Source of the DNA: Bryoerythrophyllum caledonicum
Lineage: Eukaryota > Streptophyta > Bryopsida > Pottiales > Pottiaceae
Length of the DNA stretch: 64,000 nucleotides
Direction: 5' to 3'
Assembly (NCBI GenBank): GCA_963971425.1
Contig: OZ020518.1
Coordinates: 12,716,190-12,780,189 of the forward strand
Of this stretch, positions 1 to 64,000 are shown in pieces (position 1 is the stretch's first letter; each line of letters opens with the position of its first letter). The notes beneath the pieces were generated by a model that was given only the letters and a program-made list of their open reading frames with translations, did no database searches and had not been told where the DNA came from. The translations under genes and the position numbers were made by a program.

Positions 1-135
1 AAACTATCATTGTCCACATCATTGTCCACGTCATTGTCCATGTCAACTGCCACGTTTAATTCCACGTCACACATAAATCCACATCATCATTCACCATAAA
101 TTCCATGTCACACTCAAATCCACGTCAGTAGCCAA
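1..135. repeat. Degenerate short direct repeats (CCACGTCA / ATTGTCCAC type)
   Basis: The first 135 bases repeat variants of TCCACGTCA, TCCATGTCA and ATTGTCCACATC several times. No reading frame is supported. It looks like the edge of a longer low-complexity or transposon-terminal array that continues to the left of the window. Confidence 0.45.
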
Positions 136-540
136 CTCATCAATGTTCGGGGATGATGGACCACATAGGCAGATGGATGAGAAGTCCACGTGGCAAAAAG
201 AATGACTACAGAAATCTATTACTCAAAACTATTACTATGCCCGAACAAAAATTTTCTTAGTCATTCCCTAGTAATACAGGTCATCTATGACTCAACAATG
301 ACTAAAATCGCTAGTCATTGATGCCTCGATTTCCCGTAGTGCTATGAAGGGTCACTTTACATTCCTACCATATAGTTCGTCTAAGTCAAGTTTGAAGTTT
401 ACTTTTGGTGAATGAAAATATTTGTGGTTTAGTTTCTTCCATTGCATCTCAGGTGTAAATTGTCCTTGGACATTAGATTAGATGCATATGTGAAATTGCA
501 TGAGACGTTTTTCATAATAGATTATCGCTTTCATTTGCAG

Positions 541-612
541 GCTGAACTTGGTGAGGTTGGAGAAGGAAGTGGACAGACACACAACGACGAGGAGCTGCAA
601 ACTTCAAACTAG
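541..612 (+). CDS. Possible terminal exon of an unidentified upstream gene
   Basis: A good acceptor (TTTCATTTGCAG) is followed by 24 codons ending in TAG. The translation starts AELGEVGEGSGQ and ends DEELQTSN: hydrophilic, acidic and like the C-terminal tail of a transposon or nuclear protein. The rest of the gene would lie left of the window. It could instead be an untranslated or chance exon. No family is recognised. Confidence 0.25.
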   Translation, partial: AELGEVGEGSGQTHNDEELQTSN

Positions 613-838
613 ACAGGTAAATACCCAAAATAATCTCCACGCTTGTTTCCATTTCAAAAATTTGAATGTTGTGTCCCATGTCTTCTTTTATGTGCAATAT
701 TCATGTTTCATTGTCTAAACCCTAGTCAATAGCAATTAACCCAACACCCAAAACCTACTAACTATTCTCCTAAATCCTGATTCTGTGAGTCGTATTTCTT
801 TAGATTCAGTAAACCTTGTATTTTTGTGTCTTCATTAG

Positions 839-928
839 GTGTGCGCTGCAGTGAATCGTGCCGAAGGAGGGTTCACCGGCGTTGGGTGTGACGTCATTGA
901 GGCCGCTCCGAACCGGCTGGCGCTCCTC
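839..928 (+). other. Possible exon (90 nt, open, GC-rich)
   Basis: A stretch clearly more GC-rich than its surroundings is bounded by CATTAG on the left and CTCCTC|GTGAGT on the right. It is open for 30 codons (VCAAVNRAEGGF..., ending NRLALL). It may be an upstream non-coding or coding exon of the ParB-methyltransferase gene, with the palindrome array as its intron, or a 3' exon of the gene to the left. Transcript data would decide. Confidence 0.25.
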
Positions 929-1017
929 GTGAGTTTTATTTCTACTCTTAAATGAATACTTCTTGTTGTCACAGTACCATATATGGAATCCGCTTGTGGA
1001 ATCAATCATGTGTGAAG

Positions 1018-3995
1018 GTGCCTCGGATCCGAGGCACAAGATTACTCGTCCCTATTTCAAGATCAGATTTTTAGTTTCAATGATACTAACATGCTAGATC
1101 CGAGGGACTGATGGAGAGCACCATTCTGATGTTTTTTCTTTTGGTCAATGTAGATTCACATTTGCGGTATTCTTTAGTGGACTTCATTGTTTTCATTAGT
1201 GGATTCACCATCAATGTTCTCCATTTGATGCTCTTTTGATGTTGGATTCGAGTTGCATGTTTGATGTGCGATGAGGAATCGTACATGCTGAATGCTCACA
1301 AGAGCTGGTTTGAAGTCGTGTCTTCCTCTTTGCAAGCCTGAATCATGTCTTTATTAATATAAATGTGCGATTTTTAGGTTGCATACTAGCATGTTGATTC
1401 GATGCTCACATACATACTGGATGTTTCGTATTGCAGGTTTTTGCTTGTTTCTGCTCGTTGCATGGTTGAATCGTGAATGTATCTTGTTGGACTCTTATCT
1501 TCGTGTCTTTCAAATTTTTTTCTATATTTTGTGGAATGCTTAATATGATGTGTGAATAAGAGTAGATGCCTCGGATCCGAGGTACCCGAGTACTAGTCGC
1601 TTTTGCACCATCAGAAATCTCAATTCAATGCCACTAACTTGCTTCACAACTTCGTACATGTGCGACTTGAGATGATGCTTCTAACATGCTGATTGATATT
1701 TACTTGCTGGCTTTTTGCTCGCTTCTTACTCGATACTTGCTAAAATCATTTTTGTTTGTTCCTGCTCTGTTGTTTAAGTTTAGATACGTATGATTTACCC
1801 TCTGGAATGAAATCAGATTTCGAGAGAGCCGAGGGTCCCTCGGATCCGAGGAATTGATAGAGAGCACCATTCTAATGTTTTTTTTTGGTCGATGTGGATT
1901 CACCTTCGCCGTTTTCTTTTGTGGACTACATGCTATTCACTAATTTAAACTCAATCATGTATTCCTCTGGCGTGTGTATATTCTAAAATGTGTTTACTAG
2001 ATGTCTAAAGGTGCCTCGAATCCAAGGCAGGCGATTGCACGTCCCATTTGCATGATTCGAGTTCTCTGTTTGATGCTCTTTTGATGCTGGATTCTACTTA
2101 CATATTTGATGTGCGATGTGGAATCGTACATGCTGAATGCTCAGAAGTGTTGGTTTGAGGTCGTGTCTTCCTCGTTGCATGCCTGAATCATGTCCTTATT
2201 GAAATAAAGGTGCGAGTCATAGTATTAATGTTATTCATCTGTGACGTGCTAAATGACAATTAACTAGCTGACTCAGAACTAGTCGGTTGTGCTGGATGCT
2301 TTGCTTTGCAGAATTATGCTAGTTTGATGCTTGTTTCATGCTTGAATCAAGTTTGTCTTTGAGGTCATTTGTCTTAGCTTTAAAACTCTATCAATGATTT
2401 GGTGGTTTGTGTGGAATACTGAATGAGATGTCTGAATAAATGAAGGTGCCTCGGATCCAAGGCACGCGATGTAAGCGTCAGTTTTGGAGGTTAAGAAGTT
2501 TAGATACGTATGATGTACCCTCTGGAATGAAATCAGATTTCGAGAGAGCCGAGGGTCCCTCAGATTCGAGGGACTGATGGAGAGCACCATTTTGATGTTT
2601 TTTTTTGGTCGATGTGGATTCACCTTTACCGTTTCCTTTTGTGGACTTCATGCTATTCAATAATTTAAACTCAATCATGTATTCCTCTGGCGTGTGTATG
2701 TTCTAAAATGTGTTTAAAAGATGTTTGTAGGTGCCTCGGATCCGAGGCAGGCAATTGCACATCGCAGTTCCATGATTCGAGTTCTCGGTTTGATGCTCTT
2801 TTGATGCTGGATTCTACTTACATGTTTGATGTGCGATGAGGAATCGTACATGCTGAATGCTCAGAAGAGCTAGTTTGAAGTCGTGTCTTCCTCTTTGCAA
2901 GCTTGAATCATGTTTTTATTGTTATAAATGTGCGATTTAGAGGTTGCTTACTAGCATGTTGATTCGATAATCACATTCGTAATGGATGTTTTGTATTGCA
3001 GGTTTTTGCTTGTTTCTTGTTTTGTGCATGTTTGAATCGTATATGCTTCTTGCTGGACTGTTATCTTAGTGTCTCTCAAAAAAAAATTCCATAGTTCGTG
3101 GAATGCTTGAAGTGATTTGTGAAGGTCTATTGATGCCTCGAATCCGAGGTACCCTAGTACTAGTCGCTTTTGTATAATTAGAAATCTACATTCGGTGCCA
3201 CTAACATGCTTCACAGTTGCTTACATGTGCGACTTGAGATGATGCGTCTTACATGTTGAATGATATTAACTTGATGGTTTGATGCTTCTTACTCGATACT
3301 TGCTTGAATCATATTTGTTTGTTCCTGCTCTGTTGTTTAAGTTTAGATACGTATGATGTACCTTCTAGAATGAAATCAGATTTCGAGAGAGCCGAGGGTC
3401 CCTCGGATCCGAGGAATTGATAGAGAGCACCATTCTAATGTTTTTTTTTTGGTCGATGTGGATTCACCTTCGCCGTTTTCTTTTGTGGACTACATGCTAT
3501 TCACTAATTTAAACTCAATCATGTATTCCTCTGGCGTGTGTATATTCTAAAATGTGTTTACTAGATGTCTAAAGGTGCCTCGAATCCAAGGCAGGCGATT
3601 GCACGTCCCATTTGCATGATTCGAGTTCTCTGTTTGATGCTCTTTTGATGCTAGATTCTACTCACATGTTCGATGTGCGATGAAGAATCGTACATGCTGA
3701 ATGCTCATAAGTGCTGGTTTGAGATCGTGTCTTCCTCGTTGCATGTGAATCATGTTTTTATTGTAATAAATGTGCGATTTAGAGGTTGCTTACTAGCATG
3801 TTGATTCGATAATCACATTTGTACTAGATGTTTTGTATTGCAGGTTTATGCTTGTTTCTTGCTTTGTGCATGGTTGAATCGCATATGCTTCTTGCTGGAC
3901 TGTTATCTTAGTGTCTTTCAATTTATTTTTCCATAGTTCGTGGGATGCTTAAAGTGATATGTGAAGGTCTGTTGATGCCTCAGATCCAAGGTACC
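1018..3995. repeat. Composite tandem repeats punctuated by GATC-centred palindromes
   Basis: About twelve variants of one palindrome recur near 1018, 1098, 1568, 1836, 2008, 2446, 2558, 2730, 3131, 3400, 3572 and 3975. The best copy, at 1018-1037, is a perfect 20-nt palindrome, GTGCCTCGGATCCGAGGCAC. The spacing is regular: about 172 bp (1836-2008, 2558-2730, 3400-3572), about 402 bp (2730-3131, 3572-3975) and about 268 bp (1568-1836, 3131-3400), giving a composite unit of about 841 bp. The intervening sequence is also repeated, for example near 1785-2100, 2503-2830 and 3342-3660. No coding frame is supported. The array ends about 300 bp before the first exon of the gene at 4286. Confidence 0.85.
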
Positions 3996-4285
3996 TGAGT
4001 ACTAGTCGCTTTTGTATAATTAGAAATCTACATTCGGTGCCACTAACATGCTTCACAGTTGCTTACATGTGCGACTTGAGATGATGCGTCTTACATGTTG
4101 AATGATATTAACTTGATGGTTTGATGCTTCTTACTCGATACTTGCTTGAATCATATTTGTTTGTTCCTGCTCTATTGTTTAAGTTTCTTATGCTGGATTC
4201 TAGAATAGCTCTAGTTTCATGCTCATGTATGTAGCTAAAAATTATTTACCATGGATGTGTGTAGATGGCGTAACCGTATGGAGAC

Positions 4286-7200
4286 ATGGTCACGCCAACT
4301 GAGGACTTAGAGAAGCCCAGTAAGGACACGACTTTTGCTTCTGAAGCTTTGGGATCTCCACATGCGGATTCGAGTTTAGTCCTGCAAGTTGTACCGGCGT
4401 TGGGGATTGATCTTGGTTCGGACACAACAGAGCTTTCATTAAGGAAGTCCATTCGTAGGACTTCCTACAATGTGCTGCAGAAGTCTCATTCTCCATCTTT
4501 CGGGGAGTTGCACATCCCACTCTGCCAAATGTTGTCAATGAGTGAGGTGCGTATTCCAGTCAAGCCCGACATTGAGAAGCTGAAGAGCGAATTTGTCAAA
4601 GGCTACCGCCTAGGATCTGTATGTTCCTATGTTGCTTTGAGAAACTTTTCCACGGTAGAACGGGAAGTTCTTCCTGAGGAGCGTGCAGGATGGTCAGACA
4701 TTTGGCGAGCGGAGGACTGGAAGTTCGAAGCTTTGATTGCGAGTAGGCCAGAGTTACAATGCCTTTCTAATCGCTATTTTTTTTGTATGTGATGGCAACC
4801 ACCGCCATCTTGCATGGATGGATGTCATATCCACCATGCATAGAAATAATTCTGCCTTTCATATTCCGGTTCGGGCTGTTTTATTAGAGCCCACATTAGG
4901 GAACCGCCATATATTACTAAACGCCATGATGGACTGGAACAAGTGAGTTTTTTTCTTTATTTCTTTTTAGTTTGGTTTTTTTACATTTGTTTGTATTTCT
5001 TTGGTTATTCTCGCAATTCTTTGAAGTTCATGAACATTGTCACTCGGGCAGAAAGACTCTAACCATGTGACACAGCAACTGTCAGATGATGTGAAGAGAG
5101 TTCAACATTTTGGGTTGTTGGACTTCGATCAGCTCAAGGGTGTAATTAGTGAGGAGGATGACGATGCTAGTGTGGCGGAGTGGGCTAGAAAGGGGACCAA
5201 AAAGTGGTACCATATGACCTTCGATTCATTCTTGAAGTTACTTTATGAGGTACGTTTTGATTAAATTTGGCTCTAATTTTCATACTACATGCTATTATGT
5301 GTGGTCCTGAATACGTGTATGATATGTTATTGTGAGTTTTTTGGCAATTATTCTCATACTCTCTTAAATGATTTCTTCGTGTAGCGGGACCTTATTGCAG
5401 CTCAAGATGATTGTATTCGAACGTACCGTGACACACTTGTGATTGGTGTTGGGGCTCATCGTGTTGGGAGCTTGGCGGGGTTGGTCACTCTATGTTCCGA
5501 AGCGGTACAAAAGAAGAAGACTCAATGTGGCATCTTACTCACGCGACTTCTTGCCATTGCTGATCCTCGTAATGGTGAAGAGTTTTTCAAAGAGGTAATC
5601 GTTTGTGCAATTCATTGTACTAGTTCATTCAACATCATTTAATTATTTTTATAGTATTAATTGACCACTTCTTTGTTGTCCTCTAATTCAAGTTCTACAT
5701 CATTACGATGTTTATCAGAACAAGCGAGAAATCACATCAAAGAAGTTGCAACTGCTTTGCACTTCCAAGGTTTCAGCGAGGTTCAAAGGTAGATGGATGC
5801 GTTGGTGGAATTTGTCAAAAGAAGGCAGGGATGAATACAATTTTCCTAAAGCACCATGTTCGGAGATCAGTCTCAAACCCTGGCTTGACGTGGCTTCATT
5901 TTGGGTAGAGGTAAGTACAATTATCTTAGGGCATTTTATGTATTATTTTTCCATCAATTGTAAGTTATGTTTTGTAATATTTTATTTTTATTGTATAGCT
6001 TGAGGAGGAGGCAGAGAAGTTATTTGTCAAGGTCGTGAAGGAAGACAATATCACCATTAGGATAGAGGGTCTCCCGAACCCCATACTGGATATTGGCTCA
6101 TGGGTTGAGGCCAACTCTCTTATGTTCTAGAAGAAGGCGTTTAAGAACCATTTTAGTGGGCCGAAGCCGTTCGTGAAGTCTGATGAGTTTCTCAAGCAGC
6201 CAGAGACACCTCAAAGTGTCAAGAGAGTGGTGCTCCGATATTTTTGGCGAGATCTCGTTGCCAACGGAGCTTTGCAACCTCGCGAGTTGCCAATCCGGCT
6301 AAGGAAGTGGTGTGATACCACAGCCAACTCTGAGTGCATCTTCATAGAGTCTCAGTTGTGCCGTTTCACTCGGCATCATTTGGCTCAGTGTCCTTGGTAC
6401 TTAGAGCTTTGGCATTCAGCTCCAACTCCAGGTGACGAGGTGGAGCTTTGGGAGTCATGTGATTCCTTGGCAACACATTCTGGAGCGCGTCCAGCTTTGC
6501 AAGCTTCAGCTCTATTCCACATTGAGCCTGAGCTTGAGCTCTCTGAAAAGGCCAAGGATAGGACAAAACTGAAGGCGGCTAGGATTGCAGCCAGAGGAGT
6601 AGAGCGAGAAGCGGCACGTTTAGAGAAGGAGATTGCAAGGAAGGACATGAAAGAGACTTGAGTAAGAAACAAGGAGTTGGCAGCAATGGTGGCGAAGGAG
6701 GGTCTTGAGAAATTGTTGTCTCTTGCGGGTCTTGGATTGTTCTCACAGCCGGCACCCATATTCACAACATTTGGCGCTTCTCCATCCGCCAGCATCCGCC
6801 CATCCGCCAGCAACCGTCCAACAGCCGCCCATCACAGACCATCTATTCTATTCCTGTAGTGGAACAGACAGAGTCCAATGTCGTTGTTGAGGTGTTCAAT
6901 ACCAGCGCCTTGTCTATCTTTACTGAGTACGATTCCAATATAGTTGATGATGATGTTCCTCCAGTTTGGAGGGATATAGCACAGTGGTTGATTGCCCATG
7001 GAGGGTCCAAGATGCGGTACATGAAGGGGAAGCTGACTAAGGATGGTTTGGCGGATATATTTATATTTGACGTTCCGGAGGACTTGCCCATTCCAGGCAT
7101 TCAGGGTGGTACAGTGATTCCACCATGGAACATACTACCTACAGTGCCGACCTCCAAGGGTTGAAAAGAATCATTGTGGATTCTCAGGTGCTTCGAGTTG

Positions 7201-8339
7201 GCAGAGTCGTTTCTTCGTGATGGTGGAGCTATCATCGTATTTTACCGAGATTTCAGGTTCATTTCAAATGAACTGGTTTCCTGGGCTCAGTGGTCGGGAT
7301 TCGAGGAAGAAGCGAAGTGCTTTGCCATCAATGGACTTTTCCTTTTCTCTGATGGTCGCCCCGGTCGCATACATAAGACTTTCATGGTCAAGTGCTTCGT
7401 TCGAACGAGTGATCCTCCAATTCTATTTGTCTTCAATGACAAAGTGGAGCTTTTGGCGGATGAGATTGAGCTTTCTTCCGACGGTCATCTGACCAACTAC
7501 ATCACCTAGGAGTCACTAACGGTGAGGACCTCCACCGGGATGCCATGGCGAGGCGCTAGAGAGAAGTCGCAGAATCTATTGGAGGCTCTTATTGATCTTT
7601 TTACCAAGGAGGATGAGATCATCATGGACCTCACCGCTTCTACTGGTATATTCATTTCATTTTTACATTTGTTTTTTCAATTATCCAACCATGATTCTAA
7701 TCTATTACTCTTTGTATTCCACACTTTTTCTAGGCGCATGAGTTAAGGCTTGCAAAGCCCTCAAGCGTCATATTCTTGCCTTGGAGGCTGACAAGGACTT
7801 GGTAGACGAGGTGCTTCGACCCATGATTCCAAAGACGGTGGAGGTGAATTCTGCGATTATTGAGCCGATGGAGCAGACTTCTCTCAAGCGCCCTTTGGAG
7901 CTTGGTGATGACGAAACAGAGATTAAAACTACGCCTAAGAGAACTTGTAAGTAAGTTTTCTTCATTCCTTTATTGTTTGTTTATCTTGTTCTATCAAGCT
8001 TTTCTCCTAATATCAATCAATTGCAGACGGTTCTCGACGTCGTTGATGGCTTCTCTGTCAACACTTTCCGTTGGAGTGTTGGATTGCTTGGCAGGCAAGG
8101 TTGTCAGTCCAGAACAACCGCATATTTTGCCTGAGAATGTTGAGGCTGCTGCTATTGAATCCGTAGCGCAGCCTTCGCCTCCACGACGTCCACCGACTGC
8201 TCGATCCGGCTCCGGAGCAAAGGTTTTTGTGGATGACGAGGCTGAGGAGGCTAGTACTGATTCTGATAGTGGTTCTGATAGCAGTTTGCCGTTTATCCAT
8301 CAGGGCAGTGACAATGAGTTCACCTGTGATGAGTTGTGA
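4286..8339 (+). pseudogene. Decayed gene: ParB-like (DGNHR) domain fused to a beta-order DNA methyltransferase
   Basis: Seven exons can be traced: 4286-4942, 5027-5249, 5385-5594, 5719-5910, 5999-7645, 7734-7950 and 8027-8339, about 1,150 codons, with phases that match at every junction. Exon 1 carries RIPVKPDIEKLKSEF and then VCDGNHRHLAW, the DGxHR signature of ParB/sulfiredoxin-like folds. Exon 5 has a Lys/Arg/Glu-rich coiled stretch, then VIPPWNIL (a DPPW motif IV with Asp replaced by Ile), FLRDGGAIIVFY, and GAREKSQNLLEAL leading into DLTASTG. Exon 6 continues ACKALKRHILALEAD, the SAM-binding motif I, so the order IV-then-I is that of beta-class N4/N6 methylases. The tail is Ser/Asp-rich and acidic. 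Breaks: a frameshift in a T8 run (4778-4785), in-frame stops at 5031, 6128, 6659, 7162, 7507 and 7739, and a second frameshift between about 6690 and 6860. All stops are TGA or TAG, as C-to-T decay would give. It is a multidomain gene or transposon-borne gene, now broken; no named family is recognised. Confidence 0.75.
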
Positions 8340-10405
8340 TTCCTCTATTTTGTATGCCGTGTTGACATGATATGCGGCTTTGGATTTATGGATATATTTC
8401 ACCCTTGCATGTCTCATATGATTATTTGTTTTATCCACAGAAATGTTTGTACTCTAGTTAGATAATTAAATATCTCTAGAAATATCACGCATGGATGGAT
8501 TTCACTCAATTTATATAATGTGTCATTGAATTTACAAATATACAATTATCACATTATGAATAGTATACACAGTTTCTAAAATTTTTAGGTGGTCCGTCTC
8601 TATCATTCTCTCCATTCACCACCTTAAACCTTCGGACACATATTACCATTAATCTGAACATTCATTGGAATAATAATACTTATTAGACTTAATTTGAATA
8701 GTAATACACATCCAAGAGAATTTATCTACTGCAAATCGCAGAGTCATTCAAGCATAGCTTATCCATGGCTTCAAGATGTTTGCAGTAAGAGAATTTTGAT
8801 AGGATACTAGATGTACTTCATCTCCATATTTTTTGTTTTATTGTCTAATAAAATAAGGGGATTATAGATGTACTTCTCCCACATAATTGTATATGAAATC
8901 ACTATTATTGGAATAGAATTTTGCATTGTAATATATGTTTCATTATCTCTCATCTTTTTACTTTTGGATGTAAAGTTTTCCAAAAAGTCTAAAAATAGTT
9001 CCATGGCTATAGGTGCTTCTATTGAATAAAAGATAAAATAAAGCGATTGCAAGTCTAGAATCTCTCTTATGTTAATGTTTTTATTTTGATTTTTGGAAGC
9101 ACAACCCACCTACACTCACAGCAATAGGTGTTCTTTTTAATTTCACAAAAAAAAAACAATGGTAAAAGTTGTCATGAATTCAGTGCTCGCCGCTCGCTGC
9201 TCACCGCTCACCGCTCACCGCTCACAAGATAGCATTCATGCTTGCCCGACAATGTGATCATAAGAGTGGAAGTGTGTTTTGGATCATTTTTTGCCACAAG
9301 TCTTGCCCAGTGTATTGCTTGTTGTGTTTTTTCTATATCGTGGAGGTGGGCAATACCATTTCCAATCCATTTGTGGTCAAAGTTGTTTCCTAGTGAGCCA
9401 AAGATTTTCTCTTTCAAAGGGTGAAAGGAATTTAGTGAGTTGAGTGGGGGCATGTGACGAGGATGAGAAGTACGAGTGTTGGATGTTGAACGATGAGATT
9501 AGTGAGTCTAGAATAGGCGTGGGTAGTATGTATTGTGCCAGTTTAAGGAGGTCATTTTTTGAGATGCGATATTTATACCTTTGATATAACCATACTATTT
9601 CCGTTTCAAATGGTTGGGTTGTTGGTTCTATGTTTGTGGGAGTTTGTAGTTGTTATGGTGTTGATTCCATAGCCATTAGAGTCTAGTGGCGGGAATGGTG
9701 ATTAGATGTCTCCCATTATCTTTGTATATGTGTGCGTATTCTTCATTCATTTTAATTGTATTGTATGATGTAAGATTGTCTTTTTCGGGGTTGCATTTGG
9801 TTGTGTGTATATTGAGGAGCGGAATGATGATGGGTTGGGTAATGGTTCTTGAGTCACAAGATTGTTCCTTGAGGTGGTGTGCTTGAATGATTTATAAATA
9901 TAATCTATTTTGGGTGTGTTGATAATACTGTGATAATTGTGTGGAGTTATAGGTGGAGGTGTTTTGGTCATGCCATGGAAAGAGGTTCCGTTGAGGTAAT
10001 CATTTGTTGTAGATATTGTTATTGTGCATAGATATTTGGTATCATTCTTTATAATTTTGTTTGAGTCAATATGTTTTCTATGTTCATGGTCAAGAATGAG
10101 GTTTATGGGCTATGTGGATGGGTTTTTAAGGATGCGTGTTGGGTAAAGGATGAACATACATTACCTTCATTTGGTGTTAAAGTTTTCCATCACTAAATTT
10201 CTCAATTTTATACCATTATCATATAAGTGATTTTAGTTCCTTATACACCAATTTTTTAGAGGTACAAGAGAAGTGAAGCATTTTGAATCAAATTAAGGAA
10301 AGAAAAAAGCCTTTCAAAAATGCCAGAAATACATTTTTCTTTTCAAAATATCCCTTTTCATGTAATCTGAAAATCCAAACAATAAAAGTTATTGTTCATG
10401 CTCTT
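8340..10405. other. Intergenic, no supported gene
   Basis: AT-rich sequence. Short ORFs on both strands have no recognisable domain or splice context. A small simple repeat at about 9187-9225 iterates CTCACCG/CTCGCCG. Nothing else could be supported. Confidence 0.5.
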
Positions 10406-11360
10406 TTAACCCCTAAAGGACCAAGTGTCCAAATTTGGCTTTTTGAAAAATCGGTCAGGTTCCTATGGTGTCAATTTCCAACATTCCACTTTGAAATTTT
10501 TATTATAGAAAGACATTACCAAGAGCTCAGTGGGAAAACAATTTTTTTCCTAAATTGGACATTTGATAAAAAAAGTTATAGGGTTTTGAATTTTAAATGG
10601 GGAGGGCGGGCACCTCGGGCACCTCCAAAAACTTTTGATAGGACACTCTATTGAAAGTGAGATTTTGAGTACTCGCAAGTAATATTATTTCCCTTCATGT
10701 TGTCAAAAAAAAGTTCTTGTCTTTAGTGAAAAATAGCATACCAACCCAAGTCAAACATTTTCACACATTGTCACTCATTGTTGGGCAAGGTACCAAAAAA
10801 ACTTCTTCTTTTCCACATAAAACCTAGAGATCTTCATATTTTTCACTTTTTATTTTTTCCACAACAATATGTAATGTAAACCTTCTTATTGACCATTCGG
10901 ATTATCAATCGAAAACATATTAAGTTAAAAAAAAATTAAAGTGTGAATTAACAAATTTCGAGCCTCCACTCCTTGCACACTTGTTTTGAATATGCTACAC
11001 CCTGTCTCTACCTCTAAAAATTGGTGTGTTTGGAGCTTAAGTCATGCTTAACAAGATGGTAATAGATTTAGACCTTGTGTAGTGAAATTTCTTGACACCA
11101 ACTGAAGTCAAAGTCTGCTGATCCACTAAACGCAGGGAAGAAAATGAACCATTTGCTTGACTTCAAACACTATAATCTTTCAATCCGTGCGGTCAAATTT
11201 TTTGAAATTTTGTACATGTATTACTTAATAAGCCTTTATTGAGATCCTACGGTCAGAACTAAAAATAAAAGTTTTTGTTACCTTCTTTATTCATTGCACT
11301 AGAATCCATTAATTTTGAAGTGTTTTTGGTGTAAAACTATCTTGGTACCTTAGGGGTTAA
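10406..11360. mobile_element. piggyBac-like MITE (family P2), 955 bp
   Basis: It begins TTAACCCCTAAAGGACCAAG and ends with CTTGGTACCTTAGGGGTTAA, inverted copies with about two mismatches, bounded by TTAA. TTAA target duplication with ends starting CC(C/T) is the hallmark of piggyBac-type elements. Related, partly inverted sequence occurs at about 24200-24985 and 52524-53494, sharing the internal GGTACCTTGCCC stretch. There is no transposase, so it is non-autonomous. Confidence 0.75.
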
Positions 11361-12394
11361 AGTAGAAAAGTAAAATGAGAAAAACATCAAAACCTCTAAT
11401 TTCATGAAGAAACTAGTGTACTAACTCGTTGTCCCAAACAGGCTAACAAAAAAATTTGTGAGCATGGATTGTTAAAACCTAATTAGCACAAAAATTGTAA
11501 ATCATACTCCCACCTTTTACGCTCTTTAGCAAGATGTTCTTCTTCCTCCATGCTCACCTCGTCAATGAGGCTCTTTGTTTCATTTCCTCAAAAAAAAGAA
11601 CATTTCATTTAGAACTCAAATACTAAAATCCTACAAAAATTCACAAAAAAAGTTGTTTGTAGCTTCAAGGATTAGACTCTTAAAGCATTGATTTTGAAAA
11701 TTTGCATAAGATTTTATCAATAAAGTGAGGACAACAATGGTCGAGATAATAGAGAGATGAAAATTTTCTATTGGCACCTTCCCCCAAAAAAGGTGAGGAA
11801 CCTTTGACTTGTCTTGGAGTGACAGATGAAAACCTTTAACGCCGGGTTAGCTATGACTGATCATGAATTATGAACATAATAGATTAAATTCTGCAGAATA
11901 TATTCCCTTTGTAGATGCAACCATTAGCCATAGCAAGCCCAACATTAAAGGATTGATAAACAAACTAGTGGAATCTCTTGTTTTCTTTTGCAGAATGGAT
12001 CATCTTTTGCCTGTAGTATGGGCTTGTCACGGGAATCCTATAGCTTACCTATGGAGAGCTCCATGCTTAGTCCTACAACTCAAAGCTAATTGGTAAGTAC
12101 TTGCGTTACACAACGTCCATTGAAAGCTCAAGACTTGATCTTTCTTGGCTGAGCACATGAAAAGGTTGAAAACACTTATTTCCAGCAAAATTTGGAAATA
12201 CTTAATCTCTTCAATACATTAACTTTTATATGTGATTAACAAAAGAAAACTTCATGACAAACATTCTTTGAACAAATAACAATTTGAAATCATCCACAAT
12301 AATATTCCAGATTTTAGAATTCACGGTTTAGGATTTAGCTCGATCATGGGATCAACTCTGGTGCATTGCGGCCCAACACTCTAAATTTTATGTT
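11361..12394. other. Intergenic, no supported gene
   Basis: AT-rich. A 77-codon ORF near 11863 has no recognisable motif. Nothing else is seen. Confidence 0.45.
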
Positions 12395-12560
12395 TAGTGC
12401 AGGCGCACTATATGAGTTACAAAAGCTACTTAAGTTTTTACTCTTGTTAAATATTTTCATCAACCATGTTGACAATGATCACCCTCTTTAAGTAGTATAC
12501 ATTATTATACTCTCGTAAAAATCTTCATCAAAATATTCAATGCTCGTATATTACTGCATG
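12395..12560. repeat. Fragment of dispersed repeat family M
   Basis: It contains the inverse of ACTACTTAAAGAGGGTGATC and the AAAATATTCATCAA-type core found at 41125-41659, 46640-46830, 52107-52317 and 62630-62830. It is degenerate and its ends are not precise. Confidence 0.5.
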
Positions 12561-12581
12561 ACATTATGAAGTCTTCCTGTA

Positions 12582-13131
12582 AGGTAGACGCACCCAATTC
12601 TAATCGGCCATTCAATTCTGATCAGTAGAGTATGCATGGCATGGTGCTTGAAAATGGTAAATGCATGAAATGGTGCATGAAGTGACCCAAAATCGATAAC
12701 TCAAAATCTGAAAACACCAGTCATTATCGGCATTAGGTCATGAAGTGTGCAATTTAGGGATGCTCCATCTCAATTGAGCTCTCATTGGTGGCCTTGGCTC
12801 GAAAGTCAAACACATTGATCGGCATTGGGTACCCTCCATGAGTTGGTTATCCATGGCATGTCTTCTCTCTTTTTACTCACTCTCACTTACTAGCATTGGG
12901 CAAAGGAGGACACCAAATCTCACCTACTCTAGAGATTGGTTATGGGCTCCGGTGGTTTTTGGACTTTTTAATTCAATATCAATTCCAAATCTTTGTGATC
13001 AAATTTGAAAAAATATTTGTTGAGTTCCATTCCTAATTCCGCATCTTTCTACATAAATGTTTTTGACATACAATGTCATTTGAGTCCCGAATTGGCTTAA
13101 GTGATCGGAATTGGGTGCCCCTACCTTATAT
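12582..13131. mobile_element. MITE family H, copy 1 (about 550 bp)
   Basis: The ends are inverted: AAGGTAGACGCACCCAATTC at the left and GAATTGGGTGCCCCTACCTT at the right. A full-length second copy lies inverted at 58847-59383, and the two align over their whole length apart from scattered changes. No coding capacity. The outermost bases read TAAGG...CCTTA, so the target duplication is uncertain; the superfamily is not assigned. Confidence 0.75.
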
Positions 13132-13389
13132 CTCATCCTTCGTCTTGTACAGGTGATCCTCAGCAAGTTGAGGCGGAGAAATTTAAAGTCAAAGAATTTC
13201 GAAGAGAGAAGCATGGCGCTGAAATGCCACGAGAGGTGTAGAGCGCGAAGTGACAAGATGGCACCAATGTGTTCTGTGACGAAACCTAAACTCAGCTCAA
13301 GTATTCACAAGTTGATTATCATGCATGTACCTAAACAAATTTACATATCAGAAAATTTTCGCGTATGTCGCAGTCGGGACTCAGAAGCT

Positions 13390-14980
13390 AAAGTGATCCA
13401 GCTTTTCCAATTCTAAAAAAGTACCCAAATCAAGTGATATCAAGCTAAGGCAGTTCTCGAGGCGATTCGGCGTGCGCAAGCATTTGGTGCTCGTCAAGTA
13501 GGTGAGATCCAGGAATCCAGTCAAGTCAAGTGACCACAGACCAGATTGAGCAAGTCTGGAAGAGCCGTCAGCCGCTCGCATCCACAAAGATCAAGCTTCT
13601 TAAGAGCACGCAATGGGACACCACAGCTCAACTTTGTCAAGCTTGAGCACTGGCCAAGTTTCACTTTTTCCAGCTGTGGAAAAGGGGTCAAGTCCAGCGT
13701 GCCTAAGCTTCCGCAACTCAAAAGCAATAGGCGTTTCAGACTATGAAGGGTTTTCGTGCAGGTCAAGCAGGCTAAGCTCGAGCATCCTAAAAGATTTAAA
13801 GTCTCCAGATTCACAAAATCACACAAATCTGGAAGTGCCGTCAGCCGCTTGCATCCATGAAGATCGAGGTCCATGAGAGCAAGCAATGGGACACCACACC
13901 TCAAGCTTGCCAAGTGCGAAAGCCCGCCAAAGTCCAGCATTTCCAACTACGGGAAAGGACTCGAGTCTAGGCTCTAGCGTACCTAAGCTCCAGCATCTCC
14001 AAAAGATCAAGCGTTTCAGGCTGTGCAAGGTTTTCATGCTGGTCAAGCAGGCCAAGCTCGAGCATTCTGAAAGGTTCAACATCTCCAGATTCACAAAATT
14101 ACACAACTCTAGAAGCGCCTTCAGCCACTCGCATCCACCAAGATCAAGCTCCTCGAAAGCAAGCAAAGAGACACCACAGCTCAAGCTCATCAAGCTCAAG
14201 CAAGCGCAAAAATTCAACTTCTCCAACTGTCGGAAAGGGCTCAAGTCCAACGTAACTAAGCTCCGGCAACTCGAAAGCTTCAGGCGTTTCAAACAGTTCC
14301 GAGATTCCTTGCTGGTTGGGCTAGCAAAGCTCGAGCATTCGTCAAGTTCCAGGTTCTCCACCTGTGGAAAAGGAGTCAAGTCCAGCGTATCCAAGCTCCC
14401 GCACCTCGAAAGCAAGAGGCGTTTCAAACCAAGCAGGGTTTCCGTGTTGGTCAAGCATGCCAAGCTCAAGCATCCTGAAAGATTCAAAGTCTGTAGATTC
14501 ACAAAATTACACAGATCTGGAAGTGCCTCCAGCCGCTTGCATCCACGAAGATCGAGCTCCTCCACAGCAAGCAATGGGATACCACACCTCAAGCTTGTCA
14601 AGCTTGAGCACTCACCAAGTTCCAGCTTTTCCACTTGTGGGAAAGGGGTCAAGTCGAGCGTACCTAAGCTCCCGCAACTCAAAAGGTCCACGCGTTTCAA
14701 ACAGTTCAGAGATTCCTTGCTGATTAGGCAAGCCAAGCTCAAGCTCGTAAAGTTCCAGGTCCTTCAGCTGTGGGAAAGGAGTCAAATCCAGAAAACCTAA
14801 GCTCCCCCAAATTGAAAGCTCCAGACGTTTCAAACAGTTTAGAGATTCCTTGCTGGTTAGGCAAGCCAAGCTCGAGCACTCGTAAATTTCCAAGTTCTCC
14901 ACCTCTGGGAAAGGGGTCAAGTCTAGCGTACCTCAGCTCCCGCAGCTCGAAAGGATTTGACAAAGTCCGAAGCACATAGG
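13390..14980 (-). pseudogene. Decayed leucine-rich-repeat block related to the neighbouring TNL
   Basis: The minus strand encodes broken LRR arrays with the motifs of the adjacent TNL (SLGTLDLTPFPQVEKLEL, LPDLCNFVNLETLNLS, CSSLACLTS). The longest open piece is 13819-14742, and other pieces lie in other frames at 13521-13946 and 14612-14920, so several frameshifts are present. There is no TIR or NB-ARC upstream. The bases at 13390-13520 resemble 16440-16620, just past the TNL stop, so this is a displaced or duplicated tail of the same LRR domain. The repeats here are more divergent than the 135-bp units of the TNL. Confidence 0.75.
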
Positions 14981-15038
14981 AGAGATTCCGGAGGTAATGT
15001 GAAGTACTTGTGATTGGTGATACATTTGTTCCTGCTGA

Positions 15039-15735
15039 TTAACCCTTAAATGACGAAGCAGCCAAATTTTAAACTTAAACTCTATTTTTCCATTCAATAT
15101 AAGCGTGATTTTTTTTTCCATTATCCGGAGATGCAATCACATGTTCTGATTATGTCACAAAAAATTTCAGATTTTTTTGTGAAAATTTGAAATTATTGTG
15201 ATTTTTGGAAGTAAAAGTGAAGAAAAATCATAGTAAATACAATTGTGCTTAAAAATTCTGAAAATTTCTCTAGAGGTGCACATCACAGTGCCAAAACCTG
15301 TGATGGAAATGAAAAAGCCGTGTTCAGCTAATAATAGAAAATCGGTTATAGGTCCAAATTCAAATTGCAATAACTTATTCAATTTTATGTATTTTTCAGA
15401 ATTTCAAATTGGAATAGAAACGAGACTTCATAAACTAAATTTCATTTGTTGGACTCAAGTTCAAAAAACATGAATTTAATGGATCAAATTCAGATTTGAA
15501 GCTTAAACTAGAAGTTTCTCAAATCCACTGCATTGAGATCCCTGTCATACATTTTCATTCTTAGATAAAACATGATTACCTCAATGAGGCAACTTTCATC
15601 ATCAACTAATGCTTAAACATTCGACAAATTCTTAACCAAAAAAAATTGGATGAAAAGCGACCATTGATGTGGCTGATCATCCAAAGATGTCATCCGAGAA
15701 GCCAGAATTTGGCTGCTTCGTCATTTAAGGGTTAA
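15039..15735. mobile_element. piggyBac-like MITE (family P1), about 697 bp
   Basis: It starts TTAACCCTTAAATGACGAAG and ends in the exact reverse complement, CTTCGTCATTTAAGGGTTAA. The inverted match runs for about 30 bp, with TTAA at both edges. No transposase is encoded. Its interior matches, inverted, sequence at about 45500-46090. Confidence 0.85.
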
Positions 15736-15994
15736 GGGTTAATATTGGTGACGCTGACTTCGACAATGTTTGCATTCTGACTGGGTTTTCATTCCACATG
15801 AGCGACTTCCTTTAGAAAATGTAGTGAGGAGTTGAGCACTCAGAAATCGTTCCATGTACTGTAGATAACTCCCTGTGTGTTGTAAGAGTGCAGCACCGAA
15901 AAGCTCTTTCGCGTCACGTGATGGATGTGGTTTCTCTGACAGGTGACTTCAATATAATAAAACGTGTGGGGTTTTATGAACATACAAGGTTTGT

Positions 15995-16117
15995 ATAACC
16001 CCTAAAATTCCTTGACAATTTCACACCAAAAACATTCTAAAACTGTTGATTCAAGTGCAATGAGTAAGGAAGGAAACAAAAGATCATATTTCTTAGTTTT
16101 TTCATTTTAGGGGTTAA
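15995..16117. mobile_element. Short piggyBac-like MITE derivative (about 120 bp)
   Basis: It opens ATAACCCCTAAAATTCC and closes CATTTTAGGGGTTAA. The first bases (ACACCAAAAACA region) match the start of the P2 copy at 52524, so it looks like an internally deleted copy. The left TTAA has one change. Confidence 0.6.
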
Positions 16118-16617
16118 CTGGTGAAGTTCCGCAGAATGCAAGAAGTTAAAAATCTTAAACCAAATAGCCCTCACCAGATATATCCCTTACCAGAAACCCC
16201 GGGTGGAATCATGCAACTCAACATCTTTTATTCTAGCAGAAAAAACACTGACCGAACCAACTTGAGCAAATATTCAATACTGGATTGATTTGTCTCAGAA
16301 AATGTAACGTCTCAAAAGAAGTGCACCAAACAACAAGGAACCCAATACCACTTCTAGTTTTCACAAGCTGAATTTATGCATGTCGAGAAAAGACTACTAC
16401 ACTACGCCATATCCGCGTTTGCTGAAGCTGAAAGTACATTCTGCCGAAGTGGTCCAGCTTTTCCAACTCTGGAAAAGTACTCAAAATCAAGTGTAATCAA
16501 GCTCCCCCACTCGAAAGGGTAAGGAGTTTCAGACTCCGCAGGGTTCACGCGCTGCTCAAGCGGGGCCAAGCTCGACCATCCTCAAAGGTTCAAGGTCTCC
16601 CGATAAAGGTTCAAGCT
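16118..16617. other. 3' flank of the TNL with LRR remnants
   Basis: From about 16440 the minus strand again shows LRR-like fragments resembling 13390-13520, out of frame with the TNL, whose stop is at 16618. The remainder is non-coding. It may contain the TNL 3' UTR; no terminator or polyA signal was resolved. Confidence 0.4.
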
Positions 16618-19600
16618 CTAGCAATCTGGTGCTCGAGACTCTGGTCGGACCAGCTTCTGCAAATCTGGAAAAGAACCCAAGTTTAGCGTACCTAAGCTCT
16701 GACAGTCCTCGAGGTTCAGGCATTTCAAACTGTGCAGGGGTTCTGTGCTCGTCAAGTAGGCCAAGCTTGAGCATCCTGCAAGGTACAACGTCTCCAGATT
16801 CACAAAATTACACAGATCTGGAAGTGCCTCCAACCGCTTGCATCCACGAAGACTGAGCTCCTTGAGAGCAAGCAATGGGACACTATAGCTCAAGCTTGTC
16901 AAGCTCGAGCATTCGTCAAGTTCCACATTCTTCACCTGTGGGAAAGGAGTCAAGTCCAGGGCACCCAAGCTCCCGCAACTCCAAAGCTCCAGGCGTTTCA
17001 AACAGTTTAGAGATTCCTTGCTGGTAAGGCAAGCCAAGCTCGAGCATTTAACAAGTTTCACGTTCTCCACCTGTGGGAAAGGAGTCAAGTCCAGCGCACC
17101 CAAGCTCCCGCAATTCCGGAGCTCCAGGTCTTTCAAACAGTTTAGAGATTCCTTGCTGGTTAGGCAAGCCAAGCTTGAGCATTCGTCAAGTTTCACGTTC
17201 TCCACCTGTGGGAAAGGAGTCAAGTCCAACGCACCCAAGCTCCCGCAACTCCAAAGCTTCAGGCATTTCAAACAGTTTAGAGATTCCTTGCTGGTAAGGC
17301 AAGCCAAACTCGAGCATTCGTCAAGTTTCACGTTCTCCACCTGTGGGAAAGGAGTCAAGTCCAACGCACCCAAGCTCCCGCAATTCCGGAGCTCCAGGTC
17401 TATCAAACAGTTTAGAGATTCCTTGCTGGTAAGGCAAGCCAAGCTCGAGCATTCAACAAGTTTCACGTTCTCCACCTGTGGGTAAGGAGTCAAGTCCAGT
17501 GCACCCAAGCTCCCGCAACTCCAAAGCTTCAGGCGTTTCAAACATTTTAGAGGTTCCTTGCTGGTAAGGCAAGCCAAGCTCGAGCATTCAACAAGTTTCA
17601 CGTTCTCCACCTGTGGGAAAGGAGTCAAGTCCAGCGCACCCAAGCTCCCGCAACTCTGAAGCTCCAGGCGTTTCAAACAGTTTCGAGGTTCCTTGCTGGT
17701 AAGGCAAGTCAAGCTCGAGCATTCAACAAGTTTCACATTCTCCACTTGTGGGAAAGGAGTCAAGTCCAGCGCACCCAAGCTCCCGCAACTCTGAAGCTCC
17801 AGGCGTTTCAAACAGTGTAGAGATTCCTTGCTGGTAAGGCAAGCCAAGCTCGAGCATTCGTCAAGTTCCAGGTTCTCCACCTGAGCGGAAGGAGTCAAGT
17901 CCAAGGCACCCAAGCTCCCGCAACTCCAAAGCTCCAAGCGTTTCAAATAGTTTAGAGATTCCTTGCTCGTAAGGCAAGCCAAGCTCGAGCATTCGTCAAG
18001 TTTCACGTTCTCCACGTGTGGGAAAGGAGTCAAGTCCAACGCACCCAAGCTCCCGCAATTCCGGAGCTCTAGGTCTTTCAAACAGTTTCGAGGTTCCTTG
18101 CTGGTTAGGCAAGCCAAGCTCGAGCATTCAACAAGTTCCACGTTCTCCACCTGTGGGAAAGGAGTCAAGTCCAGGGCACCCAAGCTCCCGCAACTCCAAA
18201 GCTTCAGGCGTTTCAAACAGTTTAGAGGTTCCTTGCTGGTTAGGCAAGCCAAGCTCGAGCATTCATCAAGTTTCACGTTCTCCACCTGTGGGAAAGGAGT
18301 CAAGTCCAGGGCACCCAAGCTCCCGCAACTCCAAAGCTCCAGGCGTTTCAAACAGTTTAGAGGTTCCTTGCTGGTAAGGCAAGCCAAGCTCGAGCATTCA
18401 ACAAGTTTCACATTCTCCACCTGTGGGAAAGGAGTCAAGTCCAACGCACCCAAGCTCCCGCAACTCTGAAGCTCCAGGCGTTTCAAACAGTGTAGAGATC
18501 CCTTGCTGGTAAGGCAAGCCAAGCTCGAGCATTCGTCAAGTTCCAGGTTCTCCACCTGAGCGGAAGGAGTCAAGTCCAGGGCACCCAAGCTCCCGCAACT
18601 CCAAAGCTCCAAGCGTTTCAAATAGTTTAGAGGTTCCTTGCTGGTAAGGCAAGCCAAGCTCGAGCATTCGTCAAGTTTCACATTCTCCACCTGTGGGAAA
18701 GGAGTCAAGTCCAGGGCACCCAAGCTCCCGCAATTCCGGAGCTCCAGGTCTTTCAAACAGTTTAGAGATTCCTTGCTGGTTAGCCAAGCCAAGCTCGAGC
18801 ATTCACCAAATTTCACGTTCTCCACCTGTGGGAAAGGAGTCAAGTCCAGGGCACCCAAGCTCCCGCAACTCCAAAGCTCCAGGCGTTTCAAACAGTTTAG
18901 AGATTCCTTGCTGGTTATGCAAGCCAAGCTCGAGCATTCGTCAAGTTCCAGGTTCTCCACCTGTGGGAAAGGAGTCAAGTCCAACGCACCCAAGCTCCCA
19001 CAACTCCAAAGCTTCAAGCATTTCAAACTCTGCAGGGTTCCCGTGCTGGTCAAGCATGCCAAGCTCGAACATCTTGAAAGATTCAAAGTCTCCAGATTAA
19101 CAAAATTACACAAATCTGGGAGTGCCTCGAGATCACTGCAGTCTGTCAAGTCCAGGGTTTCTAAAGAAAGTAGGTCATCTAAATGGGGGCAGTATCGCAA
19201 GTTCACACACCGCTTCAAAATCAAGCTTCGTAAATTTGCGAGCTTTGAACTTAGACCCGTTATGGTCTCCACTTCCTTGCACCCACCAAAATAGGCCACT
19301 TGCAAAGATGTCAGCTTACTCACATCCGGTAGTCTCTGCCCTTTAGCATCTTGCAACTTCAAAAATTGCAGATTTGTCAGGAACCCGATATCTTCAGTAT
19401 ACACCTCGTCGTCCGGCATGCCGATCCATCCCAAAAATGCAAGCTTTGAGAGCGATCTAAGTCCACACACTTTGAAGGTTTTGCTAATATCTCCCAATTC
19501 CAAGTGTTTGAGATGTCGCAGTTTCCCCAAATCGACCTCCACCAAGTCCATGACCTCCATCCGACCTACCACCTTCAACACTTTCAGATTTGCAAAATGA

Positions 19601-22600
19601 TCAATCTGCAATCCGAGAAACTTCTGCATTCCTGCCTGTGATGTGAAGGACATTCTCTCTAACTTCTCCCAACAATGTCCAGATGGGCTACTTTCTCCAA
19701 GTCCTTTGCATTCCCCATCATCATAAACGCATCTCCGATCTGCAAAATCCTCCTCTTCGATTTCTACAATACAAAACTCTCGCCACAAGTCGTGAATACC
19801 AACGCTTGTAGATCCATCACCCACACTCTCCAACAACGACTTCTTCTTCAAGTATTCCAACTGCACACACCGACACCAATCATATCATACTCCGGAAATT
19901 TACTCAATCAACATCCTAAATAGTACTCAACACTCCTTCATTCTTATTCAAACAAACACATCAATGAAAGCAAATGTCTTCATTCAAATTCTCTACTTTC
20001 ACGAACAAACAAATCATTTGAATTCTAGGCATTCAAGAGCATTTCGAGAAAGAGCAAATCTAAAACTCACTCGTTTCTTGATTGCATCAAGGTTCATTTC
20101 GACATGGATCGTGCCAAGCCACTCAAATAGATTCGGGCCCTCCGCTCTATCGAAAGAATCATACAGCATAGAAGCCTCTCCGTCAAAGGAAACATACCCC
20201 ACGATAGATTTGGGCCTCACAAACAGTGCAACATCCATGAACAACATTTGATCTCCAAGTGACAATGTGTCGTAACTTATCCTCAAAATAGAAAATATTT
20301 GCTTCCTTGCCTCTAAAACCTCATCAGACTTCTCAAGCTTTGACACTTTAGCATCCCATTGTTTCGAATCAAACCCGTGACGACCCATCTCTTCTCTTAA
20401 CACCTTCCCCAACACCTTGAGTGCAAGAGGGTGGTAATGATGATTCATACCTTCACCTCTTCTGAAATAGCAAACCTCCAAACATACATCGATCATTCTA
20501 TCATCCAATTTGATCTCTCTTGCAACAATGGATGTAACACACCTTTTGAATAACTTCCTTGCTTCAAGTCGCTCCAACTCCGGCATTCCTAAACAATCAT
20601 CTTTAGGTATATTTAACGCCTTCAATTCATCTTCCGAACGTGATGTTACCACCACTACACTTCCATCAGCACAAGAATGTATGGCTTCAATATATGTTTC
20701 TGCCTCACTTGATGATTCTTCATCCACATTGTCTATAGCCAAAAATATAGGTTGTTTCACAATACACCTCTTCAGTTGGTCTCGGCACTACAAGTTTAAC
20801 AAAGCATCATAAGTTGATGAACCATTACATCTTGAATACATCTAATCATGAAAATCACACAACTCAGAAATAATAATCTATAAATATTAGTTGTTCATTA
20901 TGATTAAATAGCATCAACATCTCAAGAATGCATGTTGTCATGCCATACTCATTGTCATACCTTATCTATGTCCATCTTGTCCAGTAGGTCGTGCGTTGTA
21001 TTTGTGAGAGTCTTCAACAGTTTTTGAAATAACTCCAACTTGCTTTTACTTTTCAACTCAATGTGGCATACTTTACCGCGAAATTCCTTGTAGAATTTGT
21101 TGAGAAGGACCTTGCACATGGTTGTTTTGCCAATACCACCAACTCCATACAAACCCACAACCCGAACTCCAACCCTTGCAACTGTAGAATTTGATGCAAC
21201 CCTATCCAATATAATCTTCAAAACAACATACATAAACAATAATTTGTCATTTACAAACCTAACATTTGTTCGATATCCAATGTGCCAAGAAGTCAACATT
21301 ATAGGAAGATACAATAAGCATCATTCACCAACTCCTTGATGACAATTCATAAAGCTTGCTTCAATGATTATGTCATCCTCTATATTATTGAAGTTTGTAG
21401 GCATTCATACCTTGCACAACCGGTCCTTTCCTTCAACATCCGAATCATCTGGTCGTGATTCCGGAAGTACTAAATTACAAACTGCTTCAACGACTTCACA
21501 TCGCAGTTGCACTTCTTCCCTGGGATTCCTCAAAACAAGACCTGTTGTTGAACCAAAAATCTTCAAAGCTTTCACCCACTTATCAATGTTGATTGATAAG
21601 TCTCTTTTTGCCCACTCTTCCCATCTTCTTTTCCACCGTCTTTGAGTCTCTTCGGCACGACACTTCTCACGTGAGATGTTATAGAATATAGGCACAATAT
21701 CCATGCCAGACTTCAACTCCTCTGATACTCTCACCATTTCCACAAGCTCCAACATTGGCCATTTTGAATGTGTGAAAAATTTCTTGGATAAAACCACCAC
21801 TCCAACCTCACATTGTTGAATAGCAGAGAACAAGAGGTTTGGAAACTTTTTACCAACAGGTAAACTATCCCGACGTTTATCGAAGAAGGGATATCTATCT
21901 GTACGCTCCAAATCGATACACAACTGCTCCACAAAGCTCTTTTGGAACCCGCTGTGACTGAGAAATATTTTGTGCTTTGGCTGCAGATAGCCCCTACAAA
22001 CATGTATGAAAAAGCTTTAGCACTTCGCACTTCCATTTCACATCCATATCCATATTTTCACAAGCACAAGAACAGATTGATGTAGAAAGAAACCACACTT
22101 TGAATACCAAGGAATGCTCAAGCATCATTCGTCACAGCAACTATTTGACAAATTATACCACAAACCTGATTCTTGCATTGCCATCCTCCACACCTCTTTC
22201 ATGCTGCAACCGAGGATCAACACTAGCTGTACCACATTCCTCAGGCACGTCATCCTCAAATTCCATGTCAACTCCACCTCCGGCTCCAATTGCTTCTGCA
22301 TCTTCGTCACCATTTGTTGAGGTGATAGCAAGATCAAGCTTACGCTTCTTGCTACTAGCTTGAATCAAAGACTCTTCTTGTTGGCTGGGTACATTCGACG
22401 GACCAGCAAGCTGTTCTCTAGCTGGAACTACTACCTTCTCATGCCAACTTCTATGGCATCCACAACCTGCACAGAATCTGGAATTGAGATCACGTGGACA
22501 AAACTCCTGACAACCATCTTCATATGAGGATCCCTCGTCATCGTCACGTTTCTTCAAACACCTGCCGGGTCCTACATTCAGATGTCGAGGTTCATGGAAG

Positions 22601-22731
22601 GACATGTGATGCGTACAGCAATCGCACAACGACTCGTCTGCTTCTGAGGGATCCCACTCCTGGCACCTGCACACTTCGCCCGCTTCATTGTGCTTACATT
22701 TCGCACGATCAGATGAGGTCGGGAAAGCCAT
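16618..22731 (-). CDS. TIR-NBS-LRR immune receptor with Cys-rich N-terminal extension
   Basis: Five exons: 22731-22166, 21993-21411, 21215-20961, 20787-20071 and 19860-16618. All introns are GT-AG and the phases agree, giving 1,787 aa. Residues 1-110 form a Cys/His-rich domain with two modules ending HHMSFHE and CHRSWHE. A basic KKRKLD follows. TIR starts at about 195 (KHKIFLSHSG, then PFFDKRRDSLPVG). NB-ARC shows the P-loop GVGGIGKTT (about 408-416), Walker B FLAIDNVD (about 483-490), the RNBS-B stretch GSVVVVTSRSEDE, HPLALKV and IHDLWREF (about 729) in place of MHD. The rest is LRR: irregular repeats, sixteen 45-residue units, then irregular repeats to the stop. TNLs are cytosolic or nuclear immune receptors whose TIR signals through NAD cleavage when activated. 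Start chosen as the first Met in the open exon. Every diagnostic nucleotide-binding motif is present, so it appears functional. Confidence 0.9.
16837..18996 (-). repeat. Sixteen 135-bp tandem units inside the TNL LRR domain
   Basis: Each unit encodes 45 residues, a pair of LRRs: SLGALDLTPFPQVEN... followed by SLACLTSKESLNCLKRL.... The units are nearly identical at DNA level. Units 2-5 and 7-10 share the same run of variants (KDLELRNCG, LNYLKRLELWSCG, then TPSAQVENLEL), and the diagnostic CTGAGCGGAAGG occurs at 17881 and 18556, exactly 675 bp (five units) apart. This is a higher-order duplication of five units. No frameshift is seen in any unit. Confidence 0.9.
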
Positions 22732-23159
22732 CCAGTATCAAAACGACTCATCCCCATAAGAAGAGCACAAACAGCAGCTTCATCCGAATGAAGTTGATGA
22801 GCCAGATTCTAATCCAAAGGTTGATATCATGGCTGCAAGGGATAGAGTTCCAGGATCAGAGTCAAACAATGGGAGGAGATCTGTAAAAATTCGGGGAGAA
22901 CGATGAGCTAGACTCGAACACACCCCTCTGCACCAGGGATGTTGTAGCAGTCCGCACAAGACACGCTACAAATGCTTCAACACAGGAGATGCCCCAAGCA
23001 CAGACCTAATTATCTGCATCCTGCGATCTTGGAGCGACAAAAAGTGTGTAGGTAGACACTCAGACACACCGCACTTTAACATTCCACTCTTAACGGTACT
23101 GTCTCCACAACCCCCAATGCCTAACGCATCATGATTCTTTCACTAGGAGGGTTGCAGAC
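22732..23159. promoter_or_regulatory. Presumed 5' UTR and promoter of the TNL
   Basis: It lies directly upstream of the TNL start. No ORF with a recognisable product is present. No confident TATA box or initiator could be placed; the call rests on position only. Confidence 0.35.
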
Positions 23160-23806
23160 GAGAGCAACACCATTTCACCACCGGAGACTCACGTAGGGTT
23201 TCTACAACCGCAGACCCTGGTCAATTTCCCCAAACTTATCCAATCCACTTTGCCATCTCCAGCGAAACTCCCGACGATGATCTAAACGACTCTAAAACCA
23301 CTGCACCGACCGGCGTTGACGGTGATGGAGGGTTATGGAAGAAACGCGGGTTTGATATTCATCGAAACGAAAAGAGTGCGTAGGAATGACACCGAAGGTA
23401 GGCCCAGGAACTAAGCAGTGAAGCAAACCTCGAAGACCCTAGAAGGATTAGTCTGGCAGGATCGGAATGTCTGCAAGGTGTGAGAGTAACACCAGTTCAC
23501 CAACGGAGACTCACTTAGGGTTTCTACAACCCCAGACCCTAGTCAATTTCCCCAAACTTGTCAACCCACTTTGCCATCTCCAGCGAAACCCCCGACGATG
23601 ATCTAAACGACTCTAAAACCACTGCACCGACCACCGATGACGGCGATGGAGGATTATGGAAGAAACGCGGGTTTGATACTCATCGAAACGAAAAGAGTGT
23701 GTAGGAATGACACCGAAGGTAGGCCCAGGAACTAAGCAGTGAAGCAAACCTCGAAGACCCTAGAAGGATCAGTCTGGCAGGATCGGAATGTCTGCAAGGT
23801 GTGAGA
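23160..23806. repeat. 322-bp tandem duplication upstream of the TNL
   Basis: Two adjacent copies, about 23160-23484 and 23482-23806, align along their full length with few changes; GACTCACGTAGGG at 23186 pairs with GACTCACTTAGGG at 23508. It lies 0.4-1.1 kb upstream of the TNL start codon, in its likely promoter or 5' leader. Confidence 0.85.
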
Positions 23807-24199
23807 GACGAGAAAGGAGAAGTGACAAGGAGATGAGGATCACGACAGAAGTGAAAGGAACGAGCCGGAACAGCAGCCTTTACAAATGACGAGTCGATGG
23901 TGGTACGAACTCGTCAACGGTAGACCATGAGTGAGTGTGCAAGGGACATGTGTTGCTGCGACTCCGACGAACTTGTCGGCAATGCAGACAAATCATGGCT
24001 TGTCTGCAAATGCATCATGAATAGACCAGTCTTCCCAACGGAAATAAATTTTATTTTTACAAAATATGGATTACAGTAGTAGTCCACGGCCTAGACCATT
24101 TGGAGGGAATTTCGAATTTTATTTAAACTCCTTTCAATTTTCCAAAAAGTTCTTCGAACATGGTAGACTAAATATGGAACACGGTAGACCAAAAAGTAT

Positions 24200-24985
24200 T
24201 TAACTCCTAAATGACCAAGGAATTTTAGAAGAATCTATGCTTCATTAATTTCTAAATTTCCAAGATTCTTTGGGGATTTTTGAAGGTTTGGGCAGGTTCC
24301 TATGGTGTCATTTTGAAGGTTTTTGAAGGTTTTTGAAGATTTTTGAAGGTTAGGGCAGGTTTGGGCAGGTTCCTGCGTTGAGTGGATCAGCAGACTTTGA
24401 CATCACTTGGTGTCAAATTTTTGCACTACACAAGGTCTGAATTCATCACCACAATGTTCATCATGATGTTAGTTCCTTGTACACCAATTTCTAGAGGTAG
24501 AGAAGGGGTGTAGCTTATTCAAAACAATTGTGCAAGTAGTGGTGGTTCAAAAATTGCCAAATCACGTTTTATTATTTTGTGAACTAAATATGTTATAGGG
24601 TGAGAATCCAAACGGTCAATTGGAGGGTCCACACCACATCTTGTAGTGGAAAAAATTAAATGTAAATTATATCAAGATCTCTAAGTTTTATGTCAAAAAG
24701 AGGAAGTATTTTGGTACCTTGCCCGACAATGTGTGACAATGCCTAAAATTGTTTGAATTGGGTTAATGTGCTATTTTTCACTTATGACAAGAGTTTTTTT
24801 TTGACAAAATGAAAGGAAATTATATTACTTGCTAGTATCGAAAATCTCACATTTGATAGAGTGTTCTAGTAAAAGTTTTTGCTAGAAAAGTTTTTAGAGA
24901 CAACTTGCTCATGTCAAAGTGACAATTTCAAATGGGGTGTTTCTCCAAAAACTTAGGTTTTGAATTTCAAATGGGGAGTTGTAGC
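24200..24985. mobile_element. piggyBac-like MITE relative (family P2), right end unclear
   Basis: It starts TTAACTCCTAAATGACCAAG, the P2-type terminus. Internal blocks (GGCAGGTTCCTATGGTGTCA, CCTTGCCCGACAATG) match 10406-11360 and 52524-53494. A matching right terminus was not found, so the element is probably truncated. Confidence 0.6.
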
Positions 24986-26765
24986 AAAATTTTCTCTTGA
25001 TGCAGCTCTTTTTATGTCTATATCAAAACATAAGTTTGCATACGGATTCCAAAATAAATCACAAATAAGTAACAAGTAAGTAGTGTAGGATGTGAGTATT
25101 TCAGATGCTATTAATACAAAAATTTCCTTTACGTCTCAAAAAGATAAGTCTATGGTTTTTACAGAGGTATAGCAACACTATAGGCAAAAGCATTTGACAA
25201 GATCATAAATGTATTAAGATCTAAATTTCAAGTTCTTGTACAATTGATTTTTTCAACAAGTAAAATGATTCCACGTGCTCATAACATGATTTTAGGTATC
25301 ATGAAATATTGCAATTTATGCTTCAACCTATTAAGTGGCCATAGGAAAACAATAGATGTCCACTATCATAGTTTATTAGGACTTAAATGAATTTGTAACA
25401 AATCAATATAGGCACTTTGTTGTGAAAATAAAGATCTTCATAATATACAACAAATCGAGTGTCATAAACCAACATCAAATATGCAATCAAACGGTAACTT
25501 TTAAAAATGCATAATATGTACATCCTCAAGACTGAAAAATGAGGAAACACAACCCAAGTCAAGCGTCTCTCACTCCATTATGGGAGAATCAAAGATTGCG
25601 AATGAATGACGAATGTGTTAAGCTTTATCATCAGGTGAAACTACCATTTCCAAAGAGACTTCATGAAAGCAAGTTTAGAATTCCAAAATTTCACTTTGAA
25701 ATGTGTAATGGAGAAGAAACTTTATTGTATTTCGATGACTGGTATCCAATTGTTGGTCGGCAATGGCATTAGTGTCGGTGATTCTGATTACGGGGGATGA
25801 TTAAAGCCCTGTTTCTCCTCATGACAAGTCTTCGGCATGACGATCAGAATGACGCATCTGGCCATCACCAATGCACGAAAAAGCAAACAATATTTAAACT
25901 GTGGGTCACTAAAACAAACAGATTAGTCCTCTAAAATATTACCAGAGAAGACAGGGAATGCGACTTTGTTTCAGGGATACGGTTTGGGTTGGATGAAGTG
26001 CCGGGTCTGGAGATTCCCTAAGGCGGCTCCTGGTTACTCGTCCAACCGTGCTCTCCTGACGCGCTTGTTGTCAACATTGGGGACGTCTTACAGGCATAAC
26101 CATAGCTTTAAAGGAATGCATCGAATTCACCAAGCAGAAGATTCACAACAGTGTGCTACCAGACCAAAGCCCAGGCGGTGAACATGACTCGCTTATGCAA
26201 TGCGGAAACAAGAAATCTTCTCAAACTTCAACGGGTCAATACAGATCATGCCATACTATCACCCACCTGCCAGGATGCTCGATCAATGCTTCCTCGTTCA
26301 CGTCCGCAAGCCAACGAGATCGCAGTGTACTCGGACACAACATCAATCCCTGGCTTGCAAGTATCTGCCTGCTTCCTCACGCATCCAAGCACAAAAAGAA
26401 CCGCCTTCCCAAAGCCCAAATCTTCGCAAATTTATCACAACTCGAACCGCTCATCCGGGACTCTGTCCATGCCCATAAACACCTCGACAAATAGGTCGGT
26501 CACGCTCAACTTCTCAGTGTACACACATTAACATCCTAGCTGCACGCTTGTCCAGAATGGAGATTAGCAGCTCTCCGAGTCTATCCGCTGTGGCATGTAC
26601 ACCTCAGCGGTGGCACCAGCGGCACACACTTTGTAGCACCTCACAGATACAAGCCACTAGGCCACTCCATGCGGGCAATGACACGGCCACCGTATAGCCT
26701 ACAGCTCCCTCATCAGCATCTCCGACATAGCATCTAATGTATCAGGCGTACAATCCACAAGACCT
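24986..26765. other. Intergenic, 3' flank of TON1
   Basis: AT-rich up to about 25780, then of more even composition toward the TON1 stop at 26766. Small ORFs, such as one of 77 codons at 25539, have no recognisable family. The last few hundred bases probably hold the TON1 3' UTR. Confidence 0.4.
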
Positions 26766-29700
26766 TCACTCTGGAGCATTCTCTTCTTCGCTGTCGCTGT
26801 AGAAGTACGCCGACGCTTGTTTCTTGCTCCCCTGTCTGCGCATTGCACAAACACACACAAAAACACATCTCTCACACCTCGTACTCGGGCAACGTTCCAA
26901 CACAATCTACATGACAAAGAATCCAGAAACAGGAGCACAAAAACAACCAATCCAAGCAAGGCTTCCTTCCAGCTTCACAGCCAACGTCATTCCTGTCCAA
27001 CTGTCCTCGTCAAAACCTTCATCTCACGATGCATCGACACTAAGTGATCCCAAACGTTAACCAAACGAACCACTCAACATCACCGACTCATCGTGACCAC
27101 AACCACCGAAACATCCATGGGGCAACATGTGCTCCATCGTCTCCTCTCAAAACCATTTCTGTTCACACGGCACCCTAATATGCACCAAGGTTGAAAGCTG
27201 CCACCACACCTGCCACTGCTCTCTCGCGGGGTTCCTTGCCATTGTTGACCTGTCGGCGTTCCCCTAGATCCAGAGCTCTGATGGCCCCCAAACTCGGATG
27301 CGCTGTCCTCGTCTGCTGGTTCACAAACCAAGTCACTTCACGTTCCTCAAACAACCCACTCAACCACCAACAACCATCACTGTAACGACACACGCAAAAC
27401 AACAAGCCTAACATCTGCTGCTGCAAGATTCACAATTCAAACCAGAACTACACCCTTCAGATGCCAACCACTTGAAACTAACTTCAAAATATCAGCGGAG
27501 TAAGACCCGCCGTCCACGACCTCACACCTTCCACCTACTGTTCAACCCATCAATGCGATTCCCATTTCGGCTCTTCCCATCAGGCCTTCGGCTCGAACCA
27601 ACTCACCCAAATCAAGGTTGCCCAGAGCCTTGCTGCAGTTCTCCATAGATGACGCCCTTCTGCCTTGACTGCCACCAAAACAACTTAACCGCTAAGTTCC
27701 AGTCAAGCACCTCATCAAAACATCCCGCACATCAAACATCCACAACCAATCAATCCTGCTTCTGCCTCTCGACTCACCTCGACCCGTCTTCACCGACTTG
27801 ACCCTTCCCGTCCCCTTTCTCCACCCGCGCTGTCGGGTTCGTGTACAGCGTGTCGTAATCCTCATCCCTCCAACCACCTTCATTCTTTCTGTTCACGGGA
27901 CTCCCGCCGTGACCTTCGTCCTCCTCGCTCCACGAGTACTCTCTCCTCTTACCGTCACTGTCCCTATCTCTCGATCCCCTCGCATACGATCCTCCGCTAT
28001 CCACACCACCTGACACTGCACCACCATTCAAAACGTCTCAGCATGCCACCAACACCAGATCCACACTCGCCACAAACCAACATCAACGCACAGTGCCAAG
28101 CTGCAAAAAAAGAGAAAGCACACTCGCGTTCCATCATCGCTGTTTCATGCCCGCCCACCCCAACAATGTCCTCCGAAAACTCCTCACTCACCGCTCTGCT
28201 GATCATTGCCCGAACCGTTGTTGCTTCCTCTACTGTTCGGACCCGACCGCGACATGCCACTAAACCCTGGCAGCCTGCCACCCACACCAAACAGTGAGAC
28301 AAAACCACCACCACAAACCGCTTCGAACCTCACACAAACCCCCTCACACTATTGCCGAACACCTCACTCCGGCACTACCACCAGCTTCAACTCAGCAAGA
28401 GATCAAGGCGCACCCACTGCTCCGTCTATGCTGCGGCATGTCAGCTACCAGTGCCTGTGCTCGACTCGACGACTTCTCATACAGCTTCTGACTGTCGTCG
28501 GAAGGCCTTGGGCTATACGTCCCATCGATAGCGCTCCCCTGCATTGCGTCACAAACCAGTGTCAGGAAACAGACGTGTCCTTCTTCAATCCTAGAACAAA
28601 AACACGCACACAAACATCACAATGCGACACAAATACTCATCTGTAAATGGTAACCGATCGAACACAATCCCACACACCCTCTTGTCCCAGTACCGGAGGC
28701 AACTGCTACATGGACAAGGCCGGGCCCAGGTTTGCAGAATATTTCGCCGACAAACCATTACCGCTACGATATAACACATACATCACACTTCCCGGCCTGC
28801 CAGAAGAGACGCAAGGCCCAACTGAACAGTCCAGTACGGCATTTCCAGGTACCACAGATACGCGTCAAGAAGTTCCGCTGCTACATCCCTGTACGAGAGC
28901 CATGCTACCAGCGGCCGTTCATGCCAAACCGCAGATTACTAGCAAGTGCCAAGAGCGGAAACTGACACCGAACTGAAATTGGACAACAACAGCACAACAA
29001 ACCAAATCTGGACCGGACTCGGCCAAATCAACATGACGCCAACCTTTACAACGTCCAAAGTGACAGCTCCACGACACAGAAAACTGCGACTTACTACTGG
29101 CTCCGCCTCAGACCGGCTTTGGAAGGAGCTCTCCTGCGACCCTCCCATCGGCTTCTCCGATGACCTCTTGCTGCAGCAAACACCACCCACTCCATGTCAG
29201 TCCATAAAGCCCTCCACCCATCGCCGCAAGAAAGTAGAACTCTCTGCAAACCGGAGGCATGCAACTGCACGCAGCCTATCGACCAAGCCTTCCAAACAGA
29301 CCCGCTCGCTCATCTTACCTGGACATTGACACCCGTGCCTCCAGAGCTTCAGAAGGATCCACAACACTGGAAGGGTTCCCGCTGAACTGCCTCGGCCCTC
29401 CTCCTGCAACATGTCGTGACTGTTTGCCTTGCGCACCAGATCCACCCACTGCTGTGTCCTTTCTCTGCACACATAACCATAAACTCCATTTCATCATCAA
29501 ACTCCTCCACGTGCCTGACCATAATCTGTCCGACGCACGATCTCATGCTACTCTTTGGCATAACGTCGGCATTGCAATTACTCCGACAACCATTTCCATC
29601 ACCACCGAATACGCGATAGCGTCGAAAACATCAAACCACTCATCACATCACGCTCTCCACACCTCATAAAATCAGCGTGACTCCGAGGCATCCTCACAAA

Positions 29701-31360
29701 CACTCTCTTTCTGCGGAGTTATACCCTCGGCCACACCGGCGGCTGCTCAGTTCAGCTCCCAGCAAATCAAACATGCTCCCTCCCTCAACACCACCCTCCC
29801 CGTCCCTGATCGACCAACACCGTGCAGACAGTAGCTACCGCCAACTGCTTTACCTACCTCATTCACAAAAGATTCCACGATGCTCAGCAGCAGAGGCCGG
29901 GATTCCTGACTCTCTGCCTTCGCCTCACCCACCAGTCCCAGAATGTCCACCAGTTCGGCTCTATTGTACGCCCTGGGCTGTGCACCAAAACCCTCACTCG
30001 TCAGCAAATGCACAACGTCCAATCGCGCCACTGCAGCAGGCATGTTCCTCACAACCCTATTCGCCTACTCAACAGCTATACCTGATTCAGCTCCGGCATG
30101 TAAACCTTCAACGTGTGCTCCAACTCGCACCACTCCAGATACTCGCACACCAATGCCATCAGCAACTTCCCTGCACATCATCAACACCTCAATCACGCGG
30201 GCCCCACCCAACACTACCAGCACAAGAGAATACTCTCCCCCGACGAACCTCAACGTGCACGCCCTCAGATTCACCTCATCCTGAACATGCAACACAATCC
30301 AACCACATACACTTCCGCCATCCATAGTGACAGGATGAAAACTTGCCCTACAACGAGAGGGCCTCGGTAGACCAGCACACCATCAGACCAAGCAAAGTAC
30401 TGACTTGCTGTGGAACAGTATGCTCGTGTTCACACACTCATCATGAACAACGAAACATGCCTGAAGAGGAGGTATGCATCTTCTTTGCCCGCTCGTTGCA
30501 TGTTCCTAGCAACGAGAACGTCGTCGACCCATTGCTTTCCGCCTCGTGGTCTTGCTCTTCCATGGCCTGAAACACATTGGCCCTCAGCTCCGCCTGCATC
30601 CATTCCTAAAAATGTCAGCATAATGCAATGGACCGCACCTCAACTTTGAACGAATGCACTTTCCCAGAATGGGTACACCTTCGGAGTGAGCATGCTATCT
30701 GCGCTTCATTCTGCCCTGTATGTTGAGCTCGAACATGCTGGCAGTGGCAATGTACTTGACGTGATTATCAAATTTCGTACGAGAACTCTTCCACGACCTA
30801 ATCTCCTGAACCGGCATCACAGGAACCGCCCTGAAGCACTATAACAGCGAATAGCACGCTCCACACGGGAAGTACACCCTCCTCATGGAAGTCAGTGCAG
30901 GAAAACGACCATCTGCATCAACTCTAAACTGCACCTATGCGATGTACGCCCTCTGGCGAAGGCCACCCGTTCAGAAAGAAAAACGCGCCATTCAAGTCCA
31001 GTATCGATACCGACGGTGGAAAAACGACCACAGCTGGTGTCATGACGATGAGCGATGCAATGCGACTCCCGTACGCTGCAATGCGACGCCAAGGAAATGC
31101 ATTTCCGTGGTGACCGTTACGATGCAATGCGACTCCCGTACGCTACGTCACACCAAAAACCTCCTCACGACCTAGCCTCTCTGCACCACTGCCGAATCTA
31201 TGCCGCATTGCAACACCGCTCGTAAAAACAGTTCCCCTGAACTGGCACAGAAAAGTCAGAGAAAGAAACATACTCGAATCCTAGCGAGCACGCCCCTCTT
31301 CTCCAACGTCTTCGTCACCAGCGACTTCAGGTCCACCATCTCCCGCATGTAGTCGTCCAT
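26766..31360 (-). CDS. TON1: TONNEAU1 microtubule-organising protein (FOP/LisH family)
   Basis: Eleven exons were assembled by splice sites and similarity to known TON1: 31360-31274, 30593-30461, 30170-30082, 29977-29858, 29464-29319, 29170-29095, 28538-28418, 28015-27778, 27632-27607 (26-nt microexon), 27312-27210 and 26835-26766. Total 1,209 nt, 402 aa. The start MDDYMREMVDLKSLVTKTLE and the LisH-region segment KLLMALVCEYLEWCELEHTL (residues 75-94) are diagnostic; ESRPLLLSIVESF follows. Residues 144-336 are a long Ser/Gly/Arg-rich region, and the protein ends SDSEEENAPE. Arabidopsis TON1 is about 260 aa, so this one is much longer in the disordered part. TON1 works with TRM proteins and FASS/TON2 phosphatase in preprophase-band and cortical-array formation. 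The donor after exon 2 is GC (AG|GCATGT); all others are GT. The exon 6 and exon 8 ends are the least certain. Confidence 0.88.
31053..31144. repeat. Direct repeat of 25 bp inside TON1 intron 1
   Basis: The same 25-bp block, beginning CGATGCAATGCGACTCCC, occurs at 31053-31077 and 31120-31144, with a partial copy between them. Confidence 0.75.
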
Positions 31361-32160
31361 GACTGACAGAACGCCTCCTCCCAGCCCGCGCGCCCCGCCA
31401 CCAACACCTCACAAGGATATCGAATCCCCTGGCAACACTTCTCGAAACGACAACAAACCAGCAACCTAGCGATCCAAGGCGATCGCGCACTCGCACAATG
31501 CAGCCTCAGAGACACTCTCCGCAACCGCTCCTCCTCCAGGCATCCGTCAACGATGCAGCGCCATTCCAGTCCGTACTCCCAGCGTCACCATGGCGTCCGG
31601 ATGGATCACGGACCGCGGAAGGTATGAGCGCATGCTCCAGTGAGCAGGTAGTACCCTAATGCGACACCATGGCGAGAACGACCGCGACGACGAAGCAGTG
31701 GTTCACAAACAGGGGAGCCTCCTCCCGCGGCGAAGGGAGCCGCGGCCATGGAGCCCCGGAGCAGGCAGACCGATCCCCGCGGGTCACTGTCGCGGCACCC
31801 AATCTCCCTGCAACCCGCGCCCGGCTGTCCCTGCCGCATTCTGCCACTACCGCGCGGCAGACGCTTCGCGCAATTGTTCGCCGCCGTCAGCAGAAACCCA
31901 GCCTACTCGCAGGTGGCTGGTGCTGCGCGTAGTATCACCTGAGTATCCTACCCAGGTGTCGTACGGGTATGCTCTCTGTAAACTGCTTTAGATACCTAGA
32001 TCAAATCCGGCTGAAATCCAGGTGATACCTGGGACTCAACCAGGATCCATTAGAAACATATCCGGCTGATGTATATACCCTTGTGATGCTTAGGTGATAC
32101 GGGGGTAAGTGAGGGCGAATGTTGTGAACCTAAGACACTGACAGAGGCAGACAGACTTGC
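31361..32160. promoter_or_regulatory. Shared divergent promoter region of TON1 (-) and the FAS1 gene (+)
   Basis: The TON1 start at 31360 and the inferred FAS1 leader from about 32160 point away from each other. The GC-rich part at 31361-31930 is probably the TON1 5' leader; ORFs there have no recognisable family. From about 31925 degenerate GGTGATACC/GGTATCACC motifs occur. No core promoter element was confidently placed. Confidence 0.4.
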
Positions 32161-33412
32161 GCACATAGACAGACGCACTTGCATTCAACTCACTTGCTGC
32201 AGCATCGCGGAGCGCGCATCATCTCTTCCGCGCCGTTCGAGATCAGGAGCAAACCGCCTTTGCGTTCGTATCTTCACTTCAAGGTCAGGGAATTACATGC
32301 TCTCTCTTGCGCGCTTTCTGATGATGTCTACATGCTTCTTTTCCACTGTTTAGATCAGGTGGTAAGTATTTGCTTCTTCATTCCCGGAGAATGTTTTGCA
32401 AGATCTTTCTCTATGCTTGTCTACTCTCGAATTCAGTGACATATTTCGTTGCCGTCATTCTGTAGCTATTTCGTCTTCTGCTTTCATGAAAGGCTGAGAG
32501 AGATCTCTTGGAGTTTTTGTCTTTTTGTGAAGCGTGCATAATCTTCGTTGAATGGAGAGGTCTGCATTATTTTCATGGATGTGATCTTCAGGTAGTTCTA
32601 CTTGATCTTGCTTCGTCGGAAGTTCTTGAAATATTTCTGTGCAGTCAGATTTCATTCCGTGACTGTCGAGTCGAGAGGTTTGGCGAGTCCTCCTGATCTT
32701 GGAAGGTGTGGAGAGTGAAGTCTGAGGTTCTTGTGTTTTTCCTGTACTTATTCTTTGTAAGTTGGCCTTGAATATCATGCGAATGCTCTTGCAAGTCTCT
32801 GCTCGTGTCCTGTACAAGAGAAGTAACCTTAGAGATACTTCGTTTAAGTTGTGTCTTAAGAATTGCCGTCAAAGTTCACTTGACGTAGTCTCCTTTTGCA
32901 TGCGACTGTATGTAACTTGCTTCTTGCCTTGCGGCTGGAAGGCATTTGCTCAATTCCGGTACAGACAGTTTCAGCCGCATCCTGCTTCTTGATTAGGCTG
33001 AACATGACTCAGATCAACTTTCTACTCCTATCTTAATTGATCGTGAATTTCAACTGTACATGTATGTAGATGATCCGTGCTGAAGGGCCAAACGTTGAAC
33101 CGCACAGCCGCCAACGCACCGTGGTGGTGACGGCTGACGACCACCAGATTAGAGGGCCGTCAATGGCTTCTCTGCCGAGCACTCATGAGATTGGCGACCT
33201 CCATGATCGCGTCGGACATCTCGGAAGATTCCTCCGACTTGCGTTCGCTTTGATTTTACTTGCGTTTGCGATTCTCGATTTGAACTACCTCCGCGTACAG
33301 GATCTCAAGAATGCGTGGAACGAAGCCGCTGCGAAGTCCGAAGGGGGAGCCATGAGCGGAGTGCCGGCACGAAAATACAATGCTGCTCATGCACCCGTCA
33401 TGTCCCATCCTG
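31925..33412 (+). repeat. Source copy of an inverted segmental duplication (5' part of FAS1 gene)
   Basis: This stretch (upstream sequence, 5' leader, leader intron and the first ~115 codons) reappears inverted at 55347-56790. Matching landmarks include the leader (GCCGTTCGAGATCAGGAGCA versus its relative near 56470), the intron acceptor directly before ATG, and the codons for GGAMSGVPA. Confidence 0.8.
32362..33069 (+). other. Intron in the 5' leader of the FAS1 gene
   Basis: A donor GTAAGT at 32362 and an acceptor TATGTAG at 33063-33069 flank about 700 bases, and the ATG follows the acceptor at once. The same arrangement is preserved in the inverted copy, with the acceptor and ATG intact near 55686. 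No coding sequence in front of the donor was established, so it is called a leader intron. Confidence 0.55.
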
Positions 33413-34005
33413 TTCAGAATCAGCTGCACAGCAACGTTGTGCAGGCGTTACGATCGGGACAGTACAAGGCATTCGCGTCAATGCTGGACAACGTGACTGA
33501 GTCTGTAGTCCGCCAAGGGGTCACAATCTTCGCTCCCAGTGATGAAGCTCTTTCCGACTTCCTAATGAAGAACACAGCGAGCGAAGTGGAGCCGGAGGAC
33601 TTGGTCAGATTCCACATCGTATCCGGCATCATGCCCTACTCGAACCTTCTTCGTTTGAAAGTGGGAAGCAGACTAACGACAGATGTGTCAAACGTGACGA
33701 TCCTGGTAACCAACGTGACCGCAGGTTCCTACCAGGTGGATGATGCAGTGATTGTCGAACCTGACCTGTACACGGCTGCCACCATCGCTGTCCATGGCAT
33801 CAATGGCGTGTTCAACACCACGAAGATCGTTGGGTGGTGGATGATTCCGTTTTTGAGCGGAGGGACTCCCGAAGTCGGCCTAGCACCCGGACCTCAAAGC
33901 CCTGCGTGCAAGACTACCAATATCGCGGTGAAGGGTATTCCCGTATTTCAATTTCTCGTGTCTTCCGCTGTCCTATTTCTGATATACCATACTGCCGACG
34001 TCTGA
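33070..34005 (+). CDS. Fasciclin-like (FAS1 domain) protein with N-terminal membrane segment
   Basis: 311 aa, single coding exon. Residues 54-70 (RLAFALILLAFAILDL) form a signal-anchor or transmembrane segment after a hydrophilic N terminus. The FAS1 domain spans about 120-250, with the H1 motif TIFAPSDEA (152-160), FHIVSG (181-186) and the H2-like AVHGINGVFN (240-249). Asn-Xaa-Thr glycosylation sites are at 141, 208, 215 and 249. A Pro/Gly linker leads to a second hydrophobic segment at about 288-306. There is no long Ala/Pro/Ser arabinogalactan region, so it resembles the single-FAS1 membrane-anchored FLA subgroup more than classical GPI-FLAs. FAS1 proteins act in cell adhesion and wall organisation. 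The start is the ATG next to the leader-intron acceptor. Confidence 0.82.
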   Translation: MIRAEGPNVEPHSRQRTVVVTADDHQIRGPSMASLPSTHEIGDLHDRVGHLGRFLRLAFALILLAFAILDLNYLRVQDLKNAWNEAAAKSEGGAMSGVPARKYNAAHAPVMSHPVQNQLHSNVVQALRSGQYKAFASMLDNVTESVVRQGVTIFAPSDEALSDFLMKNTASEVEPEDLVRFHIVSGIMPYSNLLRLKVGSRLTTDVSNVTILVTNVTAGSYQVDDAVIVEPDLYTAATIAVHGINGVFNTTKIVGWWMIPFLSGGTPEVGLAPGPQSPACKTTNIAVKGIPVFQFLVSSAVLFLIYHTADV

Positions 34006-35072
34006 CGGCCATGCCCTTTAAGCGGGCCTCACCAGAACAGGGCCAGATCCTTGGAGAGAATCCTTGGGCTTGTCCCATGGCTTGCGGGGTGTGTAGTTCT
34101 GCTAGTTTCTTGTCCCATCGCTTTAGAACATTTTGCATGGCTTACAGGTGCTGGATTTGGTCATCCATGTTCAGAAGCCATAGTACCGGATTTACAGGAT
34201 AGTTGAGGTGAAGCATTTTGACGAGGTCTTCAGAGATATTGTTCCATCTATTTTTGTTCTATGAGCGCTTTGAAAAATGAAGTAGATAACACGTGCCTCA
34301 GATCTGCATATTGTCTGCATTCGAGAACCCTTTGGCAAGGTTTGTACTCAAACCCCTTGCACACTGGAGCTTTCATTACAACTGAAGCCGTACCATGTTG
34401 AATGAATTTCAGAATCTGAATGATTTCAATGACTGTAACTCAAACTCTTTCCCAAGCCTGGACGGTGACTTTGTCGGAAAGGCCGGCCCTAACTTGTGGG
34501 TTTTCCCTTGCCTGTCCAAGCTCTTGAGCACCCAAGAGCTAGAGATATTTTCAACCACAGAGACTGGATTGAAGGAAGAACGAACGCAAGAACAAAATGA
34601 CCTCCGCACATCATTATCAGGTACGAGAAAGTTGTAAAGCCTGCTATGATTGGAAAAAGCAATTATGAACATATTCAAAAAGAGAAGTCACACCATATGA
34701 GAGTTTGTTCATGAATCGTTTAATCATGAATTGTGGACTTACATTCCCACTTCCTAGATTCCATTTCTAGCCAATAAATTGTATCAATTGCTACCTTTTA
34801 CCTCACTTCAAACCCCCTCCTTTCTTTGCTACCAACTAACCCTACTAGTGCAGAGGGGATGCGCTGAAGTGGTTGCCTACTTGATTGTGTAGGCAACAAA
34901 TCATGATTCTAAGTCATCAGGTGACCCACCACTTCCCATTGCTCTCTGATTGAGCACTTCGTTGAGAGGTTGCAACGAGGAAGGGTTGCGAGGCTTGCCA
35001 CTCTTCACTACGAGGCTGGAAACCCGGTGGTTCGAGACCATGGCAGAGCCGGATATTAAATGTCTCCAAAGG
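34006..35072. other. Intergenic between convergent genes
   Basis: It holds the presumed 3' UTRs of the FAS1 gene (+) and the CHY/RING gene (-). Short ORFs on either strand have no recognisable motif. Confidence 0.45.
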
Positions 35073-37437
35073 TTAAGTCGAGAGTGTGGTTGGCGTCTCC
35101 GTCATACGAGTGTTGTAGGATGGGCAGGTAGCGCACTTCTGTCCAGCAACATGATATTGCACTTCACTTGTAGATCCACAGTCGTTACATAATATCCATA
35201 CCTGTATCATCGAAAAAAAAAGGTCAGAATCTGCAGTAATTATAATAATAATAAAAACAACCAGCTAAACTAACAGATTGTGAGCAAAGTCCGACTTACC
35301 ATTCTGTTCTGATTTTCAGGCATCTGAGTCGCGGCAATCTCTTCATCAATCTCCTTCCAAACGCTGGACATGTCGCACACAGACTTGTTGCAGAGTGGGC
35401 AGTTGTATCTGCAAGACGCAAATATATCTTTCATCAGAAACATGATCGACCTGTGAGTGCCCAATCTAAAAATCTCCAGATAGAAACTTCTTATGCATAT
35501 CCAATCTATTCCATGTTTCAAGGCATACTTTCTTGTAAGTCTCCATTCGAGGAGATGATTCTCAGCTATGTCATGAGAAGAGCAAACTGGCTGTTGCGTC
35601 CACTTACTGGAAATGTTTGTGCATGTCTTGAAGGCATTCCAGATGCAAAGTGTGGCCGCACGCCAAGACACGGATTTCCTTGAGCGAGTCGAACAAATAC
35701 TGCAAAATGTGGGACAATTTCAGGGTCAGAAATCATCATCCACAGGGAGTACCAAAGAAAAAAAAGTTGGAAGGCAAGGATAATTTACCTCCATGCAAAC
35801 TGGGCAGTCTTGGTGCATGGACTTCTCCACGCAAATGTGGCTCTCGCGCAGCTTCGTGGAGTAGCAGCACCCGCACCGGTCGCAGTGGAAGAAATTCTCG
35901 CGGCCTCCGGTCCGACAAATGCCGCACTTGTCGCAGTGGTACTGCTGCTTGGAGGTGTCGTCATCGAAGAACTTGCAGACGTCGCAGAAGAACTCGCCCA
36001 TGCACACCCCGCAGTTCTCGCACACCTGCTGGACGCGCTGCTCATGCTCGCACAGTGAGCAGATCACGCTCTCCACCTGGTGCCGGTCGATCTCGTGCCG
36101 CTTCTTGTCGTCCTTCTCGTTGACATCCTGAGGAAAACAGAAGTTGAAATCAGTTCTAAAAGCTCTACATTTTCTGCAGTCGGCTCAAAGAGGGAAAAGG
36201 CGGCTGAGATCATCATGGTACAACATCACCTATCCTTCTTCATTGAGCTAAGAGAACACCAAGAGGGGTAATCCAGAGGGGTGGGTGACTCGTTACCTTG
36301 GCGTCGTTATGGCAGTGGCGGCAGTCGAAGACCTCGTTGCAGCAGGGCGCGCGGATCTTGCAGCGCCGTCTGTAGTGCGCGCATCCGTGCCGGTTTGCGC
36401 CGATGGACCACTTCCACGCCTGCACGAGATCCTCCGTGAGGTGGTCGTCGTCGTCCTCCACGTCGGAGTCAAGGCAACTAGTGTGCCCCTGAAAGTGAGA
36501 GATCAACAAACCAGATCATCAGCACAGAGCCAAGAAAACAATCGCATGGCGGTCAAGTAAAAGGGGCAGATAAAAAGGTCCAGAGACAGACACAAATGTG
36601 GAGGAAAAACAGCCACGAATCGCCCCCACTGTTTCCAGACGCGGCACTGGTGCTCTCCTGTCACAATGTGTTCTGAGGTGTGAGCACAGAAAACAAAGTG
36701 ACAGGAAAACAACAGGAGCACACAAAAGACGCATCCGGAATCGAATGTGAACAATCGATTGCACTCTCAACCAACAACAAGGAAACAGAAGGAGTCTCAA
36801 ACGCAACGCCCACACAACCAAAAGCGATCCACTCAATGAATGGAGGCCCATCTACCCACTGCCCAGGTACCAAATCAAGGCCCACGGATTCGGCACCAAA
36901 TTCGCCTATCAAACTCTCCGCACTCACCAAAACAGAGCACTCCACGACAGAAAAGGTGGTGGGGGTACCAGCGCTGCTCTCCAGCCACAATGTGCTCTAA
37001 TGTGTGGGCACAAAAAACGAAGTCACAGGGAAGAAGAAAAAAAAAGAGCACACACACTGCCTCGAAATGAAAACAGGAAACACGAGGAGTCCCGAATCGG
37101 AAGAAGACACAACATCGACTCAGAAGACCTCGCATGAAACAACAAAAGCGACCCGCTCCGGAATGCAAACACGAAGTCCACGGAGTGCAATCTACACCAA
37201 AATTCGTCGCATTCATCCGCCCAATCGCACTCTCAGAAGCCGAAATCAACAACAACGCCCTCGCAACCAGAAGCAAATCGCAGCCGAGCTCCACCAACTC
37301 ACCGTGACGACGTGGTGGTGCGCATGCGCGGCGACATTGTTGTAGGCGTAGCGGAACGGGTCCCCTGCGCGCCCCCCGCCGCCGCCCATGAGCGGCGAGA
37401 GGAGCAGCGAGTCCATGGACGCCACCACCACGGCCAT
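35073..37437 (-). CDS. CHY zinc finger and RING finger E3 ubiquitin ligase (MIEL1/RZPF34/PIRH2 type)
   Basis: Six exons: 37437-37303, 36488-36297, 36127-35789, 35699-35608, 35408-35300 and 35201-35073, all GT-AG, 996 nt, 331 aa. Residues 1-45 are variable and Gly-rich. The CHY finger starts with [23 protein letters not shown] (residues about 79-101, shown in part as HYRRRC and CCNEVFDC) and runs into the CTCHY region ([42 protein letters not shown]). The RING-H2 is CPVCMEYLFDS...[11 protein letters not shown]...NCPLC (about 217-259), and a zinc ribbon with CNDCG and CATC closes the protein. All zinc ligands expected are present. Plant members ubiquitinate MYB factors and modulate ABA and defence responses; human PIRH2 targets p53. 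The start could also be the Met at 37416 or 37464. Confidence 0.93.
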
Positions 37438-38648
37438 GGTCGCCACCTTCCGCCTCACCCACACCAGGAAAGCCGACTTAGCCGTCGCTCCGAATCTCCA
37501 ACAACAACAACCTCAACTCACACACCGAAACTCACAGCTGCAGTGCAATCAGCGAGGAATTGAGAAGTCAGTGACGGAGGACGATCCGCGGGGCATGAGT
37601 TATAGCAGGAGATATGGGGAGTCCACTGCAAGTTGCGGGCGCCACTGGCTGTTATTTTGCACACACACGCACACACAAAAGCCGCGTCCGGCGAAGTCAA
37701 GTCGCGCGACTCTGGTTCCGGGGGCCCCAAATGCGTCATTTGGGTGCCAGCCGACATTCTGAGCGGTGGGATCTACGGAAGCGGTAGAGTTTGAAGGCAA
37801 GGCGTGTGGGTTTCTGGGGTTGTGTGGGTTTTTGGGGTGTGTGGGTTTTGGGGTTTGGGGTGCGGTGAAATTGATTAATTGCGCGTCTGTTTCGTGGTTA
37901 CACGCTCTTTCGTTTTGACTGGAAGTGAGTGGTTTTTCGGTTTCTTTTCCTTTGTATTTTCTTCTTTCCCCTTATTGAGGGAGGTGAATTGGGTAGACTT
38001 CGTTCTCTTTTTCTTTTCTGGCCCTTTGGAATTCGGTTTCTTTTTCTTTGGGGACGTAACCTTATGGTCGCTTTGGTACACAGGTGATACCCATGAGATC
38101 TTTAGGTGATACCCGTTGTGTTAAAAATAAATACTTTTAAGTGACCAATGCATAGGGTGATTGAGTTCTTTTTTCCCTTTTTTTGGATGGAAAGGAATTG
38201 TTATTTCATCTTTTTTCCTCTTTGGAGAGGTGAATGGGGTTATTCTTTTTCCTTAGAAACGTTACTTGTGTATTTTTCCTCCTTTGTAGGACGTTGCGTG
38301 AATCGGGTTTGGTTTTCTTTTTCTATTGTTTGTTTGTATTTTGGGTTTTCTTTTGGGGGTCGTAATTTGGAGTTGGAGGTGTTTTCCTTCTTCTGGGGTT
38401 TTCTTTTTGGGTGAGCGCTTTTCTTTCTGAGGGGGCTTTTTCCTTTTGAGAGGAGATGCGAGTTTGGGACCACTTGAGGGCCGTTGGATATCTCGTGATA
38501 TATTTTGGATGACTGGTAGGCTCCACCAATTATGATTTGAAGCGTTTGATATTTATTTGATGTCTGTTCGCTTTTAGGCGGTGGTTTATTGATTGTTTTT
38601 TATGGGGAGGATTTTATACTCCTGCAGTGGAGTACATTGAAAATTGCC
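37438..38648. other. Upstream region of the CHY/RING gene; G/T-rich tract
   Basis: 37438-37780 is probably the 5' leader and promoter. At about 37805-37862 the + strand has many GGG/GGGG runs split by T (G-quadruplex-prone). From 37900 to 38500 it is T-rich with TTTTCTTTT runs; the ORFs there are products of composition. Two GGTGATACCC motifs lie at 38082-38112. Confidence 0.45.
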
Positions 38649-39456
38649 TTAACCCTTTACCGCCTAGGAAGGCCGAAATGGGACTCCGGAGGTGCTAAAA
38701 CTCAATTTGCATGAAATCCATGAGGAATTAGGCTTCCAGATACAAGGTTTAGATTTGTGCACACGTTACATGAACACTCTCCAACAATCAGATCATGATT
38801 TGGATTTATAGAACTCTTGGAAAAGCTAGGAATACAACACAAAATACATCAAATACACTCAAATACACTCAAATACAGTGAATACCATGCCACATTCTAT
38901 GTTGTATTTCACACACATGCACATCAATTTTGGTCTTAAATTTTGATTGAACTTTGTCTTTAAGACATTCTTCATTGTTTTGTGATTGTTAATCTCTCTC
39001 CTCACATATGAAACTTTTGTTTGATTCGTATTAGGTTGGAACCTTTTTGTATTCAATCAAGTAGAAAAAAGAAAAAAAATCACCAATAATGTGTATAAAT
39101 ATTTTCTTCACATATGATATATCAATGCAAAGCTATCAACCTAGTGCACATGTGAACCGCTCTAATTCAAAGTAAAAAAAAATCTTGCAAGAATCTATTG
39201 ATGGTTAAAATAGTACACCCTCCAAAATCTACAGTTTTCACTGCCAATATACGGTAACTTCAAACACTATAATCTATTCCACCAACGGTTGGATGTTGTG
39301 CAAAATTTCCCCAAAGTTTAGGTCATGGGTTAAGCTCGATTTTGTAAGGTTATATATTAATATAAGGCATTGTATTTCCATCATATCCGGTTTAAAGAAA
39401 AAAATCAGCAAAAATCTTGGTTTTTCGAGAAACATACCTGGGTGGTAAAGGGTTAA
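38649..39456. mobile_element. piggyBac-like MITE (family P3), 808 bp
   Basis: It begins TTAACCCTTTACCGCCTAGG and ends CCTGGGTGGTAAAGGGTTAA, inverted ends with TTAA edges. No coding capacity. Its right half recurs inverted at about 47900-48262. Confidence 0.8.
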
Positions 39457-41124
39457 TGTTGTTGCCGCACAAACCGTAGATTGTCACCTTCTATGACATT
39501 ACAATCCCTAAATTTTAGAATTGTGAAATTGAGGACATTCCAAGTTGATTCTTCGTTGTAGCATCTTCTCTATAGGGACATGTGAGAGCGGAGTACTTGG
39601 GTCTTGAATTGGTAATATTGAAAAGAAATGATGCTCTAATATCTCAATACTCTACACTATTCAATCATTCTATGCAACACTTGTGGGCCACAATCCACTT
39701 GAAACCTTTTCTATTCCCTTGAGGATAGCTTTTGCAATGTTCTCATCATTCAAGCAAAAGTAGGCCTTCTGCCCACGGGTTGGAGCCCCAAATTTGTGGT
39801 ATGAACTGAGTCTAAGATTGCGCCATTTATCCCATCAAATGTACATAGAAAGGCCTACTTTTGTTTTGTGGCTGATATGCAAAAGGTCATGTAACTTATG
39901 TTGATGGTACAAATGCATGATGAGCTTCAGGCTCACTTCAAACCAACGAATGGATGAGAGAGAAATCTACGTGGGTTGTAGAAGCTAGAGGACATCATCT
40001 AGATCGGTGGTACATTTCACATTCATCCGGTGGTTGGTTTGGCCTTATACTATTGTAACTTTCATTTGCTAGATTGATATTATCCTTTGTGATGGTGGCA
40101 AATCTACGGCATGATTGACTTGTTTTCTAGATTCATATTCTATAGTAGATCATCTTTGGCTACAATTGAATACAAGAAAAAGGATAATTTGATGGAGTCT
40201 ATAGTTTATTAATTTTGGCAAAGCCTTGGTCTTTCTTCTCCTTTTATGATTTGTTTCCTTGCTATCATAATTTTGGACCTAGTGATATTGGTAATTAATG
40301 TTGTGCTTTGAATCTCACGTCAAACATATCATATTTTATATGTAGCTTTTCTCAAGGTTGACCACAAAAAAAACATTGAACGTGAATCCATCAAATTCTT
40401 CCATACTCAATAAAACTTTAGTTCAAAAAACCACCAATCTCTTCCGCAACCGACATACTCCTAAACAAATAGCAGTATAAAAGTGGGTGTCTCATTCAAA
40501 CTTTTAATGGTTTTGCCGTTAAATTTAATAAGAAAATCTCTTACATTGATTTGCCAAGCCTCCAGCCTATTTGTAGGATTAGAAACCCAATGAACATTAG
40601 CATGAGTGATGCCCACTTGCAAATCATGCACCCTTATTTTGGAAAACAAAATAAAAGAATAAGAACACATACTAGCGTATGGCAAGTGTAATAGAACGGG
40701 TCAACAATAAACCACCACTTTGTTTTTCATTGCCTAGCTTTTGTTGTGCAATCACGCAGAAAGGACGCATCGAGGAAATCGACGCAGTATTTTAGCCGTG
40801 GTGCAAATTGAAACGGCTTCATTACTTCACAAGTACCACATACAGTGTGTCTCCTATTCAATGCTCATCCAGGACTTTGGTTTGAACTGCAATCGTTTTA
40901 AGCAAGTTGCACGTTTCATGTTTGTTGGACGGCCTTCTTATTTGATGAAAATGACCAAATGGGCATCAGGATACTTCTTGAGAATTGGTTCTCACAATGT
41001 CCGGGTCAATGCTATCAACACTCTTTAGCGGCGTACTTGATTGAAAATTATCTAGGAAACTTGTGGAAGAGTGATTATGGTTGGTTCATGTGAAATCACC
41101 GCATGATTTTACAGTGTGCTATGT
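39457..41124. other. Intergenic, no supported gene
   Basis: AT-rich. One 95-codon ORF at 40741-41028 is the longest, but it has no recognisable domain and no splice context. Confidence 0.4.
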
Positions 41125-41233
41125 ACTACACTAAAGATGGTCATAAGTGTAACCAAACTAATTGTTTTGGAAATGCAATAACTTTTTACTTTTGAAGATT
41201 TTTTTTTACTGACAACACATCTGTCTATACTAC

Positions 41234-41312
41234 TTAACTCTTGAAGGCCCAAGAGTCCCCCAAGGAGGTTTTAATAGTCTTTGGAGGGGACTCTTGGGCC
41301 TTTACGGGTTAA
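41234..41312. mobile_element. 79-bp TTAA-flanked near-palindromic element
   Basis: TTAACTCTTGAAGGCCCAAG is followed by AGTCCCC, a short loop, GGGGACT and CTTGGGCCTTTACGGGTTAA. Almost the whole element is one hairpin. The right TTAA is shared with the next element. Confidence 0.75.
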
Positions 41313-41547
41313 CCCTTAAACGACAAATTTGTCTTTAGAAATTTTATAGAATCTTTGAATTTTAACACCCATATTTAGCTACCATTTACATTCTAATTAT
41401 ATCACATGATTATTATTATACATTCAAAGAATTTTGAAAAAGAAAAATCATTAAAATGAATATCCATCATTAGAAAATTATGGTCAAGGTGAGTTGAAAA
41501 ATGAAAAAACCAAGCCCCTCGGGCTGGCTCTGACGTTTAAGGGTTAA
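41309..41547. mobile_element. piggyBac-like MITE, 239 bp
   Basis: The ends TTAACCCTTAAACGACAAA and GACGTTTAAGGGTTAA are inverted over about 15 bp, with TTAA on both edges. It abuts the 79-bp element and shares its TTAA. Confidence 0.75.
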
Positions 41548-41659
41548 GGAAGGAGATCATTGTAAACATATTTGGTAAAAATATTCATATGGAGTAAAAA
41601 CTTATAGCTTTTATAAACAAATTAGTGTCGTTAACACTACTAACCATCTTTAGTGTAGT

Positions 41660-42608
41660 CCCCTTCATTTAGGGTTAAAATATAGCTCCATGGCTTATTG
41701 CTCTAGGTTGTAAAGGATAAGACATGTACTATTGAGCTACATATATGCCCTAAAATGATGGGGAATTGTACATAGTATGTTCAAACCCCAAAGAACCAAG
41801 TGTTTATCAGGAGGACAACTAAGATTTGGGCATGTTTCTAGATAAGTAAATTTATTAAAAATGAAATAAAAATATCGAGCAAAGGCATTTTGAAAAGCTT
41901 TGTGGGGGTGTTTTTATCCATATTTTTTTAGTATCTTTTTGTAGAAGTAAACTTGAAGATCCTATGGTTGAAAATAGAAGAATGTTGTTTAATCCAAGGT
42001 TGGAAGATCTAATAAGACATGGAGGTCCAATTGCTCGACATGGAGATCCAGAAAGACACTGAGGCTTGATCAGATCCATTTTTGCAACAGATTTTTCTAC
42101 CATGGCTCAAAACTACATCCAAATTTATCCTACATGCCTGAAAGCGAAAAGCATGTACTAGAGACGTTCACGGTTTTAGTCTACTCACAAGGTCGGATGA
42201 AAATATGGTTTCTAGTCATTGAAAGGCCAGGTTTTGGTGTCGCCATTACTTGAGGATTAAGAAACCGACCAACACATCATGCGACAAGATGTACGATGTG
42301 CACACAGTGATACAGTGAGAGTTGGTCTCAGTGTCACTCAATGCTAATTAAGTAGAGACTGTTGTGGTTGGAGAATTGTGACAACCGACCATGCGTACCT
42401 TGTATCTGTAAGTACACACACCGAAAGTGGACTCACAAACAGTAAGTGTTTTGATCAGCGAGAATCTGGTCATGCTTTATCTGATTGTTGCAGCCTGACC
42501 ATACCCTGTGCGTGATGATTCAACTCTGACATGCTTGTACTAATAAAGAGGGGGTGCAAACAAATAATGATTTCATTTCAAGAAACAACAAAATGAAATG
42601 CAATCCCT
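41660..42608. other. Intergenic, no supported gene
   Basis: No recognisable coding or RNA feature; short ORFs only. Confidence 0.4.
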
Positions 42609-42890
42609 TTAACCCTTTAAGGACGAGAGGCCCATAGGTGGTCATTCTTGAAGTAATATGTAAATAGTAGGGTTGCCAGTTCGTTTCAATATGATCCAAT
42701 AAAAAGATAACTTGGGCAGATGTTTGCGCTCTGGACGAATGTGCACCAGAATCTAAAGGGCAAACTTGAGTGATTTTTGTGAATTAGGGTTCCAATGAAA
42801 TGTACCCTCTATGTAGATGTTGTTCCACAAGATCTTTTTTAATCGTAGATTTTCCTAGGCCTTGTGAGCTTGTAGGCCTTGAAGGGTTGA
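42609..42890. mobile_element. piggyBac-like MITE, 282 bp, degenerate right end
   Basis: It starts TTAACCCTTTAAGGACGAG. The right end GGCCTTGAAGGGTTGA is its imperfect inverse, with TTGA in place of TTAA. Confidence 0.6.
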
Positions 42891-44819
42891 ATGTCAATGC
42901 CTAGGTTTTCTTCATTAAATTTCTAAGGTTGGATGAATAATTTTAAAAGTTTTTGAGAAAAAAAATTATGAGTGTTTGATAGAATACTTGTTATGTCATT
43001 ATAATGTACCATATTTCTATATTAAGAGGTTAAGATTCAAAGATTTTGTAAATCTTCTATGTATGTATTTAACGTTGAAGGGTTATATGTGTACTCTCTT
43101 GTTTCCTTGGTTGCTTTCTTCATTCTTATTTTTTGTATTTGAAACTTTAAGGAGCATATTATTAAACTCACTTATGATTTGCAACTTTGATATCTAATTT
43201 CTATAGCTTTCAAATTTTGGCCAAATTAGGGTTGGAATGACTTACAAGCCATGTCTCTGTGAAAGTTCCCTTTTTTTTCCCCTTCACAGCCACTTTCCAA
43301 GGGGTGCTTTCTGTTTTCGTCAATTAAAAATAAACCAAATGTATGTAGTTTTTGGTTAGTAGTAGGAGCATGTGTTGTAAGCACCAATACATCATGTTCT
43401 TTTATTGATTGAAGAATGTTATGAAATAATCAAGGGAAAACTGGACCTTTCAAACAACAACACGGAGATGGTGATTAGATGCATGCTTGGAGAATGTCAT
43501 GACAAGCACCACATCAAAATGCAGTTGATTACTAAGAGCGAATAATTCACATCACCATTCTCAATCAGAGAGAATAATTCACATCACCAACTTATCCGAC
43601 AGAGGCCCACTCTATTCACTAGGGGGGACCGGAGTTCCAACACAAAAGAAACCAAACCTATGAAGTACTACCGTACTCAAAAAAAAAAGATCACCTACCC
43701 CACCAAAACTGAATACGGAAACGTAAGTGAGAGTTGACAATCCCCCATTTTTCATCCATTATTCAACAATTTGAGTGAACAAGGGAGCAAGTCATCCAAT
43801 CCTTGCACTCCAACGCTAGCGTCCTCCCAAATTCAACCCACACGAATCTACTACTTCCGTAGATTCTATCCCCAAGACCCCCGAAATCTACAACACTACA
43901 AGATATCGCTTCCCAAAACCCCCCAGAATTACTTCGTGGGGCCCAAATAAAAGATTCCCCCGCTCAGCAAAAGTAGATTAAAAAAAGTTCCAAAAACATA
44001 CATGGAGATCCTATACCCGGACCCTGGTGAGAGAGAAAGTAACGCCCACCATATCCTCACCACAATACCTATTTACCCAAAATCAAACATAGGTATTGTG
44101 TGAGGATATTTAACTTCTATAAATGCACTTTTTAGGAGTTAAGTAAGCTATTCAAACACATAATACGTGGAGATACTTAGGTGATACCCTGCTGAAATGC
44201 CCATGGATATCTAAACACCTAATATGTTGGTCAACATTCTAGCTAAATTTCTTTAATTTTTCTAGTAGCAACTATGTTTTTCTTGTAGCTTTTCAACTAA
44301 TTTAAGCCTAGTGTAGGAATTGATGCGTTGCACCCATACCCTGAGATATTTATTTGATACCTATGTGATACCCGGGTAGGATGACAGGCGATTCACCCAG
44401 TGATGATGGAATGAGGTAAAAGTGGGGCAAGTGGGGCAAGATTCCGGCCCCAAATAGCACAAAACAAGAATGAAAGGAGAGGGGGTTGCACAGAATCTCC
44501 GGATCAAAAGTTGGGTGAGGACAGAATGTGAGTGGGTGGTGGGCTGCCCTTGGCATATTCCTCCTCAAATTATCACCAATGAAACCTTGAATATTCACCA
44601 AATATCTCTTCCATTAAATGGTGGGTATCTTTGACCCGGTATAATGCTTTCCACTTGCTTGCCATTTCCTGCATTCGCTTGTGTACTTATTTCTTTCTTT
44701 CTTTCTTTCTCAAAATAAAATATTTATTTATTTCTCATTCGCTAGTATACGGCTACTGTACCAGTATTCTCACAGTATTTGTTATGAAGCTTCTAGGAAG
44801 AGAAGCCTGGGATGGAGAG
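42891..44819. other. Intergenic, no supported gene
   Basis: A 29-bp direct repeat (GAATAATTCACATCACC...) lies at about 43541-43590. GGTGATACC-type motifs recur at about 44170-44380. A (TTTC)n tract is at about 44690-44710. ORFs have no recognisable family. Confidence 0.4.
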
Positions 44820-45180
44820 CCCAGAGTTTGCTTCCAAGAAGAAGAAGAGGAACGTTGGTCTCCGGCGTGATTAAAGTGTCTGTTTGTTCCACCAGTGAAA
44901 CGATGCCCACTAGATAAAGGATTAGTACCCTACGCGTTGGTCGGCTTTGAACATACTGAATTCAATAGGGAGGGAGTTTGAATTTTATGGAAAATATAGT
45001 CTAAGGTGAAACCCATGGTGATACCCTGGTAATATTTAGACGATACTCATGTAATACCTAGGTGATGTCCATTGTGTCTGAACCACTTTGTTTTTTTTTA
45101 AATTGGTTTGTGGAGGGGTGTCCGAACCATACCGATGTGTACGGTAGTATGGAACTATTTCCCCCTCTTGAGGGTAGGAT
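44820..45180. repeat. Left arm of an inverted repeat pair
   Basis: It carries AAGAAGAAGAAGAGGAACG, CGGCGTGATTAAAGTGTCTG and, further on, TTTCCCCCTCTTGAGGGTAG. All three recur inverted at 46140-46350. GTGATACC motifs lie at 45010-45066. Confidence 0.65.
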
Positions 45181-45479
45181 TGTTTGCTTCCAACTTCACA
45201 ACCCCGTTGTTTGCAAGGCAAAGTTTTTGGTTTATTATGTTGGATATTGGTACACACGAGTTGCTATATTGGCAACTTGCGGTAATCCTGTCATGTAAAG
45301 ATAAGATTTTACAGCTAGGAATTGAATACGCAACCAGTCCATTTGGAGAGAAATTATTTTTCCGACCATCACATGGATAGTTTAGAGTCATTTCGGATCT
45401 ACTACCCTGATCTTTTAGAATTTTATTGGTACAATAGTCACCTTCTTTCTTAGAAGCTTGTTAGCCCGAGAACGCCTAA

Positions 45480-46095
45480 AACATTTGAGAAGCCAAAAGG
45501 TGGCTTTTCAAATGACATTTGAGAATGATAATTGATGTAAACAATTGTTTTTCATCCAATTCTTTTTGTGGAGACTTCATTGAATGTGTAAGTATTAGAT
45601 GATGATGAAACTTGCCTCATTGAGGTAACCACGTTATATCTAAAGAAGGAAATGTTCGGTACATGGATCTCAATGTAGTGAATTTAGAAACTTCTATCTT
45701 TGGCTCTAAATCTGAATTTGAGTAATAAAAATGAAATATATTTTTTAAATTTTGAGTCCAACTAACGAAACTAAGTTTATGACATCTAATTTCCATTCCG
45801 TGTTGGAAATTTGAAAAACAAATTTTTTTAATAAGTTACTAGAATTTGAGCTTTGAGCTTATAACCATGGTTGACCAATTTTCTAATTTTAGCTGAACAC
45901 ATAACTTTCACTTACTCCACAAGTTTTGGCACTATAATGTACAGAATTTTTGAGCACATATTCTATGTGGTCACATATTAGCCACTATCTACCATTGACG
46001 TCTTTGGTTCCAATTGAAATGCAATATTAAGCTATAATTTTTTGTCACATAAACAATACATGTGATCTCATCTCTAAAAAATGAAATAAAAACAA
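45480..46095. mobile_element. Second copy of MITE family P1 (inverted, degenerate)
   Basis: Blocks such as AACTTGCCTCATTGAGGTAA and the CACAAGTTTTGGCACTATAATG region match the reverse complement of 15160-15620. The TTAA termini are not preserved clearly. Confidence 0.6.
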
Positions 46096-46139
46096 TTTCG
46101 CTAATATTTCATGAGGAATTAGAGCATGTAGTAGTATGG

Positions 46140-46350
46140 AAATTGAGGTTAGCTGTTACGTTGGTTGTTTGTGTGATTGGTTGGTATCTGGTCACTTGTT
46201 ACATAGTGTCTACCCTCGAGAGGGGGAAGTAGTTCTAGTTTGCTAATTCCTTGTCCGGTGGGCATGGTCTTAGTAGTGGAACGAACAGACACTTTATTCA
46301 CGCCGGCCCCTTCGGAGACTGGCGTTCTTCTTCTTCTTATGAAAATTGAG
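46140..46350. repeat. Right arm of the inverted repeat pair
   Basis: Its reverse complement contains AAGAAGAAGAACGCCAGTCTCC, here split around CGCCGGCCCC, GTGTCTGTTCGTTCCAC and ACTTCCCCCTCTCGAGGGTA, matching 44820-45180. The frames of both arms give similar peptides (KVSVCSTSETMPT versus KVSVRSTTKTMPT), so an old coding fragment is possible. Confidence 0.6.
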
Positions 46351-46639
46351 ATTGATGCCACGGCTATAGGCTTCATTGTTCTAGGATTAAAGGATCATAA
46401 TGATTTGTTCTTGTTGAATGCACTACAGTCGGTTCCCATTACAACAACCTCATTGGTTTTTCCCGCTATATGTAGATTCAATAGCAGTTGTTATTGTGGA
46501 AGGAGGGGAGGTTAAATGAGAATAGACCAAGCGTTGTTGTTATAAAAAGACAATATTGGCTCTCATCCAAGTTGTGTGTTGTAACGAAGATGTTGTTGTA
46601 TCAAATGCTTGTATAAAGAGAGCTGACTGCACACTGAAA

Positions 46640-46830
46640 ATGATGTTTGGTGTATCCACACTGTATGATTTGGAAGCACTACAATTTTTTACTTCCAATG
46701 AAGATTTTTTACTTCCAAATAAGATAATATATACCACAATTATCTATACTACTCAAAGAGGCAGATCATTGCAGACATAGTTGGCAAAAGTAGTCATCAA
46801 GTGTAAAAGCGTACACCATTTATGAATCAA
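46640..46830. repeat. Fragment of repeat family M
   Basis: TCTATACTACTCAAAGAGGC and the following ATCATTGCAGACATAGTTGG match the core of the family M copies at 41125, 52107 and 62630. Confidence 0.55.
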
Positions 46831-46834
46831 TTAA

Positions 46835-47205
46835 GATAAGCCCCCTTGAAACCGACAAGTTAAGGAATGTGCATATATGGAGAGAGGAGATAATTATACT
46901 ATTATTTTTCAGTGATAGCCAATAGAATTACAATTCCAACACAAGTGATTTCATATTTCTTCGATGAAAACTAAATTAGTTATGAATATTCAAATTGTGC
47001 AGCCACGTTTAGTGGGTGGCCAGCAGTGGGTACCCCCCATAACCAACGACCAAAAGTAAGGATCTTAACTAATAGCAAACCTCCCTTTGGAGGTGAGTTG
47101 ATGGTAATGGGATGGAAGAGGGTTGGATATACCCCAATCTTATAGGCGTTGGCTATGGGTTTTTCTTGGTTATGGGGAGGCTTACCTTAAATAAGGATAC
47201 TCTAT
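46835..47205. repeat. Inverted dispersed repeat, copy 1
   Basis: It matches the reverse complement of about 51395-51752 over its length, including the CCAACGACCAAAAGTAAGG and GGGTTGGATATACCCCAAT stretches. No coding frame is supported. Confidence 0.75.
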
Positions 47206-47423
47206 ACACAATGGTGACTTCCATCCCGAAATAGTCGTGGACACCGTCTTTCTTTAGAAAAGCGTAGGGTGCAGTTCAATTTGACCGGGAATCTGGGCTC
47301 ATTTGATGAGAAGTTGCAGTAAATGTGCGCATGTTGGGCGGTGGGCCAACTCGTGACCAGTCGTGGGAACAGCGTGTTCTTTGCGTGGGAACTGCGTGTT
47401 CTTTTCGTGGGAACTGCCAGAGG

Positions 47424-47457
47424 TTAGGGTTTAGGGTTTAGGGTTGGTAGGGTTTGG
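47424..47457 (+). repeat. Interstitial telomere-like repeat (TTTAGGG)n
   Basis: Three to four tandem TTTAGGG units of the plant telomere type, then degenerate GGTTGGTAGGGTTT. It lies inside non-coding DNA, so it is a short interstitial tract and not a chromosome end. Confidence 0.8.
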
Positions 47458-47899
47458 GATATTCTCTGCGCCCCTCCGAGGATACTCTCACCTTTCTGCA
47501 TGCGTCTCCATTTCTGGCGGACTGGTGAGTGAGGTAGAGAAACAGCGATTCCTCATCTGCTTACTTTTAGCAACGATGCTACCAGAAAAATTGGGCTGCT
47601 AATACTACACTATCAAGATTTTGAAAAAATAATGAAATTCAGCGAGAATGCAAACCGACATAGTCAGTATGAAGCCACCTTTTTAGATGATATCCGTGGG
47701 TGTCACACATGTGTATGACGGATATTGTAGGATATGGCCTAGGTATCTTCATACACTCTGTGCTTGAATAGTTTACTTAACTATTTCAAAGTGGAGGTTG
47801 TAGCATTTATATTAATTTTCAGGAATTGATTCTGGGGTCGCCGGTGAGAAAGGATAACTTGGGAAAAAACACTTCAGGCCATTGTCTTGGGAAAGTTGT

Positions 47900-48262
47900 G
47901 ACCCTTTCCCGCCCATGGATGTTTCTGGAGAAACCAAGTTTTTTTTGTTGATTTTTTTCTTTGAACCCGATTAGATGGGAATGCAATTTCTAATATTAGT
48001 ATATAACCTTACAAAATTGAGCTTAACCCATGACCTAAACCTTGGGGAAATTTTGCACAACATCCAACCGTTGATGGAATAGATTATAGTGTTTAAAGTT
48101 ACTGTAAATTGGTAGTGAAAAGTGTGGTTTTTGGAGGGTGTACTACTTTACCCATCAATAGATTCTTACAAGAATTTTTTCTACTTTCAATTAGAGCACT
48201 TCACATGTGCACTAGGTTGATAGCTTTGCATTGACATATCATATGTGAAGAAAATATTTAAG
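47900..48262. mobile_element. Partial inverted copy of MITE family P3
   Basis: From GACCCTTTCCCGCCCATGG onward it matches the reverse complement of 39095-39450, including AAATTTTGCACAACATCCAA. The left half of the element is missing. Confidence 0.75.
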
Positions 48263-48657
48263 CCACTGTCTTGGGAAACCATAACCCAGCTAAGGTTGGA
48301 TGACCTATAACCACCAACTTAAGCTTTTTGACCTATTTATAGCATTTGTATACGTGGTAAGAATTTTTTGGGAATTCAAAATAGGATTTCATGAATATTG
48401 CAATTGTCGTGACCATTTATTTCTTCATATTGAAATTGCTACAAATTTTCAAAGTGGATAGTAAGCGGTAACCCATTCTCGACATACAAAACTCTCTACT
48501 TCCACAGTAAGTTGTGCTAATGACCACTTGTGCTTTGAACCAATTATAAACTAACACCCAATCATAACTGACTTTCCTAAAAATTGGAAATGGGGTGGGC
48601 GGCTGGTAGTTTTTGCCCACATAAGATTGTTGATTCTGGGGTTGGTGGTGGTGATAA

Positions 48658-49244
48658 GGGGCGGTTTACACTACGGACCAAGAACTCGTCCCATGACCCT
48701 CTAAAGTTTGTGGTTGGCTCCATCAACTTGTCCCAGGATGACTTGGGTTTACACTACGAGGAAAAAAGAAAAGTGACCAAAGGAGTTGAGGTCCTCAAAA
48801 GGCCTAGAAATAGGTCTAATGGATAATGTTGGAGGGTCCCCCGGATTTTGCGGTGAGAGAGGCTAAAAGGGTTCTCTCATTGCTTAAACGAGGAGACCTT
48901 GGGCCCTAAATGTTGTTTTATTATTTTAAAATTGATTTTTTTTGGTAGGGGGCCCAACGTTACTGTAGATACAATGGCGGCCACCCTTTTTTTGTCTTCT
49001 TGGCTTGTTTTATTTTCTTTGTTATTATAGGCAATATTGCCCTTTTTAGGCATTCATTAAAAAATCCAGCACTCTCACTTTTTAGTACATGGTCATTCCT
49101 CCCGGTCCAAGTTCAGTTTACACTTAGTGAGAGGCCCAAGGGCTTTAAAAATTACATTTTTCTGAAGTGTGACCATGAAGTGTGACCATGGAATTAATCC
49201 ATTTTCCTTGGTCACGGCTCTTGGTCTATAGTGTAAACCTCCCC
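48658..49244. mobile_element. Harbinger/Tourist-like MITE, 587 bp
   Basis: It starts GGGGCGGTTTACACTACGG and ends CTATAGTGTAAACCTCCCC, inverted over about 25 bp with few mismatches. It is flanked by TAA at 48655-48657 and 49245-49247, a 3-bp target duplication typical of PIF/Harbinger. The internal 80-codon ORF is not recognised. Confidence 0.75.
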
Positions 49245-51394
49245 TAAGTTATCCAACCTTAGTTTGAAACATATTTGCTCTGGAAACACAGGAAGGACAA
49301 GAACATGGGACACTGTTCAGATCACCATCTAGAGTCTACGACTCTACACTGAATGTTACATGAAGACAGAAATGATGATATATTGTTTGGCAATTGTATC
49401 CAATCATCATAAATGTGTCCAGGTTGTGCATTCTGTACACTTCTGTCCACGTTGATAGCAGAAGTATGACAACATTACAGCATCCCCAACATTTCACCCG
49501 ACATCTCCCTTGACGGAGACTTTCCCGTTTGCGGGCCGGCTATCAGCCACCAATGCTGTACACTCTGGAAATATTCCCTGGCTCCCTAGAAATATTGCGT
49601 TGCAGGCCAAAGAGAGGAGCTTTTTTTTAGTTATTTTTTAAAGTGCCCTCAAACTTGCCCTCGCTCAGCTCCAAAAGTCATGGCCTTTTGACCGTATGCA
49701 CGAAAGCCAAGCATTGTCTTGTTTGTATTTGCGCAAGCAAGGCACAGAAAGCGAAAGAGAAGCTCATGAAGAGGAAGCAAAATGCACAAGTAGAAGGGAA
49801 TGGTATTGAGAGATAGACACGTCGAGGGTTGCAAGTGCGCCCACCGCAGACTCCTTGCGCTTACTGTATTTAGACGCTGTAAATTGATTTTTCCGGGTCA
49901 TGTACTTGTTCACTGCAGCAATGCTCTTAGAACTTTCTCACCAAAAGAGGAAGGAGTAGAGAAAGAAAGCAATGTTTTTTTTTGTTTTTGTTTGTTTTTG
50001 TTTTTGCCTAGTATAACCTGCTCTTTCTAAGGCAAACAGTCTTGTTCCCTTCAGGTTTAGTCCACTAGTCTTTGTTTTTTCCCTTGTTTTGGTGCAGAGT
50101 AAAAAAGAGAGGGTGGATTTCTTCTGTGGACCACAATACAATAATCTCCATCTACAACAACCCTATTCGTTTATCAAATTTTGCGTGCTTTACATAGTGG
50201 TAGATATTTGAAGTGCATGTTTTAGTGAACATGGTTAATTCGTGCTCTTACATGCATGGATGTCATGAAGGGGTGACTTTTGGCTTGATGAATGTTCATG
50301 TCATAAACAAATTGTTGTTGTGAGGAGCATATATTTCTTATAGATCAAAGTTGATTGTAATAATGATATGAGTGTTGTAATAGATGCTTGTATAAAAGAA
50401 GTTGATTGTAGAGGGTTTTGGGTTTCATGCTCTTTTGGTTTGCACCTTGGATAATAATGACAATTAATGCTCTACGCCCTACTCATTGCAAGCTAAAACT
50501 CCCCCATAGTACCCCAAGTCTCCAAAACGTTGATAGGTCGTTCTCCAATACCTTTCCTTTGTTAACTCACCTGTTCCATGGTCTTGATTACCAACACAAG
50601 ATCATAAAATAAGAGAGGGAGCATATAATGTCACCCCTTGCTACTTTCAAAAATATTCCATTGTAAGAGGCATATTTTCATTGATACAAATGTGGTTTTT
50701 TTTCTACTACTAAACATTGATGTTTGAGTTGTCTTAAAAGCCTATCGTGAAGAGGAATGAAAAGAGAAAGGCAAGTTGAGATGCAAATATAGAAAGAAAG
50801 AATGCATGGGGAATGTCATGCTCATTTCTTTTGTACCAATGAAATGCATAGCAATCAATGCTCTCCGGCCCTACATATTGCAAGCTAAAGTTTCTCCATA
50901 GTACTACCCTGAGTCTAGCCCTGAGTTTTAGAAGAGATGAGTGGTAGTTCCCCCAAACCTTCTCTAAGCCAAGTCACCCCCTCCATGTGGTCTTGGTAAC
51001 TAACATAAGACCATAAAATAGGGGGTGACATGCGTGGTCACCCTTTCACTTTCAAAGAAAACTCTATCATGCACAACTTTTTAACATTTTTTCAACACTT
51101 CACCAAATAGTGTGGAATTTAGAATGTCAAAACAACCCCATCTCTATTAGTGTATATGTACTCATATTGCATTTACACAAGTACAATTATTTCCAAATTG
51201 TAAAAATGTTGAGGTTTGTGGCATATTTATGTTTTATTCAAATTGATGTAAGTAGTCATTGGGGCTCCATCAGCCCTTAAATGTTGAAACGGCCCATTGA
51301 TGGCCATAGTAATCTGCATGTATGGCGTGGTATTTGAACATAATTATAAGGTTTAGATATTGAAATGACCCCGAAACGAAAGATAACCCATATG
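49245..51394. other. Intergenic, no supported gene
   Basis: No recognisable domain. A (TTTTTG)n tract lies at about 49975-50008. Two related blocks at 50420-50640 and 50810-51040 (CAAGCTAAA... and GGTCTTGG/GATTACCAACA) suggest an old local duplication. Confidence 0.4.
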
Positions 51395-51752
51395 GAGGTA
51401 ACCCTTCCCATAACCAACAAAAACCCATAGTCAACGCCTATAAAATTGGGGTGTATCCAACCCTCTTGCATCCCATTACCACCAACTGAGCTCCAAATGG
51501 AGATTTGCTATTAGTCAAGACCCTTACTTTTGGTCGTTGGTAATGGGAGTACCTACTGCTAGCCACCCACTAAACATGGCTGCACAGTTTGGAAATTCAT
51601 AACTAATTCAGTTTTCATCGGAAAAATATGAAATCACTTGGGTTGGAATTGCAATTCTATTGGCTATCATTGAAAAATATTGTTATAATGATCTCCTCTC
51701 TCCATATATGCACATTCCTTAACTTGTCAGTTTTAGGGGGGCTTACCTTAGT
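51395..51752. repeat. Inverted dispersed repeat, copy 2
   Basis: Reverse-complement partner of 46835-47205. It sits in a longer repeat whose left part (GGTATTTGAACATAATT...) also resembles 59395-59480. Confidence 0.75.
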
Positions 51753-52106
51753 TGAAGATTATTCAATTCAAAGGTGTAAATCTTTGTAAAAATTCAATAC
51801 ATTTTTTGTATTCTACAGAGTAAAATATGTGGCTATATGTACGGTTCCTGACTGACGTTTAAGGGTAAACTGATACGTTCACTCAAATCATCACCATGAC
51901 TTTCTCTTTGACTCTGGAAACCACGGCCTTTCTATACAACTCTCACGAAGGCAAACTTATGCATTATGCACTGTACAACAGTGAACTTCAAACTCCTGCT
52001 CATTTTTGTACAGTGCATCCCCTCAAGAGATATGTTGCAGGCTGAATAATTTGATATTGATTATGCATGTGTCCAGCTGATTCTCAAATCTACCATGGTT
52101 TCAAAC

Positions 52107-52317
52107 ACTACACTAAACATCGCATTTAGTGTAGTGCCCGGTAAATGACTTGTAAATGCAATAAGTTTTTACTCTTGATGCCAATTTTTACCCTATAGTA
52201 TTCAAATAAGAGGATCATCATAAACATAGTTGGTAAAAATATTCATTTAAAGTAAAAACTTATAGCATTTACAAGTTATTTACTGGGCGCTACACTAAAT
52301 GCAATGTTTAGTGTAGT
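52107..52317. mobile_element. MITE of family M, 211 bp, long inverted ends
   Basis: The first ~55 bases, opening ACTACACTAAACATCGCATT and including GGTAAATGACTTGTAAATGC, are inverted at the right end (GCATTTACAAGTTATTTAC ... GTTTAGTGTAGT). It is the most intact family M member in the window. The target duplication is not clear. Confidence 0.8.
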
Positions 52318-52523
52318 ACAAATGGGGCTGCTTTCCACATTCTAAATTGACACTTTTTTTTGAAGTGCTGGGAAAAGTGTCAAAACTTTATGCATAATGT
52401 AAAAGTCAAGTCAAAATTAGAGTGTACAAACAACCCCTAAATTTTGTTCTAGTAAAAGATCATGAACTTTTTAATTATAATCTGGAACTTAAGCTATCAA
52501 GCCACTAATCTCTTAATTGACCC

Positions 52524-53494
52524 TTAACCCCTAAATTTCTTTGACAATTTCACACCAAAAACACTTCAAAAATGATAGTTTTAGTGCAAATAGTAAGGAC
52601 AAAACGAAAAACTTTTAATTATATTTTTAACTGTAGGATCTCGAATAAGACTTTTTAAGTAACTAGTATAAAAATTTCATAAAGTTTGACCGCACAGATT
52701 GTAATATTATAGTGTTTGAAGTAGTGAAAAGGGTCCATTTTCTTCCTTGCGGTTCATGCATCAGCAGACTTTGACTTCACTTGCTGTCAATTTTTTGCTC
52801 TACACAAGGTCTAAATTCATTACCATCATGTTAAGCATGATATTAGCTCCTTGTACTTCAATTTTTAGAGGTAGAAAAAGGATGTAGCATATTCAAAAAA
52901 ATTGTGGAAGGAGTGGAGGTTCAAAAATTGTCAATTCGCCATATAATTTTTTGTGAACATAGTATGTTTTAGGATAAGAATCTGAATGGTCAATAAGAAG
53001 ATTTACACCACATAATGCTTCGGAAAAAATAAAAAGTAAAAAGTATGATGATCTTGAATTTTTGTGTGAAAAAGAAGAATTTTTGAGTGAAAAAGAAGAA
53101 TGTTTTTTGGTACCTTGCCCAACAATGTGCAATAATGTGTGAAAATGTTTGACTTGGATTTTCATGCCATTTTTCACTAAAGACAAGAGATTTTTTGATG
53201 ATAGGAAAGGAAATGATATTATTAGCTAGTATCAAAAGTCTCACATTCAATAGAGTGCCCTAGCAAAAGTTTTTGGAGTTGCCTGACTTGCCCGCTTTCC
53301 CCATTTGAACTTCAAAACCCTATAATCTTTTCATTAAATGTCGGATATAGGAAAAAAGTGAACTCACGCATAGCTTCTAGTAATGTCCATCTACATTAAA
53401 TTTTTTGAAGAAAACTATTATAAAATGACACCATAGGAACCTGCCCGAACCTTTTAGAGTCCCCCGAGGGGACTCTTGGAAATTTAGGGATCAA
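52524..53494. mobile_element. piggyBac-like MITE (family P2), 971 bp
   Basis: It begins TTAACCCCTAAATTTCTTTG; the right end GGAAATTTAGGGATCAA is its imperfect inverse. The interior (CCTTGCCCAACAATGTGC, CACACAAGGTCTAAATTCA region) matches 10406-11360 and 24200-24985. Confidence 0.65.
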
Positions 53495-53638
53495 AGCTCC
53501 AAATGGAAACTTTAATATAGTTCATCAGGACCGCTTTGACTTGAATTAAAATTTGACTTCAACTTTGTTTAAAGTGTGAAATCATTGCAAATATAACAAC
53601 TAGACATTGTTTGATGTTGGTTGTGATGAACTCTCACA

Positions 53639-54505
53639 TTAATCCCTAAATGACCATTTGTACATATAGAATACAAATCAATTTTGGGCAGGTCGTTAAA
53701 AATCCATTTAAAAAGATAACTCCTTGAAAGTTAGTAAGAATAGGAATACAGGTTATCTTCGCGGGGAATTTTTTCTTTCTTTTCTTGGACTTATAGGGGA
53801 AAAGTTACGGTGCTTCAAACATAGAAAGCATGTTTCTTTAAGTAGCTTGGCAGGGTAATATAGAGATGAATAGTGCTATTGTAGTTGACAATTGCACTTT
53901 TTTGAGGGGGATAGTAGTAAAGAAAAGTTCTTGGCAACCTTCATTGTTTTCACTTAAAAACGCATAGAAATTAAGGGTTTTACTATTTTTAAAAATATAT
54001 ATACTTTTTCAATTGTCAGAATACGTCAAAATAAATCTATTTACCATTTGGATATTAGATCCAATAATTATTCTCCATTTAAAATAAAATTGTTTTCCTA
54101 AGTAAAGGACCACTTTCTATACCCCTAGTTGTTGCAAGTCCATTTTTCTTATCATAAGCACCTCCATTACTTGTTTTTTTTGGCGTGCAATGACCTAACA
54201 CAAGGTAGAATATAGACCCATTGAGTTGATGCAAAGTGTAGTGGAAAAATATGCCCTTATCTTGAGTCAAAGTACGCTGGCCCTATTCGGGTATGGTGGA
54301 ATTTTTTTAATTTTGCACTCTTTAGATACATGTATCTTAAAATCCGCTTGGTCAAATTTTATGAAAATTTTAAAGTGTCTTCTTGTAGATCCTATGGTTG
54401 AAAATAGAAAACATGTGTTTTAATCAATCGAATATCAACTTATGTCAAAGAGGCAGTTTTGAGGTGACTTTGGTGAAGCATAAGGCTTGGTCATTTAGGA
54501 GTTAA
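53639..54505. mobile_element. Probable piggyBac-like MITE, 867 bp
   Basis: It starts TTAATCCCTAAATGACCATT and ends CTTGGTCATTTAGGAGTTAA, inverse over about 16 bp with changes. TTAA at both edges. Confidence 0.55.
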
Positions 54506-54869
54506 ATTGTAGACGACACATGTTGAGTTGTAAATAGCATGGATAAGCTAGAGCATACCAATAAAATGATTTCACGGAAGTGCAAACCGAATTTCATTGA
54601 GTTTACAAGCCAATTCAGCAATAGGTTCTATCAATTTCATTGGAGTCACAAACCAAGTTCAGTATATGCACAACCAATTCAACAAATTTTACTGCATGTT
54701 GTGGACAATTTATCAATTTCATGATTTGTTACCCATATTCACATCTTAACACAATCCACAAGAGCATGAATTGAATAACTTTATATTTCATAAAGAAGGA
54801 TTCATTATGTACAACATTCTCCTTATTACTCACCATGATTAGCTCTACCAAAATTTGAATTCATCTCTC

Positions 54870-55347
54870 TTATGTAATGTTGGAACATGGGGTGATTGCT
54901 TGTACATTATCATTAATGTGACCTAATAATGTTTTATGACTATGAAGATCATTCCACCAAACATGGCTTTTGATGAATTCAAATATCCATTCTGCACCAT
55001 TGAAAAATGGGCTACATGATGGCAAAGAGATGTAGATGTGTCCAACATCTTCAAAAGCCTGTTGTATTTCATGAGATTTATGAAATGGGACATTATCCAT
55101 AAGGATGAACCTTTGTCTATTGAGGCTAGAAATAATCTTGGTTTCAATAAATTTTAAGGTCTTGTTTGTATTGTAGGCACCACGTGTGACATTGTGTGCA
55201 ATGCCTCTTTCATGAGCAATGACAATCACCAAATACAAACTACAAACCCTTTGAGTTGAATGAATTTGTTGGCATCTTTATCTTTGATGAGCCTTTCCAA
55301 AACGTGTCTGATGTAAATTAAAAGCAACTCCATCTATGTATACTTGA
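54870..55347 (-). pseudogene. Remnant of a Tc1/mariner (DDE_3) transposase
   Basis: The minus strand shows the three catalytic neighbourhoods in order: YIDGVAFNLHQTRFGKAH (first Asp), then after an in-frame stop FILMDNVPFHKS (second Asp, DN..FH) and LPSCSPFFNGAEWIFEFIKS (SP..N..E, third acidic residue). The open part is 54870-55238. The N-terminal HTH region is absent: at 55347 the sequence switches abruptly to the FAS1 gene copy. A broken, truncated transposase. Confidence 0.8.
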
Positions 55348-56790
55348 CGGGCTCATGAGCAGCATTGTACTTTGGTGCCGGCACTCCGCTCATGGCTCCC
55401 CCTTCGGACTTCGCAGCGGACCGTTCCACGCATTCGTGAGATTCTGGATCTGCATTTGTAATTGGAGGAAGTTCAAACTGAGAATCGCAAACGCAGGTAC
55501 ACGCAAACCGAGCACAATTTGGGGCATTCTTTCGACAAGTCCGACGCGAGCATGGGGATAGCCAATCTCATGAGTGCTGGGCAGAGAAGCCACTGACGGC
55601 ACTCGAATCTGCTGGTCGTCAGCGGTCTCTACCACGGTGCTTTGGCGGCTGTGCGGTTCCACGTATGGCTCTTCTCCAGTGGTCATCTACAAACATGAAC
55701 AGGTAAAATCCTCGATCAAGGTAGGTATTACTGATTGATTCGAGTCATATTTAGCCTGATCAAGACACAGGATGCGGCTGAAACTATCTGTGTCTGAATT
55801 GAACAATGCTTTCCAGCCGCGAGGCAAGAACAACTAACCTACAATCGCATGCATAAGAAGATTTCATGAAGTGAACGTTGATGACACGACTTAAACGAAG
55901 TATCTTCAATGTTACTCCTCTTGAACAGGACACGAGCAGAGACTTGCAAGAACATTCGCATGATATTCAAGGCCTACTTCCATAGAATGAGTACTGGAAA
56001 AGAAACAAGGAACTCGGACTTCACTCTCCATACCTTCCAAGATCAGGAGGACGCGCCTAACCTCTCGACTCGTTAGTCACGAAATGAAATCTGACTGCAC
56101 AGGAATATTTCAAGAACTTCTTCAGACGAAGCAAGATCAAGGAGCACATTCATGGAAATAAAGCAGACCTCTCCATTCAACAAAGATTATGCACGCTTCA
56201 CAAAATGAGAAAAACTCCAAAAGATCTCTCTCAGCCTTTCAAGAAAGCAGAAGACAAAATAGCTACAGAATCACAGCAACAAATTACTCCATAGAATTCG
56301 CAAGCAGACAAGCATAGAGAAAGATCTTGCAAAACATTCTCCGGGAATGAAGAAGCAAACACCTACTAATTGATCCTAACAGTGGAAAACAAACATGCAC
56401 GTCATGAACGAAAAGCGGAGCACATAGTTCCCTGACCTTGAGGGGAAGATACGAACGCAAAGGCGGTTTGCGCCTGATCTCGAACGGCGTGGAAGAGACG
56501 ATGAGCCGTCCGCGACGCTGCAGCAAAAGTGAGTTGGAAGCAAGTGAGCCTATCTGTGTCCTCAAGCAGCCATTTCTCTGTCCGTGTCCCAGGTTCACGA
56601 TGTTGGCTCCGACTTCCCCCGGTATTACCCGGGTATCACAATGGTATAATCTCGTTAAAGGCGGACATGACGTAGATATTACCCGGATTTTACCTGGATA
56701 TCAGCCAAGATCAGCGCATCGGGGGCTTTTTGGAAGATACCCTGCTTCTTAGTTGATACCCCGTGGATACCCTGGTAGTCCGGATTTCTT
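55347..56790 (-). pseudogene. Truncated inverted copy of the FAS1 gene (upstream region, leader, intron, first codons)
   Basis: Its reverse complement matches 31925-33412. The copied coding part starts at 55686 (MTTGEEPYVEPHSRQ versus MIRAEGPNVEPHSRQ), keeps SLPSTHEIG and AFAILSLNFL, has a rearranged stretch around the transmembrane segment, and stops matching at EPVKYT, before the FAS1 domain. The leader intron is still present, so the copy arose at DNA level and not from mRNA. Its inner end joins the mariner remnant. Confidence 0.8.
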
Positions 56791-57279
56791 CTTCATCATC
56801 ATCATCTTGCTTAGGGTTTGCACTTGTGTGATCATATTATTTCTCCCTTTATTTTTTTTTGTATTCTACGGAGTAAGATATGTGCCTTTATATATGGTTC
56901 CCGACTGACGTTTAAGGTTCATTTATTATTCTAAGAGTATGCTGTACTTGACATACATTTAGTTCTTCCTATTGAGGGATGCTTTGCTATTGCTAGATCC
57001 TTTCAGCAGATATCTAGTGCATTTAAAAAATAAACTCATAAAATTCTGAGATGCACAACTTTTTTTTATAGAATTGATATGTACTTGTCTGGTGAAAGAA
57101 AGACAAGTGTAGTCTAGTGCTATGGTACTAAATTCACACTTCTTGAAATGTATTGCAAATAGAGCAAACTTTTTTGGTGCTTTCATTGTTGCAAGTCAAA
57201 ACAATGCCACCATGTATAAACATATGTATAGTAGGGTGACATTCAAATTGGCGTTTTGGCAATTCAAGGGATAGTGTCC

Positions 57280-58170
57280 TACACTACTTCCAACTTTCAC
57301 ACCCTCCTGAGAGCTAAAAATATATTATTTTATCATGAAATTTTGGGGACAACATCACTTTTATGTTGACAACATGCATACCAAATTTCAAGTCCATGAG
57401 ATTTATACAAAAAAAATTATGTAAGATTTACCAACATGGGGTAGCTCTGAGAAAAGTTTCACAACTTCCAACTATGACACATTTCCAAGGATTGAGGAAA
57501 ACAATTTGCCCATGAAATTTTGGAGTGAAAACACCGTTATGTTGTTTACATGTGTAGAAAATTTCAAGTCCAAAAGATCCACACAAAAAATAATATTCCA
57601 AATCTACCAACATGTGTAGTTTTGAGAAATAGAGGGGAAAACCATTTTACTACTTCCAACTTTGACACCCTCCCTAGGGCTGAGAATCTCTAATTTCAAC
57701 ATGAAACTTTTGGCACACGGTCACCTTTATGTTCATAACATGTGTGAAAAGTTTCAAAGCCAGGAAATGTATTCAAAAGGAGATATTTAAAATCTACTAA
57801 CATGGGGGTTAGCTGTGCGAAAAGTTTCACAACTGCCCACTTTGACACCCTCCCAAGGATTCAAAAAAAATTATTTTCCCATGAAATTTTGGACATGGAA
57901 TCACCTCCACGTTGATTCCAATTGTGGAAAATCTCAAATCCAAAAGATCCACACAAAGAAACATATTCCAAATCTACCAACATGTGTTGTTGTGAGAAAC
58001 AAAGGGGAAAGCTTATCACTACTTCTAACTTCAACACCGTCCTTAGGACTGAGTTTCTGTTGATACGTAATGAAATTTCTAGCACATGATCACCTCTATG
58101 TCAGTTCGATGTGGATAAATTTCAAAGAAAAAAGATGTATAACAAAAAAAGTTATTCCATATGTCATTAA
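57280..58170. repeat. Tandem array of about five ~184-bp units
   Basis: A block of the type ACTTCCAACTTTGACACCCTCC, followed by an ATGAAATTTT phrase and CCAAATCTACCAACATG, recurs at about 57285, 57465, 57653, 57831 and 58019. The spacing alternates about 180 and 188 bp. Units are degenerate; ORFs on both strands are by-products. Confidence 0.8.
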
Positions 58171-58846
58171 AAGATAAACTTATAAACTAATAAGTATGTG
58201 TTCTTAGTGGCTTGAAAGAAGTCAAGTACTTGTGTACTTGTATACAAACGGTAGGTTGTATAGAGGCTCTTCCCCTACATACCAAGGAAAATGGTAAACT
58301 CCATAAAACCATTTTCCAAATTAAGAAGCAAAGTACCGATTGATCATGACACGGGAAAACGGAATCAACTAATCGCGCTCAAGAGAGCACATTTATTCTA
58401 CTTCATATTCAGGATTGTCTTGACTTGAATTTATATGAAAGATTGCAATATAGTACATAGTGTGAAAATTGTTACAAAAAACATACTATTGCAATGGATA
58501 AGCACTTTGACAATTTTTAGTAAATTCTAATTTTAAAGATGAATATTTCAGATTGACACCATAGAAACCTAATCAAACCTTGAAAAAGCCCATTCTGGAA
58601 CATTTTGTCTTTTAGGAGTTAATCGCATATAAACTTCAACGTCAAATACACATCCCAAGAATCTTTGGTTTTAACCCTTAAAGGTCTAAGAAGCCACATT
58701 TGGATTGCAACATGAAGTTTTCAATGTTTATGACATACAAGGTGTAAAATATGATGTATACAATAGTTAAATGAGTTTGTATTTGTGTTGAGCCCGATCC
58801 AATGGCACATGGCTTTTCAAAATTAGATCATTATTGCACGTACTAA
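58171..58846. other. Intergenic with a piggyBac-type terminus
   Basis: At 58671 stands TTAACCCTTAAAGGTCTAAG, a typical left terminus of the TTAA family, but no matching right end was found. The rest shows no gene. Confidence 0.4.
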
Positions 58847-59383
58847 GGTAGAGGCATCCAATTCCGATCACTTAAGCAAGTTCAGGACTCAAATGACATC
58901 GTATGTCAAAAACACATATGTAGAAAGATGTCGAATTAGAAATGAAACTCAACAAGTATTTTTTCAAATTTAATCACAAAGGTTTGGAATTGACATCGAA
59001 TTTAAAAGCCCAAAAACCATCGGAGCCCATAATCAAATTGTAGAGTAGGTGAGATTTGGTGCCCTCCTTTGCCCAATGCCAACAAGTGAGAGTGAGTAAA
59101 AGATGGAAGACATGTCATGGATAACCATTTCATGAAGGGTATCCAATGTCGATCTGCCTTGTTTGACTTTTGAGGCAATGCCACCAATCAGAGCTCAATT
59201 GAGGTACAACAACCCAAAATTGCACACTTCAGGACCCAATGCTGATAATGACTGGTGTTTTCAGAGTTTGAGTTATCCGTTTTGGGTCGCTTCATGCACC
59301 ATTTCATGCATTTACCATTTTCATGCACCATGCCATGCATACTCTACTGATTGGAATTGGGTGCCTCTACCTTACATGTTGCT
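58847..59383. mobile_element. MITE family H, copy 2 (inverted)
   Basis: It starts AAGGTAGAGGCATCCAATTC and ends GAATTGGGTGCCTCTACCTT. Full-length reverse-complement match to 12582-13131. Confidence 0.75.
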
Positions 59384-59848
59384 AAATACTCATGCATGGT
59401 GTTGTATTTGAACATGATAAGATTCAGATATTGAAATGACCTCCAAATCAAAGATGCTAGTTGAAGATTTTTCAATCCAAAGGAACATATCTTGCTAAAT
59501 TTTGAGACATTTTTTTAAACAAAGATTAGATATACAATCATGTATATGGTCTCCGCCAGACCTTTAACCCCTAAACATAAGTTAGGAAACCATATATACA
59601 TGCACACATTTTGCTCTATAGAATTATCAAATGTATTAATGTTTATTTATAGGTTTTTATCAAAATTAGAATTATCAAAATTTACAGGTTTTTATTGATG
59701 ATTCTTCAACTAACATCTTTCATTAGAAGGTCATTTCAATATCTCAACCTTGTCATGTTCAAATACAACACCATACGTGTACAATATTGTGGCACCTTCT
59801 GTCGATTTAGGGTTAAACCGGAAAACCTTCAAACTATCCTTACCTTCA

Positions 59849-60468
59849 TTAATCCCTAAAGCACCAAGGCATTTTAGAAAAAATCTCTACTTCATTGATA
59901 AAAAACTATCACACAATGAACCTTTGAGAATGTAATCATAGGGTATTCTTTTATACTTCTGTGAGATGATGTGGTTAACATATTGTAAACTTTGACCGTA
60001 TAGATTGAAAGATTATTGCAGTCAAAGTGAAAAATTTGTCCCCCAATGGGACACTTGGTCCTTTAGAGCATCTCCACCCCAAGACGGAGAACCACCAAAT
60101 TGGAGTTTTGTGAGGTCAAAAAGTTGCACCCATCACCTCAAAACGGGGAAACTTTATAAAAATTTAGAAGTTTTGGTGCATGGCACACCAAAATCTCCTT
60201 GGATGGGGGGAGTGCGCCATTTTTTGATGTTGGTGACACACCCATACCCCCGTGACACGTGGCACCATGTCATTGATGTCGACACGTGGCGCCGTGTCAT
60301 TGGTGGCGGGAGGTAAAAGGTCAAAGCATTTTTTTGGGTAAATTTTTTTGGAGCTTGGGGTGGAGTCAAGCAAGCACCAAACCCTAAACCACCCCTAGGG
60401 TGAAATTTTTTTCCCGTCCTAGCGTGGAAAATTCCACGCCAGGAGTGGAGATGCTCTTAGGGGTTTAA
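59849..60468. mobile_element. piggyBac-like MITE carrying a nested MITE
   Basis: The left end is TTAATCCCTAAAGCACCAAG. The right end, once the insert at 60066-60456 and one TTA are ignored, reads CACTTGGTCCTTTAGGGGTTTAA, split by the insert; this inverts to the P2 terminus seen at 10406. The host element is only about 226 bp long. Confidence 0.7.
60066..60456. mobile_element. Tourist/Harbinger-like MITE, 391 bp, inserted in a piggyBac-like MITE
   Basis: The ends GAGCATCTCCACCCC and GGAGTGGAGATGCTC are inverted, flanked by TTA at 60063-60065 and 60457-60459. GAGCATCTCCA-type ends with a 3-bp TTA/TAA duplication are typical of plant Tourist-like elements. The interior has CACGTGGC-type motifs twice. 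Confidence 0.8.
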
Positions 60469-60660
60469 CTACCGTATCGCAAAACCTGCAAAGCACCTCA
60501 ATTTCCAAAGACAATTTACATTGTTGTAGGGCCATTTTTGTGTGAAGAAGCAAAGCAATGTACAAGAAAAAGAAGGTAAAAGAAGAGAAGAGAAAGGGAC
60601 ACCTTCCGCAGGTTCTCAATAAGATCATGCACAATAATAAAACTTTAATTCGTACTTTCC

Positions 60661-60742
60661 GTCACTCACTTGGCAGGTTGTAAATAAAGGAATGAAGAAA
60701 GGTCACTCACTTGGCAGGTTGTAAATAAAGGAATGAAGAAAG
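60661..60742. repeat. 41-bp tandem duplication
   Basis: GTCACTCACTTGGCAGGTTG and the following 21 bases are present twice in direct succession with no visible change. Confidence 0.85.
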
Positions 60743-61797
60743 GTCAGAGCAATATGAAGTGCTTGCCATTTCCCCTTTTTTTAGAAACACCCATCACAAT
60801 GATGATGGGAGTGACTGCAAATGGGCAGAACCCTAAACCCTAAACATAAAACCTGCTCTTGGCCGATGAAAAAGCAGCGCTTCAAACGACCCACGTCAAC
60901 CACTGTTTCGATTCCTTCTTGCTCAATTTAGACTGAAATAGCCAATCGGCGACAAAAAGGTGCCCGCAAATCAGGAATTCTTCTGCTTCCCAAGTTTAAC
61001 CGCACTCGATATACACAACCTACACACCAATCAATCTTCTTGCACAGTAAAAAAAGACTCTGCAATCTGGGAAATAGGCTTAATTCACCATTAAAAAATC
61101 AATCACCGACACCAACAAGAGAGGACCATTGCATGTTAGAAAAAGACTAGGCAGTGCTGAAAAGCCTACAGGTACTGGAATGATAAAATAACAGACTCTA
61201 TGAACATGACCATCGTTGAAAATGACCATCGTTGAAAATTGTGAACATGATCGTGCTAGGTTTCCTACATACAGAGGGCAATAATGGCAATGTCATAAAA
61301 AAAAAACTGAGGGTTGATTCACTCGGAATCAGGAGACACAATACATGAGAGAAGAGATGAACGACGTCAGTTTTATGTAGCTCGGAGCCATGAACACTGT
61401 TTCGTGAAGATCAGGGATAGCCAAAGATGATGTTTATGACTATGGCAAACCGATACTTGGTGCAGTTATGAGATAACAGACTCTGACAGTCACAGTATGA
61501 ACATGACCCATGTTGAGGATGAACACCGAAGATCATGTCTATGGGGAGTAAGGGAGACGAAGAAGCTTAGGTCAGATAGCAAAAGTGATGGTGAAGGGAC
61601 GAAGAAGAAGAAGCTTGATTTTATGTAGGCCAGAGCCAATGATGGCGGACAGGCAGAAAAAATGGCGGACAAGCAGAAAAAAACGATGGTCACGGTTCTC
61701 ATGTCCAGGAGGCGGCGACTACTACAATGGCGAAAAGCTGCTACTCTACGCGGAGAGGAAATATACAACAAGGGGGGGATGGATGTGCGCACGCTCT
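60743..61797. other. Intergenic and 3' flank of the DUF538 gene
   Basis: AACCCTAAACCCTAAAC at about 60830 is a two-unit telomere-like tract. Short direct duplications lie at 61208-61240 (ATGACCATCGTTGAAAA twice) and 61638-61680 (ATGGCGGACA.GCAGAAAAAA twice). No further gene is supported. Confidence 0.45.
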
Positions 61798-62211
61798 TCA
61801 GGCGCCTTTGGCGAAGGCTTTGGCGGGGAAGTTTTTGCCGATGCCGGCGAAGCTCTTGAAGAAGATTTTGTCGGGGTCTTGGGCGTCCATGGCGATGTCG
61901 ACGATGGAGACCCAGAAGAGCTCCTTGGCCTTGACGCCCGTGAGCTTGCGCAGGCGGCCCTTCTCGAGGAACGCCGTGATCTTGTCGCCGTAGCTCACCT
62001 GTTTTTGGATTTGCTGGAAGTGGTGCACCGTGGGCTTCTTCTGCTGCACCCACACGAACCCCGTGGCGCGGTTGTACCCCACCTCCACCACGTCCTGCAT
62101 CGGCAGCAGCCCGTCCGGCAGCCCGTACTCCACCAGCAGCGCCGCCGCGCGCTCCAGCGACTCCGCGCCCTTGAGCACCGTCTCCACCTCCTCCTCCTTC
62201 ACCATCGCCAT
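61798..62211 (-). CDS. DUF538 family protein
   Basis: 137 aa from the Met at 62211 (MAMVKEEE; the second Met at 62205 is equally possible). Single exon. Family hallmarks are the N-terminal helix region ending in EYGLPDGLLPMQDV, then GFVWVQQKK, VSYGDKITAFLEKGRLRKLTG, KAKELFWVSI and DKIFFKSFAGIGKNFP. There is no signal peptide, as in the shorter cytosolic plant DUF538 members. The molecular role is unsettled; members have been linked to stress responses and to a fold like lipid-binding BPI proteins. The gene is far more GC-rich than its flanks. In-frame sequence continues upstream to 62526 but lacks family similarity there. Confidence 0.88.
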   Translation of the reverse strand: MAMVKEEEVETVLKGAESLERAAALLVEYGLPDGLLPMQDVVEVGYNRATGFVWVQQKKPTVHHFQQIQKQVSYGDKITAFLEKGRLRKLTGVKAKELFWVSIVDIAMDAQDPDKIFFKSFAGIGKNFPAKAFAKGA

Positions 62212-62629
62212 CCTCCCCCAACAAAATTCGCCGAATTCCGAGCACACCCACCAAATTCCTCGCACAACCAGCAGATCGGGGGCGCAATCCACAACACCCA
62301 CCGCCCGGAATTTCGAGAAGATGTGCAGATGTGCAGAGAGTTGAGCTTTTGCGGGGCTTGTATAGCGAGCCTGGCCTTCACGAGGCGGCCAACTGTAGGG
62401 GCAGGTTGCCAACCTGCCAGGCTTCATAAGAGTGAGTGGGTGGTAGGCGGCGATACGATCGAGGCTTTGGCCGTGTGCGTATTCATACGGCAGCTCGATT
62501 GGACATACGGCCGTCGAAGTATCCATACGGGGGCCGGTTGGGGTATAGCCGTGGGAGTACTGTATTCATTTTTTTTTATAAAAATTAATTTAATTTTTTT
62601 AATTTTAATTTTTTTTGTTTTGCACCAAT
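62212..62629. promoter_or_regulatory. 5' flank of the DUF538 gene
   Basis: Presumed leader and promoter by position. No core element was placed with confidence. A T-rich tract begins at about 62566. Confidence 0.35.
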
Positions 62630-62830
62630 GAAATGTATGATGCTTAGTGTAGAGGTACTTTTATGATTTGAAAGAGCTAGAAACTTTTTTACTTTTGATG
62701 AAGATTTTTATTGAGAGCACAACTGTCTATACTACTTAAAGAGGGTGATCATTATCAACATGGTTGTTAAAAATATTCATCAAGAGTAGAAACTTATAGC
62801 ATTTATAAAGCATACACTGTGCCTGCAACA
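62630..62830. repeat. Repeat family M, uninterrupted copy
   Basis: It contains CTATACTACTTAAAGAGGGT, the empty version of the TTAA site used by the inserts at 41234-41547, and AAAATATTCATCAAGAGTAG. Left end near CTTAGTGTAG. Confidence 0.65.
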
Positions 62831-63345
62831 AGAAAACGGTAGGACCGTAAGGGCTCTGTCTTTACACTCGATTTGTAGTTTCAAGATCATATATTAACCT
62901 ATTTAATACAACATGGTGAATTTAGTATTTGGGGCATTTTTTATAAATTTGTTTTCACATATTTTTTTCTTTTCAATAATTGCATTGAATATAATTGCAA
63001 TAAAATTTATGTAAGTTGTATGTAATTATGTACAACATGATATCTATTCTATGTATAATGTTCAATGCCTGATGTTTAATTCTAATCTTGTATGTAAACT
63101 GGTATTTAATGTTCAAAGTCAAATCTATAGTTTAAAATATGATTGAACATGATTAGATATAAGCATTTCATATTTTAATTTTATTTTAATATTTATATAG
63201 TGTACGTATTACAAAATCCATATTTAGATTATTTATGATTGTTTCCAATCAAATTATCCATCATTGAAGAAATTATGGATCATTTCTTATTTTATTTTCC
63301 TTGAAGTATTTTTGTTTAAATAAAACGAAATGAGGTTGAATTTTT

Positions 63346-64000
63346 TTAAAACTTTGGTAATGTAGTTGATAGTTTAAAAGCACAATATATAGGTTTATGA
63401 TAATCCGGCCAATATGCATCTATAACTCCATACTTAGCATCTACTCCAAGGATGTTTGTCCAAATATGATCTATCAAATAATTATTCTTTGTAGTACTTG
63501 TTAATATTTTTTGATGTAAACAATGGTTATGCATATAATTTAAAATCTCATTAGCATCATATTTTTGGGTTGTATTTTCTAAAATATCAACATTGAAATC
63601 TCCTAGAATAATAATTGGACATTTGTTTGGTGCTTTACATATCAGTAGTTGTAGAATTTCTAGAAATTTTTTTAATTTGGTTGAATGGTATCTATATATA
63701 GTAATAACATGTATAGCATTTCGAGTTCCCAAATTAAATGAAGCAACAATAAATTCACTACCATTGTATGTTTCGATGTTGCAAGATCCCATACGATTTT
63801 CGTACATTAATAATATTCCGTGTTTATCATAAGCATGTATATATTTATATCGAGAAGTATCAATGTAATTTATGATTTCATTTGCATGTTCTACTCTGGT
63901 TTCTTGAAAACATAAAATATGAGCTGCTTGCATATTATGATCACTTTTATAATCAATGTGATGTTTTTGTAATGAATTTATATTGATACTTTGGATAATT
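63346..64000 (-). CDS. Endonuclease/exonuclease/phosphatase domain of a mobile element (partial)
   Basis: The frame is open from the right window edge to the stop at 63346 (about 217 codons). It starts in NINSLQKHHIDYKSDHN and continues AAHILCFQETRVE (catalytic Glu of the QET motif), then IILGDFNVDIL (the GDFN motif), YLIDHIWTN and DYHKPIYCAFKL, where the usual SDH is altered to PDYH. Its very AT-rich composition differs from the DUF538 gene. The frame ends just after the domain, so the domain is C-terminal; this fits a Helentron/Helitron2-type protein better than a LINE, whose endonuclease is N-terminal. The rest lies outside the window. Confidence 0.75.
   Translation of the reverse strand, partial: IIQSININSLQKHHIDYKSDHNMQAAHILCFQETRVEHANEIINYIDTSRYKYIHAYDKHGILLMYENRMGSCNIETYNGSEFIVASFNLGTRNAIHVITIYRYHSTKLKKFLEILQLLICKAPNKCPIIILGDFNVDILENTTQKYDANEILNYMHNHCLHQKILTSTTKNNYLIDHIWTNILGVDAKYGVIDAYWPDYHKPIYCAFKLSTTLPKF

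Follow-up and report, generated by a model that had tools for sequence, protein, structure and literature searches.

A decayed plant gene with a methylase-like domain is a copy of the accessory gene of a large, high-copy DNA transposon

A 64,000-nucleotide stretch of DNA from Bryoerythrophyllum caledonicum (hereafter the window) holds between positions 4286 and 8339 a broken gene, for which the original prediction had proposed a fusion of a ParB-like domain with a beta-order DNA methyltransferase, and it raises the question of what such a gene does in a plant genome. Our analysis revealed that this gene is cargo, as an accessory gene present in many copies, of a large plant DNA transposon that was recently active, a status which the original prediction missed together with the palindrome array adjoining the gene.

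The gene lies on the forward strand in seven exons. Exon 1 (4286..4942) encodes the N-terminal domain with DGNHRH, part of a GxxRxxA motif, and carries a frameshift near 4780. Exons 2 (5052..5249), 3 (5385..5594) and 4 (5719..5911), as well as exon 7 (8028..8339), which encodes an acidic C-terminal tail, were placed by DNA alignment to an intact relative and have approximate boundaries. Exon 5 (5999..7646) encodes the linker and the beginning of the methylase-like domain, with DVPE in the motif IV position, the IIVFY strand and DLTASTG in that of motif I, and carries four stops and one frameshift; exon 6 (7734..7953, approximate boundaries) contributes the remaining SAM-binding half (KACKALKRHILALE) followed by a basic KRPLE...KRTCK tail, with one stop. 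All peptides initially read from this region were recovered within 4286-8339: VCDGNHRHLAW in exon 1, after the frameshift in a run of eight T near 4776-4784, PPW, GGAIIVFY, GAREKSQNLLEAL and DLTASTG in exon 5, and ACKALKRHILALEAD in exon 6. The proposed decay by stops and two frameshifts was likewise borne out, with five in-frame stops (6128, 6659, 7162, 7507 and 7739) and frameshifts at ~4780 and 6820-6855. As positions 4367-8462 align to the intact relative at 85.5% DNA identity, the gene is not a chance pattern, and the view of a real spliced gene that has since decayed holds. The claimed agreement of intron phases over seven exons is only partial: introns 2-6 have GT/AG edges, but intron 1 joins out of frame in the window copy. 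In open relatives, exon 1 ends with NK, exon 5 ends with DLTASTG and exon 6 spans GASI to approximately KRTCK.

The assignment of the C-terminal part to a beta-order N6/N4-methylase-like domain was confirmed by matches to PF01555 and PHROG profiles and by hhalign. All six members matched PF01555 at E values up to 10, the best at 4.4e-7 (30.5 bits against a cutoff of 26.7); the window copy reached 26.3 bits, just under this cutoff, and one open copy taken alone and scanned with its intron matched weakly at 15.6 bits. Matches to phrog_3008 were obtained for 6/6 members at E up to 1 (best 8.1e-8), and hhalign gave a collinear alignment with the motif IV region ahead of the SAM-binding motif I, which corresponds to the beta order (E 2.8e-6, probability 88%), while a second phage set left the register unchanged at a probability of only 20%. 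Single-sequence fold prediction of the window methylase exon (pLDDT 35) was unusable, tblastn on phages returned weak matches to methylases only (best among those listed E 0.02), and alignment scans of viral contigs with both domains and of genome contigs with exon 1 gave no confirmed relative.

The catalytic motif IV of beta-class methylases is [DNS]PP[YFW], and motif I is glycine-rich with a GSG turn. The PPW peptide is not motif IV: the profile alignment places the methylase DPPY opposite DVPE, whose first residue precedes PPW by 17 positions. Both canonical motifs were absent from all six sequences, which carry DVPE and DLTASTG at these places, and catalysis by the accessory protein is doubtful because of these two replacements in its sequence. 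If the protein were an active N6-adenine or N4-cytosine methylase, placing a bacterial-type epigenetic mark on the GGATCC-centred palindromes of this plant transposon, this would agree with the beta-order homology, with strong purifying selection on the domain and with the ParB and N6_N4-methylase fusions described for phages in the excerpted text of PMC12704722. Of two phage proteins tested as such fusions, one carried both Pfam domains and the other the methylase only; among 117 phage ORFs, a minority were scanned individually. However, DVPE lacks two features of DPPY, its second proline and its aromatic residue, and DLTASTG stands where the GSG turn would be, each in 6/6 sequences; we regard an active enzyme as quite improbable.

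For the N-terminal domain, the proposed ParB identity was not established, as profile tests failed despite the GNHRHxA motif. The P-motif of ParB is GxxRxxA, and GNHRHxA is invariant in 6/6 sequences; the arginine of the P-motif is also named in the excerpted text of PMC12704722. The ParB profile PF02195 gave no match in the genome (controls were detected in 11/14 cases) and none in the six members, phrog_1033 was matched by 1/6 members only (E 0.5), and searches with Pfam, PHROGs, NCBIfam, PDB sequences and hhalign left ParB unsupported, with or without an insertion of ~50 residues. Against phage ParB domains, hhalign gave full exon 1 a score of 17.0, in an alignment that put the motif out of register, and the trimmed domain a score of 12.0-12.7, compared to a median of 11.6 and a maximum of 17.9 in 100 column shuffles, and tblastn of exon 1 on phages found no match. 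The PDB matches from these searches (4hhu OR280, eL24, Crl and others) appear fortuitous.

Searching the plant's own genome (437 Mb) with three exon queries yielded 1335, 1842 and 1831 first-look candidates, with 150/150 scored candidates significant for each query, and open reading frames are kept in many of the genomic copies of the accessory gene. A host gene family was rejected because the copies are parts of one shared element, bounded by inverted ends and duplications of 10 bp. This element is 13-14 kb long when intact, and the C6 and C7 copies are 99.7% identical within unrelated flanks. The larger and dead window copy (about 19 kb) occupies 1..9240 on the forward strand with its right-hand part, as delimited by aligning intact copies with the window and with the upstream loci L033/L034, and extends leftward past the window to a degraded left end at ~G000:C6:12706547 (total ~18.9 kb). 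Its right terminal inverted repeat (9184..9240, reverse strand) consists of CGCTCACC repeats followed by CAAGATAGCATTCATG, and a target duplication was undetectable in this degraded copy. In all four lineages examined, a transposase gene (transposase identity 75-94%) stands head to head with the seven-exon accessory gene.

Two features of the element agree with Mutator-like elements (MULEs): target duplications of 10 bp (CCCGAGTTAT, GTGAAAATAG and GTAACAAAAC), within the 8-11 bp of this group, in 3/3 intact copies read at both ends, and terminal inverted repeats of ~43 bp with 91% identity. None of the transposases scanned matched the MULE transposase profile PF10551, nor did any of the 150 matches listed from a genome search with it fall inside the elements read; PF00872 reached the transposase at E 0.33 only, below threshold, and no Mutator model scored above threshold. 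A CTCPDF...CKH pattern, seen by eye and without a Pfam match, is a SWIM finger candidate in the transposase.

Accessory gene and transposase are both under purifying selection. For methylase exon 5, dN/dS was 0.08-0.27 in the 20/21 pairs with finite dS, and for exon 1 it was 0.06-0.11 in 8/21 finite pairs, the rest being dS-saturated; the transposase value derives from one pair, three other copies having been missed by the search pattern. These values bear on the idea that a Mutator-like element picked up a host gene, or part of one, by accident in Pack-MULE style and has no function for it. Such a capture would suit the tendency of Mutator-like elements to take up host gene fragments, as stated in the excerpted text of PMC6446971, as well as the dead window copy. 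However, a gene that is open and under purifying selection across lineages, and paired with the transposase in 4/4 of those examined, makes it very improbable.

A degenerate direct-repeat array (1016..4250, repeat families D1-D14) separates the accessory gene from the transposase gene, the latter being situated to the left of the window, and relatives carry arrays at the matching place. The window array contains five exact copies of the palindrome CCTCGGATCCGAGG (1021..1034, 1569..1582, 1838..1851, 2734..2747 and 3401..3414) and further sites with 1-2 mismatches starting at 2014, 2449, 2558, 3136, 3578 and 3978. The perfect palindrome core TCGGATCCGA occurs exactly, 4-10 times, in 11/11 arrays (expected: at most 0.004), despite repeat units that differ between arrays and unit flanks that are only 20-42% identical between lineages, with 603 vs 243 (52%) as the exception. 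As a check of prediction, three lineages were fetched afterwards, and the core was present in all of them. The three 14-bp palindrome versions occur 1068, 256 and 476 times in the genome, the reversed patterns 0 times. Of 20 listed arrays with at least three sites, 16 have a listed exon no more than 12 kb away (chance ~1% each), and one more of the 20 is explained by a match from another exon query. Since the accessory gene adjoins a palindrome array kept in the examined lineages, the element appears to bring along a DNA-recognition and regulation system of its own.

Which protein reads the palindromes? Lineages A and B have the same palindrome version, with transposases that are 94% identical and accessory proteins that are only about 62-65% identical, so that recognition by the transposase fits this sharing at least as well as recognition by the accessory protein. 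The reader could hence be the transposase or, with the array placed in a promoter region common to both genes, a host transcription factor, and the accessory protein could have an unrelated task, e.g. the modification of transposition intermediates. Transposases usually bind near element ends, whereas this array sits between the genes and not beside the ends, and lineages 603 and 243 have other palindrome versions although their transposases are still 75-86% identical to that of A. We regard this reading as a tenable possibility, if not a probable one.

The accessory protein is most likely an element-specific DNA-binding regulator that acts in the manner of VANC of Arabidopsis. The element comprises two head-to-head genes, for transposase and accessory protein, that share a promoter region. 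The accessory protein, probably nuclear, combines a DGNHR (ParB-motif) N-terminal domain with a beta-class DNA-methylase-like C-terminal domain and may bind as a dimer to palindromes with the core TCGGATCCGA, while its SAM-binding-type, probably non-catalytic domain may control the element's own promoters, most likely by counteracting silencing in the way known from VANC and VANDAL elements. To this complete picture, i.e. a dead Mutator-like transposon copy with a transposase and a palindrome-binding accessory regulator that counters silencing of its own promoters, we assign an even chance. A bolder version, which we consider unlikely, assumes a bacterial module taken over by a plant DNA transposon: ParB-type NTP-dependent clamp loading at parS-like palindrome arrays would coat the shared promoter, a methylase-derived SAM sensor or enzyme would let the element keep or write its own chromatin state, and the cassette of array and gene would be exchanged between transposon lineages.

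To our knowledge, few eukaryotic transposon-encoded regulators with known DNA targets exist, VANC and the fungal TET/JBP genes being those encountered in this comparison. The Arabidopsis VANDAL/VANC system, as presented in the excerpted text of PMC5735166, likewise pairs a transposon with an accessory protein, and its short, subfamily-specific motif is spread by noncoding tandem repeats, which the plant arrays resemble. In contrast, the VANC21 motif YAGTATTAY is non-palindromic, whereas that of our element is a perfect palindrome, and the excerpt does not mention a methylase-like domain in VANC, such as the accessory protein of our system, known from sequence alone, possesses. Fungal DNA transposons with TET/JBP dioxygenases (PMC12730594, excerpted text) are also eukaryotic elements with an accessory gene of the DNA-modification type, which has been proposed to help them escape silencing, but they concern a dioxygenase, fungi and other transposon superfamilies rather than a methylase-like protein. 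The fusions from phages and prophages in PMC12704722 (excerpted text) share with the plant protein an N-terminal GxxRxxA followed by a beta-order methylase. The phage fusions that we collected keep a DPPY-type motif and the F.GSG turn, for both of which they were selected, and the plant protein has neither; the ParB halves show no profile match, and the plant gene also contains introns, a long linker and ~50 additional residues ahead of the motif. In bdelloid rotifers, a bacterial-type N4-methylcytosine methylase reportedly places an epigenetic mark in the DNA, likewise a bacterial-type DNA methylase in a eukaryote, while the motifs of the plant protein are degenerate and its gene is part of a transposon. 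The plant family adds a further case, in which a transposon has put a bacterial-type methylase domain to its own use, and because it offers a perfect palindrome of defined sequence with hundreds of natural sites, several lineages with different site versions and open copies with near-identical twins, both binding and anti-silencing are directly testable.

The gene at 4286-8339 of the window was recovered as the original prediction had described it, a decayed seven-exon gene with five stops and two frameshifts, and PF01555 scored 26.3 bits on its methylase part (E 8.8e-6, cutoff 26.7). This gene belongs to a transposon. Searches of its own genome (437 Mb) returned 1335 candidates for a partial exon 5 query and 1842 and 1831 for two exon 1 queries, which are first-look counts and not confirmed copy numbers, with all 150 scored matches significant in each case. 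Many of the scored copies carry stops, while near-identical open copies form groups among the exon 5 matches, and copies of exon 1 on three contigs (C6, C7 and C14) show 100% identity to the query and score alike. Contigs C5 and C13 had none among the matches listed (150 for each of three protein searches, and likewise in a PF10551 search), unlike the remaining contigs up to C15.

Comparison of 20-40 kb around the copies on C6 and C7 revealed 99.7% identity that stops abruptly at either end, where both elements carry 43-bp inverted ends and 10-bp duplications. A third copy of 14.3 kb on C3, from a different lineage, has GTAACAAAAC as flanks on either side. In the window copy the right end survives, at 9240. 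The left end, which lies about 9.6 kb beyond the window edge, is degraded, and no target duplication is visible. From left to right, the element comprises an inverted end, a minus-strand transposase gene of two long open frames, a tandem array spanning a few kb, the plus-strand accessory gene and the second inverted end. A, B, '603' and '243', the four lineages compared, all carry this transposase upstream of the accessory gene (75-94% identity). By eye, it shows a stretch resembling a zinc finger, a CxC...CxH pattern and what may be an acidic catalytic core. As a Mutator profile search of the transposase gave nothing above threshold, the label 'Mutator-like' rests on the ends, the duplication length and the architecture. 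The words methyltransferase, ParB, bryophyte and Physcomitrella are absent from the accessible text of a 2019 Mutator survey (PMC6446971), and no such element is described in the titles and abstract openings found by a search of the freely accessible literature.

Further along the window, a TIR-type immune receptor gene (16618-22016, minus strand; several Pfam LRR models and TIR at E 2.5e-13) has an open frame of 1088 residues with a very long series of nearly identical leucine-rich repeats. Ordinary plant genes encode a fasciclin protein (33070-34005, plus strand; 4.5e-11), CHY zinc finger and zinc ribbon pieces (35270-36184, minus strand; both below cutoff) and a DUF538 protein (61801-62565, minus strand; 1.1e-29), and a DDE_3 superfamily transposase remnant lies at 54870-55277 (minus strand; E 1.9e-12). 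DUF538 is typical of plants, and the plant character of the window rests on the TIR domain with its leucine-rich repeats, the fasciclin protein and DUF538.

Protein alignments of six sequences from five lineages gave a mean column identity of 78% for the methylase-like domain. That the domain is homologous to beta-class methylases has good support from matches of all six to PHROG 3008 (E up to 1, best 8.1e-8) and the Pfam methylase model (E up to 10, best 4.4e-7), from a profile match to DpnA (2.5e-4) and from hhalign against four phage enzymes (E 2.8e-6, probability 88%). A second hhalign comparison, with 18 representatives of 117 phage ORFs (relatives of two ParB-methylase-type proteins), kept the same register at E 0.0012 and a probability of only 20%, and a single open plant copy whose intron was left in the scan reached only 15.6 bits. 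Both hhalign alignments place DVPE at the DPPY position, which, together with DLTASTG, renders ordinary catalysis doubtful. Despite this, the sequence of the accessory protein is conserved, with dN/dS values of 0.06-0.11 for exon 1 (8 of 21 pairs finite), 0.08-0.27 for exon 5 and 0.06-0.37 for exon 6 (17 of 21 finite), where pairs share branches and are not independent. Regarding the predicted ParB identity of exon 1, the GNHRHxA motif is invariant in all six sequences, but every profile test failed. Phage fusions of ParB with N6N4 methylases are reported in a 2025 ParB-fold survey, in whose main text, as accessible, the words plant, moss and transposon are absent (PMC12704722). Motif and phage fusions together make a ParB identity plausible.

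The window array contains the palindrome CCTCGGATCCGAGG five times exactly, plus six near copies at one or two mismatches, and arrays of 139, 221, 244 and 275 bp carry it too, at roughly one copy to each unit. Three further lineages, obtained to test the palindrome idea, yielded ACCCTCGGATCCGAGGGT five times ('567'), CACCTTCGGATCCGAAGGTG eight times ('603') and GGCTTTCGGATCCGAAAGCC four times ('243'). Each of 11 arrays has 4-10 exact copies of the ten-base core; lineage B supplied six of these arrays, the window's among them, lineage A two, and '567', '603' and '243' a single array apiece. Flanks at least 5 bases from the core share 20-42% identity between lineages, with the exception of 603 versus 243 (52%); inside lineage B the figure is 28-60%. 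In all 11 consensuses the two bases adjoining the core are complementary across it, and they change from C to T (G to A) between lineages. Three palindrome 14-mers occur 1068, 256 and 476 times in the genome, each reversed pattern 0 times. Among the first 50 sites listed per palindrome version, 16 of 20 arrays of at least three sites lay within 12 kb of an exon among the matches listed for the exon 5 query and the first exon 1 query (chance about 1% each), and matches of the second exon 1 search account for one more. Only 3 of 22 clusters of one or two sites were matched to a listed exon, as would be expected if further exon matches exist beyond those listed and old copies decay. The lineage 243 palindromes (locus L039, C6:27574000-27577200, at 501, 1028, 1548 and 2069) form the centre of a far longer inverted repeat with arms of approximately 50-60 bases in the consensus, by eye, which could adopt a cruciform.

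Retention of a perfect-palindrome array in the shared promoter amid turnover around it points to a dimeric DNA-binding protein as its reader. The accessory protein suggests itself for this role, being element-specific, carrying a basic tail (KRPLE...KRTCK, by eye) that may be a nuclear signal, and combining a motif and a domain that are joined in phage proteins; it would bind the array in the shared promoter. Since the palindrome versions fit the transposase no worse than they fit the accessory protein, reading by the transposase or a host factor stays a serious rival. Comparison of one A copy with one B copy gave a dS of 0.2-0.29 for the transposase versus 1.8-2.5 for the accessory gene, a contrast which, for this one pair, is best explained by element lineages having swapped their accessory halves. 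For an accessory protein acting as palindrome reader, the closest working model would be VANC, the anti-silencing protein of VANDAL transposons, which is described in the accessible text as binding motifs that tandem repetition has built up in the noncoding regions of its own element (PMC5735166); motif arrays in noncoding tandem repeats are common to VANDAL and the present element.
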